A stretch of 64,000 bases of DNA. Source: Rhodopseudomonas palustris (GTDB taxonomy: Bacteria; Pseudomonadota; Alphaproteobacteria; Rhizobiales; Xanthobacteraceae). The notes beneath the pieces are model-generated. The model saw only the letters and a list, made by a program, of their open reading frames with translations. It did no database searches and was not told the origin of the DNA. Made by a program: the position numbers and the translations under genes. Where the stretch lies: NCBI RefSeq assembly GCF_003031265.1, contig NZ_CP019966.1, positions 1,488,001-1,552,000 on the forward strand. The letters are read 5' to 3'. Positions 1-64,000 of this stretch are shown piece by piece (the stretch's first letter is position 1; each line of letters begins with the position of its first letter).

Positions 1-1
1 G

Positions 2-238
2 TTCGGCCAGTCGAGCCCGGAGGGGTTCTGGTACGATCAGAGCGAAGACGAGTTCGTCGTGCTGCTCGCGGGCTCTGCCGTGCTGCGGTTCGAAGACGGC
101 GACCGCACCGTCGATCTCATCCCCGGCACCTGGATCGACATCCCCGCCCACTGTCGCCACCGCGTCGAAGCCACCGCGACCGACCAGCCGAGCGTATGGC
201 TGACGATGTTCTGGCCGGCAGCGGTGAAGGCCACGTAG
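2..238 (+). CDS. Cupin-domain protein, 3' end only
   Basis: The window opens inside this gene; 78 C-terminal residues are visible, ending in TAG. The fragment reads FGQSSPEGFWYDQ, then EFVVLLAGSAVLRFEDG, then IPGTWIDIPAHCRHRVEAT. This is the second half of a small beta-barrel cupin_2 domain. The G-x5-P-x-G-type spacing and the late His (PAHCRHRV) resemble the second cupin metal-binding motif. The substrate cannot be judged. No downstream gene is close enough to be an obvious operon partner, and the 216 bases that follow show no clear gene. Confidence 0.7.
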   Translation, partial: FGQSSPEGFWYDQSEDEFVVLLAGSAVLRFEDGDRTVDLIPGTWIDIPAHCRHRVEATATDQPSVWLTMFWPAAVKAT

Positions 239-454
239 TCGGTAGCCCGGATGCGGCGACACGGATCCGATTCAGGCCGGCCGAATCCGCCCAATCTGCT
301 TGGTATTTTTTAGCAAGCAGCGTCAGCGTCTGTCGCGATCCCTATGGAGACTGCTGGCGGAACTCTGAGGCCGCCGTTATGATCTCAGGCGTCATTTGAT
401 TTTTGAACTAATTAGTATCTGCGCAAGATTTAAGTTCATTTCAAATGTGGTTCG

Positions 455-1408
455 ATGTTCAATTTGGTCAAAGATGCCGTAAGGCTGTGGGCTGTCGATG
501 TCTTCGCAAATTCCGTCAAGCGACTGGGGAGTGCCGACGATCGCCTGCAGGCGATCCGGTGGCTCGGGCAATCGCGAGACATCGTCGCGAGCGAACTGAG
601 TGTTGCGGACAAGGTCAGGCGTCTCTCTAGTCTCGTCGACTCTCGTTCTGTGGTGAAGTTCGTCGCGGCGCGCGTCACTGAGGCGGTCCAGAATTACAGG
701 CACTCGAATCTTCCTATCGCCGTGAAAGTTGCCATCCCGGCGACCCTGGCCGCCGTTCCTCTCGTCGGAGGCCAAGCCGCTGGACTGGCTGCATTCGGCG
801 GCGCGATCGGCGTGCCGATCCTGCTTCTGGTCTTCCTCGGTGCCGCTGGGATCACATCGATTATCGAGGCGATCATCAGGGATCCCGCGGCGCGGCCGGC
901 CATCGCAGAGGTCATCGACATCATCATCAAGGATGAACGCCTGCGCGAGACCAGCTGGAAAATGAAGGCCGCAATGCGCGAACGTCCGGTGGACCCGGTT
1001 CGGTTCGCAACACCCCAGGAAGGAGCCGGTGTCCACGACGCACTGCTGAAGATGGATCCCTTCCAGTTCGAACGCCACGTCATGAGCTTCTTCGAGAGCG
1101 CGGGATGCAAGTCATGGGTCACCCAGAGGTCCAACGACCTCGGCGTCGATGGATTTGCAGTCCACCCGAAAGGCCTCATCGTCACACAGTGCAAACGGAA
1201 CGCGCCCGACAATCGGGTCGGGCGGCCCGTCGTGCAGCAGTTCAAGGGGGTCATCGAAGAGCAGAATGCCTACCACGGCTATATCGTGACGACGTCGTCG
1301 TTCTCAGAAGAGGCACGGCAGTCCGCGGTGTTATCGGGCCGGATAACGCTCGTTGATTCCGGCGAGTTGCTATCTTGGCACTTCGAAGCTCCTCGCTTCG
1401 ATTTGTAG
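455..1408 (+). CDS. Membrane-associated Mrr-like restriction endonuclease family protein
   Basis: The protein has 317 residues. The N-terminal half (about 1-180) is helical, with a hydrophobic stretch at about 93-142 that could span or dip into the membrane. The C-terminal part (about 195-310) matches the Mrr_cat (PD-(D/E)xK) fold: DPFQFERHV with E206, DLGVDGF with D232, and the QxK pair Q245/K247 in VTQCKR. Mrr-family nucleases cut foreign, often methylated, DNA. The membrane anchor suggests action on incoming DNA near the envelope, which is inference. It stands alone, with no methylase or specificity subunit beside it. The ATG at 455 has no strong ribosome-binding site, so the start is provisional. 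Confidence 0.75.
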   Translation: MFNLVKDAVRLWAVDVFANSVKRLGSADDRLQAIRWLGQSRDIVASELSVADKVRRLSSLVDSRSVVKFVAARVTEAVQNYRHSNLPIAVKVAIPATLAAVPLVGGQAAGLAAFGGAIGVPILLLVFLGAAGITSIIEAIIRDPAARPAIAEVIDIIIKDERLRETSWKMKAAMRERPVDPVRFATPQEGAGVHDALLKMDPFQFERHVMSFFESAGCKSWVTQRSNDLGVDGFAVHPKGLIVTQCKRNAPDNRVGRPVVQQFKGVIEEQNAYHGYIVTTSSFSEEARQSAVLSGRITLVDSGELLSWHFEAPRFDL

Positions 1409-1582
1409 GAGAGGCCGTAACCGCAGGGATACGGTTGCTGTGTTCTGCCTGCCCCTCTCAATACCGGGTCGCTGCTCTTCCCCGTTCCCTGACAGCGGCT
1501 GATCTGCAGTGTTCCACGCGGAACGATCATCCGTGCCTGCGATTACTCAGCGGGGCGCTGATCAACGACATGGAGAGCACAT

Positions 1583-2146
1583 ATGGCAGGCCAACTCGAT
1601 GGCAAGCGCGTCGCTATTCTGGCTACCAACGGCTTCGAACAGTCGGAACTGGAAACCCCGCGCGACAAGCTGAAGGCGGCCGGCGCGCAGGTCGATATCG
1701 TCTCGCCGGAACAGGGCGAGATCAAAGGCTGGGACATGAAAGATTGGGGCCGGCCGGTGAAGGTCGACAAGCAGCTCGGCGCGGTGAAGGCCGACGATTA
1801 CGACGCGATCGTGCTGCCCGGCGGCCAGATCAATCCGGACCTGCTGCGCGTCAATCCGGACGCGCTGAAGCTGATCAAGGCGTTCTATGATGCCGGCAAG
1901 CCGGTGGCGGCGGTGTGTCACGCGCCGTGGCTCCTGATCGAAACCGGCATTGCCAAGGGCAAGCGGATGACCTCGTACCACTCGATCAAGCAGGACGTGA
2001 TCAACGCCGGCGCCAAGTGGGAGGATTCCCAGGTCGTCACCGACAACGGCCTGATCACCTCGCGCAACCCCGGCGACCTCGAGGCATTCTCGGCCAAGAT
2101 CATCGAGGAGATCCGCGAGGGCAAGCATCAGCGCCGTGCGGCCTGA
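1583..2146 (+). CDS. DJ-1/PfpI family protein (type 1 glutamine amidotransferase-like, deglycase/protease family)
   Basis: The protein is 187 residues, the usual length for the PfpI/YhbO group. It begins KRVAILATNGFEQSELETP, where the early Glu is the conserved acidic residue. The nucleophile elbow is AAVCHAPWLL with C112, followed by H113. Members are described as glyoxal/methylglyoxal deglycases, chaperones or weak peptidases; sequence alone cannot choose. The start ATG is preceded by GGAGAG at good spacing. Two hairpins follow the stop codon, so the gene is probably monocistronic and stress-related. Confidence 0.9.
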   Translation: MAGQLDGKRVAILATNGFEQSELETPRDKLKAAGAQVDIVSPEQGEIKGWDMKDWGRPVKVDKQLGAVKADDYDAIVLPGGQINPDLLRVNPDALKLIKAFYDAGKPVAAVCHAPWLLIETGIAKGKRMTSYHSIKQDVINAGAKWEDSQVVTDNGLITSRNPGDLEAFSAKIIEEIREGKHQRRAA

Positions 2147-2160
2147 TGCATGAACGGGTG

Positions 2161-2183
2161 ACGGCGGCACTCAGCCGCCGTTT
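2161..2183 (+). terminator. Rho-independent terminator-like hairpin after the PfpI gene
   Basis: Inverted repeat ACGGCGGC / GCCGCCGT with a 5-base loop, followed by a short TTT. It lies 14 bases after the PfpI stop codon. Confidence 0.6.
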
Positions 2184-2223
2184 CGCCACGGTGATCCGCG
2201 ACAGTTCCGGGATGCGAACAATG

Positions 2224-2254
2224 ACCGCGCCGATGGGTTCATCGGCGCGGTTTT
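2224..2254 (+). terminator. Second, stronger terminator hairpin
   Basis: Perfect 12-bp arms ACCGCGCCGATG / CATCGGCGCGGT around a GGTT loop, followed by TTTT on the plus strand. It makes a tandem terminator with the hairpin at 2161. The opposite strand has no U-run, so it should serve the PfpI gene rather than the leftward gene at 2342. Confidence 0.75.
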
Positions 2255-2341
2255 GATGCCAGAGGAGCCGCGATGGCGCGGGCCGAGCGGATCGGGAGAG
2301 GTGGAGCGCTGCGGCGCCGGAGGACGCCGCAACCTGCCGGC

Positions 2342-2713
2342 TCAGAGGCTGCCGTGCCGGCGCACTGCGCGGGCGCCATGCTCGGCGCAGACCGGGATCG
2401 CCTTGGCGCCGGGGATCAGTTCGATCGGCAATTCCAGCTTCTTGCCGCCCTTGCCGCCGCCGCGCAGATCGCTGCCCATCGCCATGATGGCCGAGCCCAT
2501 TGCGGCCGACCCGAAGGTCACGACGAAGCCGAACAGCAGCAGGCCGAGCGCGGTGCCGGGCGAGTCGTCGGCGAAGATCAGATCGCGCAGATGTCCGGGG
2601 TTGAGATACAGCAGCCCGCCGAGCAGCAAGGCCGCGATCATCACACCGATCGCCAGATTGATCGCCAGCAGGCGAAACAGCGGTTGGCCCAGCAAGGCAC
2701 TCCGGCGCGGCAT
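2342..2713 (-). CDS. Small two-helix membrane protein, function unknown
   Basis: The protein has 123 residues. Two clear hydrophobic segments (about 12-38, INLAIGVMIAALLLGGLLYL, and about 55-82, ALGLLLFGFVVTFGSAAMGSA) are separated by a short polar loop. A Gly/Lys-rich cytoplasmic-looking tail follows (GGGKGGKKLELP). No enzymatic motif is visible. The start ATG at 2713 lies upstream of a run in which no competing reading frame makes sense. It is transcribed divergently from the lytic transglycosylase gene. The pattern of two helices and a basic tail is common in conserved hypothetical inner-membrane proteins of Rhodopseudomonas and Bradyrhizobium. Confidence 0.65.
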   Translation of the reverse strand: MPRRSALLGQPLFRLLAINLAIGVMIAALLLGGLLYLNPGHLRDLIFADDSPGTALGLLLFGFVVTFGSAAMGSAIMAMGSDLRGGGKGGKKLELPIELIPGAKAIPVCAEHGARAVRRHGSL

Positions 2714-2939
2714 GATGTTCTTCCCTTCGCTAACGATGGTTCGCCAGGTTGTCGCCAGCGTCCCTGGATTCGGGGCCGACTTGTCGGGTCAGATATGGCG
2801 CTGTTGGTCCCGCCTCGCAACCGCAAGTATGAAATGGTAGATTCGCGCGGTTGTCATAGCAATACGCATCAATACGCATTCAGGTTCGGTACGCCGTCCT
2901 TTCCCTTCGCCATTTCCCTTGCTTGGAGACACGATTCAG

Positions 2940-3758
2940 ATGTTGAAGCTACGCCTAGCTCTCGTCACCTGCGCCCTCGGCGGCGCGCTGTTGTCCACCG
3001 CGCCGGCTGAGGCCGCCCGCTGCGGCGGCGACTTCAACAGCTTCATCGCCAGCTTCTCCGCTGATGCAGCCCAGGCCGGAATCTCCCAGGGCGTGATCTC
3101 GCAGGCGCTCGGCGGCGTCACCGAGGACCCCGGCGTGCTGGCGTTCGATCGCCGTCAGCGCGGCACCTTCAACAAGAGCTTCGAACAATACGTCTCGACC
3201 CGGGTCGGCGCCGGCCGCATCAAGGCCGGCCGCGCGATGCTGATGCGCCACGCCTCGCTGCTGTCGCGGATCGAGCGCCAGTTCGGCGTGCCGCCGCAGA
3301 TCGTGGTGGCGATCTGGGGCCTGGAGACCGATTATGGCAAGGGCGACATGGGCAAGCTGCCGGTGTTCCGCGTGCTGGCGACGCTGGCGCATGATTGCCG
3401 CCGGACCGAGCTGTTTCAGGGCGAACTGCTGGCGGCGCTGCAGATCCTGCAGCGCGGCGACCTGACGCTGCGCGACATGGTCGGTGCTTACGCCGGCGAA
3501 ATCGGCCAGACCCAGTTCCTGCCGTCGTCCTACATCAAGTATGGCGTCGACTATGACGGCAACGGCCACGTCGACCTGCGCCACAGCGTGCCGGACGTGC
3601 TGGCCTCGACCGCCAATCTGTTGAAGACCGCCGGCTGGAAGGCCGGCGGCTCCTACGAGGAAGGCTCGGCGAATTTCGAAGCGATGCGCGAGTGGAATCG
3701 TGCGCTGGTGTATCGCAAGACGATCGCTTACTTCGCCGACAAGCTGATCGAGCAGTAA
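2940..3758 (+). CDS. Membrane-bound/periplasmic lytic murein transglycosylase, MltB family (SLT family 3)
   Basis: The enzyme cleaves the MurNAc-GlcNAc bond of peptidoglycan to give 1,6-anhydroMurNAc ends, in the periplasm. The protein has 272 residues and an N-terminal signal peptide (LRLALVTCALGGALLSTAPAEA). The catalytic acid is E129 in AIWGLETDYG. The typical family 3 motif GEIGQTQFLPSSY follows, then DYDGNGHVDL. The ATG at 2940 is chosen because GGAGAC sits 9 bases upstream; an in-frame TTG at 2919 is unlikely. No lipobox Cys at the expected place, so it is probably soluble periplasmic rather than a lipoprotein. It is convergent with the flagellar hook gene flgD. Confidence 0.92.
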   Translation: MLKLRLALVTCALGGALLSTAPAEAARCGGDFNSFIASFSADAAQAGISQGVISQALGGVTEDPGVLAFDRRQRGTFNKSFEQYVSTRVGAGRIKAGRAMLMRHASLLSRIERQFGVPPQIVVAIWGLETDYGKGDMGKLPVFRVLATLAHDCRRTELFQGELLAALQILQRGDLTLRDMVGAYAGEIGQTQFLPSSYIKYGVDYDGNGHVDLRHSVPDVLASTANLLKTAGWKAGGSYEEGSANFEAMREWNRALVYRKTIAYFADKLIEQ

Positions 3759-3779
3759 GCGCCCGGCAGATCCGGGCGC
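3759..3779. terminator. Hairpin between convergent transglycosylase and flgD genes
   Basis: Arms GCGCCCGG / CCGGGCGC with a 5-base loop begin directly after the transglycosylase stop codon. There is no U-run on either strand. It may act as an RNA 3'-end stabiliser or weak bidirectional terminator. Confidence 0.45.
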
Positions 3780-3788
3780 GCGGCACCG

Positions 3789-4502
3789 TCACATCGAGGT
3801 GGCGGTGCTGTTGGCCCGGACCAGCTTGTTGATTTGATCGAGCGAGAAGTTCTGGCCGCCGATCGACAGTTTCGGCGGCGTCTGGGTGAGATCGACGGAG
3901 TCGATCGTGCCCTGGATCTGGGTGGAGACCGTGGCGGTCTTGCCCGACGCATCGGTGGCGACGATCGACAGCTTGTAGTTGCCGTCCGGCCACTGGGTGC
4001 CGTCGTTGCCGCGGCCGTCCCACTTGAACGCCTGATCCTTGCCGGCATTGATGGTGAACTTGCCGGAATACACCGTCTGGCCGGTGTCGCTCTGAATCGA
4101 AACCTGGGCGCTGACCGGCTTGTCGGTCGACAGCGACCAGATCGCATTGCCTTTGGTCATCTGCACCTTGCTGCCGTCGACGATGGCGTTGGCGCCGACC
4201 AGGCTCATCGCTTGTGTCGCTTGTGCGGTGGTTTGCAGCTGCACCAGCGAGCTCAGCGAGTCATTGGTCTTGAGCTGCTGTTCGATGCCGGCGAACTGCA
4301 CCAATTGCTGGGTGAACTGGTTGGTGTCCAGCGGGTCGGTTGGGTTCTGGTTCTTGAGCTGTGTCGTCAGCAGCGTCAGGAAGGTCTGGAAATTGTCCGC
4401 GATGCCCGGGGTCGAGCTGGTCTTGGACTTGGCGCTGTCGGCGGAGTAGTTCGGATTCGGGGCCGAGTACGGCGTAGTCGCGGTTGTGTAATCGACGGAC
4501 AT
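3789..4502 (-). CDS. flgD: Flagellar hook assembly scaffold (hook-capping) protein FlgD
   Basis: FlgD caps the growing flagellar hook and is needed for polymerisation of FlgE; it is exported through the flagellar type III apparatus. The protein has 237 residues. The N-terminal FlgD domain shows the family signature FLTLLTTQLKNQNPTDPLD, then FTQQLVQFAGIEQQL. The C-terminal FlgD_ig-like region (about 110-200) carries FKWDGRGNDGTQWPDGNY, a hallmark of the Tudor/Ig part. It lies 12 bases after fliK in the same direction, so hook scaffold and hook-length ruler are co-expressed. Confidence 0.97.
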   Translation of the reverse strand: MSVDYTTATTPYSAPNPNYSADSAKSKTSSTPGIADNFQTFLTLLTTQLKNQNPTDPLDTNQFTQQLVQFAGIEQQLKTNDSLSSLVQLQTTAQATQAMSLVGANAIVDGSKVQMTKGNAIWSLSTDKPVSAQVSIQSDTGQTVYSGKFTINAGKDQAFKWDGRGNDGTQWPDGNYKLSIVATDASGKTATVSTQIQGTIDSVDLTQTPPKLSIGGQNFSLDQINKLVRANSTATSM

Positions 4503-4514
4503 GCGCGTTGCTCC

Positions 4515-6113
4515 TCAGATTCGAATATCGACGCCGCCGCTCGCACCGAGCATGCGGCCGTAGCCGCGGCTCGCGACCGGCGTGGGCGGCAGTTCATCCT
4601 GCGAAATCACCAGCCGCTGCGACCTGCGGCCGCTCTCCTGCTGCTGGCCCTGCTGACCCGACGAGGACTGGTCACGCAGGCTGAACTGCAGGCCGCTGTC
4701 GCCGGTCTTCAAACCGGCGTCGTCCAGCGCGCGCTGCAGCTGGGTCTGATCCTGGCGCAGCATCTGCAGCGTTTCGGGCTTCTCCACCGTCAGATGCGAC
4801 GTCACCTGGCCGTGGCGATCGACGTCGATCCGCACGTCGATGCGGCCGAGTTCAGCCGGATCGAGACGGATGTCGAAGCGGGTCGCGCCGCCTTTGGTGC
4901 GGGTGGCGATCTCGACGGCGAGCCCTTCGATCGGCACCGGCGCGTTGGCGGCGTTGGTCGCGGTGAGCTGCGAGGCGGCCGCTGCATTGACGCCGGTGGT
5001 GGCCGCCGGCTGCAAATGCTGGGGCACCGCGATTGGCGTCTGCGGCAGCATAGTGTTGGCATCGGCCTGCGCCTGGGCTTGCGGCAGCGCTGCGTCCGGC
5101 TTCAGGTGCGAGGCGCCGGCCTTCGGCGACGCATCGTCGCCGGCGCCAGCGAGCGCGTGGGCGAGCTTCGCGTCTCCGGCCGGCTGGCCGTCGGGCGTGG
5201 TCTGCCCGGGCTGCGGCGGCACCGGCGTTCCGGTGGTGGCGTTGGCAGTTGCCGCCTGAGCGGCCGCGGCCTGCGCGGTCGTTGGGGTGGTGGCCTCGCC
5301 CTTGGTGTCCGACTTGGCTGTCCCGTCGGTCTTGGTGCCGGCCTTGGTGTCGGCTTTGGCGCCGTTGGCCTGGGCCGCCAGTGCGGCGAGTTTCGGATCG
5401 GCCGCAACGCCGGTCTGGGTCGCCCCGGCGGTCCCCGTCTGGTCGGCGGTAGCGGTCTGAGTCGTCGTCGTGCCGGCATCGGCCTTGGCCTTCAGCGCCG
5501 CGGCGGCGGCGATCGCCAGTGGCGTGCCGGTCGCGCTGCCCGCGGCGTCACCTTCGGCGTTCGGGCCGGTGGCGGCGGTCGTGATCTGGGCAGCGATCAG
5601 CGCGGTCGCGTTCGGCGTGATCGTCACCGGCGGGGTCGCGCCGGCGTCCTTGCTGTCGGTCTGGTCGGCGCCCTTGGCGTCGGTGTCTTTGGTGGCGCCG
5701 GATTTGTCGTCCTTGGCCGACTTCGTGTTGTCCGTCTTGTCGCTCTTCGCTGTGGCGGTCTTGTCGCCGCCCGTGGTGTCGGTGGTCTTGGCGTCCGGCT
5801 TGGCCTGATCGGACGACGCGGCGTTATCGGCGCGGCGGTAGTCGTCGCTAGTGTCGCGTGAGCGGCTTCGATCGGTCGCATCGCTCCGGTCGGTGCGGGA
5901 GCTGCGGCTGGTGCCGCGGTCGTCCGAGGCGCTGCTCGAGGACCGGGTATCCGGCTTCGGCGCCGAGCTGGCCTTGTCGTAGGCAGCGGTATTGCTGTCC
6001 ACGAGGGCGGCGAAATTGTCCGTATGCGACGAACGCTCGTTGCGCGCCTGGGTGCGAGGCGCGGGGGCGGGCGTGCTAGCTGCGACGTCTGGCGATGCGT
6101 TGACCACGGGCAA
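4515..6113 (-). CDS. fliK: Flagellar hook-length control protein FliK
   Basis: FliK is the secreted ruler that sets hook length and switches export specificity. The protein has 532 residues. The N-terminal 380 residues are low-complexity, rich in Ala, Thr, Asp, Lys and Gly, as expected for an unfolded ruler. The conserved Flg_hook domain is at about 395-490 (RFDIRLDPAELGRIDVRID, then LRQDQTQLQRALDDAGL). A short Gln/Ser-rich tail follows. The repetitive part makes alternative long frames on the other strand, which are shadows. It precedes flgD, with a probable promoter in the 294 bases up to mnmA. Confidence 0.93.
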   Translation of the reverse strand: MPVVNASPDVAASTPAPAPRTQARNERSSHTDNFAALVDSNTAAYDKASSAPKPDTRSSSSASDDRGTSRSSRTDRSDATDRSRSRDTSDDYRRADNAASSDQAKPDAKTTDTTGGDKTATAKSDKTDNTKSAKDDKSGATKDTDAKGADQTDSKDAGATPPVTITPNATALIAAQITTAATGPNAEGDAAGSATGTPLAIAAAAALKAKADAGTTTTQTATADQTGTAGATQTGVAADPKLAALAAQANGAKADTKAGTKTDGTAKSDTKGEATTPTTAQAAAAQAATANATTGTPVPPQPGQTTPDGQPAGDAKLAHALAGAGDDASPKAGASHLKPDAALPQAQAQADANTMLPQTPIAVPQHLQPAATTGVNAAAASQLTATNAANAPVPIEGLAVEIATRTKGGATRFDIRLDPAELGRIDVRIDVDRHGQVTSHLTVEKPETLQMLRQDQTQLQRALDDAGLKTGDSGLQFSLRDQSSSGQQGQQQESGRRSQRLVISQDELPPTPVASRGYGRMLGASGGVDIRI

Positions 6114-6407
6114 TCTCTCACTCTTCAGTCCAAAGCACCTTCAGCAAGGACCGGGCCAAACAAAAGAATGAGCGAATCCAGATGGTTGGCGTCTGCAAGG
6201 GGAGGGCGGAACCGGGCTTTGCCACGCTATTTCTGCCCCTGCGGCAGAATTTGCCGCGGCTGCGGCCCGCAAAACCGGGCCGCTGCGATTGCGCCTCCGG
6301 GAGGCGGCCTATATTAAAAGCATGCATCACCGAGGTTTGCGGAATTGGCCCTGCCGCTTCCGGACATTGCGGAAGGATGACCGCGCGGCGGACGCCGGTC
6401 GCAGCTT

Positions 6408-7613
6408 ATGACTGAACCAATGCTCAACAGTCTGGATCTCGAAGGCCGGCCGCAGGACACCCGCGTCGTGGTCGCGATGTCCGGCGGCGTGGATTCCTCG
6501 ACGACCGCTGCGCTGCTCAAGGCGCAGGGCTACGACGTCGTCGGCATCACGCTGCAGCTCTACGATCATGGCGAGGCGATCCATCGCAAGGGCGCCTGCT
6601 GCGCCGGCCAGGACATTCACGACGCCCGCGCGGTCGCCGAGCGGATCGGGATTCCGCACTACGTGCTCGACTATGAAAGCCGGTTTCGCGAGTCGGTGAT
6701 CGACAGCTTTGCCGACAGCTATGCCTCCGGCGAGACACCGGTGCCGTGCATCGAGTGCAACCGCTCGGTCAAGTTCCGCGACCTGCTTGCGACCGCGCGC
6801 GAGCTCGGCGCCTCGGCGCTGGCGACCGGTCACTACGTGTCGTCGCGGCGGCTCGATGACGGATCGCGGGCGCTGGTCTGCGCCGCCGATCGCGACCGCG
6901 ACCAGAGCTACTTCCTGTTCGCCACCACGCGCGAGCAGCTGCAATTTCTGCGCTTCCCGCTCGGCGACATGACCAAGCCGCAGACCCGCGAGCTGGCGCG
7001 GCAGTTCGGCCTGTCGGTCGCCGACAAGCACGACAGCCAGGACATCTGCTTCGTGCCGACCGGGCGCTACACCGATGTTGTCGAGCGGCTGAAGCCGAAC
7101 GCGATGGAGCCGGGCGACATCGTCGATGTCGATGGCCGCGTGCTCGGCCAGCATCCCGGCATCGTGCATTTCACCGTCGGCCAGCGCCGTGGTCTCGGCA
7201 TCGCGTCGCGCTCGCCGCTTTACGTGCTGCGGCTCGATGCCGCGCGGCGGCAGGTCGTGGTCGGCCCGCGCGAAGCGCTGCTGATGGATCGCATCGTGCT
7301 GCGCGACATCAATTGGATCGGCGACGGGGCGCTCGACGACGTGATCGGCGACGGCCTGGAGCTGTTCGTCCGGGTGCGCTCGACGCGGGCACCGCAGCCC
7401 GCCTGGCTGCGTGCGGCGAACGGTGGCTACGAGGTCGAACTCGTGGTCGGCGAGGAGGGCGTGTCGCCAGGGCAGGCTTGCGTGTTCTACGACGCGGCCG
7501 AGGGCCAGGCCCGCGTGCTCGGCGGTGGCTTCATCAAGAGCGCTGCGCCGCGCCGGTTCGAGGGCGGGCGCGAGCAAATCGAGGCGCCGGCGCTGGCCGC
7601 CGTGCGCGGCTAA
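6408..7613 (+). CDS. mnmA: tRNA-specific 2-thiouridylase MnmA
   Basis: MnmA thiolates U34 of tRNA-Lys, -Glu and -Gln in the cytoplasm, using ATP and relayed persulfide sulfur. The protein has 401 residues. Its PP-loop, SGGVDSS, is near residues 25-31. The catalytic cysteines are C114 in [10 protein letters not shown] and C214 in [13 protein letters not shown]-terminal beta-barrel domain follows. The ATG at 6408 follows a long leader; other in-frame starts are less convincing. The length is at the longer end for the family because of a few extra N-terminal residues. It is followed after 19 bases by a methyltransferase gene, probably in the same transcript. Confidence 0.96.
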
Positions 7614-7632
7614 AGGATTTTCGGGGCAGAGT

Positions 7633-8271
7633 ATGGCGAACGACATCGATCGCGCGGGCGTGGCGAAAGCCTACGCGCGCTGGGCGCCGATTTACGATCT
7701 GGTTTTCGGCAAAGTCTTCGACAGCGGCCGGCAATCGACCATCGCGGTGGCCGATGCGATCGGCGGGCGTGTGCTCGACGTCGGCGTCGGCACCGGGCTG
7801 TCGCTGTCGGATTATTCCAAGACCACGCGGCTGTGCGGCGTCGATATTTCCGAGCCAATGCTGCGCAAGGCGCATGAGCGCGTCCGCACGCTGAATCTCA
7901 GCAATGTCGACGTGCTGGCCGTGATGGACGCCAAGAACCTGGCGTTTCCGGCCGATTACTTCGACGCCGTCGTGGCGCAATACGTCATCACCGCGGTGCC
8001 GGACCCGGAAGCCACGCTCGACGATTTCGTCCGCGTGCTGAAGCCGGGCGGCGAGCTGATCCTGGTCAACCACATCGGCGCCGAAAGCGGGCCCCGCAAG
8101 CTGTTCGAACTGGCGTTCTCGCCGATCGCGCGCCGGCTCGGCTGGCGGCCCGAGTTCCCGTGGCAGCGGCTGGTGAACTGGGCAGCGCGCAACCGCCGCG
8201 TGGAACTCGCAGAGCGCCGGCCGATGCCGCCGATGGGCCACTTCTCGCTGATCCGCTATCGCAAACTGTGA
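7633..8271 (+). CDS. Class I SAM-dependent methyltransferase, PmtA/UbiE-like
   Basis: The protein has 212 residues. It opens VAKAYARWAPIYDLVFG, as is typical of the PmtA phosphatidylethanolamine N-methyltransferases and UbiE relatives. The SAM-binding motif I is VLDVGVGTGLSL. The acidic end of strand 2 is CGVDISEPML, and the post-I and motif IV region is FDAVVAQYVITAVPDPEATL. The later FSLIRYRKL tail resembles alphaproteobacterial PmtA, which makes phosphatidylcholine by triple methylation. PmtA is the favoured call but ubiquinone-type methylation is not excluded. The ATG at 7633 has the weak upstream signal GGGGCAG. Confidence 0.8.
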   Translation: MANDIDRAGVAKAYARWAPIYDLVFGKVFDSGRQSTIAVADAIGGRVLDVGVGTGLSLSDYSKTTRLCGVDISEPMLRKAHERVRTLNLSNVDVLAVMDAKNLAFPADYFDAVVAQYVITAVPDPEATLDDFVRVLKPGGELILVNHIGAESGPRKLFELAFSPIARRLGWRPEFPWQRLVNWAARNRRVELAERRPMPPMGHFSLIRYRKL

Positions 8272-8316
8272 CCGTGTGACGCCGGAACGTGGCGAGCTTC
8301 GCCACGTTGTCCGGGC

Positions 8317-8655
8317 ATGATGTCGAAACTGACCATCGCGCTCGGATGCTTGGCTCTGGCGGCCGCGCCCGCAGCGGCGCAGGCGCCGCCCAAGCCGCCC
8401 ACCACTACGGCACCGTCGGCGACCGAATGCTCGCCGCATGCGACCGTCAATCCGCCCGGCACGAACGCTCCAGGTGCCACCACCGGCCAGACCCAGCAGC
8501 CGCTCGGCGACAAGCTGGCCAAGACGGATGGCGTGCTTTGCCCGCCAACCGGCGTCGACCCGGAAATCCGGGCGCCGACCCCGGACGTCGGCAGAACCCC
8601 GGTGATTCCGCCGCCGGGCAGCCCGGGCGGCGATCCGACGGTCCGTCCAAAATAG
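8317..8655 (+). CDS. Small secreted proline-rich protein, unknown function
   Basis: The protein has 112 residues. A signal peptide (KLTIALGCLALAAAPAAAQA) is followed by a Pro/Thr-rich chain with two Cys residues (ATECSPHA and GVLCPPTG) that could form one disulfide. No domain is recognised. Short proteins with this composition are common in Bradyrhizobiaceae and sit in the periplasm. It is 45 bases downstream of the methyltransferase, on the same strand. It has two adjacent ATG codons, and the first is used here. Confidence 0.65.
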   Translation: MMSKLTIALGCLALAAAPAAAQAPPKPPTTTAPSATECSPHATVNPPGTNAPGATTGQTQQPLGDKLAKTDGVLCPPTGVDPEIRAPTPDVGRTPVIPPPGSPGGDPTVRPK

Positions 8656-8771
8656 CCGTATCGGCAAGTTTTCCCGCCCGGTCCGGCATTGCTTGACAGG
8701 GCAACCCGCGCCTCCTTATATGCCGCGCGTTCGCATCGCCTTCACTCGCAAGGCCGACGGCGAACCACCGT

Positions 8772-8848
8772 GGCGGGGTAGCTCAGCTGGTTAGAGCACG
8801 GGAATCATAATCCTGGGGTCGGGGGTTCAAGTCCCTCTCCCGCTACCA
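8772..8848 (+). tRNA. tRNA-Met (anticodon CAT), elongator type
   Basis: A complete 77-base cloverleaf with encoded CCA. The acceptor stem GGCGGGG pairs with TCCCGCT (two G-T pairs). The D arm is GCTC...GAGC. The anticodon stem CGGGA / TCCTG holds the loop ATCATAA, with CAT at 34-36. The T arm contains GTTCAAG. It lacks the initiator hallmarks (an unpaired 1:72 base pair and three G:C pairs in the anticodon stem). An Ile2 (lysidine-modified CAT) identity is less likely from the stem sequences but is not excluded. Confidence 0.93.
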
Positions 8849-9022
8849 CATTCTCCTGACATCGCTGGAACGCTCGCTTCGAGACGGACAAAACCGTCGT
8901 CGAGGATTTGGCATGCTGATCGCGGACGATGAGCTCGTCGCGCAGACGCCCTCTCGACCGTGGTCCGCGACTTCGGAATCCAGATCAGCGCTCTCCAGAT
9001 CAGTGTCGTTTCGCCTCTCGCC

Positions 9023-10843
9023 TTACCCGGCAAGGCTTTTGATATAGGCCCTCCATCCGCCGAATGCCGAGATGTCGGTCGCGCCCTTCAGGCCCTCGGC
9101 CTCGACGATGAAGCCCTTCGGCGTGGTGCCATCAGACAGGCGCGTGGTGCCGATGCCGAGCGGGGCGGGGATGCCGGCGACGAAGCTGCCGAAGCCTTCG
9201 GCGGAGATCGCCCAGACCTCTGTGGCGATCGGGACGCCTTCGCCGGCCGCGACGCGCAGCAGGCCGGGCCGGAACGGCGGACCGCCTTGCAGTGCGAACA
9301 GCTTGTAGTCGGGCGCGGTCGGCACCGCGCGCAGGAAACGCGCGCCGCGGCTGGTGAGCTCGTGATTGAGCGGCATGCCGGAGAGATGCGCGCCGACCAC
9401 GACCAGCTCGATCTCGTTCGCAGCCACAGATGTCGAAGCCTCAGTGGGAGGCGGCACCTTGGTGCTGCTGGCGCCGAGCGGGACGCCGCTCGCGGCGTGA
9501 AGGCGTTGGCCGAGCGCGGCGAGCATATCGTCGCGGCCGGAAGGTGCGATCAGCGTGACGCCGGACGGAAAACCATCGGCGCGGAAGCGGCTCGGCACGG
9601 CCAGCGCGCAGAGGTCGAGCAGATTGACGAAATTGGTGTAGGTGCCGAGCTCGCTGTTGGGGCCGATCGGATCGGCCTCCAAATCTGCGACCGTGCGCGG
9701 ACGCGGATAGGTCGGCACCATCAGCACGTCGATGCTGCTCCAGATCGCATCCGCGGCGCGGCGCAGCTCTGCCAGCTGATACAGCCCGGCGAACGCATCG
9801 GCGGCACTGAACGCCGTCGCAGACCCGATGATCTTCCGCGTCACCGGATGCAGCAGGTCCGGGGTGGTCTCGATCACCTGACGGATCGCCTGATAGCGCT
9901 CTGCGACCCACGGGCCGCTGTAGAGCAGGTTGGCGACCTCGAACAACGGTGATAGGTCCACCGCGCGAGCAGGTGCAGACACCACCGTCGCAAGGTCCGT
10001 CACCGCAAGATCGAACGCGCGTTCGGACTGCAGGTCGCCGGCGAATTTGCGACTGGCCGTGTCCGGCACACCGACGCGCAGACCGGGCGGCAAAGCCGCA
10101 GGCTTAGCAGCTGCGCTAGGTTGCGGCCGCGACCAGGGATCGGCGCGGTCGAACGTCGCCATGACGCGATAGATCGCGTGGGCGTCGTCGACCGTGCCGG
10201 CGAACACCGAGATCGTATCCAGCGTTCGGCACGCGGGCACCATGCCGCGCGACGACACGCTGCCGAGCGATGGCTTGAGCCCGACGATGTTGTTGAGCGC
10301 AGCCGGCACGCGGCCGGAGCCTGCGGTGTCGGTGCCGAGCGCGAATGTCACCAGCCCATACGCCACCGCGACCGCCGAGCCGCTACTTGATCCGCCCGGG
10401 ACGTAGCGCGGATCGATCGCGTTGCGCGGCACCGGATAGGGCGTGCGGACGCCGACCAGTCCGGTCGCGAACTGATCGAGGTTGGTCTTGCCGATCAGGA
10501 TCGCGCCGGCATCGAGCAGACACTGAACCGCAAACGCGGTTTCGTTCGGCGCGTAGCCGAAGTCGGGGCAGGCGGCCGTGGTCGGAAGGCACGCGACGTC
10601 GATGTTGTCCTTGACGGCGAACGGCACGCCCCACAGCGGCTTGGTATCGGGATCGAACGATCCGAGCGCGGCGGCGTCGGCAACAACATCATGCTCCGGC
10701 CGCAGCGTGATGAAGATGCCGGGATCGGCCACGGCTTCGATCCGGCGATACGTCGCCGCAATGATTTCTGCTGGAGAGGCGCCGGCCGCATAAGCGGCGT
10801 GCAGCGTCGCGATCGTCGGGAAGGAGGCGGGTGCAGCCGACAT
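9023..10843 (-). CDS. atzF: Allophanate hydrolase AtzF
   Basis: The enzyme hydrolyses allophanate to 2 NH3 and 2 CO2, the last step of urea-amidolyase or guanidine degradation. The protein has 606 residues, the AtzF length. The amidase-signature triad is visible: K78 in PFAVKDNID, the Ser cluster in GGSSSGSAVAVA, and nucleophile S176 in TDTAGSGR. The C-terminal part (about 470-606, including the stretch ELVVVGAHLSGMPLNHELT) is the separate allophanate-hydrolase C domain, which releases the second ammonia. Its ATG overlaps the carboxylase stop codon by one base (TGATG), showing translational coupling. It is the last gene of the riboswitch-headed operon. Confidence 0.95.
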   Translation of the reverse strand: MSAAPASFPTIATLHAAYAAGASPAEIIAATYRRIEAVADPGIFITLRPEHDVVADAAALGSFDPDTKPLWGVPFAVKDNIDVACLPTTAACPDFGYAPNETAFAVQCLLDAGAILIGKTNLDQFATGLVGVRTPYPVPRNAIDPRYVPGGSSSGSAVAVAYGLVTFALGTDTAGSGRVPAALNNIVGLKPSLGSVSSRGMVPACRTLDTISVFAGTVDDAHAIYRVMATFDRADPWSRPQPSAAAKPAALPPGLRVGVPDTASRKFAGDLQSERAFDLAVTDLATVVSAPARAVDLSPLFEVANLLYSGPWVAERYQAIRQVIETTPDLLHPVTRKIIGSATAFSAADAFAGLYQLAELRRAADAIWSSIDVLMVPTYPRPRTVADLEADPIGPNSELGTYTNFVNLLDLCALAVPSRFRADGFPSGVTLIAPSGRDDMLAALGQRLHAASGVPLGASSTKVPPPTEASTSVAANEIELVVVGAHLSGMPLNHELTSRGARFLRAVPTAPDYKLFALQGGPPFRPGLLRVAAGEGVPIATEVWAISAEGFGSFVAGIPAPLGIGTTRLSDGTTPKGFIVEAEGLKGATDISAFGGWRAYIKSLAG

Positions 10844-13800
10844 CACACTTCCTCCAGCGCGCAGATCAGGTCGCCGGCGCGCAGCGTCTGACCCGGCTTG
10901 GCGTTGAGCGCCCTGACGATGCCGCGCGCGGTCGCCGGAATAGCGATCTCCATCTTCATCGACTCGATCACTGCCAGCGTCTGGCCGATCTCGACATGCT
11001 CGCCCGGTTCGACGGTGAGCTTCCAGACGTTGCCGGGTGCCTCGGTAAACTGGCCGACACAGCCGTCCGGCACGTCGCCGCCGGAGCCGAGCGCGGCTGC
11101 AGTGTCGTCCTCCACCACCTCGTCGAGCTTGGCGTCTCGCCAGCGCTGGCGTTCGGCCTCGAACGCGGACTGCTGGCGGGTCTTGAACGCCGTGATGCCT
11201 TCGGCTTCGCGCGTCAGAAACGCCTTGTAGTCGGCGTAGGAGAACGTCGTCTCTTCGATCTTGAGCGGATAGCCGCCGTGCGGAAACGCGGCGCGGGCGT
11301 CGAGCAGTTGTTCCGGCGTCACCGGGAAGAACCGGATCTGGTCGAAGAACCGCAGCAGCCAGGGATGACCGGGTTTGAATACTTCGGTGCTGCGCCAAGT
11401 GTTCCAGACCTGGATGGTGCGGCCGAACAGCTGATAACCGCCGGGGCCTTCCATGCCGTAGATACACATATAGGCACCGCCGATGCCGACGGCGTTCTCT
11501 GGCGTCCAGGTCCGGGCCGGGTTGTACTTGGTGGTGACCAGGCGATGCCGCGGATCGACCGGGGTGGCGACTGGCGCGCCGAGATAGACGTCACCGAGGC
11601 CGAGCACGAGGTAGTTGGCGTCGAACACGATGCGCTTGACGTCGTCCTCGCTGGCAAGGCCGTTGATGCGGCGGATGAACTCGATGTTGGACGGGCACCA
11701 CGGCGCATCCGGCCGCACCAGCTCTTGATACTTGCGCATCGCCAGCACCGCCTGCGGATCGTTCCACGACAGCGGCAGGTGAATGATGCGGCTTGGCACC
11801 GCCATCGCTTCGACCGACGGCAGTTCGCGCTCGATTCTCGCCAGCGCGTCGAGCAGTTTGCGGCGCGACATCACCGCGCTGTCGTAGTGGATCTGCAGCG
11901 AGCGGATTCCGGGCGTGAGATCGATCAGACCCGGCAGCTTCGCTTTCTCCACCGCCTCGGCGAGCACGTGCACTCGCAGCCGCAGCGCGATGTCGAGCTC
12001 CATCGGGCCGTATTCGACCAGCAGATTGTCGTCGCCGGCGCGGCGATACACCACCGGGATCTCGCCATCGTCGTGGCGGCCGACGATCGCCGAGCCGAGC
12101 TCGGCAGGTGCGGCGATCACGGTGGGTCCCGCGACCGGATCATCGGCGCGCGTCACCGGCACGAAGCGAAGTTTGTCGCCGGGCTTGAGCTGACCGACCT
12201 TCCACAATTCGTCGCGCGCCACCACGGCCGGGCAGACGAAGCCGCCGAGGCTCGGGCCGTCGGGGCCGAGGATGATCGGCATGTCGCCGGTGAAGTCGAT
12301 CGCGCCGACCGCGTAAGCATTGTCGTGGATGTTGGAGGGATGCAGGCCCGCTTCACCGCCGTCGGTGCGCGCCCATTGCGGCTTCGGTCCGATCAGCCGC
12401 ACGCCGGTGCGGGCGCTGTTGAAATGCACTTCGTAGTCCGAGGAAAACAGCGTCGCGATGTCGTCGTCCCGGAAGAAATCGGGAGCGCCGTGCGGGCCGT
12501 AGATCACGCCGATCTGCCAGGTTCGCGTCAGCGCCGGCCTTTCCTCATCGGTGAGCGCACGCGGCTCCGCGACCGGCGCGACCGAGCCGAAATGCAGCAC
12601 GTCGCCGGCCTTCAGCGCGCCGGTGGCATGGCCGCCGAACGCGCCGAGCGTGAATACCGCGCGGGAGCCGAACACCTCGGGCGCGTCGAAGCCGCCGCGG
12701 ATGGCGAGATAGCAACGCTGACCGGCGCCCTCGATCTTGCCGATCGCCAGCATTTGGCCAGCACGCACCGCGATCGGCGTGTCGTTACTAATCGCTGTGC
12801 CGTCGAGCTTGGCCGCCATGGCGGCGCCGCACAGCGCCACGACGGCGTCGGCGTTGAAGCGCAGCGTCGGGCCGCTGACGGTGAGTTCGAATGCTGCGGT
12901 GGTTTCGGGATTGCCGACGATCCGGTTGGCGAGGCGGAACGAGCGCTCGTCCATCGGCCCGCTCGGCGGCACGCCGACGTGCCACAGATGCAGCCGGCCC
13001 GGCAGCTCCTGCAGGCCGGACTGCGCGCCGGGCGCCACCACGTCGATGGTGGGCGCCGCGAAGCTGAAGTCCGCCAACACCTTGGTGGCGACCTTGCCGC
13101 TGCGGAACAGATCGGACGCGGCGATCGCGCGCAGATAATCGAGATTGGTCTCGATCCCGGCGACGGTGGTCGTGGTGAGCGCGCCGATCATCTTGTCGAT
13201 CGCGGCGTCGCGGTCGGCCGCGTGGACGATCAGCTTGGCCAGCATCGGATCGTAGAACGGCGTTACCTCGTCGCCGGTTTCGATCCAGCCATCGATACGC
13301 GCGTCATCCGGAAACGCCACCTGGGTCAGCCGGCCGGCCGAGGGCCGGAAGCCGGCACCGGGATTTTCGGCATACAGCCGCACTTCGATCGCCGCGCCTT
13401 GCGGCGGACGCGGCGTGTAGGTCGCAAGCGGGCTGTCGCCGGCAGCTTGGCGCACCATCCATTCGACCAGGTCGACCCCGAACACCGCTTCGGTGATCGG
13501 ATGCTCGACCTGCAGACGGGTGTTGACTTCGAGGAAGTAGAATTCGTCGCGGGCGACATCGTAGATGAACTCAACGGTGCCGGCGGACTCGTAGGCGACA
13601 CTCTGGCCGAGCGCGACCGCGGCCTGATGCAGCCGCGCACGCATCTCGTCCGAGATGCCGGGCGCCGGGGTTTCCTCGACCACTTTCTGGTTGCGCCGTT
13701 GCAGCGAGCAGTCGCGCTCGCCGAGCGCGATCACGTTGCCTTGGCCGTCGCCGAAGATCTGCACTTCGATATGGCGGGCGTCGGCGACGAAGCGTTCGAG

Positions 13801-14391
13801 ATACACCCGCGCGTCGCCGAAGCTGGCGCGGGCGGTGCGCTGCACTGTGGCGAAGCGCTCGCGCAGCGTCGCCTCGTCGTGACACAGCTGCATGCCGATG
13901 CCGCCGCCGCCCGCGGTGCTCTTCAGCATCAGCGGAAAGCCGATGCGACCGGCGGCCTCGAGCGCTTCCTCGATGCTGTCGATCAGCCCGGTGCCGGGCA
14001 GCAGCGGAACGTTGCTGGCTTGCGCCAGTTCGCGCGCACGGTGCTTCAGGCCGAACGCCTCGAGATGTTCTGGACGCGGACCGATGAAGGCGATGCCGTG
14101 CTGCTTCAGCCGCTCGGCGAAGCCGCGGTTCTCCGACAGGAAGCCGTAGCCGGGATGCACCGCCTGCGCGCCGGTGGCGAGGCAGGCGTTGATCACGGCG
14201 TCGACGTTGAGATAGCTGTCGCTGGCGGCGTCGCCGCCGACCCGCACCGCTTCGTCGGCCTCGCGCACCGGACGGGTGAAACGGTCCGCGTCCGAATAGA
14301 TCGCGACCGATGCGATCCCCATCCGACGCAAGGTGCGGCCGATCCGCCCGGCGATCTCGCCGCGGTTGGCAATCAGAACTTTGCTGAACAT
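10843..14391 (-). CDS. Biotin-dependent urea/guanidine carboxylase (probably guanidine carboxylase)
   Basis: The protein has 1182 residues. Residues about 1-450 are biotin carboxylase (KVLIANRGEIAGRIGRTLRR, the ATP-grasp Gly loop TAGGGGIGM, and FLEVNTRLQVEHP). The middle holds AHS2- and AHS1-type carboxyltransferase modules. The C-terminal biotinyl domain has VIESMKMEIA, with K1146 as biotin site. The family carboxylates urea to allophanate. Members under guanidine-I riboswitch control with DUF1989 partners are known to prefer guanidine, giving carboxyguanidine. The context here matches that second group, so guanidine carboxylase is favoured by inference. ATG 14391 is chosen because MFSKVLIANRGE is the standard N-terminus. 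Two bases separate it from the gene upstream. Confidence 0.93.
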   Translation of the reverse strand: MFSKVLIANRGEIAGRIGRTLRRMGIASVAIYSDADRFTRPVREADEAVRVGGDAASDSYLNVDAVINACLATGAQAVHPGYGFLSENRGFAERLKQHGIAFIGPRPEHLEAFGLKHRARELAQASNVPLLPGTGLIDSIEEALEAAGRIGFPLMLKSTAGGGGIGMQLCHDEATLRERFATVQRTARASFGDARVYLERFVADARHIEVQIFGDGQGNVIALGERDCSLQRRNQKVVEETPAPGISDEMRARLHQAAVALGQSVAYESAGTVEFIYDVARDEFYFLEVNTRLQVEHPITEAVFGVDLVEWMVRQAAGDSPLATYTPRPPQGAAIEVRLYAENPGAGFRPSAGRLTQVAFPDDARIDGWIETGDEVTPFYDPMLAKLIVHAADRDAAIDKMIGALTTTTVAGIETNLDYLRAIAASDLFRSGKVATKVLADFSFAAPTIDVVAPGAQSGLQELPGRLHLWHVGVPPSGPMDERSFRLANRIVGNPETTAAFELTVSGPTLRFNADAVVALCGAAMAAKLDGTAISNDTPIAVRAGQMLAIGKIEGAGQRCYLAIRGGFDAPEVFGSRAVFTLGAFGGHATGALKAGDVLHFGSVAPVAEPRALTDEERPALTRTWQIGVIYGPHGAPDFFRDDDIATLFSSDYEVHFNSARTGVRLIGPKPQWARTDGGEAGLHPSNIHDNAYAVGAIDFTGDMPIILGPDGPSLGGFVCPAVVARDELWKVGQLKPGDKLRFVPVTRADDPVAGPTVIAAPAELGSAIVGRHDDGEIPVVYRRAGDDNLLVEYGPMELDIALRLRVHVLAEAVEKAKLPGLIDLTPGIRSLQIHYDSAVMSRRKLLDALARIERELPSVEAMAVPSRIIHLPLSWNDPQAVLAMRKYQELVRPDAPWCPSNIEFIRRINGLASEDDVKRIVFDANYLVLGLGDVYLGAPVATPVDPRHRLVTTKYNPARTWTPENAVGIGGAYMCIYGMEGPGGYQLFGRTIQVWNTWRSTEVFKPGHPWLLRFFDQIRFFPVTPEQLLDARAAFPHGGYPLKIEETTFSYADYKAFLTREAEGITAFKTRQQSAFEAERQRWRDAKLDEVVEDDTAAALGSGGDVPDGCVGQFTEAPGNVWKLTVEPGEHVEIGQTLAVIESMKMEIAIPATARGIVRALNAKPGQTLRAGDLICALEEV

Positions 14392-14393
14392 GA

Positions 14394-15029
14394 TCAGTCC
14401 TCGCCTGCCTCGTAGATCACCACCTGGATCGGCGTCGGGAAGAAGCCGTTGCAGGGATTGTTGACCTGCGGACAGTTCGAGATCAGGCACAGCACGTCCA
14501 TCTCGGCGACCATCTCGACGTAGTCGCCGGGCTTGGAGACGCCGTCGACCACGGTGAAATTGCCGTCGGGATCGAGCGGCACGTTCATGAAGAAGTTCAG
14601 ATTAGGCACGATGTCGCGCTTCGACAGGCCGTGCTTGGCAGCTTCCAGCACGAAGTTCTCGCGGCAGGCGTGCAGATACTTGGTCTGATGTCCGAACCGC
14701 ACGGTATTGCTCTCGCAGGAGCAGGCGCCGGCGGAAGTGTCGTGCAGGCCGCAGCTGTCGGCCACCATGCGCAGCATGGTGCGGCCCTCGGTGGACATGA
14801 TCCGCGTGCCGGTGGTGACATAGGCCGAGCCCTGGGCGCGTAGTGTGTCCTGGCCGCTGTAGCGCTCGCCATGATCGTCGGCGGCGTAGAACAGAGTGTC
14901 GACCGCCTGCTGGCCGTGGCTGTCGACGATGCGCAGCGTCTGGCCCTTACGGATGATCGCCGACCACGGCACGCGCGCCGGGATCTCGGTGTCGAGCACG
15001 ATGCGGGCGGAAGCGGGAATCGCGGTCAT
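14394..15029 (-). CDS. DUF1989 protein, urea carboxylase-associated protein / carboxyguanidine deiminase subunit
   Basis: The protein has 211 residues. It carries the conserved DUF1989 elements HGQQAVDTLFY, STEGRTMLRMVADSCG, HDTSAGACSCES and LISNCPQVNNPCN. The Cys and His residues fit a metal site. Two paralogous DUF1989 proteins in tandem with a urea-carboxylase-like gene are the urea carboxylase-associated proteins 1 and 2. In guanidine-degrading bacteria they form carboxyguanidine deiminase (CgdA/CgdB), which turns carboxyguanidine into allophanate plus ammonia. Which subunit letter applies is not decided here. It is 2 bases from its paralogue upstream and 2 bases from the carboxylase downstream. 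Confidence 0.9.
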   Translation of the reverse strand: MTAIPASARIVLDTEIPARVPWSAIIRKGQTLRIVDSHGQQAVDTLFYAADDHGERYSGQDTLRAQGSAYVTTGTRIMSTEGRTMLRMVADSCGLHDTSAGACSCESNTVRFGHQTKYLHACRENFVLEAAKHGLSKRDIVPNLNFFMNVPLDPDGNFTVVDGVSKPGDYVEMVAEMDVLCLISNCPQVNNPCNGFFPTPIQVVIYEAGED

Positions 15030-15031
15030 GC

Positions 15032-15871
15032 TCAGGCCCTCCCTGCGGCGCCAGCGAGATAGAAGGCGTTGTTTTCGAACGCACGCTTGGCTTCGAGCGA
15101 CACGGTGCGGCACAGATCGTCGGAAGCGGGCTGAGGCGCCTGGTAGCGAATGAGGTCGATGTCGCCCGGTGCGTAACTTGGCGATGGATCGAGCGGGTGC
15201 GGACAGTTCGACACCGCGATCAGCAGGTCGAGCTCGGCACGCAGATCGACGAAGTCGCCCTTGTGGCGACGCTCGCCGTGCCATTCGAACCGGCCCTGCG
15301 AGTCGACGGCGACCGGTGCGAAGAATCCGATCGATGGATGCGCGTCGCGGCGATCAAGCCCGAGCTTGCCGGCGGCGAGCACGAAGTTGTCGCGGGCGTT
15401 GCGGAAATTGCCGGTGCCATAGCGGGCTGCATTGGTTGCGGCGTTGGAGCCGCCCACCATGGTGTCGTGGGCGCCGCTGGTGTCCTCGATGATCGACAGC
15501 AGCGCACGGCCCATGTCGGAGAGGATCACACGGCCTTTGCGCAAGGACGCCGCCCACTGCACCTTAATGGTGTCGGCGTGGTTCAGCCGCTCGCTCGGGT
15601 CGAGCGCATTCCAGGCCTGGATGCTAACGCAGGACGTGCCGCTGGTGTTGACGAGTCGCAGCGCTTCGCCGCGGCCGAGCTTGGTCACGTAGTACCAGCC
15701 GCCCGGCACGGTCTCGCGATGGATGATCGCGTCGGCGGCGATCGGCGCGCCGTCGCGCAGCAGCGGCGGCGGCAGGGCCTTCGGCGCCTGCTGCTGGCCC
15801 AGCGCCTTATGCTGTTCGTAGCGCCGGCGGTTGGCCTCGACTTCGGCCTTCTCTTGCTCGGTCAGGATCAT
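15032..15871 (-). CDS. DUF1989 protein, second urea carboxylase-associated protein / carboxyguanidine deiminase subunit
   Basis: The protein has 279 residues, a paralogue of the gene at 14394 with an extra charged N-terminus of about 50 residues (LTEQEKAEVEANRRRYEQHK). Shared blocks are RLVNTSGTSCVSIQAWNA, LSDMGRALLSIIEDTSGAHD and AVSNCPHPLDPS. The pair is expected to form a heteromeric deiminase acting on carboxyguanidine in the cytoplasm. This is known for riboswitch-linked homologues and is inferred here. The ATG at 15871 gives the best N-terminus. It follows the ABC ATPase gene by 38 bases in the same direction. Confidence 0.9.
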   Translation of the reverse strand: MILTEQEKAEVEANRRRYEQHKALGQQQAPKALPPPLLRDGAPIAADAIIHRETVPGGWYYVTKLGRGEALRLVNTSGTSCVSIQAWNALDPSERLNHADTIKVQWAASLRKGRVILSDMGRALLSIIEDTSGAHDTMVGGSNAATNAARYGTGNFRNARDNFVLAAGKLGLDRRDAHPSIGFFAPVAVDSQGRFEWHGERRHKGDFVDLRAELDLLIAVSNCPHPLDPSPSYAPGDIDLIRYQAPQPASDDLCRTVSLEAKRAFENNAFYLAGAAGRA

Positions 15872-15909
15872 GCTGTCCTCACGGTGAACAAATGCCGGGT
15901 CGTCCCGGC

Positions 15910-16701
15910 TCATGCTCCCTGTGCGGCCGGGTCGTCCCGGCCGGAGCGGATTGGATGGTCGGTGCGCGGCTGCGCGATGCGCCGCGGGAAGATTTCGAGA
16001 TCGCGGGAAATCGTGGCGCCGTAGCGCTCGCGTTCCTCGGGACGGTTGCGATTGCGTTCGAACGCGATCACCCGCGTCGCCAGGCTGAAGGCCTCGGACA
16101 GATCGTGCGTGACCATCACCACGGTGAGCTCGGTCTCGTTCCACAGCCGCTTCATCAGCACGTGGATGTCGGCGCGGATGCCGGGATCAAGCGCGCCGAA
16201 CGGCTCGTCGAGCAGCAGGATCTTTGGGCCGCGCATGATCGCCTGCGCCAGCGCCAGTCGCTGCTGCATACCGCCGGACAGTGCGGACGGATATTTGATC
16301 TCGTGGCCTTTCAGCCCGACCTCGTCGAGCAGCGCCATCGCCTGCTCGGTCGCCTCGCGCCGCGCCCGGCCGAACAGCCGGCCGAGCAGACGCGACTGCT
16401 GCAGCTCGCGGCCGAGCAGCACGTTGTCGAGCACGGTGAGATGCGGAAACACCGAATAGCGCTGGAACACCACACCGCGATCGGCGTCGGGTTCGCTCGG
16501 CATCGGCTGGCCATCGATCAGGATCTGGCCGCGGGTCGGCGTCTCTTCGCCGAGCAGCATGCGCAGGAAGGTGGTCTTGCCGCAGCCGGAAGGCCCGACC
16601 AGCGCGACGAAGGCGCGCGGCGCGACGTCGAGCGTGATCCGCTCCAGCACGATGTGGTCACCGTACTCTTTCCAGACGTTGTCGAAACGGATCGCGCTCA
16701 T
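15910..16701 (-). CDS. ABC transporter ATPase of the nitrate/taurine/guanidine importer family
   Basis: The protein has 263 residues and is the motor of the importer in this operon. Walker A is GPSGCGKTT, the signature is LSGGMQQRLALAQ, Walker B is ILLLDEPFGALD, and the switch His is in VMVTHDLSEAF. It belongs to the SsuB/TauB/NrtD clade. Its start ATG overlaps the permease stop codon (ATGA), and the chain runs to 15910. With the permease and binding protein under a guanidine-I riboswitch, the likely cargo is guanidine or a guanidino compound (inference). Confidence 0.94.
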   Translation of the reverse strand: MSAIRFDNVWKEYGDHIVLERITLDVAPRAFVALVGPSGCGKTTFLRMLLGEETPTRGQILIDGQPMPSEPDADRGVVFQRYSVFPHLTVLDNVLLGRELQQSRLLGRLFGRARREATEQAMALLDEVGLKGHEIKYPSALSGGMQQRLALAQAIMRGPKILLLDEPFGALDPGIRADIHVLMKRLWNETELTVVMVTHDLSEAFSLATRVIAFERNRNRPEERERYGATISRDLEIFPRRIAQPRTDHPIRSGRDDPAAQGA

Positions 16702-17516
16702 TCCGCCCTCACCGCGGCGAACCAGGGGAAGGCTTTGCGCTGGATCAGTCGCAACGCCAGGTCCATCACGAAGGCGAGCAGCGTGATCCACACCACGTAG
16801 GGGATGATCACGTCCATCGCCAAATAGCGCCGCACCAGGAAGATGCGATAGCCGAGCCCTGAGTCCGAGGCGATCGCTTCGGCGGCGATCAGGAACAGCC
16901 AGGCCGGTCCGAGTTGCAGGCGCAGCGAGTCGATCAGTCGCGGCAGGATCTGCGGCAGCACCACGCGGAGCGCGATCTGCCAAGTCGAGGCGCCGAGCGT
17001 CTGCGCCTTGATCAGTTGTTCGCGCGGCAGTTCGAGCACCTTCATCGACAGGTCGCGGATGATGCAGGGCAGCGTGCCGATCACGATCAGCGCGATCTTG
17101 GAGTTCTCGCCGAGACCCATCACGATGAACAGGATCGGCAGCAGCAGCAGCGGCGGCACCATCGAGGTGACCGACACGAACGAGCCGAGCAGGGCATTCG
17201 CGGCCGGCAGCAGGCCGATCACGATGCCGAACACGAGCGCCAGCGAGGTCGAGATCGCCAGCGCCGCGCCCAGCCGTTCGAGACTCGCCAGCGTGTCCGA
17301 CCACAGCAGATAGCTGCCGGTGCGGGCATCGACCTGGAAGGCCATCTGCTTGACCGCCTGGCCCATGCTGGACAGCGCCGGCAGCAGCTTGTCGTTGGGA
17401 TTCTCCGCCAGCCGCGCGCCGGAGCCCAGCAGATACGCAATGATCACCAGCACGAACGGCAGCGCCGCCATGTAGATGGCGAGTTGCCGTCCAGGCCTGA
17501 TGTTCACCCATCGCAT
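16698..17516 (-). CDS. ABC transporter permease, SsuC/TauC family (guanidine importer candidate)
   Basis: The protein has 272 residues and about six membrane segments. The first is near 12-30 (LAIYMAALPFVLVIIAYLLG). The EAA-type cytoplasmic loop reads IKAQTLGASTWQIALRVVLPQ. The last helix ends just before WFAAVRAE. A periplasmic stretch between the first two helices (AENPNDKLLPALSS) is typical of this group. ATG 17516 is favoured over an upstream in-frame start in a Ser/Arg-rich leader. It lies 34 bases after the binding-protein gene and overlaps the ATPase gene by four bases. Confidence 0.92.
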   Translation of the reverse strand: MRWVNIRPGRQLAIYMAALPFVLVIIAYLLGSGARLAENPNDKLLPALSSMGQAVKQMAFQVDARTGSYLLWSDTLASLERLGAALAISTSLALVFGIVIGLLPAANALLGSFVSVTSMVPPLLLLPILFIVMGLGENSKIALIVIGTLPCIIRDLSMKVLELPREQLIKAQTLGASTWQIALRVVLPQILPRLIDSLRLQLGPAWLFLIAAEAIASDSGLGYRIFLVRRYLAMDVIIPYVVWITLLAFVMDLALRLIQRKAFPWFAAVRAE

Positions 17517-17550
17517 CGTCGTGCTCCGGCTTGGCTTGTGACGTGATCGC

Positions 17551-18621
17551 TTACAGCTTGCCGGCCGCGGCGGCATTCATGAAGCTCGGGTCGAACCGCA
17601 GCTTCACGTTGGCCTTGTCGCCGAGCACGGTCTTGTCCGCGAGCTCGATGCCGACGGCGTCGGCCGACTTCGCGCCCTTGCCGAGCAGGTCCTTGTCGAA
17701 CAGGAACTTGCGGACGCGGTCCATGGTGCTGCCGATCGCCGCGCTCTTGGTGAAGGCTTCGGCGTCGGCGGCCTTGCTGAACAGCTTGGTCGATGCGAGC
17801 TGGCTTTCGAAGCCGGCCAGATCGGTGCCGGACGCCTTCGCCATCGCTTCCTTGGCGGCCTTGGCCTCGGCGCCTTCCGCCGTCATCTTCGCCATGGTCT
17901 CGTACCAGATCCCGACCAGCGCCTTGGCGAAGTTCGGATTGTCCTTCACCACCGCGGTGTTGGCGACCATCAGATCCATGATTTCACCGGGGATCTGCGA
18001 GGAGTCGAACACCTTGTGGGCGTCGGGCGAGGCGAGGATTTCAGAGACGATCGGATTCCAGGTCACCACCGCGGTGACGTCGGCCGTCTTGTAGGCGGCG
18101 GCGAGGTCGGCGTCGGAGGTGTTGACCACCTTGACGTCCTTTTCGCTCAGCTTGTTGGATTCGAGCGCGCGCGCCAGCAGATAGTGCGACACCGAGAACT
18201 CGACCAGATTGACCTTCTGGCCCTTGATCGCGGCGAAATCCTTCTTATCCTTGAGGATCACCGCGTCGTTGCCGTTGGAGAAGTCGCCGACGATCACCGC
18301 GGTGGTGTCGACGCCGCCGGCGGCGGGAATCGACAGCGCATCCATGTTGGTGATGGTCACCGCGTCATAGGAGCCCGCGGTGTATTGATTGATCGACTCG
18401 ACGTAGTCGTTGAATTGCTTCACCTCGATGGTGATGCCGTATTTGTCCGCCCACTTCTTCACGATGCCGGTGTCGGCGGCATAACCCCAGGGCATCCAGC
18501 CGACATAAATCGACCAGGCGACCTTGAAGTCCTTCTTGGGGGCAGCGGAGGCTCCGGCGACGCTCAGCGCGACGATCGAGCCAGCAAGGATCAGAGAAGA
18601 TAGGAAACGAGTCTTCCGCAT
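17551..18621 (-). CDS. Periplasmic substrate-binding protein (NMT1/TauA-like) of the riboswitch-controlled importer
   Basis: The protein has 356 residues. It has a signal peptide (FLSSLILAGSIVALSVAGASA), then a two-lobed NMT1-like binding fold: WSIYVGWMPWGYAADTGIV, TNMDALSIPAAGGVDTTAVI and VEFSVSHYLLARALE. Trp- and Asp-rich pocket elements would suit a small planar cation such as guanidinium (inference). It is the first gene after the leader, so its translation is the direct output of the riboswitch. A GAGGA Shine-Dalgarno sequence lies 8 bases before ATG and is inside a possible switching helix described separately. Confidence 0.93.
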   Translation of the reverse strand: MRKTRFLSSLILAGSIVALSVAGASAAPKKDFKVAWSIYVGWMPWGYAADTGIVKKWADKYGITIEVKQFNDYVESINQYTAGSYDAVTITNMDALSIPAAGGVDTTAVIVGDFSNGNDAVILKDKKDFAAIKGQKVNLVEFSVSHYLLARALESNKLSEKDVKVVNTSDADLAAAYKTADVTAVVTWNPIVSEILASPDAHKVFDSSQIPGEIMDLMVANTAVVKDNPNFAKALVGIWYETMAKMTAEGAEAKAAKEAMAKASGTDLAGFESQLASTKLFSKAADAEAFTKSAAIGSTMDRVRKFLFDKDLLGKGAKSADAVGIELADKTVLGDKANVKLRFDPSFMNAAAAGKL

Positions 18622-18697
18622 CGGATCATTCCTCAGAATCTGGTCGCGATGAGGAATTGACGTGGACCATCGTTTGCCAATTCCTCGGCTTACGAGG
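18621..18697 (-). promoter_or_regulatory. Candidate expression platform of the guanidine-I riboswitch
   Basis: On the minus strand, four short segments lie between the aptamer and the first ATG. A is CCTCG (18693-18697), B is GAGGAATTG (18678-18686), C is CAATTCCTCA (18650-18659), and D is TGAGGAAT (18628-18635), which contains the Shine-Dalgarno sequence. A pairs with part of B; B pairs perfectly with C over 9 bp; C pairs perfectly with D over 8 bp. B:C and C:D exclude each other, so the leader can hide or expose the ribosome-binding site. No U-run follows, so translational rather than transcriptional control is indicated. Confidence 0.55.
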
Positions 18698-18795
18698 TCT
18701 CCCGGGCTTTTGTCCCGCCGTGCGTCCGAAGGATTTCTCCCTTCGGGGGGCAGCTCTCGGACCAGCGCCTGAAACAGGCCGGAACCCTAGCCACC
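18698..18795 (-). ncRNA. Guanidine-I riboswitch aptamer (ykkC class)
   Basis: Read on the minus strand, the leader contains all three conserved blocks of the ykkC aptamer in order: CTAGGGTTCCGG (18779-18790), CTGGTCCGAGAG (about 18756-18767), and CACGGCGGGACAAAAGCCCG, followed by GGAGA (about 18698-18722). A variable GC-rich hairpin lies between the second and third blocks. This class binds guanidinium and normally turns expression on. It sits 76 bases before the first importer gene, so it should control the whole importer-carboxylase-deiminase-allophanate hydrolase operon. Confidence 0.95.
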
Positions 18796-18847
18796 AACTC
18801 TGCGCCAATTGTTGCCCGAACGGACGGCATCTTTGAAGGTCCGCACG

Positions 18848-18862
18848 GCACAAACAATGTGC
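18848..18862 (-). promoter_or_regulatory. NtrC-like dyad upstream of the guanidine operon
   Basis: The sequence GCAC-N7-GTGC lies about 55 bases before the aptamer. This spacing matches classical NtrC boxes. Nitrogen-limitation control would make sense for an operon yielding ammonia. A clear sigma-54 -24/-12 element was not found at a usable position, so the site is only a candidate. Confidence 0.3.
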
Positions 18863-18994
18863 AATCGCTGGCGGTAGTTCGGTCAACTGCCCAGCGGTTC
18901 GGCGGTATCGGTATGATCGTGTGGTCACGACGACCAGCTTACCGATCTGCACAGATCTGCTACCGAGTTCGCCTGTATCTTCTGCGAGGCTTTC

Positions 18995-19786
18995 TCAGCG
19001 TCTGAAGTCCGCCTTCCGCTTTTCCTGAAAGGCTGCGACGCCTTCGGCGAATTCGGTGCTGCCGAAGGCGACGCCCTGGGCGAAGGCCTCGAGGGCGAAG
19101 AACTGTTCGATCGGTTCGAACGCGCCGTTGACCAGCATTTTGGTGAGGCCGAACGAAGTGGCGGGGCCGGCGGCAAGATCAGCGGCGAGCTTCAGCGCCT
19201 CGTCCATCAGCGCGTCAGCCGGCACGACGCGCTTGGCGATGCCGAGCGCCAGCGCCTCATCCGCTTCGACCCGGCGGTTGGTGAGCAGGATGTCCTTTGC
19301 GCGCATCGCGCCGACCGCGCGCGGCAGCGTCAGCGCCAGGCCGAGATCCGGCGCGGCACCGAGCCCGGGAAACGCCGCGCGGAAGTAAGCCTGCTCCGAA
19401 ATCAGCACGATGTCGCACAGCAGAGCCAGCGAGAAGCCGGCGCCGGCGGCCGATCCGTTCACTGCGGCGATCACCGGCTTCTCGGCGGTGAGCAACATTT
19501 TGGCCCAGCCGTGCGTCACCTGCATCCGCCGCCGCACCTGCGGCGCGGCGCGCTCGCCCATATTGTTGATATCACCGCCGGCGCAGAACGAGCCCTCGCT
19601 GCCGGTGATCACCAGACAGCGCACGGTGGGATCGGAGAGCAATTCCGGGATGCGGAGTTCGAGATGCTGCTTGACCGCCGGTTGCAGTGCATTGCGCGTC
19701 GACGGGCTGTTGAGGCGAACCACCATGACGTCGGCATGGCGTTCGAACACGACGGCATCGCCGTCGGCGGCGCTGTGTGCAGGCAT
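18995..19786 (-). CDS. Enoyl-CoA hydratase/isomerase family protein
   Basis: The protein has 263 residues with the crotonase fold. Oxyanion-hole segments are GSEGSFCAGGDINNMG and NGSAAGAGFSLALLCDIVLI. The second segment ends in FRAAFPGLGAAPDLG, where classical hydratases have a catalytic Glu at the equivalent of the second A/D region; the acidic residue here appears to be Asp, so hydratase versus isomerase or hydrolase activity is open. It is divergent from the acyl-CoA ligase gene, with a palindromic operator between them, and probably takes part in the same thioester catabolic pathway. Confidence 0.9.
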   Translation of the reverse strand: MPAHSAADGDAVVFERHADVMVVRLNSPSTRNALQPAVKQHLELRIPELLSDPTVRCLVITGSEGSFCAGGDINNMGERAAPQVRRRMQVTHGWAKMLLTAEKPVIAAVNGSAAGAGFSLALLCDIVLISEQAYFRAAFPGLGAAPDLGLALTLPRAVGAMRAKDILLTNRRVEADEALALGIAKRVVPADALMDEALKLAADLAAGPATSFGLTKMLVNGAFEPIEQFFALEAFAQGVAFGSTEFAEGVAAFQEKRKADFRR

Positions 19787-19838
19787 GTGTTTCCACCCTT
19801 GTTTTGTTTCCGGTGACGATAACGCAGTCGGCGACGAT

Positions 19839-19859
19839 TTGCGAAAACGATTTTCGCAA
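19839..19859. promoter_or_regulatory. IclR-type operator between enoyl-CoA hydratase and ligase genes
   Basis: Perfect inverted repeat TTGCGAAAA-CGA-TTTTCGCAA (9-bp arms, 3-base centre) in the 120-base divergent promoter region. An almost identical 19-bp core is found at 22605-22623 in the promoter region of the IclR gene, so it is the likely binding site of that regulator. Confidence 0.7.
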
Positions 19860-19906
19860 TGCTAAAACGCGTTCAAGCAACAACACGAACAGGGTGGGAG
19901 CGCGAC

Positions 19907-21466
<1,560 letters not shown>

Positions 21467-21494
21467 GGTTGTTCGGGCATAGCGCCATCCCTGT

Positions 21495-21576
21495 CGTCAT
21501 TGCGAGGAGCGCAGCGACGAAGCAATTCAGCTTCGTGCGCCGGACGATGGATTGCTTCGCTTCGCTCGCAATGACG
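21495..21576. repeat. Interspersed palindromic repeat, 'cgtcattgcgag' family, copy 1
   Basis: Imperfect palindrome bounded by CGTCATTGCGAGG and CTCGCAATGACG, with internal AAGCAAT / ATTGCTT arms. It lies between the ligase stop codon and the convergent IclR gene. Two more copies are at 37255 and 41482. Such elements are widespread in Bradyrhizobiaceae intergenic DNA. Confidence 0.85.
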
Positions 21577-21623
21577 GGGAGAGGCCGTGCCTCTGCCGTG
21601 CGTAAGGACGACGGAGCGCGCCG

Positions 21624-22562
21624 TTACCCGCCCAGCGCGGCGCTGATTGCTCTCGCGGCGTGGGCCAGCGCCGGGCCGTGGTGTTCGATCAGCTGCTGCT
21701 GCGACACCAGATAGGCCGGGCCGCCGAAGCTCAAGGCATATACCGGGCCGCCATTCGGCGGCACGATTGCGGCGCCGACTGCGTTGATGTCCTTGCGCCA
21801 CTCGCCGGTCGAGATGCAGAAGCCCTGTCGGGCCATCTCGCGCATCGACTTGGTGATCGATTTTTCGATCTTCGGCCAGTCTGAGCCATGATGCTCGCGC
21901 AATTCCGTCAGCAGCGCCCGGCGCTCGTCGTCGCCGATTGTTGCCAGATAGGCTTTGCCGAGCGACGTGGTGGCGAGCGGCACGCGCGAGCCCGGTGGCA
22001 GCCGCAGGCCGATCAGCGCGTCGCTTTCGCAGCTTTCGATGTTCAGCATCATCAACCGTTCGCGGGTGCCGAGCCCGACATGCAGCTGGCTGTCTTCGGC
22101 GAGCCTGGTCATGATCGGCAGCGCGGCTTTGCGGACGTCGAGGTTGGCGAGCGCCGCGTAGCTCAGTGCCAGCGCGCGGGCGCCGAGCTGATAGGTCGCC
22201 GAGCGCGGCTCGTAGGTGAGATAGCCGAGCTGGATCAGCGTGTGTGTCATCCGCGAGATCGTCGGCTTCGGCAGGCCGGTGCGCTCGGCGAGCTCCTGAT
22301 TGCCGAGCGCGCGGTCGCCGGCGCGAAACGCCCCGAGCACGTCGAGGCCGCGCGCTAGCGCCGAGACGAACAGCCGGCCGCCGGCATCATCGCGTTCGGC
22401 GGCGTCGGCGCGGGGCCGGCGCGATGCGCGCTGCAACGATTGCCGCTCGGCGCGGCGTTGCGCACGATCTTCCGAGCTCGCAGCAGGAGGCCGCTTCGCG
22501 GTTGTCGCTCCGCCGCGTCGCTTGCCCGCTGCGGGCCCGCGCGTGGTTGTCTTCGCCGCCAT
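21624..22562 (-). CDS. IclR-family transcriptional regulator
   Basis: The protein has 312 residues. An unusually long basic, disordered N-terminal tail (about 1-65, rich in Ala, Lys, Arg) precedes the IclR winged helix (about 66-130: SALARGLDVLGAFRAG, then LAERTGLPKPTISRMTHTL). The effector-binding domain follows (about 145-312) with VPLATTSLGKAYLATI and GFCISTGEWRKDINAVGAAI. It is divergent from the MaoC gene. The inverted repeat at 22605-22623, repeated at 19839-19859, suggests it regulates itself, the MaoC-importer operon and the ligase/hydratase pair. The effector is probably the substrate or its CoA ester. Confidence 0.93.
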   Translation of the reverse strand: MAAKTTTRGPAAGKRRGGATTAKRPPAASSEDRAQRRAERQSLQRASRRPRADAAERDDAGGRLFVSALARGLDVLGAFRAGDRALGNQELAERTGLPKPTISRMTHTLIQLGYLTYEPRSATYQLGARALALSYAALANLDVRKAALPIMTRLAEDSQLHVGLGTRERLMMLNIESCESDALIGLRLPPGSRVPLATTSLGKAYLATIGDDERRALLTELREHHGSDWPKIEKSITKSMREMARQGFCISTGEWRKDINAVGAAIVPPNGGPVYALSFGGPAYLVSQQQLIEHHGPALAHAARAISAALGG

Positions 22563-22604
22563 GATCGAGGTTTCCGTGCGGCGCGGCCGCGAGTCAAAGA
22601 TGTT

Positions 22605-22623
22605 TGCGAAAATCGATTTCGCA
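22605..22623. promoter_or_regulatory. IclR-type operator upstream of the IclR and MaoC genes
   Basis: Inverted repeat TGCGAAA-ATCGA-TTTCGCA. Its reverse complement differs from the 19-bp core at 19840-19858 in one base only. It sits 43 bases before the IclR start and 59 bases before the MaoC start. Confidence 0.7.
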
Positions 22624-22681
22624 TATTGTGCGACAGCCACCGCGGTGGCAAGCTGCACAAAAAACAAGAGGAAGCGGAAGG

Positions 22682-23542
22682 ATGCCGATCGACCCCGCGC
22701 GCTTGCGCAACTGGCCCATTCCCGACATCGAGCAGAGCTATACGGAACGCGACACTATGCTGTACGCGCTCGGCGTCGGCTATGGCGACGCCCCGCTCGA
22801 CGCGAAGCAACTGCGTTACGTCTACGAGCAGGATTTGCAAGTGCTGCCGTCGATGTCGGTGGTGCTTGGCTATCCGGGATTCTGGCTCGGCAATGAGGAG
22901 ACCGGCGTCGACTGGCGCAGGGTTCTGCATGGCGAGCAGGGGTTCGAGATTTTCAAGACGCTGCCGCCGAAGGCGACGGTGGTCGGGCGTTCGCGCGTCA
23001 CCGGTCTGTTCGACAAGGGCGCCGGCAAGGGCGCCGTGTTGCTGTCGGAGCGCGATGTCGTCGACAAAACGACCGGCGAGTTGCTGTGCCGCCTGACCTC
23101 GACCACGATGCTGCGCGGCGACGGCGGGTTCGGAGGACCTTCGGGACCGTTGCCGGTGCCGCACGCGCTGCCCGAGCGTGCTCCTGATCTGTCGCTGCGG
23201 ATCGCAACCTCGCCGCGCGCCGCGCTGCTGTATCGGCTGTCCGGCGACTACAATCCGCTGCACGCCGATCCCGAAGTCGCGCGCAAGGCCGGATTCGACA
23301 AGCCGATTCTACATGGGCTGTGCAGCTTCGGCGTGGTGTGCCGCGCCTTGGTCGAGCTGTGCTGCGATGGCGATCCGACGCGGCTGACCAAGATGCAGGT
23401 GCGGTTCTCCTCGCCGGTGTATCCCGGCGAAACCATCGTCACCGAAGTTTGGAACGAAGCGGCTGGGCGAATCTCGTTCCGCGCCAAAGTGGCCGAACGG
23501 GATGTCGTTGTGATCAACAACGGTCTCGCCGCGGTTTCATGA
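22682..23542 (+). CDS. MaoC-like (R)-2-enoyl-CoA hydratase, peroxisomal MFE2-type
   Basis: The protein has 286 residues with a double hotdog fold. The N-terminal half (about 1-150) is the degenerate hotdog, with ALGVGYGDAPL and VLPSMSVVLG. The C-terminal half has the catalytic hydratase-2 motif YRLSGDYNPLHADPEVA, where the Asp/His dyad sits, followed by PILHGLCSFG. This matches eukaryotic-type 2-enoyl-CoA hydratase 2. It would hydrate trans-2-enoyl-CoA to an (R)-3-hydroxyacyl-CoA. ATG 22682 has a purine-rich AGGAAGCGGAAGG just before it. It is followed after 124 bases by the Liv-type importer genes. Confidence 0.92.
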   Translation: MPIDPARLRNWPIPDIEQSYTERDTMLYALGVGYGDAPLDAKQLRYVYEQDLQVLPSMSVVLGYPGFWLGNEETGVDWRRVLHGEQGFEIFKTLPPKATVVGRSRVTGLFDKGAGKGAVLLSERDVVDKTTGELLCRLTSTTMLRGDGGFGGPSGPLPVPHALPERAPDLSLRIATSPRAALLYRLSGDYNPLHADPEVARKAGFDKPILHGLCSFGVVCRALVELCCDGDPTRLTKMQVRFSSPVYPGETIVTEVWNEAAGRISFRAKVAERDVVVINNGLAAVS

Positions 23543-23666
23543 CGTTGGTGGATTATTCCGCGTGCAGGAAAACGAAGCGACCGGCCTGCGGAGAGTGACT
23601 TTCGGCGGGCATCACGTATAAGTCCGCCGACGCTGCAACAACAACGAACAACAAAGAGGAACGCCC

Positions 23667-24911
23667 GTGTCCATTTCCCGACGTTCATTCGGAATCGGTG
23701 CGACTGGTCTGGTGCTCGGAACGGTCGCAGCGCCTTGGGTTCGCAACGCCAGCGCCGAGCCGGCGCCGATCAAGATCGGCGTGATCAATTCGATGAGCGG
23801 CGGTCTGTCGGCCTACGCGCAGGAAGGCAAGCCGGCGTTCGACTACATCATCGACCAGATCAACAAGAACGGCGGCATCAAGAGCAAAGATGGCGCCAAG
23901 ATTCAGTTGCTGCAGGCGGACGACGCCAGCCAGCCGGCGCGGACCGCGACCGAAGCGCGCCGCCTGATCACCGAAGAAAAGGTGCCGTTGCTCACTGGCA
24001 CCATCCTCAGCGCCCAGATGCTGGCGCTGACGCCGGTGCTCGACGAATTGAAGGTGCCGACGCTGTCGATCTGGGCCGGCGGCGCAAAGTCGAACTACAT
24101 GTTCTCGCTCGGCTACCCGTATGATCGCGGCTACGCGCAGTCGATGCACGATTTCATCGTGTCGCTGCGCGACAATGACAAGTTCCCGATCAAGACCGCG
24201 GTGATGTGCTACTCGAACTACGAGGCCGGCCAGCAGGTCAACAAATTCCTGGTCGAGAAGCTGAAGGCCAGCGGCATCGAGGTGATTGGCGAAGCGCCGC
24301 TCGACACCAAGGCGCAGGACCAGACCTCCGCGATGATCCGCATCCGCTCGCTCAAGCCGGACGTGGTCACCGGGCTGGTGACTCCACGTGACGGCATTCT
24401 GATGCATCAGGCGCGCTACAACCTGAACTACCAGGGCAGTCTGTTCGTCGGCGGCACCGGCGGCTACTCGGACCTGTCGCTGTGGAAGGATCTCGGCCCG
24501 GAGATCGGCAAGGCGGTACTGACGCGCAACCTGTTCGGCATGACCGGCTTCAGCGCCGGCGCCAAGATGGACTCGATGCAAAAGATCATCACCGAGCTGC
24601 GCGACGTCGCCAAGCTCGATCGGATCGGCCAGGGCGCGGTCCAATACGCCCAGGGCGCCCGCGTGCTGCAGCAGGTGCTGGAGAACGCCAAGTCGCTGGA
24701 GCCGGACGCGCTGCTCGCGGCTTTCAAGGGCTTTAAGATTCCGTTCGGCGATCCGCATCTCTACATCGCCAAGCCGAAGGGCCTGCAGTTCGCCGAAGAC
24801 CGGCTGCTGACCGACGGCTCGGCGATGATGATCCAGTGGATGCCGGATCAGAGCCAGGAGGTCGTGTTCCCGAAGGAGTTCGCACAGGCAGCTCCGCGTC
24901 CCAAGAGCTGA
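23667..24911 (+). CDS. Branched-chain amino acid-type ABC transporter substrate-binding protein
   Basis: The protein has 414 residues and starts with GTG. Its N-terminus SISRRSFGIGATGLVLG carries a twin-arginine, so Tat export is possible. The Peripla_BP_6 fold begins with IKIGVINSMSGGLSAYAQEG. LLQADDASQPARTATEARRLI and TILSAQMLALTPVLDE are typical of proteins in aromatic/carboxylic acid importers rather than true amino acid importers. Given the linked ligase and hydratases, the cargo is probably the acid that those enzymes degrade. First gene of a five-gene importer operon, with AGAGGAACG upstream. Confidence 0.92.
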   Translation: MSISRRSFGIGATGLVLGTVAAPWVRNASAEPAPIKIGVINSMSGGLSAYAQEGKPAFDYIIDQINKNGGIKSKDGAKIQLLQADDASQPARTATEARRLITEEKVPLLTGTILSAQMLALTPVLDELKVPTLSIWAGGAKSNYMFSLGYPYDRGYAQSMHDFIVSLRDNDKFPIKTAVMCYSNYEAGQQVNKFLVEKLKASGIEVIGEAPLDTKAQDQTSAMIRIRSLKPDVVTGLVTPRDGILMHQARYNLNYQGSLFVGGTGGYSDLSLWKDLGPEIGKAVLTRNLFGMTGFSAGAKMDSMQKIITELRDVAKLDRIGQGAVQYAQGARVLQQVLENAKSLEPDALLAAFKGFKIPFGDPHLYIAKPKGLQFAEDRLLTDGSAMMIQWMPDQSQEVVFPKEFAQAAPRPKS

Positions 24912-24918
24912 TCTCGTC

Positions 24919-25630
<712 letters not shown>

Positions 25631-25638
<8 letters not shown>

Positions 25639-26335
25639 GGTCGAAGGTCTGGTCGCAGGCTATGGCGGCTCGCCGATCCTGCGCGACGTGTCGCTCAGGC
25701 TCGCATCCGGCGAAATCGTCGGCCTGCTCGGCGCCAACAATGCCGGCAAGACCACGCTGATTAACTGCCTGTCGGGGATCGTGACGCCGATGTCCGGCCG
25801 CATTGTGTTCGACGGCCAGGACGTCACCCGCACCACGGCGCGCGAACGGGTCGAACTCGGCATCATCCAGGTGCCCGAAGGGCGGCTTGTGTTCCCCGAG
25901 ATGAGCGTGCGCGAGAACTTGCTGCTCGGCGGGTTCTGCGACCGCGCCCGGCCGCATCGCCCGGCGCAGATGGAAAAGGTGCTGGATCTGTTCCCGCGGC
26001 TGAAGGAACGGCTGACTCAGGCCGCCGGCACGCTGTCCGGCGGTGAGCAGCAGATGCTGGCGATCGGCCGCGGGTTGATGGCGGAAGCGCGCATTCTGAT
26101 GCTCGACGAGCCCTCGCTCGGCCTGTCGCCGCTGTTCGTCCAATATATCTTCGAGATCATCGACCAGTTGCACCAGAGCGGCCTCACCATGCTGCTGGTC
26201 GAGCAGAACCTCAATCTGACGCTGCGCCATGCGCAGCGCTGCTACGTGCTCGAACGCGGCCAGGTCGCGGTCGAAGGCACGGCCGATTTGGTCAGGGACG
26301 ATCCGCGCACGCGGCAGGCTTATCTGGGCCTGTGA
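25631..26335 (+). CDS. ABC transporter ATPase, LivF type
   Basis: The protein has 234 residues. Walker A is GANNAGKTT, where the usual glycine is replaced by Asn-Ala. The signature LSGGEQQMLAIGRGLM is intact, Walker B is ILMLDEPSLGLSP, and the switch His position reads MLLVEQNL with Gln, normal for LivF. It starts within the end of livG and is followed after 13 bases by the LivH gene, giving an importer operon in the order binding protein-LivG-LivF-LivH-LivM. Confidence 0.94.
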
Positions 26336-26348
26336 ACGGAGACGGCAA

Positions 26349-27212
26349 GTGAGCGAATTCTGGCAGGCCTTGGCGCAAGGCGTCCTGATCGGAAGCACCT
26401 ACGGGCTGCTCGCGCTGGGCATGGGCCTGGTGTACGGTGTATCCGGCATCGTCAACTTCGCCCATGGCGATTTCATCTCGCTGGCGATGTTCATGGCGCT
26501 GGCGCTGTTCTCGGCATTCGCGCTCGATCCGTACGTCTCGGCGCTGATCACCATCCCGGTGATGGCGCTGATCGGTGGGCTGGTCTACCGCTATCTGTTA
26601 CGGCCGATGGCCGGGCACCAGTTTCTGATGATCGTGCAGCTCACGCTGGGTCTCAGCCTGGTGCTGCAGAACGGCATCCTGATGGTGTTCGGCGGCCAGC
26701 CGGCGCGCACGCCGTCGATCGTTGAATCCAAGCTGATCATTCTCGGCGACGTCGTGCTGCGGCTGCCGCATCTGATCGCGTTCGCGGTCGCATTCGCGAT
26801 GGCGATCGGGCTTTACGTGATGCTGCGCTCGACCGATTTCGGCCGTTCGATCCGTGCGGTGCATCAGAACGCGCGTGCCGCGGCATTGATGGGGGTCGAT
26901 GTCGGGCGGGTTCAGGTCGTCACCTTCGCGATCGGCGTCGCCATCCTCGCCGTCGCCGCGGCGCTGCTGCTGCCGGGCACGCCGATCACCCCGACCCAGG
27001 GCCTGCAGTACACCGTGATCACGCTGCTCGTTGTGGTGCTCGGCGGCATGACCAATTTCGTCAGCATCATGCTCAGCGGCCTAGTGATCGGCATCTCCGA
27101 GGCGTTCGGCCAGATCTACGTGTCGGATACGCTCGGCCGTCTGGTGCCTTACGCGATCTTCGTGCTGATCATGCTGTTCCGGCCGCAGGGCCTGACCTGG
27201 AGGACGTCATGA
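26349..27212 (+). CDS. ABC transporter permease, LivH type
   Basis: The protein has 287 residues and starts with GTG. Its roughly eight membrane segments include LIGSTYGLLALGMGLVYG and VNFAHGDFISLAMFMALAL; GxxNFAHGD is the LivH hallmark. The cytoplasmic coupling loop is SIRAVHQNARAAALMGVDV. It overlaps LivM by four bases (ATGA). ATG-like alternatives upstream lie inside livF and are rejected, since the GTG with nearby GGAGAC gives the family's standard N-terminus. Confidence 0.93.
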   Translation: MSEFWQALAQGVLIGSTYGLLALGMGLVYGVSGIVNFAHGDFISLAMFMALALFSAFALDPYVSALITIPVMALIGGLVYRYLLRPMAGHQFLMIVQLTLGLSLVLQNGILMVFGGQPARTPSIVESKLIILGDVVLRLPHLIAFAVAFAMAIGLYVMLRSTDFGRSIRAVHQNARAAALMGVDVGRVQVVTFAIGVAILAVAAALLLPGTPITPTQGLQYTVITLLVVVLGGMTNFVSIMLSGLVIGISEAFGQIYVSDTLGRLVPYAIFVLIMLFRPQGLTWRTS

Positions 27213-28219
27213 TCGGCAAGGGCTTCTACCAGACCCTGGCGTCGCCGTGGCTGTGGGGCATTCTGGTGCTTGCGGCCTGCCTGCCGCTGGCGCTGAACAG
27301 CTACCATCTCCACCTTCTGACCCTGGCGCTGGTCTATGTGGCGCTGGCGTCGGCCTGGAACATCGTCGGCGGCATGGCCGGACAGGTGTCGCTGGCGCAC
27401 AGCCTGTTCATCGGCATCGGCGCGATGCTGTCGACCGCGCTGTTGGTCAAGTTCGGCATCAACATGTGGGCCGGGCTGGTGATCTCCGCGGCGATCGCCG
27501 GCGCGCTCGGCGCCATGATCGCCTGGATCGACTTCCGCTTCCAGCTTGGCCATCTCTCCTTCGTGCTGATCACACTGGCATTCGCCGAGATGGGCGTGAT
27601 CATCGTCGAAGGCTGGGAATTCCTCGGCGGCGCGTCCGGTCTCCTGCTTCCGCGTGACACCGGTGATTTCTGGGCGTTCCAGTTTGGTGGCGGACGCGGT
27701 GCGTTCTGGGTGATGCTGGGACTGGCGGCCGCTGTGGTGCTGGTCAACGTCGCGATCCTCAATGCGCCGCTCGGCTATTATCTGCGCACCATCCGCGACA
27801 ACGAGAAGGCCGCGCAGGCGATCGGCGTCAACGTGCTGCGCCACAAGATCACCGCGATGACGATCTCGGCGGTGCTGACCTCGATCGTCGGCACCTGCTA
27901 TGTGCGCTATCTGACGTTTGCCGATCCGTATCTGCTGGCGACTCCGACGATCACCATCGAGATCGTGCTGTTCGCCACCGTCGGCGGGCTCGGCCGCGCG
28001 TTCGGTCCGGCTCTGGGTGCGCTGCTGCTGGTGCCGCTCGGCGAGGTGCTGCGCGGCCAGCTCGGCGGGGCGGTGCCGGGGCTGCACTATTTCATCTATG
28101 GCGTCGTCGTGATCGTGGTGATCCTCGTCACGCCCCGCGGTCTGCTGCCGCTAGCCGAGCGGGCGTGGCGCAGCTTGCGCCGCCGCGGCCCGGAGCCGCG
28201 GCCGGCTTCAGCGTCGTAA
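27209..28219 (+). CDS. ABC transporter permease, LivM type
   Basis: The protein has 336 residues with eight to ten hydrophobic segments. Family motifs are ASAWNIVGGMAGQVSLAHSL and YLRTIRDNEKAAQAIGVNV, the coupling helix. The C-terminal tail is Arg/Pro-rich and cytoplasmic. It closes the importer operon and is convergent with the CusA-like gene; a perfect hairpin separates the two. Confidence 0.93.
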   Translation: MIGKGFYQTLASPWLWGILVLAACLPLALNSYHLHLLTLALVYVALASAWNIVGGMAGQVSLAHSLFIGIGAMLSTALLVKFGINMWAGLVISAAIAGALGAMIAWIDFRFQLGHLSFVLITLAFAEMGVIIVEGWEFLGGASGLLLPRDTGDFWAFQFGGGRGAFWVMLGLAAAVVLVNVAILNAPLGYYLRTIRDNEKAAQAIGVNVLRHKITAMTISAVLTSIVGTCYVRYLTFADPYLLATPTITIEIVLFATVGGLGRAFGPALGALLLVPLGEVLRGQLGGAVPGLHYFIYGVVVIVVILVTPRGLLPLAERAWRSLRRRGPEPRPASAS

Positions 28220-28235
28220 GCCGAGACCATCAACT

Positions 28236-28259
28236 GCCGGGAGCGACTACGCTCCCGGC
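28236..28259. terminator. Hairpin between convergent LivM and CusA-type genes
   Basis: Perfect 10-bp arms GCCGGGAGCG / CGCTCCCGGC with loop ACTA. It overlaps the last codons of the CusA gene. No clear U-run on either strand. Confidence 0.5.
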
Positions 28260-31200
28260 GCCAGCGCTGCCCCCGCATCGCAGCGGCGAGCCGCGCGCTT
28301 CTGCTTAAAGCCTTCGATCAGGCCGTAGATCGCCGGGATGACGATCAGCGTCAGCAGTGTCGACGACACCATGCCTCCGATCATCGGCACCGCGATCCGC
28401 TGCATGATTTCGGAGCCGGTGCCGCTGCTCCACAGGATCGGCAGCAGGCCCGCCATGATCGCCACCACGGTCATCATCTTCGGCCGGACGCGCTCGACCG
28501 CGCCTTCCATGATCGCCTCCTGTAGATCGCGCGGCGTTAATCGCCGGCCTTCAGCGGCGCATCGCGCTTTGGCGGCGGCCAGGGCGTGGTCGAGATAGAT
28601 CAGCATCACCACGCCGGTCTCGGCTGCGACGCCCGCCAGCGCGATGAAGCCGACTGCGACTGCGACCGACAGATTGAAGCCGAGCGCCCACATCAGCCAC
28701 AGCCCGCCGACCAGCGCGAACGGCAGCGACAGCATCACGATCAGCGTTTCGGTCAGCGATCGGAAGTTGAGGTAGAGCAGCAGGAAGATGATCGCGAGCG
28801 TCAGCGGCACCACGATCTTCAGCCGCGCGGTGGCGCGTTCGAGGTACTCGTACTGCCCGCTCCAGGTCACATAGGTGCCGGCCGGGAAGCTCACGCCGGC
28901 CTGCACCGCCTGCTTGGCGTCGGCGACGTAGCCGCCGAGGTCGCGGTCGCGGATATCGACATAGATGTAGGTCGCGAGCTGGCCGTTCTCGGTGCGGATC
29001 GAGGTTGGGCCGCGCGCCGGCTGCACCGTCGCCACCTCGCCGAGCGGCACGGCGCCGCCGGCCGGCAGCGGCACCAGCACGTCCCGGGCGATTCCTTGCG
29101 GATCGTCACGCAGCTCGCGTGGATAGCGCATGTTGACGGTGAAGCGCTGGCGGCCTTCCACCGTCGTGGTCACGGTTTGGCCGCCGAGCGCAGTGGCAAT
29201 GGTGTCCTGCACGTCCTGGATCGCGAGGCCGTAGCGTGCCAGCGCCGTTCGATCCGGAACAATCTCCAGATAATAGCCGCCGATGGTGCGTTCGGCATAG
29301 GCCGAGGAGGTGCCGGGGACGGTCTTCAGCACCTGCTCGACCTGTTTGGCGAGGCGGTCGATCTCGACCAGATCGGTGCCGATCACCTTGACGCCCACCG
29401 GCGTGCGGATGCCGGTCGACAGCATGTCGATCCGCGCCTTGATCGGCATTGTCCAGGCATTGGAGACGCCGGGGAATTGCAGCGCCTTGTCCATCTCGGC
29501 AATCAGCCCGTCGGTGGTCAGGCCTGGTCGCCATTCTGCTTTCGGCTTGAGGTTGATCACCGTCTCGAACATTTCGGTCGGCGCCGGATCGGTCGCAGTC
29601 GAAGCGCGGCCGGCCTTGCCGTACACCGAGGCGACCTCGGGGAAGCCGCGGATGATGCGATCCTGCATCTGCAGCAGCTCGGCCGCCTTGGTGATCGACA
29701 GGCCGGGCAGGGTGGTCGGCATGTAGAGCAGCGTGCCTTCGTCGAGCGCGGGCATGAACTCGGTGCCGAGTTGGCGCGCCGGCCAAATCGAGACGCCGAG
29801 CACCACCAAAGCCAGCACGATCACCAGCGTCTTGGCGCGCAGCACGCCGCGGATCACCGGACGATAGATCCAGATCAGCGCCCGGTTGATGATGTTGCGA
29901 TGCTCCGGAACGATCTTGCCGCGGACGAAGATCACCATCAGGGCCGGCACCAGCGTCACCGACAGCAGCGCGGCCGCCGCCATCGCGAATGTCTTGGTGA
30001 AGGCGAGCGGTCCGAACAGCCGGCCCTCTTGTGATTCCAGCGTGAAGATCGGCAGGAACGACACGGTGATGATCAAGAGACTGAAGAACAGCGCCGGTCC
30101 GACCTCGGAGGCGGCCTCGATCAGGATCGCGACGCGTGACTTGCCCGGTTCGGCGCGCTCAAGGTGCTTATGGGCGTTCTCGATCATCACGATCGCGGCG
30201 TCGACCATGGCGCCGATGGCGATCGCGATGCCGCCGAGGCTCATGATGTTGGAGCCGAGGCCGAGCAGCTTCATTGCGGCGAAAGCCATCAGCACGCCGA
30301 TCGGGAGCATCAGGATCGCCACCAGCGCGCTGCGGACGTGCAGGAGGAAGATGATGCACACCGCGGCGACCACCAGGCTCTCTTCGAGCAGCGTGTGCTT
30401 CAGCGTGTCGATCGCGCTGTAGATCAGCGTCGAACGGTCATACACCGGCACGATCTCGACAGATTTCGGCAGGCTGCTGGCGATCTCCTGGAAGCGTTTC
30501 TTGACGTGCTCGATCACATCGAGCGCGTTGACGCCGAAGCGCTGCAGCACGATACCGCTGGCGACTTCGCCTTCGCCGTTGAGCTCCGCGATGCCGCGGC
30601 GCTCATCGGGGCCGAGTTCGACCCGCGCGACGTCCTTCAGCAGCACTGGTGTGCCGCCGCTAGCCCTCAGCACGATGTTGCCGAGGTCGTTGATGTCCTT
30701 GATGTAGCCTTTGCCGCGGATGACGTATTCGAACTCCGACAGCTCGACGGTGCGGCCACCGACATCGGCATTCGACGCACGGATCGCCTCGCGCATCCGC
30801 GCCATAGTGATGCCGCGGTCACGCATCCGCTGCGGATCGAGCACCACGTTGTACTGCTTGACGAAGCCGCCGATGCTGGCGACCTCGGCGACGCCTTCGG
30901 CCTTGGCCAGCGCAAACCGCAGATTCCAGTCCTGGATGGTGCGGGTGTCAGCAAGGTTCAGCTGTTTCGACATCACCGCGTATTGATAGACCCAGCCGAC
31001 ACCGGTGGCGTCCGGGCCGATGCTCGGCGCGACGCCTGCCGGCAGGCGCGAGGCGGCGCCGTTGAGGAATTCCAGCACCCTCGACCGCGCCCAGTAGATG
31101 TCGGTTCCATCCTCGAAGATCACGTAGACGAACGACACGCCGAAGAACGAGAAGCCGCGCACCACTTTCGACTTCGGCACCGTCAACATCGCGGTGGTCA

Positions 31201-31405
31201 GCGGATAGGTGACCTGATCCTCGATCACCTGCGGCGCCTGCCCGGGATATTCGGTGTAGACGACGACCTGGGTGTCGGAGAGATCCGGAATGGCGTCGAG
31301 CGGCAGATGCAGCAGGGCGTAGAGGCCCGCAGCCGCTGCGAAGCCGGTGCCGAACAGCACCAGCAGCAGGTTGCGCGCCGACCAAGCGATGATCCGGGCA
31401 ATCAT
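28247..31405 (-). CDS. Heavy-metal efflux RND transporter, CusA/CzcA family
   Basis: The protein has 1052 residues and the RND layout of twelve membrane helices and two large periplasmic loops. Marks of the metal (HME) branch are PDLSDTQVVVYTEYPGQAP near the N-terminus and GAMVDAAIVMIENAHKHLE with the proton-relay Asp in TM4. Later segments are LVGGLWLMWALGFNLSVAVA and GFIALAGVAAETGVVMLIYL. It pumps Cu(I)/Ag(I) or divalent metals from periplasm or cytoplasm through a tripartite complex. It overlaps cusB by four bases. No outer-membrane CusC-type gene is in this window, so one is recruited from elsewhere. Copper or silver is favoured by the neighbours. Confidence 0.93.
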   Translation of the reverse strand: MIARIIAWSARNLLLVLFGTGFAAAAGLYALLHLPLDAIPDLSDTQVVVYTEYPGQAPQVIEDQVTYPLTTAMLTVPKSKVVRGFSFFGVSFVYVIFEDGTDIYWARSRVLEFLNGAASRLPAGVAPSIGPDATGVGWVYQYAVMSKQLNLADTRTIQDWNLRFALAKAEGVAEVASIGGFVKQYNVVLDPQRMRDRGITMARMREAIRASNADVGGRTVELSEFEYVIRGKGYIKDINDLGNIVLRASGGTPVLLKDVARVELGPDERRGIAELNGEGEVASGIVLQRFGVNALDVIEHVKKRFQEIASSLPKSVEIVPVYDRSTLIYSAIDTLKHTLLEESLVVAAVCIIFLLHVRSALVAILMLPIGVLMAFAAMKLLGLGSNIMSLGGIAIAIGAMVDAAIVMIENAHKHLERAEPGKSRVAILIEAASEVGPALFFSLLIITVSFLPIFTLESQEGRLFGPLAFTKTFAMAAAALLSVTLVPALMVIFVRGKIVPEHRNIINRALIWIYRPVIRGVLRAKTLVIVLALVVLGVSIWPARQLGTEFMPALDEGTLLYMPTTLPGLSITKAAELLQMQDRIIRGFPEVASVYGKAGRASTATDPAPTEMFETVINLKPKAEWRPGLTTDGLIAEMDKALQFPGVSNAWTMPIKARIDMLSTGIRTPVGVKVIGTDLVEIDRLAKQVEQVLKTVPGTSSAYAERTIGGYYLEIVPDRTALARYGLAIQDVQDTIATALGGQTVTTTVEGRQRFTVNMRYPRELRDDPQGIARDVLVPLPAGGAVPLGEVATVQPARGPTSIRTENGQLATYIYVDIRDRDLGGYVADAKQAVQAGVSFPAGTYVTWSGQYEYLERATARLKIVVPLTLAIIFLLLYLNFRSLTETLIVMLSLPFALVGGLWLMWALGFNLSVAVAVGFIALAGVAAETGVVMLIYLDHALAAAKARCAAEGRRLTPRDLQEAIMEGAVERVRPKMMTVVAIMAGLLPILWSSGTGSEIMQRIAVPMIGGMVSSTLLTLIVIPAIYGLIEGFKQKRAARRCDAGAALAPGA

Positions 31406-32796
31406 GGCTGGGCTCCGGCGTGGTCGTGTGCGTGATTGTGAGACGATGCTTGCGGCTCGGTGGTGGGGGCGTTCGCTCCGTCGGCAAAGCCCTTTAGCGC
31501 GGCCTTCAGATTGCTCTCGGCGTCGATCAGGAAGTTGGCGGAGGTGACCACCGCCTCGCCTTCGTCGATGCCGTGTTTGATCTCGAGGACGCCGTCGCCG
31601 CGACGTCCGAGCGTCACCGTCCGCGGCTCGAACCGGCCGTCGCCCTTGTCCACCAGCACGATGCGGCTGCTGCCACTATCGAGCACAGCGGAGGTGGGGA
31701 TCGTCAGCGCCGGTGCGTCGCCGGCGATGTCGATCTCGGCATCGACATACATGTCCGGCAGCAGCTTCAGATCCGGATTGGCGAGTTCGACGCGCAGCCG
31801 CGTGGTGCGGGTGTCGCGATTGACCTGCGGATAGATCACCGCAATCGTTCCGGACAGTGCGCGATCCGGGAAGGCGCGCGCCCGGATCGTCACCTTCTGG
31901 CCGACAGCGAGAGAGCCGAGATCGCGTTCGGCGACGTCGACCAGCGCCCACACCGTTGAGATGTCGGCGATTCGAAACAGCACGTCGCCGACATTGGCGC
32001 GCATGCCGTCGATTGCGTTGCGCTCCAGCACGATGCCGTCGCGTGGCGCGCGCCATTGCACCGTCACCGGCGCGGTCCGCGTCCGTTCCAATTCGGCGAT
32101 AGTCTCGTCGGGTACGTCGAGATTGACCAGCCGCTGCCGCGAGCCGCGGCCGAACGCTTCGATCGTGCTGGTGGTCTTCGAGTTGATGGTCGACAGATAT
32201 TCGGCGGCGGCCGACGCGATCGCCGAGCTGTAGATCTGCATCAGCGGCTGCCCGGCCTTGACGAAGCTGCCGGTGGTGACGTCGGCGATCTTCTCGACGA
32301 AGCTCTCGCTGCGCATCGCGATCACCGAGACGCGGCGCTCGTCGAGCTGGATCACGCCAGGGGCCTTCACCATCACATGCAGGGCGCGGCGTTCGGCTGG
32401 CTCGGATTTGACGCCGCTGCGCTGGATCTTGCCGGGCGATAGCTTCACCGTGCCGTCCGCACTGTCCTCGCCCTCATAGACGGGGACGTAGTCCATCCCC
32501 ATCGAGTCCTTCTTCGGCACCTTGGAGATGTCGGGCAGCCCCATTGGATTGCGGTAGTACAGGATCTTGCGGGTGGGATCGGGCGCGGGCTTCGGCGCCG
32601 GCTGCGCAGAGGGCTCGTCGGCCTCATACACCGGCAGATAAGCGCGGCCTTGCGCATCGGCCTTCGGCACGGCCGACCAGCGCGGCGCGCCGGATGGATC
32701 GCGGTAGTACAGCGGCGATCGCTCGTCGGCCGCAGCGGGCGCAGCGAAACAGAGTCCGATCAGAAACAGCAGGGAGGGTGAGCGCAGCTTGGTCAT
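31402..32796 (-). CDS. Metal efflux RND membrane-fusion protein, CusB type, with two heavy-metal-binding repeats
   Basis: The protein has 464 residues. After the signal peptide (LLFLIGLCFAAPAAA), two tandem about 30-residue motifs occur: YYRDPSGAPRWSAVPKADAQ and YYRNPMGLPDISKVPKKDSM. Each ends in a Y-x-P-V-Y-E-type stop. Only the second keeps the Met residues (NPMG, SMGMD) expected to bind copper. The hairpin, lipoyl, beta-barrel and membrane-proximal domains follow (about 125-430). The tail is His-rich (SSHNHAHDHAGAQ), possibly another metal site. An in-frame GTG nine bases upstream is an alternative start; ATG 32796 is preferred. Confidence 0.9.
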   Translation of the reverse strand: MTKLRSPSLLFLIGLCFAAPAAADERSPLYYRDPSGAPRWSAVPKADAQGRAYLPVYEADEPSAQPAPKPAPDPTRKILYYRNPMGLPDISKVPKKDSMGMDYVPVYEGEDSADGTVKLSPGKIQRSGVKSEPAERRALHVMVKAPGVIQLDERRVSVIAMRSESFVEKIADVTTGSFVKAGQPLMQIYSSAIASAAAEYLSTINSKTTSTIEAFGRGSRQRLVNLDVPDETIAELERTRTAPVTVQWRAPRDGIVLERNAIDGMRANVGDVLFRIADISTVWALVDVAERDLGSLAVGQKVTIRARAFPDRALSGTIAVIYPQVNRDTRTTRLRVELANPDLKLLPDMYVDAEIDIAGDAPALTIPTSAVLDSGSSRIVLVDKGDGRFEPRTVTLGRRGDGVLEIKHGIDEGEAVVTSANFLIDAESNLKAALKGFADGANAPTTEPQASSHNHAHDHAGAQP

Positions 32797-32883
32797 GACG
32801 TGCACCGTCGCGCGCCGCCAGGGCGCATCCGAATTCGGGAGATTGGAAGGACGGCGGCGCCGCGGCTGCGGCGCCGCGCTGGC

Positions 32884-33279
32884 CTATTTGAATGCCTTGA
32901 CGATCACCTTGCCGGTGACGGTCTCGGGCTCGCCCTGGACCTTCGCCGACAGCGTGATCTGGTAGCGGCCGGCCATCGGCAGGTCGGTCTTGAAGGCGTA
33001 CACGCCGGGCTCCGGCGACGGCAGCGCTGTCACCGGCGACACCATGTCGGCCATGTTGTCCGGCGCCATGTCGACGCGGGTCTTGAAGATCACCGCGCCT
33101 TCCACCGGCTTGCCGGTGGTCTTGTGGGTGAGGCGAATCGCGACGGTGACGTCGTCGCCCTTCTTCATCTCGGGCGTCTTGGGCTCGAAGGCGTAGTCAC
33201 CTGCGCCTGCCATCGCGGCGGTCGCAAACAGGGCGAGCGCGGCGGCGCAGGCCGCTGCGGTGCTGAATTTCGCAGTCAT
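32884..33279 (-). CDS. Periplasmic FixH/YtkA-like domain protein of the metal efflux operon
   Basis: About 131 residues. A signal peptide ends at AMAGA, followed by a beta-sandwich: EMKKGDDVTVAIRLTHKTTGKPV, then an Asp/Met-rich loop (VDMAPDNMADMVSP), then GVYAFKTDLPMAGRYQI. This is the FixH/YtkA-like fold often found beside Cus-type efflux genes. The Met-rich loop could bind copper (inference). Three adjacent starts exist; GGAG lies 6 bases before ATG 33279, so that one is preferred, and 33282 is possible. Confidence 0.8.
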   Translation of the reverse strand: MTAKFSTAAACAAALALFATAAMAGAGDYAFEPKTPEMKKGDDVTVAIRLTHKTTGKPVEGAVIFKTRVDMAPDNMADMVSPVTALPSPEPGVYAFKTDLPMAGRYQITLSAKVQGEPETVTGKVIVKAFK

Positions 33280-33375
33280 CATGATCTCCAAACGTGTCTG
33301 ATCTCGTGCCGCGGCCGAACGGCGCGCAGCATTTATCGGCGCGGGCGAAACGCTCGCGCGGCGGTCAGCGAGAGA

Positions 33376-33774
33376 TCAGACGCGAGGAGGCCGGAACGGC
33401 GGGCTGCCGGCGTGGTCCGGCACGAACAGGTCGGCCGGGGGGGACACTGGACTGGCGCGTTGGGCGATGAACTTCACCGGCACCGTAGCAACCGGCGAGA
33501 AGCCGACCGAGGCGCCGACGCAGCAGAACCCGAGCGGGCACTTAGCCGGATGTTTCGGCAGGGAGGGCGTTACTGGCGCCGCATCGGCGGTGGCGCCGTG
33601 GCAAGATTCGACGGCGGCGGTGACGTGGGTGCCAGCGTGATGCTCGTGGTGCTGGACGTGCTGCGCGGCTTCCGCCGGTCCGGTAGGCAGCATGACGGCC
33701 GACGCCGAGCCGACCGGCAAAGCCGCCAGCGACAACGCCATCATCAGCGCCAAGATCGTCCGGAACAGTCGCAT
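33376..33774 (-). CDS. Small His/Cys-containing secreted protein of the metal efflux operon
   Basis: The protein has 132 residues. It has an N-terminal hydrophobic signal (ILALMMALSLAALPVGSASA), a His-rich stretch HVQHHEHHAGTH, then two Cys clusters (ESCHGATA and KCPLGFCC). It resembles the DUF2946-type proteins often found in copper loci. It is the first gene of the metal efflux operon, 94 bases before the FixH-like gene. The His and Cys content points to metal sequestration or sensing in the periplasm. No enzyme motif is visible. Confidence 0.7.
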   Translation of the reverse strand: MRLFRTILALMMALSLAALPVGSASAVMLPTGPAEAAQHVQHHEHHAGTHVTAAVESCHGATADAAPVTPSLPKHPAKCPLGFCCVGASVGFSPVATVPVKFIAQRASPVSPPADLFVPDHAGSPPFRPPRV

Positions 33775-34317
33775 CCCGCTTTCAGCTCGCCAAGGGCTAT
33801 CGGCGATCCGATAGCACGATGCCAGAGGTAAGACTTGTCACGCGTCAATTTCAAGACCGACGCTTATAGAAGGCGCGACGGTCTCGATTTTGGTGATCAT
33901 ACCCCTGCAGGGTATCCGGGCGCAAGGGTGCCGTTTCGGCATCCGCCACGGGGCTGGCGCGCGCGCCGGGCGCTGCATCGAGCCTCCCTGGTGCCGTGAC
34001 ACCTGTCCGTCGCCTGCTGCCGGCCCTGCAGTGGCCGTCGGGACACAATTCCACATCCATCTAAAGAATTATTCTCGTGGCGCGAAGGAACTCATTCTTC
34101 TGCGAGCGCCTTCGAGAAAATGCACTGCTAATCGTCCGGGTTGAATCGACAGCAATGAGTTGAGTGCATCTGTTAGTAGAAATCTATTCTATTAGTTGTG
34201 TGTTTGGCGACAGATCGCTGACATGGACACAACTCAAATCTTCTCCTATTCCGCGAAGGTGGTCCATTTGAGCGACGCGCCGGCACTTGGGTGCCGCGGC
34301 GCCGAGGGTAGTGATTC
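33775..34317. other. Divergent intergenic region between metal efflux and encapsulin loci
   Basis: 543 bases without a convincing gene; short frames here have no family match or ribosome-binding site. The left part holds the ATACCC/GGGTAT operator. The right part (about 34060-34210) is markedly AT-rich for this genome, with AGAATTATTCT (5-bp arms) at 34066-34076, and is the likely promoter of the encapsulin operon. Confidence 0.6.
33899..33915. promoter_or_regulatory. CsoR/FrmR-like metal-responsive operator candidate
   Basis: ATACCC-CTGCA-GGGTAT, perfect 6-bp arms with 5-base spacer, 124 bases before the first gene of the metal efflux operon. TACCC...GGGTA half-sites are typical of copper (CsoR) and nickel (RcnR) repressors. 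No CsoR-type gene is present in this window, so the cognate regulator would be encoded elsewhere. Confidence 0.45.
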
Positions 34318-35262
34318 ATGACTGAAGATACCGAAGTCCGCAGGACGCTCGCTGAAGGCGCTGCGCGCCAACTCGCCAACGCGACCAAGACCCGCGCGCA
34401 ATGGGGCGGCATCTCCCCGCGCTGGCTGGTGCCGCTGTTGCAATGGACGCCGGTCGAGGCTGGTATCTTCCGTCTCAATCGCGTCAAGGAAACGCGCGGC
34501 GCGACCGCATCTGCCTCGTTCGATGTCGAATGCAGCCCGCGGCGCGACCGCGATCCGGATCTGCCGGAGACCTTCGTCGACTACGAGGAGCATCCGCGCG
34601 AGTACTTCCTCAACGCAGTGACGACCGTGCTGGACGTGCAGACCCGCGTGTCCGACCTCTACAGCCATCCGTTCGATCAGATCCAGGAGCAGCTGCGGCT
34701 GCTGATCGAGAAGGTCAAGGAGCGGCAGGAAGGCGAACTGATCAACAACGCCGAATATGGCCTGCTCGCCAACACCGCGCCGTCGCAGCGGATTTCGACC
34801 CGGAAGGGCCCCCCGACCCCGGACGATCTCGATGAGCTGATCACCAAGGTCTGGAAGGAGCCGGCATTCTTCCTGGCGCATCCGCGCGCGATCGCTGCGT
34901 TCGGTCGCGAGTGCACCCGCCGCGGCGTGCCGCCGCCGACCATCAATATGTTCGGTTCGCCGTTCCTCACCTGGCGCGGGCTGCCGCTGGTGCCGTCCGA
35001 CAAGGTGCCGTTCGACGAAGCCGGCCGCACCAAGATCCTTCTGCTGCGCACCGGCGAGAAGAAGCAGGGCGTGGTCGGTCTGTTCCAGCCCGGCGTGCCG
35101 GGCGAAGTGGCGCCGAGCCTGTCGGTGCGGTTCATGGGCATCAACCGCAAGGCGATCGCCTCGTATCTGATCTCGCTGTACTGCTCGCTGGCGGTGCTGA
35201 CCGAGGACGCGCTCGGTGTGCTCGATGACGTCGAGGTCGGTACGTATCATGAGTACGCCTGA
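34318..35262 (+). CDS. Family 2A encapsulin shell protein (SrpI/MMPI-like)
   Basis: The protein has 314 residues, with an HK97-type capsid fold expected. It self-assembles into an icosahedral protein compartment. Family 2 marks are ARQLANATKTRAQWGGISPR followed by WLVPLLQWTPVEAGIFRLNR, a Glu-rich E-loop region, and the C-terminal ISLYCSLAVLTEDALGVLDD. No cyclic-nucleotide-binding insertion is present, which separates 2A from 2B shells. The two following genes, a cysteine desulfurase with a long disordered extension and a serine acetyltransferase, are the known partners of family 2A encapsulins. Expected role: a cytosolic sulfur-storage or sulfur-mobilising compartment. The desulfurase start overlaps its stop codon region by 14 bases. 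Confidence 0.93.
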   Translation: MTEDTEVRRTLAEGAARQLANATKTRAQWGGISPRWLVPLLQWTPVEAGIFRLNRVKETRGATASASFDVECSPRRDRDPDLPETFVDYEEHPREYFLNAVTTVLDVQTRVSDLYSHPFDQIQEQLRLLIEKVKERQEGELINNAEYGLLANTAPSQRISTRKGPPTPDDLDELITKVWKEPAFFLAHPRAIAAFGRECTRRGVPPPTINMFGSPFLTWRGLPLVPSDKVPFDEAGRTKILLLRTGEKKQGVVGLFQPGVPGEVAPSLSVRFMGINRKAIASYLISLYCSLAVLTEDALGVLDDVEVGTYHEYA

Positions 35263-37228
35263 GCCGACCCTGCCGCATCCGGGCTCGGCGGCACTGCCGC
35301 AAGGCGGAGCGCTGCCGCATCCGGCGTCGCTGGAGCAGGCGTCCGCCGCAGCGGTCGGTGCACCGGATGTCGCCTCGATCGCGCGGCTGGCCAACGCGTT
35401 TTTCTCGGCGTTGCCGACCGGGGCGGTGCCGGAGCCCGGCGCCGCGCTCGGCTCGGCGCCACTGTTTGCCGCCGAGCCGCTGCACAACGCGATTCCCGGC
35501 ACGCCGGCGCTATCGCCCTCCTATAAGCCGAACCACAATCCCGGCGCGGCCTCGCCGATCCCCACCGTGGGCGCGGCGCGGCCGTCGGCACCGATCTTCG
35601 CGCTCGATCCTAATCTGGCGCCGGAGCCGACCACGGCGGTTGGCTCGTTGCCGCAGGAGCTGAAGGTGCCGCTCGCGGCTCCGCCTGTGGCGCCGCCGCC
35701 TCCGTCTGCACCAGCGGTGCAGCCTGTGTTTGCGCGTGACACTGATCTGGCCGCGCTACCCGGCCGGCTCGACGAATCCCGCAGCTTCGTGCCGCGCACT
35801 GCATTGCCGAGCGCGGGGCCATTCGGTGCCGACGCCGCGGCGACGGCAGCGCCGTTGTACTTTCTTGCGGACAATCCGGCCCTGGCCCATGCGACGCCGG
35901 CATCAGCAGCGCCGCCCCGTGTCGATACCTTCGACCTCACCGGATTGGCTCCGCAGCATCGCCCCGACGTGCACGTGCTCGATCTGTCCGGCGCAAGGCC
36001 GTTCGACGCCAACGTCTTCAAGCGTGATTTCCCGATCCTGCGCGAGACCGTCAACGGTCGGCCGCTGGTGTGGCTCGACAACGGCGCCACGACGCAGAAG
36101 CCACAATGCGTGATTGATCGGCTGGTGCAGTTCTACACGCACGAGAATTCCAACATCCATCGTGCCGCCCACACGCTGGCGGCGCGTTCGACCGATGCCT
36201 ATGAGGCAGCCCGCGACAAGGTGCGTGGCTTCATCAATGCGCCGTCGGTGAAGGACATCGTGTTCGTGCGCGGCGCCACCGAGGCGATCAACCTCGTGGC
36301 GCAGGCCTGGAGCCGCCGCAATGTCGGCGAAGGCGACGAGATCGTGGTGTCGCATCTCGAGCACCACGCCAACATCGTGCCGTGGCAGCAGCTCGCGGCC
36401 GAGAAGGGCGCGCGCTTGCGCGTTGCGCCAGTCGACGATCACGGCCAGATCCTGCTCGACGAATACGAGAAGCTGCTCGGGCCGAAGACCAAGATCGTCG
36501 CGTTCACGCAAGTCTCCAACGCGCTCGGCACGGTCACCCCGGTCGCTGAGATGACCGCGCTGGCGCATCGCCACGGCGCCAAGGTGCTGGTCGACGGTGC
36601 TCAGGGCGTCTGCCACATGCCGGTCGACGTCCAGGCGCTGGATGTCGACTTCTACGCCTTCTCCGGTCACAAGATGTTCGCGCCGACCGGGATCGGCGTG
36701 CTGTACGGCAAGGCCGATGTCCTCGAAGCGATGCCACCGTGGCAGGGCGGCGGCAACATGATCGCCGACGTCACTTTCGAGAAGACGATCTTCCAGGGGC
36801 CGCCGGATCGGTTCGAAGCCGGCACCGGCAATATCGCCGATGCGGTCGGTCTTGGCGCGGCGATCGATTACTTGACCCGCATTGGCATGGCCAACATTGC
36901 GGCGCACGAGCATGAGCTGCTTGCCTATGGCACCGAGCACCTGCTGACGGTGCCGGGCCTCAAGCTGATCGGCACTGCGCGCGAGAAGGCCGGCATCCTG
37001 TCGTTCGTGCTCGATGGCTGCCGCAGCGAGGATGTCGGAAAGGCGCTCGATCGCGAAGGCATCGCAGTGCGCGCCGGCCATCATTGCGCCCAGCCGATCC
37101 TGCGCCGGTTCGGGCTGGAAAGCACGGTGCGGCCGTCGCTCGCCCTCTATAACACCCATGACGACATCGACGCACTGGTCGACGCGTTGCGCCGACTGCA
37201 GAGCGGGCGGGGCGTGCGCGGGAACTGA
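35249..37228 (+). CDS. SufS-type cysteine desulfurase with N-terminal encapsulin-targeting extension
   Basis: The protein has 659 residues against about 410 for ordinary SufS. Residues 1-250 are disordered, rich in Ala and Pro, with short ordered-looking pieces such as LPHPGSAALPQGGALPHP and SIARLANAFFSALP. The enzyme core starts at FKRDFPILRETV. PLP is bound by K475 in FSGHKMFAPTG, and the catalytic persulfide Cys is C613 in RAGHHCAQP. The enzyme takes sulfur from L-cysteine, giving alanine. The extension is expected to anchor it inside the encapsulin shell, as known for family 2A cargo. ATG 35249 gives the short MSTPEPTLPHPG N-terminus; an earlier in-frame start lies inside the shell gene. 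Confidence 0.94.
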   Translation: MSTPEPTLPHPGSAALPQGGALPHPASLEQASAAAVGAPDVASIARLANAFFSALPTGAVPEPGAALGSAPLFAAEPLHNAIPGTPALSPSYKPNHNPGAASPIPTVGAARPSAPIFALDPNLAPEPTTAVGSLPQELKVPLAAPPVAPPPPSAPAVQPVFARDTDLAALPGRLDESRSFVPRTALPSAGPFGADAAATAAPLYFLADNPALAHATPASAAPPRVDTFDLTGLAPQHRPDVHVLDLSGARPFDANVFKRDFPILRETVNGRPLVWLDNGATTQKPQCVIDRLVQFYTHENSNIHRAAHTLAARSTDAYEAARDKVRGFINAPSVKDIVFVRGATEAINLVAQAWSRRNVGEGDEIVVSHLEHHANIVPWQQLAAEKGARLRVAPVDDHGQILLDEYEKLLGPKTKIVAFTQVSNALGTVTPVAEMTALAHRHGAKVLVDGAQGVCHMPVDVQALDVDFYAFSGHKMFAPTGIGVLYGKADVLEAMPPWQGGGNMIADVTFEKTIFQGPPDRFEAGTGNIADAVGLGAAIDYLTRIGMANIAAHEHELLAYGTEHLLTVPGLKLIGTAREKAGILSFVLDGCRSEDVGKALDREGIAVRAGHHCAQPILRRFGLESTVRPSLALYNTHDDIDALVDALRRLQSGRGVRGN

Positions 37229-37254
37229 TGGGAAGATGTCGCGTCTGAGGATGT

Positions 37255-37336
37255 CGTCATTGCGAGGAGCGAAGCGACGAAGCAATCCAGCTTCGTGCAC
37301 TGAGCTGGATTGCTTCGCCTTCGGCTCGCAATGACG
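37255..37336. repeat. Interspersed palindromic repeat, 'cgtcattgcgag' family, copy 2
   Basis: Same element as at 21495: CGTCATTGCGAGG ... CTCGCAATGACG with inner GAAGCAATCCAGCT / AGCTGGATTGCTTC arms. It lies inside the encapsulin operon, between the desulfurase and acetyltransferase genes, so its hairpin would be transcribed in the operon mRNA. Confidence 0.85.
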
Positions 37337-37387
37337 GGGAGAGATTGTCACTGAACGCTGTAAGGCCAACTCACCGGAGCCGCCTGC

Positions 37388-38335
37388 ATGTCGCAATCCG
37401 CCGAGCCCCGTGTCGTCACTGAGCCAGCATGGGACCTCGGCGAGATCGTCGCCGAACTCGCAGGGCTCCGCGCCATCTCTCAGCGGCGGCGCTATCGCAG
37501 CCGGTCGCTGCCGGAATTGCCGTCGCGCGAAGCGGTGGCCGGCATCGTCGATGCCTTGGTGGCGGCGCTTTATCCGCGTCACTTCGGGCCGGCGGGGCTG
37601 TCGGAAGACAGTCTCGACATCTATGTTGCCGACACCATCGAGCAGGCGCTGCGCCGGCTGCGCCGCGAGGTCGGGCGCGAATTGCGCCTTGCCGATCTCG
37701 ACGGCGCCGCCACGCCCGGCGAGATCGAACAGCAGGCGCTGACCATCGCGGCGGAGTTCGCCCACGATCTGCCGCGGATCCGGGCGCTGCTCGACAGCGA
37801 TATTCGCGCTGCGTTCGATGGCGATCCGGCAGCGAAGAGCCTGGACGAAGTCGTGTTCTGCTATCCGGGTGTTGCCGCGATGATCCGGCATCGCATCGCA
37901 CACCGGCTCTACGTGCTCGGCGTGCCCATGCTGGCCCGGATCGTCGCGGAGATCGCCCATGCGCAGACCGGCATCGACATCCATCCCGGCGCGACCATCG
38001 GCGAGAGCTTCTTCATCGATCACGGCACCGGCGTGGTGATCGGAGAGACTGCGCGGATCGGCAAGCGGGTGCGCCTATATCAAGCCGTGACGCTCGGCGC
38101 CAAGCGGTTCGAGACCGATGAGCACGGCCGCATCGTCAAGGGTGGCGACCGTCATCCGATCATCGAGGACGAGGTCGTGATCTATGCCGGCGCCACTGTG
38201 CTCGGGCGGGTGACGATCGGGCAGGGCTCACAGGTTGGCGGCGGCGTCTGGCTGACGCGCGACGTGCCGCCGAACAGCGTCATCACCCAGGCCAAGGCGC
38301 GGTATGACGCCTTCGAGGACGGTGGCGGTATCTGA
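37388..38335 (+). CDS. Serine O-acetyltransferase (EpsC/CysE family)
   Basis: The protein has 315 residues. It makes O-acetyl-L-serine from serine and acetyl-CoA, the carbon skeleton for cysteine. The N-terminal helical half (about 1-195) is longer than in CysE and typical of the EpsC group. The left-handed beta-helix has IDIHPGATIGESFFIDHGTG, then VIGETARIGKRVRLYQAVTL and GATVLGRVTIGQGS. The key acid/base His and Asp are in the DIHPGA and IDHGTG segments. In family 2A encapsulin loci this gene pairs cysteine synthesis with desulfurase cargo. GGAG lies 8 bases before the ATG at 37388. Confidence 0.93.
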   Translation: MSQSAEPRVVTEPAWDLGEIVAELAGLRAISQRRRYRSRSLPELPSREAVAGIVDALVAALYPRHFGPAGLSEDSLDIYVADTIEQALRRLRREVGRELRLADLDGAATPGEIEQQALTIAAEFAHDLPRIRALLDSDIRAAFDGDPAAKSLDEVVFCYPGVAAMIRHRIAHRLYVLGVPMLARIVAEIAHAQTGIDIHPGATIGESFFIDHGTGVVIGETARIGKRVRLYQAVTLGAKRFETDEHGRIVKGGDRHPIIEDEVVIYAGATVLGRVTIGQGSQVGGGVWLTRDVPPNSVITQAKARYDAFEDGGGI

Positions 38336-38509
38336 GGCCGCGTGCCTGCGAAAGAATTTTCTCTCGTTTGGTGCTTTCGGGTCAGATCTTGGTCGCGATT
38401 TACTGTCAGCGCGACCGACGCGTTGTTTTTATTCTCCAGGCATTGCGATGCGGGAGGCCGGCCGGTAGTCGATAGGGAACGCCGCCACGCGGGCGGCCAC
38501 CTGGAATCG

Positions 38510-39631
38510 ATGAACGAGCCCATTATGAATGCTCCCTGGCAACCGCCCGCGGGAGAGCGCCCCGCCTTTGTATCGTCGCAGCCGACGACCGGTATTCTGA
38601 TCGACCGTGTCCGCAAGGTGTACCCGGCGCGGAAGAGCAGCGCCGAAGTGGTCGCCCTCGACGACATCAGCCTGACCGTGCCGAAAGGCTCGATCCTCGG
38701 CGTGATCGGCCGCAGCGGTGCCGGCAAGTCGACGCTGATCCGGCTGATCAACGGCCTCGACAAGCCGTCGAGCGGTCGCGTCGTCGTCAACGGCGTCGAA
38801 ATCACCGCGCTGTCCGAACGCGATCTGCGCACCGCGCGGCGCTCGATCGGCATGGTGTTCCAGCACTTCAATCTGCTGTCGTCGCGCACCGCGTTCGGCA
38901 ACGTCGCGCTGCCGCTCGAGATCGCCGGCACGCCCAAAGCCGAGATCGAAAAGCGCGTGCTGCCGCTCTTGGACATGGTCGGGCTCGCCGACAAGCGTGA
39001 TCGCTATCCGGCGGAGCTGTCCGGCGGTCAGAAGCAGCGCGTCGGCATTGCCCGGGCACTCGCGACCGAACCTTCGGTGCTGCTGTCGGACGAAGCCACC
39101 TCGGCGCTCGATCCGGAAACCACCGATCAGATCCTCGAGTTGTTGAAGCAGATCAATCGCGATCTGCATCTCACCATCCTGTTCATCACCCACGAGATGG
39201 CTGTGGTGAAAGCGCTGGCCGACCGCGTCGCGGTGATCGAAGGCGGCCGCATCGTCGAGGACGGCGCAACCTTCGATGTGTTCGCCACCCCGCGCCATGA
39301 GGTGACGCGGCGGTTTGTCTCGTCGGTGACCGGCAGCGGCGCGCCGGACTGGCTCTTGGAAAAGCTGCAGCCGCAGCAGCCGCCGGGCGGCCAGGCGGTG
39401 CTGCGCATCACCTTCAAGGGCAGCGACGCCAACCAGCCGCTGCTGTCGCGGGTGTCGCGCGATCTCGGCGTCAATCTCAACATTCTCTCGGGTCAGGTCG
39501 AGATGATCGCCGGCCATCCGTTCGGCACGCTGATCGTGTCGCTCGACGCTGGTCCCGACGTGCTGCGCCAGGTGATCGCGCAACTGTCGGCGGGCAACAA
39601 TCTGGTGGAGCAGCTCGGCTATGTCGCCTGA
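38510..39631 (+). CDS. metN: Methionine-type ABC transporter ATPase MetN
   Basis: The protein has 373 residues. Walker A is GRSGAGKST, the signature is [15 protein letters not shown], Walker B is [12 protein letters not shown] and the switch His is in [10 protein letters not shown]. The C-terminal NIL domain (about 285-373; [16 protein letters not shown]) senses methionine and inhibits transport. ATG 38510 or the downstream ATG 38525 could be the start; longer frames run into non-conserved sequence. It overlaps metI by 11 bases. The importer brings in methionine or related sulfur compounds, consistent with the encapsulin sulfur locus just upstream. Confidence 0.93.
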
Positions 39632-40289
39632 ACTCATTCGCATGATTGCGTCGTCGACGCTCGACACCCTCTATATGGTCGGCTTGGCGGGGCTGTTTGG
39701 CACGCTGATCGGTCTGCCGCTCGGTATCTTCCTCGCCACCTCTCAGGCCGGCGAGCTGTTTGCCGCCCCGATCGCCAATCGCCTGATCGGCGTCGTCGTC
39801 AACGCGACGCGCTCGACGCCGTTCATCATCCTGGTGGTGGCGATCGTGCCGCTGACCCGGCTGATCGCCGGCACCTCGATCGGCACCGCAGCGGCGACCG
39901 TGCCGCTGACGATCGCTGCGATTCCATTCATCGCTCGTGTGATCGAAGCGGCGATCCGCGAGGTCGATCACGGCCTGATCGAAGCCGCGCGTGCGTTCGG
40001 CGCCAGCCCGCTGCAGATCGTCCGCAAGGTGCTGCTGCCCGAAGCGATGCCGGCGGTGACGATGGCGTTGACGCTCACCATCGTCAGCCTGCTCGGCTAT
40101 TCGGCGATGGTCGGTGCCGTCGGCGGTGGCGGCCTCGGCGACCTCGGCATTCGCTACGGCTATCAGCGCTTCATGCCGGAGGTGATGCTGACCGTGGTGC
40201 TGGTGCTGATCGCGCTGGTGCAGGGCGTGCAGACACTTGGCGACACGCTGGCGCGCAAGCTCGATAAGCGCCGCATCCGCCGTCACTGA
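39621..40289 (+). CDS. metI: Methionine-type ABC transporter permease MetI
   Basis: The protein has 222 residues with five membrane segments. Early motifs are [18 protein letters not shown] and [16 protein letters not shown]. The EAA loop reads [19 protein letters not shown], followed by [20 protein letters not shown], which is close to the MetI consensus. Translationally coupled to metN through the 11-base overlap and followed after 29 bases by metQ. Confidence 0.94.
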
Positions 40290-40318
40290 TTTTCGCTGTT
40301 CAGACCAGGAGTATTCGA

Positions 40319-41092
40319 ATGCGCCGTCTTGCCGTCTCCCTGATCGCGCTGGCTTTCGCCGGCGCTGCCCATGCCGAAACCATCCGTGTCGGCGTCACCG
40401 CCGGCCCGCATGCCGAGATCATCGACGTGGTCAAGAAGGTCGCCGCCGAGCGCGGCCTCGACATCAAGCCTGTCGAGTTCACCGACTACGTGGTGCCGAA
40501 CCAAGCGCTGGCGCAGAAGGAACTCGAGGCCAATTCGTTTCAGCACGAGCCCTATCTGAAGGCGCAGGTCGCCAAGACCGGCTGGAAGATCGTCAAGGTC
40601 GCCAACACCATCGCGTCGCCGCAGGGCGTGTACTCGGTCAAGGTCAAGACGCTCGCCGATCTCAAGCAGGGCGCAACCGTGGCGATCGCCAACGATCCGT
40701 CCAACGGCGCGCGCGGCCTGCAGATCCTGGCGCTGCATGGCTTGATCAAGCTGAAGGAGGGCGTCGGCGCCACCGCGACGGTCGCCGACATCATCGACAA
40801 TCCGAAGAAGCTGAAATTCGTCGAACTCGACGCCGCGCAGCTGCCGCGCTCGTTGCAGGACGTCGATCTGGTCTCGATCAACAACAACTACGCGGTGCAG
40901 GCCGGTCTCGATCCGTCCAAGGACGCGCTCGCCCGTGAGAACGTCGAAGGCCCCTGGGTCAATATCATCGCGGTGCGCGAAGAGGATAAGGACAAGCCCT
41001 GGGTCAAGCAGCTGATCGACGCCTATCACTCCGACCCGGTCAAGCAGTTCGTCGAAACCCGCTTCAAGGGCACGTATATCCCGGCGTGGTGA
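40319..41092 (+). CDS. metQ: Methionine-type ABC transporter substrate-binding protein MetQ
   Basis: The protein has 257 residues of the NlpA family. The signal peptide is RRLAVSLIALAFAGAAHA. The core is IRVGVTAGPHAEI, FTDYVVPNQALAQKELEANS, FQHEPYLKAQVAKTG and IANDPSNGARGLQILALHG. E. coli MetQ is a lipoprotein; no lipobox Cys is seen here, so it is probably soluble in the periplasm. A second MetQ paralogue sits at 43074 on the other strand. Confidence 0.94.
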   Translation: MRRLAVSLIALAFAGAAHAETIRVGVTAGPHAEIIDVVKKVAAERGLDIKPVEFTDYVVPNQALAQKELEANSFQHEPYLKAQVAKTGWKIVKVANTIASPQGVYSVKVKTLADLKQGATVAIANDPSNGARGLQILALHGLIKLKEGVGATATVADIIDNPKKLKFVELDAAQLPRSLQDVDLVSINNNYAVQAGLDPSKDALARENVEGPWVNIIAVREEDKDKPWVKQLIDAYHSDPVKQFVETRFKGTYIPAW

Positions 41093-41128
41093 GGACGCGC
41101 CGCGCTCTGCGGCTACTCCTGACAGATG

Positions 41129-41221
41129 CGTCATCGCCGGGCTTGACCCGGCGATCCATCAGTCTTTGCAAGATGCGCGCTACGCGCGCGATGGATCCGC
41201 GGGTCAAGCCCGCGGATGACG
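41129..41221. repeat. Palindromic repeat, 'cgtcatcgccgggcttgaccc' family
   Basis: CGTCATCGCCGGGCTTGACC at the left and GGGTCAAGCCCGCGGATGAC at the right pair imperfectly, with an internal GATCCAT / ATGGATC pair and a CGCGCTACGCGCGCG core. It lies directly after metQ. Confidence 0.8.
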
Positions 41222-41290
41222 TTGTATTCGCGGTAACGCCTCAACTTCAATCAACCTGGCCAAACAACTACGCCGCCTCGATCGTAGAAC

Positions 41291-41388
41291 GTAGCCCGGA
41301 TGGAGCGCAGCGCAATCCGGGTCCTTTAATAACGCCGTGCTTAACGGCAGGCGCCGCCCCGCATTTCGCTTCGCTCCATGCGGGCTAC
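41291..41388. repeat. Palindromic repeat, 'gtagcccggatggagcg' family
   Basis: Left arm GTAGCCCGGATGGAGCG pairs with right arm CGCTCCATGCGGGCTAC with one main mismatch. It is followed at 41407-41424 by a separate hairpin CGCCCGC-TTTC-GCGGGCG plus ATGACG, which looks like a fragment of another repeat. Confidence 0.8.
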
Positions 41389-41481
41389 TGGACTGGGATA
41401 CTGGGTCGCCCGCTTTCGCGGGCGATGACGGCAGGGGTCGGCATGCGCGCCTGCTTCGCTGGTTAATCACGTCCTCTCCCC

Positions 41482-41565
41482 CTCATTGCGAGCGCAGCGA
41501 AGCAATCCATAAAGTCTCGTGTACGGAGCTGGATTGCTTCGTCGGCTTCGCCCCTCGCAATGACG
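41482..41565. repeat. Interspersed palindromic repeat, 'cgtcattgcgag' family, copy 3
   Basis: CTCATTGCGAG ... CTCGCAATGACGG, with inner AAGCAATCCA / TGGATTGCTT arms. A slightly diverged copy of the elements at 21495 and 37255. Confidence 0.8.
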
Positions 41566-41640
41566 GTGCGGAGAGGCGCGGCGGAACGCTGACGCTCCGC
41601 CGCCCGGCCTAAGTCGTCCGCCTGTCCTCAGTCCTTTTCC

Positions 41641-42978
41641 TCAGCTCCACACCCCGCTGCGCCGGTCCTCGACCCGCTTGGCCTTGTGCGTGGCCCGCGG
41701 CAGGGTGTCGGGCTTCAGCACCGAGACCGCGGCCGAGACGCCGGTGATGGCCTTGAGCTTGCGTTCGAACCGGTCGGCGAGCGTCTGAGTCTCGCCGTTG
41801 TAGCCGTGGATGTGCTCAACCTCGACGGTGAGGCGGTCGAGGTGATTGATCCGGTCGACTACCAGCCGATATTCGCCGGTCAGCTCATGATCCTGCCGCG
41901 CGACGGCTTCGACGTCGCTGGGGAACAGGTTGACGCCTTTGATGATCAGCATGTCGTCGCGCCGGCCATGCACGCCGTTGAGCCGGATCGCGGTGCGGCC
42001 GCAGCGGCACGGCTCCGGATTGAAGCTGACGATGTCGCCGGTGCGGAAACGGATCATCGGCCGCGCCGTTTTCTGCAGCGTGGTCAGCACCATTTCGCCG
42101 CGGTCTCCCGGCTTCACCGGCTCACCGCTGTCGGGATCAATCACTTCGACCAGGATGTGGTCTTCGGCCCAGTGCAGCCCTTCCTTCTGCTCGCACATCC
42201 CGGCGCAAGAGCCGAAGATGTCGGACAGGCCGTAATAGTCGTACACCGACGCACCCCACAGCTGCTCGATGCGGCCCCGGGTCTCGGGGATCGAGCCGCC
42301 GGGCTCGCCAGCGACAAAGATTCGGCGGACAGCCAGATCCTTGCGGAGATCGTAGCCTTCTTTGATCGCGGTCTCGCCGAGGTACCAGGCGTAAGACGGT
42401 GTGGTCCAGATCACCGTGGCCTGGAACTGGCGAAGGATCTGCAGCAGCCGGTCGGACGGAATGGTGCCAGCGTGGATCGTCAGCGCGCCGAGCTTCTGCG
42501 CGCCGAGCACGCACGGACCGCCGATGAACAGCGAGAAGTTCAGCGAGTGCACGTAGCGATCGCTCGGCCGCATTCCGGACGACCAGAACTGGCGCGCCTC
42601 ATAGTCGATCCAGCCGTCGAAGTCGGACTGCGTGAACGGCGAGGCGGTCGGCACGCCGGTCGAGCCGGACGACGCGGAGATATAGACGATGTCACGCTCC
42701 GGCACTGCGACGAGATCGCCGAACGGCGGCACTGCGATTTGGCGGTCACGCAGCGTGCGCTTGTCGATGAACGGAAAGCGGCGGATATCGTCGAGCGATT
42801 TGATTTGGCCCGGCGAAACCTTCGCGGCGTCGAACGCGGCGCGATAGGCCGGCGAGCCCGCATAGGCATGGGCGACGTGCTTTTGCAGCAGCGACAGTTT
42901 CAGCGCGTCCCAGTCGGCGCGCGATTGGGTTTCGAGCTTGGCGTCCCAATACGGCCGCTCGTCGGAAGTCGTGGTCAT
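41641..42978 (-). CDS. Phenylacetate-CoA ligase family protein (PaaK-like)
   Basis: The protein has 445 residues. The adenylate-forming P-loop is YISASSGSTGVPTASPFT. Later motifs are YDYYGLSDIFGSC and IRFRTGDIVSFNPEPCRCGR, with the Cys cluster typical of PaaK. RRDDMLIIKGVNLFPSDVE is the hinge. It activates an aryl acid, for example phenylacetate, to the CoA ester. No paa ring-cleavage genes are nearby, so the true substrate is open. The protein would be in the cytoplasm. ATG 42978 is used because the family N-terminus is close to PYWDAKLETQSRADWDALK. A MetQ-like gene lies upstream on the same strand. Confidence 0.9.
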   Translation of the reverse strand: MTTTSDERPYWDAKLETQSRADWDALKLSLLQKHVAHAYAGSPAYRAAFDAAKVSPGQIKSLDDIRRFPFIDKRTLRDRQIAVPPFGDLVAVPERDIVYISASSGSTGVPTASPFTQSDFDGWIDYEARQFWSSGMRPSDRYVHSLNFSLFIGGPCVLGAQKLGALTIHAGTIPSDRLLQILRQFQATVIWTTPSYAWYLGETAIKEGYDLRKDLAVRRIFVAGEPGGSIPETRGRIEQLWGASVYDYYGLSDIFGSCAGMCEQKEGLHWAEDHILVEVIDPDSGEPVKPGDRGEMVLTTLQKTARPMIRFRTGDIVSFNPEPCRCGRTAIRLNGVHGRRDDMLIIKGVNLFPSDVEAVARQDHELTGEYRLVVDRINHLDRLTVEVEHIHGYNGETQTLADRFERKLKAITGVSAAVSVLKPDTLPRATHKAKRVEDRRSGVWS

Positions 42979-43073
42979 GTGCAGTGTTCCTGAATGCCGA
43001 CGACCGGCCGCAGGGCGGCCGGTCGCGTTGTCGATGATAGAAATGGCGTGGATCGTCGTCTCGGCAGCCGGTC

Positions 43074-43859
43074 TCACCAGGTAGTGAGAATGGTGCCGTT
43101 GAAGCGCTTTTCGGTGAAGGCCTTCACCTCTGGTGAGCGATAGATCTCGACGAACTTCTTCAGTGTGGCGTTGTCCTTGTTCTTGGCGCGGACCGCGAAC
43201 ACCAGGTTCCAGTTGGTGTCGGCGCCCTCGAGCAGCAGCGCACTCTTCGGATCGAGGCCGGCGCTCAGCGCGTAGTTGAGATTGACCGCCGAGAAATCGA
43301 GGTCGTTCAGCGAGCGCGGCAGCTGTGCGGCGTCGAGTTCGACGATCTTCAGATGCTTGGGGTTCTCGGCGATGTCGGCGATCGTCGCCTTGATGCCGAT
43401 GCCCGGCTTCAGCTTGATCAGCCCGGCCTTCTCGAACAGCTGCAGCGCACGGGCGCCGTTGGAAGGATCGTTCGGGATCGCGGCGCGGGCGCCGTCCTTG
43501 ATGTCGGTCAGCGTCTTGACCTTGTTCGAATAGATCCCGATCGGCACGATGATGCTCTTGGCGATCGAGACGATGTCGTAGCCGCGCTGCGCCACCTGGT
43601 TGTCGAGATAGGGCTGGTGTTGGAAGTTGTTGATGTCGAGATCGTCCTGCGCCAGCGCCGCATTCGGCACAGTGTAGTCGGTGAATTCGGTGATCTTCAC
43701 CTCGATGCCCTGCTTGGCGGCGAGGTCGCCGGCGTAGCGCAGGATCTCGGCGTACGGACCGGCGGTGGTGCCGATCCGGACCACCTCGGTGCTGAAGGCC
43801 GGGGCCGCGGCGGTGAGCGCGGCGAAAGCGGCCGCGGCGAAAACGAGTTTACGAACCAT
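43074..43859 (-). CDS. Second MetQ/NlpA-family substrate-binding protein
   Basis: The protein has 261 residues. It shares with MetQ at 40319 the blocks IGTTAGPYAEI, FTDYTVPNAALAQDDLDINN, FQHQPYLDNQV and NDPSNGARALQLFE. The signal peptide is VRKLVFAAAAFAALTAAAPA; no lipobox is seen. No ATPase or permease accompanies it, so it may feed the MetNI pair encoded 3 kb away or bind a different sulfur amino acid. It is 95 bases upstream of the PaaK-like gene on the same strand. Confidence 0.92.
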   Translation of the reverse strand: MVRKLVFAAAAFAALTAAAPAFSTEVVRIGTTAGPYAEILRYAGDLAAKQGIEVKITEFTDYTVPNAALAQDDLDINNFQHQPYLDNQVAQRGYDIVSIAKSIIVPIGIYSNKVKTLTDIKDGARAAIPNDPSNGARALQLFEKAGLIKLKPGIGIKATIADIAENPKHLKIVELDAAQLPRSLNDLDFSAVNLNYALSAGLDPKSALLLEGADTNWNLVFAVRAKNKDNATLKKFVEIYRSPEVKAFTEKRFNGTILTTW

Positions 43860-44110
43860 GGGAATTGAACCTCGATACGTGACCATCTTGGTGGTCGTGG
43901 TTTGCGGGGAAACTATCGGCCGCCCGATCCGGCGGCCATTTCGAAATCCGCAGCGGAGCGAGATCGGCATTTCCCGATCCTGCGCTGCCGCAGAAGATTC
44001 GTGTCGTGGGCGCGGCTCATGGTGCCAGCCGCGCCTCCGCGACGATCACGTCGCGAAAGCGGCTTTGGCGGCCCGTTCTGGATAGGGGTGAGAAACGCCG
44101 CCGCTCCGGG

Positions 44111-44302
44111 CTATTGCAGCCGCGGACGGCCTTCCTTCCAGCAGCGGGTCGCGGCCTTCTGGGCGGCGACCAGCGAACCGAACGACCGGCGCTCCAGACT
44201 GTTGAAGTCGTGATGCGCGGCGAAGAAGCAGAACTTGCGTCCGTCCCGGACGACGATGCCGGCGGTGCGGGCTTGAACTTCGATAACGTAAGCGTCGGAC
44301 AT
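44111..44302 (-). CDS. Small conserved hypothetical protein
   Basis: The protein has 63 residues, starting MSDAYVIEVQARTAGIVVRD and containing RKFCFFAAHHDFNSLER, then a short Ala/Lys helix. It looks like a compact beta-strand-rich polypeptide typical of conserved small proteins in Bradyrhizobiaceae. No function can be assigned. It is the only convincing gene in the 44-45 kb stretch. Confidence 0.6.
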   Translation of the reverse strand: MSDAYVIEVQARTAGIVVRDGRKFCFFAAHHDFNSLERRSFGSLVAAQKAATRCWKEGRPRLQ

Positions 44303-44374
44303 GACTCTCCCACTGGCAAAGCCAGCGCCTTCTGAATCTCTGATGATGTCGGTGGTGTCGAAACGGTGTCGGCG

Positions 44375-44536
44375 TCAGCCGAGATTCATTCGACAGCTAC
44401 AACAGAGGCCGGAACGGGAGAGTGCGCGTCCCGACGAGATCACGCCGCGCAAGGCCGAGACGGCCGTGATGAGCGCAAGCGGAGAACCGAATTGCGGTGC
44501 AGTTAAGTTACCAATGGCCGAGATGTTGGCGTTCAT
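44375..44536 (-). CDS. Possible small protein, low support
   Basis: 53 residues starting MNANISAIGNLTAPQFGS, followed by LALITAVSALRG and a Cys pair near the end (LCCSC). It is supported only by a good GGAGAT ribosome-binding site 6 bases before the ATG. There is no family match and no conserved neighbour. It may be a chance frame. Confidence 0.3.
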   Translation of the reverse strand: MNANISAIGNLTAPQFGSPLALITAVSALRGVISSGRALSRSGLCCSCRMNLG

Positions 44537-44996
44537 GAGCCGATCTCCGTCAACAAAGGAGCCCACGAGCCGTGTCGTGGCGCTTTAGCGATTAAACCCG
44601 CGGCGCAAGCTGCTCCGTCAAATCCCGCGATCCGAGCTCACGAAGAACGTCGGACGAGCCAACTCTGCCAAACGCCGGTGTGAAGTCAACGTGCGCCGAA
44701 AAATAAGATCGATTTGGCGCGGGATCGCGCGAATGAGAAAACGCCGCGGTTTGCGCGATCCGATGAAGAGAACTTTCTGCTGCGGCGCACGCACCCGCGA
44801 ACCGGCTCGAAACAGGCACTCTGTTCGCGACTCTCTGTTGAGTACGGAAATGATGGCTCGCTTGAAGAGGTATCATTCAGGATAAGTTGCGAGTCACTCG
44901 TGATCAGAGCCGCAGCCCCCCTCCGACAGGTGGGCTTGATGAGGGACCGATGTCCCGATCAAATGCAGCGTCGGCACTCCGGTCTCGCAGCCCCGC
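44537..44996. other. Intergenic region upstream of draT
   Basis: 460 bases in which no frame is convincing on either strand. No sigma-54 element, NtrC dyad or clear palindrome was found. It presumably contains the draT promoter. Confidence 0.5.
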
Positions 44997-45830
44997 ATGG
45001 ACGAACCTATCCCTTCTCCTCCGGTGAGCGAGGATCCTGAACGTTGGTACTGCACCAATATGGTGGGCGTGCCGGTCGGGCTGATCGGCTCGACGGCGTT
45101 CAATCGCTGCCTGCGGCGGATCACCATCCATGGCACGCGTGAGACCCATCCCGGCCTGTTCCGCCTATTGGCGGCTTGCGAGTATCCGGCGACGGCCGCC
45201 GAAGTGTTTGAGCACTACATGGAGCTTGAGTTCGGCCTCGCGCCGGGAGCGCAGCAGCCCGGCTCAGCGCGGCATCCGACCAGCTATCTCGATCTGCTAC
45301 GCGGCTGGGGCGTCGAGTCCGATTGCCCGAAGGCGGCGGTACTGAAGGGCTGGGTCGAGAGCCGGTTCGGTCTGGTGCCGACCTTTCACAAGCAGCGGCT
45401 CGGACTATTTCCGTCGGCGGCGTGGGCGACCTATCTGCAGGAGAAGACCGACGTCCGCTTTCACAACAACTGCATCTTCCAGCAATTCGATTTGCTCTAC
45501 GAGTACTGCCAATGGAGCATCCGCCGCTTCAAGACACCGGGCCCGCGTTTCGTGCGGTTGTGGCGCGGCACCAATGATGTCGAGCAGCAGCTGGTCGAGG
45601 GCGATGCAAGGCAGCGGCTATGCACGGTTCGGCTGAACAATCTGGTGTCGTTCAGCGACTCCAAAGAACGCGCCGAGGAGTTCGGCGACTGGGTGCTGGA
45701 GACCGAGGTGCCGACGGTGAAGCTGCTGTTCTTTCCCGGCCTTCTGCAGCGCCAGGTGCTCGGCTATGAAGGCGAGTTCCTGGTGATCGGGGGCAACTAC
45801 AAGGTGCGCGCGTATCACGGGTGGTTTTGA
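44997..45830 (+). CDS. draT: NAD+-dinitrogen-reductase ADP-ribosyltransferase DraT
   Basis: The protein has 277 residues. DraT transfers ADP-ribose from NAD to a conserved arginine of the nitrogenase Fe protein, switching it off in response to ammonium or darkness. Family blocks are RWYCTNMVGVPVGLIGSTAF, FRLLAACEYPATAAEVFEHY, LLRGWGVESDCPKAAVLKGW and VRLWRGTNDVE. The C-terminal piece FLVIGGNYKVRAYHGWF is typical. Its target Arg is present in AnfH (R100) encoded 6 kb away. The partner hydrolase DraG is not in this window. It is convergent with the anf-linked split-barrel gene. Confidence 0.95.
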   Translation: MDEPIPSPPVSEDPERWYCTNMVGVPVGLIGSTAFNRCLRRITIHGTRETHPGLFRLLAACEYPATAAEVFEHYMELEFGLAPGAQQPGSARHPTSYLDLLRGWGVESDCPKAAVLKGWVESRFGLVPTFHKQRLGLFPSAAWATYLQEKTDVRFHNNCIFQQFDLLYEYCQWSIRRFKTPGPRFVRLWRGTNDVEQQLVEGDARQRLCTVRLNNLVSFSDSKERAEEFGDWVLETEVPTVKLLFFPGLLQRQVLGYEGEFLVIGGNYKVRAYHGWF

Positions 45831-45878
45831 GGGACGTTGTCCAGGATATCGCAGCGGTTCGCCGAAGGCCTTTCAACG

Positions 45879-46001
45879 CGTCATTCCGGGGCGCTCGCGT
45901 CAGCGAGCGAACCCGGAATCTTGTCGTTCGAGGCACCAGCGGGCTTTCGAGCACCTCGGGATTCCGGGTTCGCGGCCTTTCGGCCGCGCCCCGGAATGAC
46001 G
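45879..46001. repeat. Palindromic repeat, 'cgtcattccggggcg' family
   Basis: Outer arms CGTCATTCCGGGGCG and CGCCCCGGAATGACG flank an imperfectly paired middle with CGCTCGCG, AACCCGGAAT / ATTCCGGGTT and GCGGCC. It fills the space between convergent draT and the split-barrel gene and may double as a transcription stop. Confidence 0.8.
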
Positions 46002-46020
46002 GCGTGGGGAGCGGGCCCCG

Positions 46021-46551
46021 CTAATCCGTCTCGCCGGGCTGCTCGGGACGGGGCTCGCCGAAGCCGTAGGCTTTGCCCTTGATGCTGTCGATGTCGATCC
46101 GGATCACCTTGGTGATGCCGAGCTTTTCCGCCGGGTAGTCGAACTTGCGGTCGGTGAAGCGGCTGACGATCAGGTCGAGCGCCCGGGTCTTCTCGGTGAC
46201 GTCGTCGACGAAGCTGGCGCGGCCGAAGCCGATCACGGTACGGTGCTTGGCTTCGAAATCACAGGCCGCCTCGGCGGTCACAACGCCGTTCTCGGTCGTC
46301 ACTTCGAAGCAGACGCGGTTGTTGGTCTTGAGGATCTCGATCTTGGTGCCGGCGCTGGCGGAATGGACATACAGCGCCTTGCCGTCGAAGCCGTAGAACA
46401 CCGGCACGAGAAACGGCACGTTGTCCCGCGCCAGCGCCAGATGCAGCACCTTGTCGCTCGCCAGGATGGCATCGATCTCGGCGCGGTCGGTGATTTCGCG
46501 GCTTCGCCGCCGCATCGGTCGGGACAACAGGTCGGAGGCGGGGTCGGTCAT
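46021..46551 (-). CDS. Pyridoxamine 5'-phosphate oxidase-like split-barrel flavin protein of the anf region
   Basis: The protein has 176 residues. It has the split beta-barrel, beginning ITDRAEIDAILASDKVLHLA, with VPVFYGFDGKALYVHSASAG and the RVCFEVTTENG strand, as in NimA/PNPOx-like FMN proteins. It is the last gene of the anf-directed group, 57 bases after the cyclotransferase-like gene. In Azotobacter and Rhodobacter a third gene after anfO/anfR (anf3) encodes a flavin/heme oxidase linked to Fe-only nitrogenase. The position is equivalent here, but homology to Anf3 is not demonstrated. Confidence 0.75.
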   Translation of the reverse strand: MTDPASDLLSRPMRRRSREITDRAEIDAILASDKVLHLALARDNVPFLVPVFYGFDGKALYVHSASAGTKIEILKTNNRVCFEVTTENGVVTAEAACDFEAKHRTVIGFGRASFVDDVTEKTRALDLIVSRFTDRKFDYPAEKLGITKVIRIDIDSIKGKAYGFGEPRPEQPGETD

Positions 46552-46608
46552 TCCAAGTCTCCTAATGGCGCGGTGCTCCGGCTTGGCCGGGACCGCTGGA
46601 TCGCATTG

Positions 46609-47199
46609 TCAGCAGGCGCAGGACAGCTTCGAGGCGAGTGCCTTGATGTCGGTGTTCATCTTCGGAACCGGATAGCGCGGCTGCACCGCAGGGCAGGCTT
46701 CGAGCGCTGCGATTGCATGCGGCGGCAGGCCTCGGGCGCGTGCGCCGGCGAGAATGAAGTCGAGATAGTCGCGGCTTGCCGGCTGTTGCGGCCCCATTTC
46801 AGTCTTGCGGTGAAACAGCGCGTCGAGCGTCTGGCCGTGTTCATCGATCACTTCGACCGGGTAGTGGAAATACGATCCGCCGCCGTCGAGCTTGACGCCC
46901 TGCCAAGCATCGAAGCGGTCGAGCTCGGTGGCTGACAGCTCATAGAGCACGCCCCACACCTCCGCGCCGGGCTCATCCACCAGGGTTTCGAGGCCGCTGT
47001 CCCAGATCTCCGAATGGCCGTGGAAGCCGAGCCGGTAGTCGGGCAGCCGGGCGATCGCGCGGATCTTCGGCTGGCACAGCCGCACCATGATGTGCTCGGG
47101 GTTCAGCGTCGCCCCATAGGCGAACAGCAGCGTGGTCGGACGGCGGGCCGGCTTGGCGCGCGGCGCGGTCGGGAGCGGCGTGGTGATCGTCGGGGTCAT
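46609..47199 (-). CDS. Gamma-glutamylcyclotransferase (AIG2)-like protein of the anf operon
   Basis: The protein has 196 residues. A Pro/Ala-rich N-terminus precedes LLFAYGATLNPEHIMVRLC, the FxYGxxL motif that opens the AIG2/GGCT fold. The barrel continues with DYRLGFHGHSEIWDSGLETL and EVWGVLYELSATELDRFDAW. In classical GGCTs a Glu near the middle is the catalytic base. It overlaps anfO by four bases, so it belongs to the anf transcript, in the place occupied by anfR in other organisms. Its role with Fe-only nitrogenase is unknown; glutathione turnover or a redox role are possible. Confidence 0.8.
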   Translation of the reverse strand: MTPTITTPLPTAPRAKPARRPTTLLFAYGATLNPEHIMVRLCQPKIRAIARLPDYRLGFHGHSEIWDSGLETLVDEPGAEVWGVLYELSATELDRFDAWQGVKLDGGGSYFHYPVEVIDEHGQTLDALFHRKTEMGPQQPASRDYLDFILAGARARGLPPHAIAALEACPAVQPRYPVPKMNTDIKALASKLSCAC

Positions 47200-47888
47200 G
47201 TCGCCTCAGCCTGTTGTTTCGGGGTGATGGTGGCGGCGACGCCGAGGCCTGGCAGCTCCATGATCTCGGCATCCATGTTGAGCGCGCGCATGGCACGGGA
47301 GAACCAGCGCGGAATGTGGTCGCAGACGAGATCGAGCTGACGGAATGGCGTGCCGGTGAGGAACGGGATCAGAATGTCCCAGGAATTCAGCCCGGGATCG
47401 TCCTGCAGCAGCCGCACCAGATCGAGCCGGAAGTGACCGCTGTCGTCATCGCCGACCAGCACTGGCTTGATGTCGTCGAGATCATTGCCTGCGCCGTCCT
47501 GGTGATGGCGCCGTCGGCGTGAGCGCCGCTCGGCTCTGGCGGCCTTCACACTCTGCTGCGCGCGCTCGTTCTCTTTGCGGGCGATGGTCTCGAGCTGGGT
47601 GAACAGCGGGCCGTGCGACTGCCAGGTCTGCACGCCCAGCTCCTGCAGCAGCGAATTGACGACGCCGCGCACGCTCCTGGAGAGAAACAGCCGGCAATCT
47701 TCCAGCTCGGGGACCATCGCGGCGAGCGATGCGTGAATCTCGGCCAGCCCATCGTCCGGCCGCACCGCGAAGCGGATCGTCTTGCGGACCTTCCAGACTT
47801 CGCCCTGCTGCTCGAACAGCAAGATCACGCCCTTGTCCGAGACCTTGGCGACTTCGCCCTCGGCGTTGACGTAAGCTGCGATCTTCAT
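47196..47888 (-). CDS. anfO: Fe-only nitrogenase accessory protein AnfO
   Basis: The protein has 230 residues. It begins KIAAYVNAEGEVAKVSDKGV, then EDCRLFLSRSVRGVVNSLLQ. A highly charged linker (RAERRSRRRRHHQDGAGND) is followed by a C-terminal domain with DPGLNSWDILIPFLTGTPF. This matches the AnfO family, found only with anfHDGK, whose mutants grow poorly on N2 under Fe-only conditions. Its biochemical function is unknown. It lies 82 bases after anfK and is coupled to the next gene by ATGA. ATG 47888 is preferred to an earlier start in a hydrophobic leader. Confidence 0.93.
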   Translation of the reverse strand: MKIAAYVNAEGEVAKVSDKGVILLFEQQGEVWKVRKTIRFAVRPDDGLAEIHASLAAMVPELEDCRLFLSRSVRGVVNSLLQELGVQTWQSHGPLFTQLETIARKENERAQQSVKAARAERRSRRRRHHQDGAGNDLDDIKPVLVGDDDSGHFRLDLVRLLQDDPGLNSWDILIPFLTGTPFRQLDLVCDHIPRWFSRAMRALNMDAEIMELPGLGVAATITPKQQAEAT

Positions 47889-47970
47889 CGGTTGTCTCGC
47901 GGCCGTCAGGAGAAAGAAGAGTCCGGCGACGGACATGGCAAACCGTCGCCGGACCAGATCATGACCGTGA

Positions 47971-49356
47971 TCACCACACGTTCAGGATCCATTCGCGGTT
48001 CTTCTTGACCTCCATGTCGTTGAACAGCGTGTTGGCCATCTGTTCAGCGAGCCAGGTCGCGCCGGCGTAGCCGACGACGGGGTAGCGATACAGGCCGGCG
48101 CGGTCATAGGTCGGGAAGCCGACCCGCAGCATCGGGATGTTGTAGTCGATCGCGACGAACCGCCCCTTGGAATGGCCGAGGATCAGGTCGAGTTCGAGCC
48201 CGTTCTTGATCCGGTCTTCGAGTTCGAACAGGTCGGCGTTGGTGATGATCTCCATCGGATAGTCGACGTTGTCCTTGAGCGCCGCGATCCGCGGGTCGGT
48301 GGCGTAGCCGGCATGCTCGTCGCCGAGCAGCAGCAGTACCGGCTTCATTTCGAGGTCGAGGCAGTATTCGGCGAGGCCGAGCACCAGATCCGGATTGCCG
48401 TAGATCGCCACCTTCTTATCGGCCAGGAACATGTGGGCGAGGTCGGTGATGGCGTCGAGCGCGATGCCGCGTTCCTTGACCAGCGATTCCGGGATCGGCT
48501 TGCCGGTCATCTCCTTGACGTTGCGCAGGAAGGTGTCGGTGTTGCGGATCCCGATCGGAGTCGGGCCGATCACCGCCGGCACGTCCCAGCGGGTCTGCAG
48601 CCAGGTGGCGGCGAGGCCGCCTTCGTAACGATTGAGCGCGATGGTGCCTTGCGCGTCCGCGGTCGCGGTCAGGTCCGCAATCGTGGTCGAGCCGTGCGAT
48701 ACCGCGCTCTTGTCCGGCATCAGCGGACTATCGAAGCTCTCGATTTCGAACAGCACGTTGGCCTCGACCTGCATCTCGGCCAAGAGATGCTTGAGCTCCT
48801 TGACGTCGCCCGGATTGACCCAGCCGGTGATCAAATTGATCTTCAGGCTCGGCTTGTCCTTCTTGGAGAAGTGCTTGACGAAGTCGCGCACCGCGACGTC
48901 GTAGCCGGTCACCATGCTGCCGACGAAGCTCGGGCAGTGGATCGGGATCAGATGGACCTCGCGATCTGGATATTTCACGTCGAGCAGCTCTTCCTGGAGC
49001 TTGGTGACGACGCCGTCGACGTCGTCGCCGATCACCTCGGTCGAGCAAGTGGTGATGATCGGCACCACCTTGACGTGGGGATAGCGCATCAGCAGCACGT
49101 CGACCGCTTCCTCGACGCGGTCCAGCGCGCCGAACACCGCGCCGTCCTCGTGCACCGACGAGGAGGCGATTTCGAAGCTCTCCTTCAGGTGCTGGGAGAT
49201 CAGCAGGCGGACGAACATCACGCAGCCCTGGCCGCCGTGGACGATGCCGATGCAGTCCTTGATGCCGATCGACGCGTATTGCGCGCCGGCCGGCTGGCAG
49301 GTGAAGATCGGATTGATGGTGCCGATCCGGTCCTTCGGCTTGAATTGACAGTTCAT
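47971..49356 (-). CDS. anfK: Fe-only nitrogenase beta subunit AnfK
   Basis: The protein has 461 residues. AnfK pairs with AnfD to hold the P-cluster. Its three cluster cysteines are C20 in PIFTCQPAG, C45 in GGQGCVMF and C104 in TTCSTEVIGDD. ATG 49356 is used; a TTG four codons upstream is rejected. The gene follows anfG after 12 bases. Antisense to it runs part of a very long open frame that is only a codon-bias shadow. Mature enzyme is the AnfD2G2K2 hexamer, reducing N2 with more H2 evolution than the Mo enzyme. Confidence 0.97.
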   Translation of the reverse strand: MNCQFKPKDRIGTINPIFTCQPAGAQYASIGIKDCIGIVHGGQGCVMFVRLLISQHLKESFEIASSSVHEDGAVFGALDRVEEAVDVLLMRYPHVKVVPIITTCSTEVIGDDVDGVVTKLQEELLDVKYPDREVHLIPIHCPSFVGSMVTGYDVAVRDFVKHFSKKDKPSLKINLITGWVNPGDVKELKHLLAEMQVEANVLFEIESFDSPLMPDKSAVSHGSTTIADLTATADAQGTIALNRYEGGLAATWLQTRWDVPAVIGPTPIGIRNTDTFLRNVKEMTGKPIPESLVKERGIALDAITDLAHMFLADKKVAIYGNPDLVLGLAEYCLDLEMKPVLLLLGDEHAGYATDPRIAALKDNVDYPMEIITNADLFELEDRIKNGLELDLILGHSKGRFVAIDYNIPMLRVGFPTYDRAGLYRYPVVGYAGATWLAEQMANTLFNDMEVKKNREWILNVW

Positions 49357-49368
49357 GGCGGGATCCAA

Positions 49369-49809
49369 TCAGTAGTGCTGGTCGGTGAGCTCTTCGTTGA
49401 GCGAGCCGGTGACGGTGAGATAGTCGACGCGGGCGTGCAGCTCTTTCATCAGCGCCTTGATGTCGTCCTTGGACATCGTGGCGAGCCACGGACAGGTGGC
49501 CTGATAGGCGCGCTGCAGCGTCACCGAATCGACCCAGTAGCAGCGGTCTTCCGGCGTCTCCGGCGTGAATGGCTCGCCGGCGAGCAGCTTGGCGGCGATA
49601 CCGAGGATGCCCTCGTTCTGCCGTTTGCGGTCCCAGGCCCGCGAGTGAAACTGCCAGAGGCAGTTCTTCATGATCCAGTCGACCATCTGGTCGACGCGGG
49701 CCTTGGTGACGTCGTCGAGAGCTTCATAGGCCGCGAGCGAGGCGGCCGCTGCGGCGGCGTCGGCGGGGAACGGATGTTCCGAGGCGACTTTGTAGGTGAT
49801 CTTGGTCAT
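49369..49809 (-). CDS. anfG: Fe-only nitrogenase delta subunit AnfG
   Basis: The protein has 146 residues, slightly longer than many AnfG proteins because of an Ala-rich N-terminal stretch. The conserved core includes VDQMVDWIMKNCLWQFHSRA and WDRKRQNEGIL. This small subunit exists only in alternative (V or Fe) nitrogenases and helps cofactor insertion and stability of the DK core. Its presence between anfD and anfK rules out a Mo-nitrogenase. It lies 12 bases from each neighbour. Confidence 0.97.
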   Translation of the reverse strand: MTKITYKVASEHPFPADAAAAAASLAAYEALDDVTKARVDQMVDWIMKNCLWQFHSRAWDRKRQNEGILGIAAKLLAGEPFTPETPEDRCYWVDSVTLQRAYQATCPWLATMSKDDIKALMKELHARVDYLTVTGSLNEELTDQHY

Positions 49810-49821
49810 GGGGCTCTCGTC

Positions 49822-52695
<2,874 letters not shown>

Positions 52696-52731
52696 CCGGC
52701 GGTGGATTGCGCGGGACCCCCTCACCAACGC

Positions 52732-52758
52732 AAAACGGCGGCTCGTGAGAGCCGCCGT
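52732..52758 (-). terminator. Rho-independent terminator of anfA
   Basis: Perfect 10-bp arms ACGGCGGCTC / GAGCCGCCGT with loop GTGA. On the minus strand it is followed by TTTT, 32 bases after the anfA stop codon. It separates anfA from the anfH promoter. Confidence 0.85.
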
Positions 52759-52789
52759 CAGAGTCTTCAACGCGTAGGGTGAGAGGCCA

Positions 52790-54475
<1,686 letters not shown>

Positions 54476-54478
54476 CGC

Positions 54479-55003
54479 TCACTCCACCGGCAGGATCGCC
54501 AGAGCGATCGTTTCGGAACTGACGCCGCTGAGTTGCAGCAGCAACTCGCCTGCGCCGAACTCGTAGCGCACCAACTTGCGCACGCCCTCGCAATCGGCGG
54601 CGCCGCTAAAGCCGCTGGGCTTCAGTGTGCGGTCCGCTTGCACGGCGTCGATCCACGCGGCCGCCGGCAGCGCCACCGTATAGGGGCCGGCCTTGCCGAC
54701 CTGCTTGATGCGGATGAAGCCGGCGAAACGCTCCGGCGCCGAGCCGCGTTCGGGCGGCTTCGGCAGAGAAGCTTCGGCCGCCGGCTTCAACGCCAGCACG
54801 ATCGCGCGCGTCGGCAGCGCGTCTAATGTCTGACCGGACGTGAGTTGCGTTTTGTCGGGCGCGGTCAGGCTGGCGCGCTCCTGATCGATCGGCCATTTGA
54901 ACGCCGCGCAGCCGCTCGGCTCCGCGGCGCCGGCCGTGATGGTGGAAATTCCGAGAAGGATCAAAATGATCGCGGCCCGCCGGGCGCGTGCGATCGACAT
55001 CAT
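54479..55003 (-). CDS. Exported hypothetical protein co-transcribed with anfA
   Basis: The protein has 174 residues. A signal peptide (AAIILILLGISTITAGAA) precedes a domain with two Cys residues (SGCAAFKW and GAADCEGVRK) that could form a disulfide. Middle strands read RFAGFIRIKQVGKAGPYTVA. No known fold is recognised. The stop codon is 3 bases before the anfA ATG, so the two genes are almost certainly one transcript. An exported protein coupled to the nitrogenase activator might report metal or redox state outside the cytoplasm, but this is only context-based. Confidence 0.75.
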   Translation of the reverse strand: MMSIARARRAAIILILLGISTITAGAAEPSGCAAFKWPIDQERASLTAPDKTQLTSGQTLDALPTRAIVLALKPAAEASLPKPPERGSAPERFAGFIRIKQVGKAGPYTVALPAAAWIDAVQADRTLKPSGFSGAADCEGVRKLVRYEFGAGELLLQLSGVSSETIALAILPVE

Positions 55004-55174
55004 GCAGGCTCCAACCTTCGACCCGCAGAAAATGCGGTCGAGTTGCAGATGGTTGGAACCCTCGTTCCTGACGACGGTGGGCGCTTACGGCGCGGCACCG
55101 TCATCAGGATAGCAAAAGCGGCGAGAGATGGAAGCGTGCTGCATCAAAAGCTGCGCGCCTCCGTGTCGCAACGG

Positions 55175-56005
55175 TCAGGCCGGCTGCGCGCCGGTCCTGA
55201 TCAAGGTGCCGACATGCTGGCCGCGCAGCGCCGCGGTGAGCTTGCCGGGCTTCAGGCCGTTGACGACCTGCACCCGCTCGATGTGGCGCGCATTGGCCAT
55301 CACGTCGAACAGCGCGCGGTCGAGCGGCAGGGTTCCGTCGTGCTTAGCGAGATCGGCATAGCTGGTCTCGGCGATCAGCTTGGCCTTGTCGCCGCCGGGT
55401 GCGTTCGGATCGGCGCTGTAAATGCCGTCGACGTCCTCGACGATGGTCAGGCCGGCGGCACCGAGCGCATCCGCCAGCAGGAAGGCGCCGACGTCGCAGC
55501 GATGCGGCGGCAGGCGCGCGCCGGGGAATTCGTGGTTGTGGTAGGGCGGGAAGGCGCTCGCCACCACCGCACGCGCCGCGCTGAGATGGATCGCGAGCTG
55601 GTTCGCCACCGTCGGCTTCTCGACGTAGGATACGCCTTCCGGCGCCAGCATGGTCGCAAGGATGTGGCCATTCTGTCCGGCCTCGCTGGCCGCCAGCGGC
55701 GCGAGCGAACCGACCGGCAGGCCGAGATCGAGCGCGACGCTGTAGAGATGCCGGGCGCGGACGCCGGCGCCGGTCAGGATCAGCAGGCGATGCTCGGGCA
55801 GCAGCGCGCGCAGTTCGTCGACGATCGGCAGGATCGCTTCGGCGCCGCGGTCCATGATCGAGCGACCGCCGATCTTCACGACCTGCAGCCAGGGCAGGAT
55901 GCGGATCGGCTTCTTGCCGGCGACCGGGCGGGTGAGATTGCTGTCGAGCAGCGTCTGGCGCGCGAGCGGCGAGGCGACGTGCTTGATGTGGTTGGTATCA
56001 GCCAT
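55175..56005 (-). CDS. mosA: Molybdenum storage protein subunit alpha, MosA
   Basis: The protein has 276 residues, the length of the Azotobacter vinelandii alpha subunit. It has the amino acid kinase/UMP kinase fold: [59 protein letters not shown] and [19 protein letters not shown]. The C-terminus is [20 protein letters not shown]. The hetero-hexamer stores about a hundred Mo or W atoms as polyoxo clusters and uses ATP for loading. Nine bases separate it from mosB. It lies between the AnfA operon and a GntR regulator. Confidence 0.96.
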
Positions 56006-56014
56006 GGTCGATCC

Positions 56015-56827
56015 TCAGTTCGCGGTGATGATGGTGCCGACGTGCTCGCCGGCGAGCGCGCGCGTCAGATTGCCCGGCACCAGGCCGTTGACGACCTGAA
56101 CCTCGCGCACGTGGCGTGCGGACTTCAGCAGGTCGAGCACGGGGAATTCGAGGATCGAATCGTGCAGACCCTTGGCCTTCATCTCGTCGACCGAGATCTT
56201 CGGAATGAAGGTGGCGTTCTTCGAGGTCTTCGGGTTCTCGGTGTAAAGGCCGTTCTCGTCCTTCACGTAGATCATCGCCTTGCAGCCGAACTGCTCGGCC
56301 ATCAGGTAACAGCCGGCGTCGGTGCGATACGGCGGAATCACGCCGTCGGCGGAGGGGCGCATCCACAGGCCGTAGGGCGGCATGCCCGAGAACACGACGG
56401 CATTTACTTCCTTGAGATACAGCGGCACCGCCGACAGCCCGGCATCGCCGACCGACGAGATGCCGTGCTTGGCGAGCAGTTGCCCGAGCATTTCGGCGTT
56501 CTGGCTGGCGACCGAAGCGCCGAGCTGTGACAGCACGCCGGCCGGCAGGTTCAGGCCCGCCGCGATCGAATACAGGTGCCGCGCGCGCGTGCCGGCGCCG
56601 GTGCCGATCAGCAGCTTGTGGTCCTTGCGCGCCGAGACGATCTCCTCGACCAGCGGATAGACCGCAGCACGGCCGCGGTCGATCACGCTTTGGCCGCCGA
56701 TCTTGATCACGGTGGCGTCGGGCAGGATCCGATAATCCGCGGCAGCTTCGGTGGCGGCCAGAAGCTCGGGATCGGACATCGATCGCTGCATCAGCAGCGC
56801 TTCGAGCTCCGCAGGGGTGTGGGCCAT
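56015..56827 (-). CDS. mosB: Molybdenum storage protein subunit beta, MosB
   Basis: The protein has 270 residues, like the Azotobacter beta subunit. It starts AHTPAELEALLMQRSMSDPE, followed by LPDATVIKIGGQSVIDRGRA, KLLIGTGAGTRARHLYSIAA and VNAVVFSGMPPYGLWMRPSA. These text blocks are close to the MosB family consensus. ATG 56827 is preferred over earlier in-frame starts because AAGGA lies 7 bases upstream and the N-terminus matches the family. The two subunits share the fold and form the MoSto cage. Confidence 0.96.
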   Translation of the reverse strand: MAHTPAELEALLMQRSMSDPELLAATEAAADYRILPDATVIKIGGQSVIDRGRAAVYPLVEEIVSARKDHKLLIGTGAGTRARHLYSIAAGLNLPAGVLSQLGASVASQNAEMLGQLLAKHGISSVGDAGLSAVPLYLKEVNAVVFSGMPPYGLWMRPSADGVIPPYRTDAGCYLMAEQFGCKAMIYVKDENGLYTENPKTSKNATFIPKISVDEMKAKGLHDSILEFPVLDLLKSARHVREVQVVNGLVPGNLTRALAGEHVGTIITAN

Positions 56828-57020
56828 GAAAGATTCCTTGTGCATAGGCAGGTCAAACGCTGCCGGGGCGGCGTCAGAGAGGGATTCGCGCTGGCGTTTA
56901 TGGGAGGCAGGGGCCTCGGCCGTCTGGCAGCAGGGCACCGCAAACCGAAACAGTTGCGGTAGCTGGCTCCTTGGTGGAACCCGCCAAATGTGTCGCTAAC
57001 GGATCTGTCCGTCAATTAGA

Positions 57021-57033
57021 AATAGTAGCTATT
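57021..57033. promoter_or_regulatory. Small dyad in the mosBA promoter region
   Basis: AATAG-TAG-CTATT (5-bp arms), 194 bases before mosB, in an AT-rich patch. A second short dyad ACGGA-TCTG-TCCGT is at 56999-57012. They may be regulator sites, but neither matches ModE or Mop boxes well. Confidence 0.25.
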
Positions 57034-57120
57034 AATGAGTAAATTCAAGGCGTTATGTGGCTGTCGGTGACGACGCTGCCAGCTTTGCGAAGCGTCATTT
57101 GGCGTACAGATGGGCTGCCG

Positions 57121-57936
57121 TCAGGGCTGAGCGACTGGACGTCCCGAAGAGCGGGCCGAACGTTCTGCAATACCGGCGCTCTCGGCAGCCGCAATCCCGC
57201 TGAAGTCGATCGCTTCGCCGCGCATCCGCGATAGCGTCGCAAGCGCCCGGTCGCGGTCGCCCTCGAGCAGCTCGCGATAGTGCGTCTCGGCCGCATTCGG
57301 GCGGCGCTGACGGATCGCCCGCAGCGTCGAGGCCATCAGGTCGGCACTCTGCCGGCGGATCTTGCGGGTCTGATAGTCGAGCGGTGATTTCCAGATCGTC
57401 GTCCACACCGTCTGGTTGGCGAGGTCGGCGAGGAGTTCGACCAGCAGTTCGTTGCCGGAGCCGCGCGCGATGGTGCGCACCGCGCGCGTCGTGGTGCGGG
57501 CGAAGCTGAGCGGATCGTCGATCTCGACGCCTGCATTCAGCTCATCAACACGCCGCGCCAAAGTATCAACGAAGCTCTCGATCGGCGAGGTGGCCATCGT
57601 TCGCACCGCCAGCATCGACAGCGCGGTACGGACGTTGAACAGATCGGCGACGGATTTCAGCGACAGCGGTTTGACGTAAGCGCCGCGGCGCGGATTGAGC
57701 TCGACCAGACGGCGTCGTTCGAGAATGCGGATCGCTTCGCGGATCGGGCCACGGCTGACGCCGAAGTCACGCGCGAGGTCGAGCTCGACCAGACGTTCGC
57801 CCGCCTTACGACGCCCGGACACGATGTCGGCGCCAAGCTCCTCGGCGATCTGATCCGGCAGCGTGCGCAGAGAGAACCGCCCCACCGGTGCGGCCTCATC
57901 GTCGCCAGCGGCCCTGCGATAGGTTGTCGCTGCCAT
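57121..57936 (-). CDS. GntR-family regulator with FCD domain
   Basis: The protein has 271 residues. The winged helix (about 20-95) shows DFGVSRGPIREAIRILERRR and LVELNPRRGAYV. The FCD effector domain follows (about 100-240), ending in HYRELLEGDRDRALATLSRM. FCD regulators respond to organic acids or related metabolites and mostly repress adjacent catabolic genes. It is divergent from the peptide-type importer. ATG 57936 has GGAG just upstream. A perfect 20-bp palindrome in the divergent promoter is the likely operator. Confidence 0.92.
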   Translation of the reverse strand: MAATTYRRAAGDDEAAPVGRFSLRTLPDQIAEELGADIVSGRRKAGERLVELDLARDFGVSRGPIREAIRILERRRLVELNPRRGAYVKPLSLKSVADLFNVRTALSMLAVRTMATSPIESFVDTLARRVDELNAGVEIDDPLSFARTTTRAVRTIARGSGNELLVELLADLANQTVWTTIWKSPLDYQTRKIRRQSADLMASTLRAIRQRRPNAAETHYRELLEGDRDRALATLSRMRGEAIDFSGIAAAESAGIAERSARSSGRPVAQP

Positions 57937-58272
57937 GTTGTCTCCTCGGCTCCCCGCGGCGGTTCGCGTGCTGGTTCTCATTCGTAGCGTGACAGTCGAT
58001 TGTTGACAATCGACAACCGGTGCCCTTTGATGGCCTCGCCGTCGCCGGACAGATACCGGCGCCAAAGCCGGACAGGCGACGGACCGCATGCGCACGCTGC
58101 GGATCAAGGGAGGTAGATGGCGATGACGTTCGCGCAGATGCGAACCCGCACCCGAAATGTCGGGGCGAAGGTGCGCTTACTATCCGCAGCGCCGCAGCAC
58201 GCCTCCGAGTTCAAGCAAATCGCTTCGGCTATTGCTGTAGCTGCTTGCGGCCTTGTGAGCTGACGTGTCGTG
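57937..58272. other. Divergent intergenic region, GntR gene to importer
   Basis: 336 bases. Besides the operator, no gene is supported; a plus-strand frame from 58020 overlaps the importer start but resembles no family. A likely importer promoter lies to the right of the operator. Confidence 0.5.
57995..58014. promoter_or_regulatory. GntR/FCD operator
   Basis: GTCGATTGTTGACAATCGAC: 9-bp arms around a 2-base centre, a perfect palindrome with the TTGT-N2-ACAA core favoured by FadR/FCD proteins. It lies 58 bases before the GntR start codon and 258 bases before the importer. Confidence 0.75.
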
Positions 58273-59313
58273 ATGTCGGCCAGTCAAACCATTGCGCTGG
58301 ATCGTGCAGCCGTGCCTGGCAATGCCGGAGCGCCGCTGCTTTCGGTGCGCGATCTGTCGCTGTCGTTCGCGACCGCCGGCGGCTCGCTGCCGATCACGCG
58401 CAACGTCGGCTTCTCGATCGCGCCCGGCGAGCGCGTCGGACTGGTCGGTGAGAGCGGTTGCGGCAAGACGGTGACCGGGCTGTCGCTGCTGCGATTGCTG
58501 CCGGCGCACAACGCGCAGGTACGCGGCGAGATCGTGTTCGACGGCGTCGATCTGCTGAAGCTGTCGCCGCGGCGAATGCGGGCGGTGCGCGGCCGCGATA
58601 TCGCGATGATCTTCCAGGAGCCGATGAGCGCGCTCGATCCGGTGTTCACCGTCGGCGATCAGATCAGCGAGGCCTATCGGGTGCATTTTCCGGTGAGCCG
58701 CGCCGAGGGGCGCGACCGCGCCATCGAGGCACTGCGCGAAGTCGGCATTCCGGCGCCGGAGCGGCGCTGCGACGAGTATCCGCATCAGCTCTCCGGCGGC
58801 ATGCGGCAGCGCGTGATGATCGCGATGGCGCTGATCTGCAAGCCGAAGCTTCTGATCGCCGATGAGCCTACGACGGCGCTTGATGTCACCGTGCAGGCGC
58901 AGATCACCGACCTGTTGCGGTCGCTGAGTGAGCGTACCGGCACCGCACTGATCTTCATCACCCATGATCTCGGCGTCGTCGCCGAAACCTGCACGCGGAT
59001 GATCACGATGTATGCCGGGGAAGTCGTCGAAGACGCGCCGGTCGACGACGTGCTGATGCGGCCTCGCCATCCTTACACCTCGGGCTTGCTGCGTTCGCTG
59101 CCTGGGCTCAGCGCCCGCCGCGGCGTGCTGTCCTCGATTCCCGGCCGGGTGCCGTCGCCGAATGCGATGCCGGCCGGCTGCCGGTTCCGCGCGCGCTGTG
59201 CGCATGCGGCGGCTGGCTGCGAGCGCGAGCAGGCGATGGTCGCGGTCGATGCCGGCCATGATGCCCGCTGCTGGCGAGCGACCGAACTGGCGTTGCCGGG
59301 AGCAGTGAATTGA
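58273..59313 (+). CDS. Oligopeptide/dipeptide-type ABC transporter ATPase (DppD/OppD)
   Basis: The protein has 346 residues. Walker A is GESGCGKT, the signature is [15 protein letters not shown], Walker B is [13 protein letters not shown] and the switch His is in [10 protein letters not shown]. The C-terminal oligo_HPY extension contains [15 protein letters not shown], whose four cysteines bind a 4Fe-4S cluster in DppD proteins. The ATG is used; a GTG one codon upstream is equally possible. Overlaps the next ATPase gene by four bases, whose start codon is TTG. Confidence 0.93.
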
Positions 59314-60359
59314 CCGAGCCAGTGTCCGCGTCTCCGAGCAATGTCATCGCGGTGCGCGATCTGCGCATCCTGTTTCCGACGCGCGACGGCCACGACACCG
59401 TCAAGGCGGTCGATGGCATGGATTTCGAGGTTCGCACCGGCGAGACCTTCGGCATTATCGGCGAATCCGGGTCGGGCAAGACGACGCTCGGCCGTGCTCT
59501 CGTGTCGCTGCTGAAGCCGACCGAGGGGCAGATCCTGCATCAGGGCGTCGATCCCGCCGCGCTCGGCGCCAGGGCGTTCCGCAAGCATCGCCGCGATTAT
59601 CAGATCGTGTTTCAGGATCCCAATGCGGCGCTCAACCCGCGGATGACGATCATCGACAGCGTAATGGAGCCGCTGGAGATCGTCGGCGAGGGCGATGCGG
59701 CGTCACGCCGCCGCCGCGGCATCGCGGCGCTGGAGCGCGTCGGCCTGTCTCCGGAAGCCGCCGATCGATATCCGCACCAGCTCTCTGGCGGACAGAAACA
59801 GCGCGTCAACATCGCGCGGGTGCTGACGCTGCGCCCCAAGGTGATCGTCTGCGACGAGGTGGTGGCGGCGCTCGACGTCTCGATCCGCGGCGACGTGCTC
59901 AACCTGTTTGCCGACCTGCAGCGCGAGTTCGGCCTCACCTACGTGTTCATTACCCACGACATCTCGGTGGTGTCGCACATCTCGGATCGGATCGCCGTCA
60001 CCTATCTGGGCAAGCTGATGGAGCTCGGCCCCGCCGAAGACGTGATCGAGCATCCGCTGCATCCCTATACGCGCGCGCTGCTCTCCGCCGAGCCGATTCC
60101 GCTGCCGTCGCACCTGCGGGTCGATCGCCGCATCATTCTCGAAGGCGAGATTCCGAGTCCGGTCGCGCCGCCGTCCGGCTGCCGGTTTCGTACCCGCTGC
60201 CCGTCGGTGCAGCCGCGCTGCGCGGATGAGATGCCGGCGTGGCGCGAGGTGAGGCCGGGGCATCGCGTCGCTTGCCATTTCGCGACCGCCGACGGTCCGC
60301 CGCCCGATCAACGACAAGCACAAAACACAACAATCATGGGAGGACCAACATGCGCGTGA
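59310..60359 (+). CDS. Oligopeptide/dipeptide-type ABC transporter ATPase (DppF/OppF)
   Basis: The protein has 349 residues and starts with TTG, which overlaps the stop codon of the preceding gene. Walker A is GESGSGKTT, the signature [15 protein letters not shown], Walker B VIVCDEVVAALDVS, and the C-terminal oligo_HPY motif is GCRFRTRCPSVQPRC. The last bases overlap the binding-protein gene by 10, so all three are translationally coupled. DppD/DppF form a heterodimer. Confidence 0.93.
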   Translation: MTEPVSASPSNVIAVRDLRILFPTRDGHDTVKAVDGMDFEVRTGETFGIIGESGSGKTTLGRALVSLLKPTEGQILHQGVDPAALGARAFRKHRRDYQIVFQDPNAALNPRMTIIDSVMEPLEIVGEGDAASRRRRGIAALERVGLSPEAADRYPHQLSGGQKQRVNIARVLTLRPKVIVCDEVVAALDVSIRGDVLNLFADLQREFGLTYVFITHDISVVSHISDRIAVTYLGKLMELGPAEDVIEHPLHPYTRALLSAEPIPLPSHLRVDRRIILEGEIPSPVAPPSGCRFRTRCPSVQPRCADEMPAWREVRPGHRVACHFATADGPPPDQRQAQNTTIMGGPTCA

Positions 60360-61903
60360 TCGATTTCGGTGAACGCACGCTGCGCCGTCGCGAGGTTCTG
60401 GCGCTGCTCGGCGGCGCGGCTGCGACCGGCGTGCTCGGACTGCCGGGGCAGGCGCTCGCCGCCAAGACCGGCGGCATCCTGAAGGTCGCTGCGCCTGCCA
60501 ATCCGTCGTCGCTCGATCCGGCGACCGGCGGCGCCGGCTCCGATCACAGCATCCTGTGGACGATCTACGACACCCTGGTGGAATGGGACTACGACACGCT
60601 GAAGCCGAAGCCGGGGCTGGCGAAGTGGTCGTATCCCGATCCGAAGGTCATGGTGCTGGACATCTCCGAAGGCATCAAATTCCACGACGGCACGCCGCTC
60701 GACGCCGAGGCGGTGAAGTTCAACCTCGATCGCAATCGCTCCGACCAGCGCTCCAACGTCAAGCCGGACCTGTCCAGCGTCGACAGCGTCGAAGTCACCG
60801 GCCCGCTGCAGGTCACGCTGAAGCTGAAGAATCCCGACACCGCGCTCCCGGCGATCCTGTCGGATCGCGCCGGCATGATGGTGTCGCCGACCAACATCAA
60901 GGCGCTCGGCAACGACACCGACCGCAAGCCGGTCGGCGCCGGCCCGTGGAAGTTCGTGCGTTGGAACGACAATGAGATCGTCGTCGTCGCGCGCAACGAA
61001 AACTACTGGCGCAAGGGCCGGCCGTTCCTCGACGGCATCGAGTTCAACATCATCCCGGAGAATGCCACGGCGCTACGCTCGGTGGTCGCCGGCCAGAACG
61101 ACATGGCGTTCCAGCTGCCGGCGCGGCTGAAGCCGGTGATCGAACGCGCCAAGGACCTCAAGCTGGTGTCGTCGCCGACGCTGTATTGCATCCAGGTGTA
61201 TTTCAACTACGCCCGTGCGCCGCTCGACAACGTCAAGGTCCGGCAGGCAATCAACTATGCGCTGGATCGCGACACCTTCGTCAAGGCGGCGCTGAGCGGC
61301 CTCGGCGAGCCGGCGCGGATGACGTTGCCGAGCTCGCACTGGGCCTATGCCAAGGACGTTGCCGGCACCTATCCGTACGATCCGGAGAAGGCGAAGAAGC
61401 TGCTCGCCGAGGCCGGCTACAAGGACGGGCTGGAGATGACCATCGGCGGCTACACCGATCAGGACTCGGTGCGGCGCGGTGAAGTGATTCAGGATCAGCT
61501 CGGCAAGGTCGGTATCAAGCTGAAGTTCACCCGTGGCACCATCGCCGAAATCAGCGCGCAGTTCTTCGCCCAGGAGAAGAAGTTCGACATGCTGGTGTCG
61601 GCGTGGACCGGTCGCCCAGATCCGAGCATGACCTACGGGCTCGGCTTCGATAAGGGCGCGTACTACAACGCCGGCCGCACCGCCGATCCTGAGCTGTCGA
61701 AGCTGATTCAGGAAAGCCGCGCCAGCCAGGATCTCAACGAGCGCGCCGCGGTGTTCGCCAAGATCCAGCGCTTCACCGTGGAGCAGGCGCTGTCGGCGCC
61801 GCTGGCGTTCCAATACGAGCTCGACGCGCTGTCGGCGAAGGTCAAGGACTTCCAGCCGAACCTGCTCGGCAAGCCGAAGTTCGAGAACATCTCGCTCGCC
61901 TGA
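60350..61903 (+). CDS. Extracellular solute-binding protein family 5 (DppA-type)
   Basis: The protein has 517 residues. A Tat-like signal (TLRRREVLALLGGAAATGVLG) precedes the SBP_bac_5 fold: KVAAPANPSSLDPATGGAGS, then EGIKFHDGTPLDAEAVKFNL. It binds peptides, glycosides or other organic nutrients such as nickel or amides. Because the regulator is FCD type and the next gene is an acyl-CoA synthetase, the cargo may be an organic acid or amide rather than a peptide. ATG 60350 has GGAGG upstream. Confidence 0.92.
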   Translation: MRVIDFGERTLRRREVLALLGGAAATGVLGLPGQALAAKTGGILKVAAPANPSSLDPATGGAGSDHSILWTIYDTLVEWDYDTLKPKPGLAKWSYPDPKVMVLDISEGIKFHDGTPLDAEAVKFNLDRNRSDQRSNVKPDLSSVDSVEVTGPLQVTLKLKNPDTALPAILSDRAGMMVSPTNIKALGNDTDRKPVGAGPWKFVRWNDNEIVVVARNENYWRKGRPFLDGIEFNIIPENATALRSVVAGQNDMAFQLPARLKPVIERAKDLKLVSSPTLYCIQVYFNYARAPLDNVKVRQAINYALDRDTFVKAALSGLGEPARMTLPSSHWAYAKDVAGTYPYDPEKAKKLLAEAGYKDGLEMTIGGYTDQDSVRRGEVIQDQLGKVGIKLKFTRGTIAEISAQFFAQEKKFDMLVSAWTGRPDPSMTYGLGFDKGAYYNAGRTADPELSKLIQESRASQDLNERAAVFAKIQRFTVEQALSAPLAFQYELDALSAKVKDFQPNLLGKPKFENISLA

Positions 61904-61906
61904 TCA

Positions 61907-61936
61907 AACGGCGCCGCGACTGCTCGCGGCGCCGTT
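61907..61936 (+). terminator. Intra-operon hairpin between binding-protein and permease genes
   Basis: Perfect 13-bp arms AACGGCGCCGCGA / TCGCGGCGCCGTT with loop CTGC, four bases after the binding-protein stop codon. No U-run follows. It probably stabilises the upstream mRNA or attenuates read-through, raising the binding protein over the permeases. Confidence 0.6.
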
Positions 61937-61943
61937 CTGCCAA

Positions 61944-62912
61944 ATGGGTTTGGTCATGTTGAACGCCATGCGTCTGCGCATCATCGGCCGCCGCCTGTTG
62001 CACGCGGTGCCGGTGGTGGTGCTGTCCACCTTCATCGTGTTCGGGCTGCTCAAGCTGGTGCCCGGCGACGTCGCGGTGACGCTGGCGGGCGACAACGCGT
62101 CCGAGCAGCGCATCGCCGAGATCCGCGAACTGTATGGCTTGAACCAGCCGTTCCTGGTGCAATACGGCGCTTGGCTGTGGAAGGCCGTGCAGGGCGATCT
62201 GTCGACCTCGCTGGTGTCGAGCGAGGCGGTGCTGACGTCGATCGAGCGCTGCCTGCCGCACACGCTGCTGATCGTGGCACTCGCGCTTCTCACCGCGTTG
62301 GTGATCGGCGTGCCGCTCGGCATCGCGGCGGCGGCAAAGCCGGGGTCGTGGATCGACGGCATCGTGATGGCGATCGCCTCGCTCGGCGTTGCCGTGCCGA
62401 ACTTCTGGCTCGGCATGCTGTTGGTGGCGTTCTTCTCGCTGCAGCTCAATTGGTTGCCGGCGACCGGCGCCGCGTCGCTGATGAAGGATCCGGCGGCCGC
62501 GCTTAGCCATGCCATTTTGCCGGCGCTCGCACTGGCCTCCGGCGGCATCGCCGAGGTGGCGCGGCAACTGCGCTCCTCGCTGGTGGAAATCCTGTCGTCG
62601 CAGCAGGTCCGCACGCTGCACGCCAAGGGGCTACCGCCGTCGTCGATTTTGTGGCGGCACGGCTTGAAGAACGTCAGCGTCAATCTGCTCACCGTCATCA
62701 GCCTGCTGGCGAACCGGATGCTCGCCGCGACGGTGGTGGTCGAGGCGGTGTTCGCGATCCCCGGCATGGGCGGGCTGATCGTCAACGCCGCGATGCACCG
62801 CGATTTCCCGGTGGTGCAGGGAGTGGTGTTCACCATGGTGCTGATCGTGGTGACGCTGAACCTGCTCACCGACATTCTCTACAGCGTGCTCGACCCGAGG
62901 ATCGCGTCATGA
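61944..62912 (+). CDS. Peptide-type ABC transporter permease, DppB family
   Basis: The protein has 322 residues with six membrane helices. The first is AVPVVVLSTFIVFGLLKLVP, followed by the DppB mark RELYGLNQPFLVQYGAWLWK. The coupling loop is QVRTLHAKGLPPSSILWRHG. Typical late text is VVVEAVFAIPGMGGLIVNA. ATG 61944 or 61956 may be the true start. Its stop codon overlaps the DppC gene (ATGA). Confidence 0.93.
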   Translation: MGLVMLNAMRLRIIGRRLLHAVPVVVLSTFIVFGLLKLVPGDVAVTLAGDNASEQRIAEIRELYGLNQPFLVQYGAWLWKAVQGDLSTSLVSSEAVLTSIERCLPHTLLIVALALLTALVIGVPLGIAAAAKPGSWIDGIVMAIASLGVAVPNFWLGMLLVAFFSLQLNWLPATGAASLMKDPAAALSHAILPALALASGGIAEVARQLRSSLVEILSSQQVRTLHAKGLPPSSILWRHGLKNVSVNLLTVISLLANRMLAATVVVEAVFAIPGMGGLIVNAAMHRDFPVVQGVVFTMVLIVVTLNLLTDILYSVLDPRIAS

Positions 62913-63793
62913 CGTCGGTCTCGCTCACCGCCCCATCGCATCAGCATCGCCGCCGCCGGATGCGCCGCTTCCTGCGCTGGTTCGTGTCCGATCTGCGCGG
63001 CGCGATCAGTCTGACGTTTCTGCTGGTGCTGCTGGTGATCTCGCTGCTGGCGCCGTGGATCGCGCCGTATAACCCGGTCGCCCAGGACATCGATGCGGCG
63101 CTGGCGCCGATGTCGGCGCAGCACTGGCTCGGCGCCGACGATCTCGGCCGCGACACGCTGAGCCGGCTGATCTACGGCGGCATGGCGTCGCTGTATGCAA
63201 GCTTCCTGGCGGTTGCGATCGCGGTGCTGATCGGTGTGCCGGTCGGCATCCTGGCCGGCTATCTCGGCGGCTGGGTCGACACCATGATCAGCCGCGTCAT
63301 CGACAGCTTTCTGTCGTTTCCGGCGATCGTGTTGGCGATCGCCGTTACCGGCGCGCTCGGCATCGGTCTCACTAACGGCATGATCTCTGTCGGCATCGTG
63401 TTCGCGCCGCAGCTTGCGCGGCTGGTGCGCGCCCGCACGCTGGTAGTGCGGCAGGAGCTATATGTCGACGCCGCGCGCTGCTTCGGCGGTTCGACCACGC
63501 GCATTCTGTGGCGCCACGTGCTGCCGAACGCGATCCAGCCGGTGATCGTGCAAGTGACGTTGCTGCTCGCCGCCGCGCTGCTCGCCGAGGCCAGCCTCAG
63601 CTTTCTTGGTCTCGGCATCCAGCCGCCCGATCCGAGCTGGGGCGCGATGCTGGCGCGCGCCTATCAGAACATGGAGATCGCGCCGGAGCAGATGTATCCG
63701 CCCGGGCTCGCCATCCTGTTCACGGCGCTCGCCTACAACACGCTCGGCGAGTCCTTGCGGGCGGCACTCGATCCGACGATGAAGCGCAACTGA
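62909..63793 (+). CDS. Peptide-type ABC transporter permease, DppC family
   Basis: The protein has 294 residues. A basic N-terminal tail (HQHRRRRMRRFLRWF) precedes TM1 (LTFLLVLLVISLLAPWIAP). Family marks are HWLGADDLGRDTLSRLIYGG, the coupling loop YVDAARCFGGSTTRILWRHV and SFLGLGIQPPDPSWGAML. It completes a DppDFABC-type importer operon in the order ATPase-ATPase-binding protein-permease-permease. Confidence 0.94.
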   Translation: MTSVSLTAPSHQHRRRRMRRFLRWFVSDLRGAISLTFLLVLLVISLLAPWIAPYNPVAQDIDAALAPMSAQHWLGADDLGRDTLSRLIYGGMASLYASFLAVAIAVLIGVPVGILAGYLGGWVDTMISRVIDSFLSFPAIVLAIAVTGALGIGLTNGMISVGIVFAPQLARLVRARTLVVRQELYVDAARCFGGSTTRILWRHVLPNAIQPVIVQVTLLLAAALLAEASLSFLGLGIQPPDPSWGAMLARAYQNMEIAPEQMYPPGLAILFTALAYNTLGESLRAALDPTMKRN

Positions 63794-63819
63794 TCAAACA
63801 AGAACAACAAGGACGAGAC

Positions 63820-64000
63820 ATGACCGTGGACGCCAAGGAAGCTGACTATCTGGCAAAGCTGCGCGAGCTGTGGGCCAAGGCGTGGCCGAAGGGTACGCCG
63901 CGCGAGCCGCAATATCTGCACGGCGAGGTCGCCCTCAGCGAATATCTGCGCGCCTGGGCCAAATCCGCGCCGTTGCGGCCGGCGGTGATCTTCTACGGTC
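63820..64000 (+). CDS. Acyl-CoA synthetase (AMP-forming) family, 5' end only
   Basis: The first 60 residues are visible. They begin TVDAKEADYLAKLRELWAKA, then WPKGTPREPQYLHGEVALSE and YLRAWAKSAPLRPAVIFYG. This N-terminus resembles long-chain or aryl CoA ligases in which PHGEVPLxEYL and RPAVIFYG precede the adenylation domain. The rest lies beyond the window, so catalytic motifs are not seen. It follows the importer after 26 bases, linking uptake to activation of the substrate as a CoA ester. Confidence 0.7.
   Translation, partial: MTVDAKEADYLAKLRELWAKAWPKGTPREPQYLHGEVALSEYLRAWAKSAPLRPAVIFYG

Follow-up and report, generated by a model that had tools for sequence, protein, structure and literature searches.

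A family 2A encapsulin cassette with linked cysteine desulfurase and serine acetyltransferase genes in Rhodopseudomonas palustris

Why do cells keep the widespread family 2A encapsulins? We address this question with a three-gene locus of Rhodopseudomonas palustris that is present in some members of the genus and absent from others. The locus lies in the window, by which we mean the whole stretch of 64,000 nucleotides that was analysed and to which all coordinates refer. A search of the literature, supplements (which may list the operon) apart, found no report of srpI in Rhodopseudomonas palustris. The three genes are as follows.

34318..35262, + strand: family 2A encapsulin shell, SrpI/MMP-I-like, 314 aa (ATG 34318, stop 35262)
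35249..37228, + strand: cargo, a SufS-type cysteine desulfurase of 659 aa with a Pro/Ala-rich N-terminal extension (residues 1 to about 250) (NF041166, TIGR01979, PF00266, PDB 8kg1)
37388..38335, + strand: serine O-acetyltransferase (SAT), long type, 315 aa (ATG 37388; NF041874, PDB 3f1x, motifs)

Current NCBIfam holds exact models for the shell and for the cargo, and both proteins exceed the curated cut-offs. In profile searches the shell scored 518.5 bits with encap_f2a (NF041162, cut-off 380), the 2A model outscored the 2B model, and the sole Pfam family matched was PF19307 (357.8 versus 22.8 bits). A fold search with a model built from 69 sequences predicted an HK97 fold, with PDB entries 6x8m, 8wol and 8t6r as top matches. 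The preliminary description had proposed an SrpI/MMPI-like shell and a fold prediction for the 314-residue protein as its check; sequence, profile, fold and gene neighbourhood all bear the proposal out. The HK97 fold is also found in phage capsids, and it is conceivable that the gene is what remains of a phage capsid gene or that it codes for a shell of family 2B. A passage of PMC12407261 gives a cNMP-binding insert in the E-loop as a mark of 2B rather than 2A, and the protein here, with 314 aa and a single Pfam family, is without this insert. We give practically no weight to either possibility and, from sequence and predicted fold, assign the shell to the family 2A encapsulins.

The cargo gene starts at ATG 35249, overlaps the shell gene by 14 nt (35249-35262) and stops at 37228; the program-made list of open reading frames places its start at GTG 35216, 11 codons further upstream. 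Its product scored 863 bits with the model of family 2A cargo cysteine desulfurases (NF041166, cut-off 800) and 582 bits with sufS (TIGR01979, cut-off 475), and matches PF00266 in Pfam and PDB 8kg1 (E 6.4e-188). Across 25 aligned cargos the SGHK and GHHCAQ residues are invariant; we take the lysine of the former to be the PLP lysine and the cysteine of the latter to be the persulfide cysteine. Depending on the model, matches to the catalytic domain start at residue 251 to 274 or so, and therefore the N-terminal extension of about 250 residues given in the preliminary description is right, as is the description of a desulfurase gene overlapping the shell gene. The extension is 22 % Ala and 18 % Pro, contains neither Cys nor Trp, and carries IARLANAFFS and APLYFLADN, variants of the two motifs LARLANEFFS and AASPYYFLDG that a passage of PMC8049743 gives for SrpI-linked desulfurases. 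A dedicated cysteine desulfurase with a long, putative N-terminal targeting domain is thus found adjoining the shell.

The third gene was expected to encode a serine acetyltransferase, and it does so by profile, structure match and motifs. The protein scored 173 bits with the EpsC-type model NF041874 (cut-off 150) and 174 bits with cysE (TIGR01172), under that model's cut-off of 210.65, and the match to PDB 3f1x (E 5.8e-73) is of the long type. It contains IDIHPG, IDHGTG and DRHP, presumably the catalytic motifs, and ends in Ile, a trait of cysteine synthase-binding SATs. A second SAT-like gene, with 34-38 % identity in the matched region, occurs in each of the 16 Rhodopseudomonas genomes. The gap between cargo and SAT is 159 nt and contains the following element.

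37255..37343, no strand assigned: dispersed palindromic repeat in the cargo-SAT gap (RNA fold z -3.74; sequence pattern)

Among ten genus relatives checked, eight have the repeat at the same place, in shorter form in L060 and L061, and it is absent from L062 and L063, where the cargo-SAT gap is 8 nt. A pattern for the repeat with 3 mismatches matched nothing and a shorter pattern recovered copies. Rfam at the gathering threshold gave no match within or beside the cassette.

To place this arrangement, we surveyed the neighbourhoods of the best 80 of at least 592 cargo relatives; leaving out a Rhodopseudomonas contig (L109), 79 loci from other genera remained. The shell lies directly upstream of the cargo in 75 of these and is missing from the available piece in the other four. 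Within the 75 loci of this best-80 sample, counting SAT matches of at least 240 aa and leaving out shorter ones (e.g. those that follow the cargo in L139 and L147), the order is SAT-shell-cargo in 37 and shell-cargo-SAT, as here, in three, all from Bacteroidota with SATs 37-39 % identical; one (L125) has its SAT match on the other strand several kb off, five are cut, and 29, each with more than 2.5 kb visible ahead of the shell, have no such match. From these 29 loci among the best 80 of at least 592 we conclude that the family does not depend on SAT. SAT linkage to family 2A encapsulins was already known from PMC8346489, a passage of which counts 1281 family 2A desulfurase operons. The linkage is common, and the order found here is a minor variant among the best 80 of at least 592 relatives.

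The closest solved shell by sequence is the Acinetobacter family 2A encapsulin (PDB 8t6r, E 2.5e-140), and a paper on the A. baumannii encapsulin is said to concern sulfur storage. Two Acinetobacter loci (L160, L161) link the same long SAT type at 49 % identity, in the order SAT-shell-cargo, unlike the order here. Nearer still among the shells compared outside the genus are those of Hyphomicrobium (L110, 85 %), a genome of the same class (G326, locus L104, 84 %) and Methylosinus (L115, 81 %), which group with the genus shells in the tree; unlike here, L110 and L115 have no long SAT match beside the cargo, and the L104 piece is too short to tell. Another close known system is SrpI-CyD, the encapsulin of Synechococcus elongatus PCC 7942 (PDB 6x8m/6x8t; PMC8049743). 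Compared with SrpI, the shell has a few extra residues around positions 60-68, common to the genus and Hyphomicrobium and shorter in Methylosinus; compared with SrpI-CyD as a whole, the cargo motifs are in variant form and a SAT gene follows the cargo.

The gene identities, the shell fold, the catalytic and targeting motifs, the three-gene linkage and the co-inheritance of the genes, all read from sequence, point to a family 2A encapsulin operon that would build a desulfurase-loaded compartment in which sulfur is held or from which it is passed on, with SAT feeding the process; we regard this as a likely account of the locus. The shell protein would assemble into an HK97-fold icosahedral compartment and the N-terminal extension would draw the desulfurase into it. 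Cysteine would enter via the shell pores and be converted to alanine by the enclosed enzyme, the released sulfur being kept inside as (poly)sulfur or handed on, while the linked SAT would raise O-acetylserine, hence cysteine, feeding the desulfurase. Passages of PMC8049743 report for relatives that sulfate starvation induces the system, that the N-terminal domain loads the cargo and that the pore is positively charged; by analogy, sulfur stress may induce the cassette here. The same passages offer sulfur storage as one among several possibilities, and a single sentence in each of PMC12407261 and PMC12140327 states it, citing others. By analogy with these relatives, sequestration of sulfur fed by SAT appears the most likely function.

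In the genus the three genes behave as a unit. All three were found in 11 of 16 Rhodopseudomonas genomes, the same 11 for shell, cargo and long SAT, and none of them in the remaining five, where the second SAT-like gene is the only SAT match at E <= 1e-20. One carrier (G008) has its long SAT split between two contigs. Two close relatives, G005 (L096) and G015 (L097), lack the following segment and keep both flanks.

33849..38419, no strand assigned: segment missing from two close relatives (left edge approximate, 33.80-33.93 kb depending on genome and aligner settings)

In both, 90-95 % identity holds for the left flank as far as 33.80-33.85 kb and for the right flank starting at 38420, and about 0.23-0.28 kb stands in place of about 4.6 kb; under looser alignment the left flank in G005 reaches about 33.93 kb. 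No shell match was found anywhere in either genome. The methionine transporter genes metNIQ directly follow SAT in seven of the 11 carriers (G000, G003, G004, G007, G009, G011, G013); in three (G001, G010, G014) they do not, the cassette of G010 and G014 lying away from metNIQ, and the G008 locus is cut. The pattern is compatible both with gain and with loss of the cassette. In trees the genus shells (7 used) form one group with support 87/93 and the genus SATs (6 used) one group with 100/99. Across 45 other genera searched for the shell, the only match was in G021, as two pieces of a 484-aa frame that looks like 2B; in a sample of 385 genomes of the class, three exceeded the 2A cut-off, one being the genome studied here and another (G343, a 520-aa frame) having the look of 2B. 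Across close relatives the three genes co-segregate, and most probably they form an optional module for handling sulfur.

What such a module is for can be read in other ways. The preliminary description correctly recognised the family 2A layout, upheld by profiles, fold and neighbourhood, and went on to suggest that the compartment may buffer sulfur to meet a diazotroph's needs for nitrogenase and other Fe-S proteins, a suggestion that fares poorly. The genome does have nifH, and a cluster for Fe-only nitrogenase (anfD, anfK and a nifH-type gene) lies about 10 kb downstream. Yet nifH exceeds its cut-off in all 16 genus genomes, cassette or not, so that five nifH-bearing genomes do without the cassette, and it does not exceed the cut-off in 32 of 40 other carriers and does so in eight (carriers only, drawn from the best 80 of at least 592 loci as records not titled MAG, minus L109, L111 and L182). 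Of the nine genus genomes in which anfD was found (in G008 as a partial match), eight carry the cassette, which corresponds to Fe-only nitrogenase in 8/11 genomes with the cassette and 1/5 without; this difference is not significant (Fisher p = 0.11, kinship ignored) and is confounded by relatedness. We consider a buffer dedicated to nitrogenase very improbable.

Alternatively, the compartment may boost or direct desulfurase activity, with the shell acting in a SufE-like manner and the sulfur going to assembly of Fe-S clusters or thio-cofactors. Passages of PMC8049743 report an increase in kcat of about sevenfold on encapsulation, and this alternative is put forward there by the authors themselves. 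All 16 genus genomes retain a distinct SufS-like gene with 49-52 % identity in the matched region, and therefore a specialised branch could be what the encapsulated enzyme serves. Against this, the five genomes lacking the cassette have only a SufS-like and a NifS-like match at E <= 1e-20, so that the cassette is not needed for cluster assembly in general, and the annotated open reading frames beside it include no identified rhodanese or SufE gene. We hold this alternative to be possible and clearly the less probable one. Sulfur sequestration fed by SAT has its own difficulties: SAT scores under the cysE cut-off, the family as sampled does not require it, the palindrome in the gap could weaken co-transcription of cargo and SAT, and storage is argued from relatives.

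The region upstream of the cassette is similar between copies with unrelated flanks and was therefore inherited with the cassette genes. It contains three elements.

34063..34076, + strand: AAAGAATTATTCTC element, upstream block A, candidate regulator site (pattern search)
34173..34190, + strand: block C, TTAGTAGAAnnnnATTCT, varied but kept upstream of the shell across the genus (comparison of upstream regions)
34224..34252, + strand: TGGACA-N17-TATTCC, promoter-like and of similar form throughout the genus (identified by eye)

Seven upstream regions share 57 invariant columns compared with at most 8 in 60 shuffles; because shuffling removes relatedness, this shows homology of the regions, not selection. 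The genus blocks were not found in Hyphomicrobium, G326 or Methylosinus, where the best matches have 2 to 6 mismatches. A scan for the sigma-70 consensus returned 0 sites, and no known regulator of the upstream region was identified.

Block C is a possible activator site. As a motif shared by a sulfur regulon it was rejected: TTAGNAGAANNNNATTCT with 2 mismatches matched 12 places in the genome versus 8 for the reversed control. Six of the 11 other places were examined and do not show a sulfur regulon; four lie inside open frames of more than 300 aa, and a Pfam scan of seven proteins beside the other two found aminotransferase class I/II, BioY, M48 peptidase, a phosphopantetheinyl transferase, a hydrolase, a curlin-repeat protein and CsgG.

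Block A has a close variant at 38351-38363, and both may be regulator sites. Copies of AAAGAAT-N1-2-TTCTC flank the cassette, one of them 241 nt ahead of the ATG of the shell gene and the other 146 nt ahead of 38510, the likely ATG of metN. The pattern AAAGAATN{0,4}TTCTC has exactly 2 matches in the 5.27-Mb genome, compared with 0 for the reversed control and 0 in 100 shuffles of the window, controls that overstate the case, as both places were already known when the pattern was drawn up. In L059, L060, L061 and the empty-site relatives the copy ahead of metN is no more than loosely conserved. A regulatory site shared by shell and metN is suggestive only. We think it rather unlikely that a sulfur-starvation regulator acts through this element to switch both the optional cassette and its neighbour, the methionine ABC transporter metNIQ; if it did, the encapsulin would be part of a response to cysteine and methionine scarcity in these phototrophs.

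The locus is a well-formed and ordinary representative of an already known encapsulin type; what is added here is the co-inheritance of the three genes and the contrast between genomes with and without them. The presence and absence data argue against a strict need for the cassette in diazotrophs. Rhodopseudomonas includes genetically tractable phototrophic members, and a natural comparison is offered by close relatives that differ at one site in whether they carry a clean cassette of three genes.

The block CGTTGTTTTTATTCT (window 38419-38434), upstream of metN, is strongly conserved across 11 sequences of the genus, two of which show a single-base difference, and it is found in sequences with and without the cassette alike. 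In the cassette-free locus of a close relative (L097, genome G015), the match to metQ, at about G015:C5:514298-515066, is split into two adjoining pieces, as if by a frameshift.

Metal efflux genes adjoin the cassette, and a dispersed palindromic repeat occurs at three places in the window:

28247-33291, minus strand, CusA/CzcA-type metal efflux permease, CusB-like adaptor and YtkA-like protein
21517-21560, palindromic repeat
37255-37343, palindromic repeat, between the cargo and serine O-acetyltransferase genes
41473-41565, palindromic repeat

The copy at 37255-37343 has a strong predicted fold (z -3.74). Among 10 relatives from the genus, 8 carry it at the corresponding position; it is missing from loci L062 and L063.

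Further features of the window are two riboswitches, separated by less than 3 kb, and an Fe-only nitrogenase cluster:

15895-15943, minus strand, guanidine-II riboswitch, above gathering score
18697-18801, minus strand, guanidine-I riboswitch, above gathering score
47971-54475, minus strand, whole nitrogenase cluster
47971-49368, minus strand, anfK
49822-51390, minus strand, anfD
51442-52260, minus strand, nifH-type gene
52790-54475, minus strand, NifA-like activator, TIGR01817 match under its cut-off

An anfD above cut-off is present in 8 of the 16 genus genomes, and G008 adds a partial match.

We counted YYF/FYF/YFL-type motifs in 75 cargo N-terminal regions from outside the genus, each of at least 100 residues with the upstream end included. 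Two motifs were found in 27 regions, one in 35 and none in 13; the cargos concerned are those of L116, L117, L126, L131 and further loci. The window cargo has a single motif (APLYFLADNP); a looser F-A-x-D-x-x-L-A stretch occurs twice in it, at residue 117 and at residue 161. Through such N-terminal motifs, targeting of the cargo may perhaps be multivalent.
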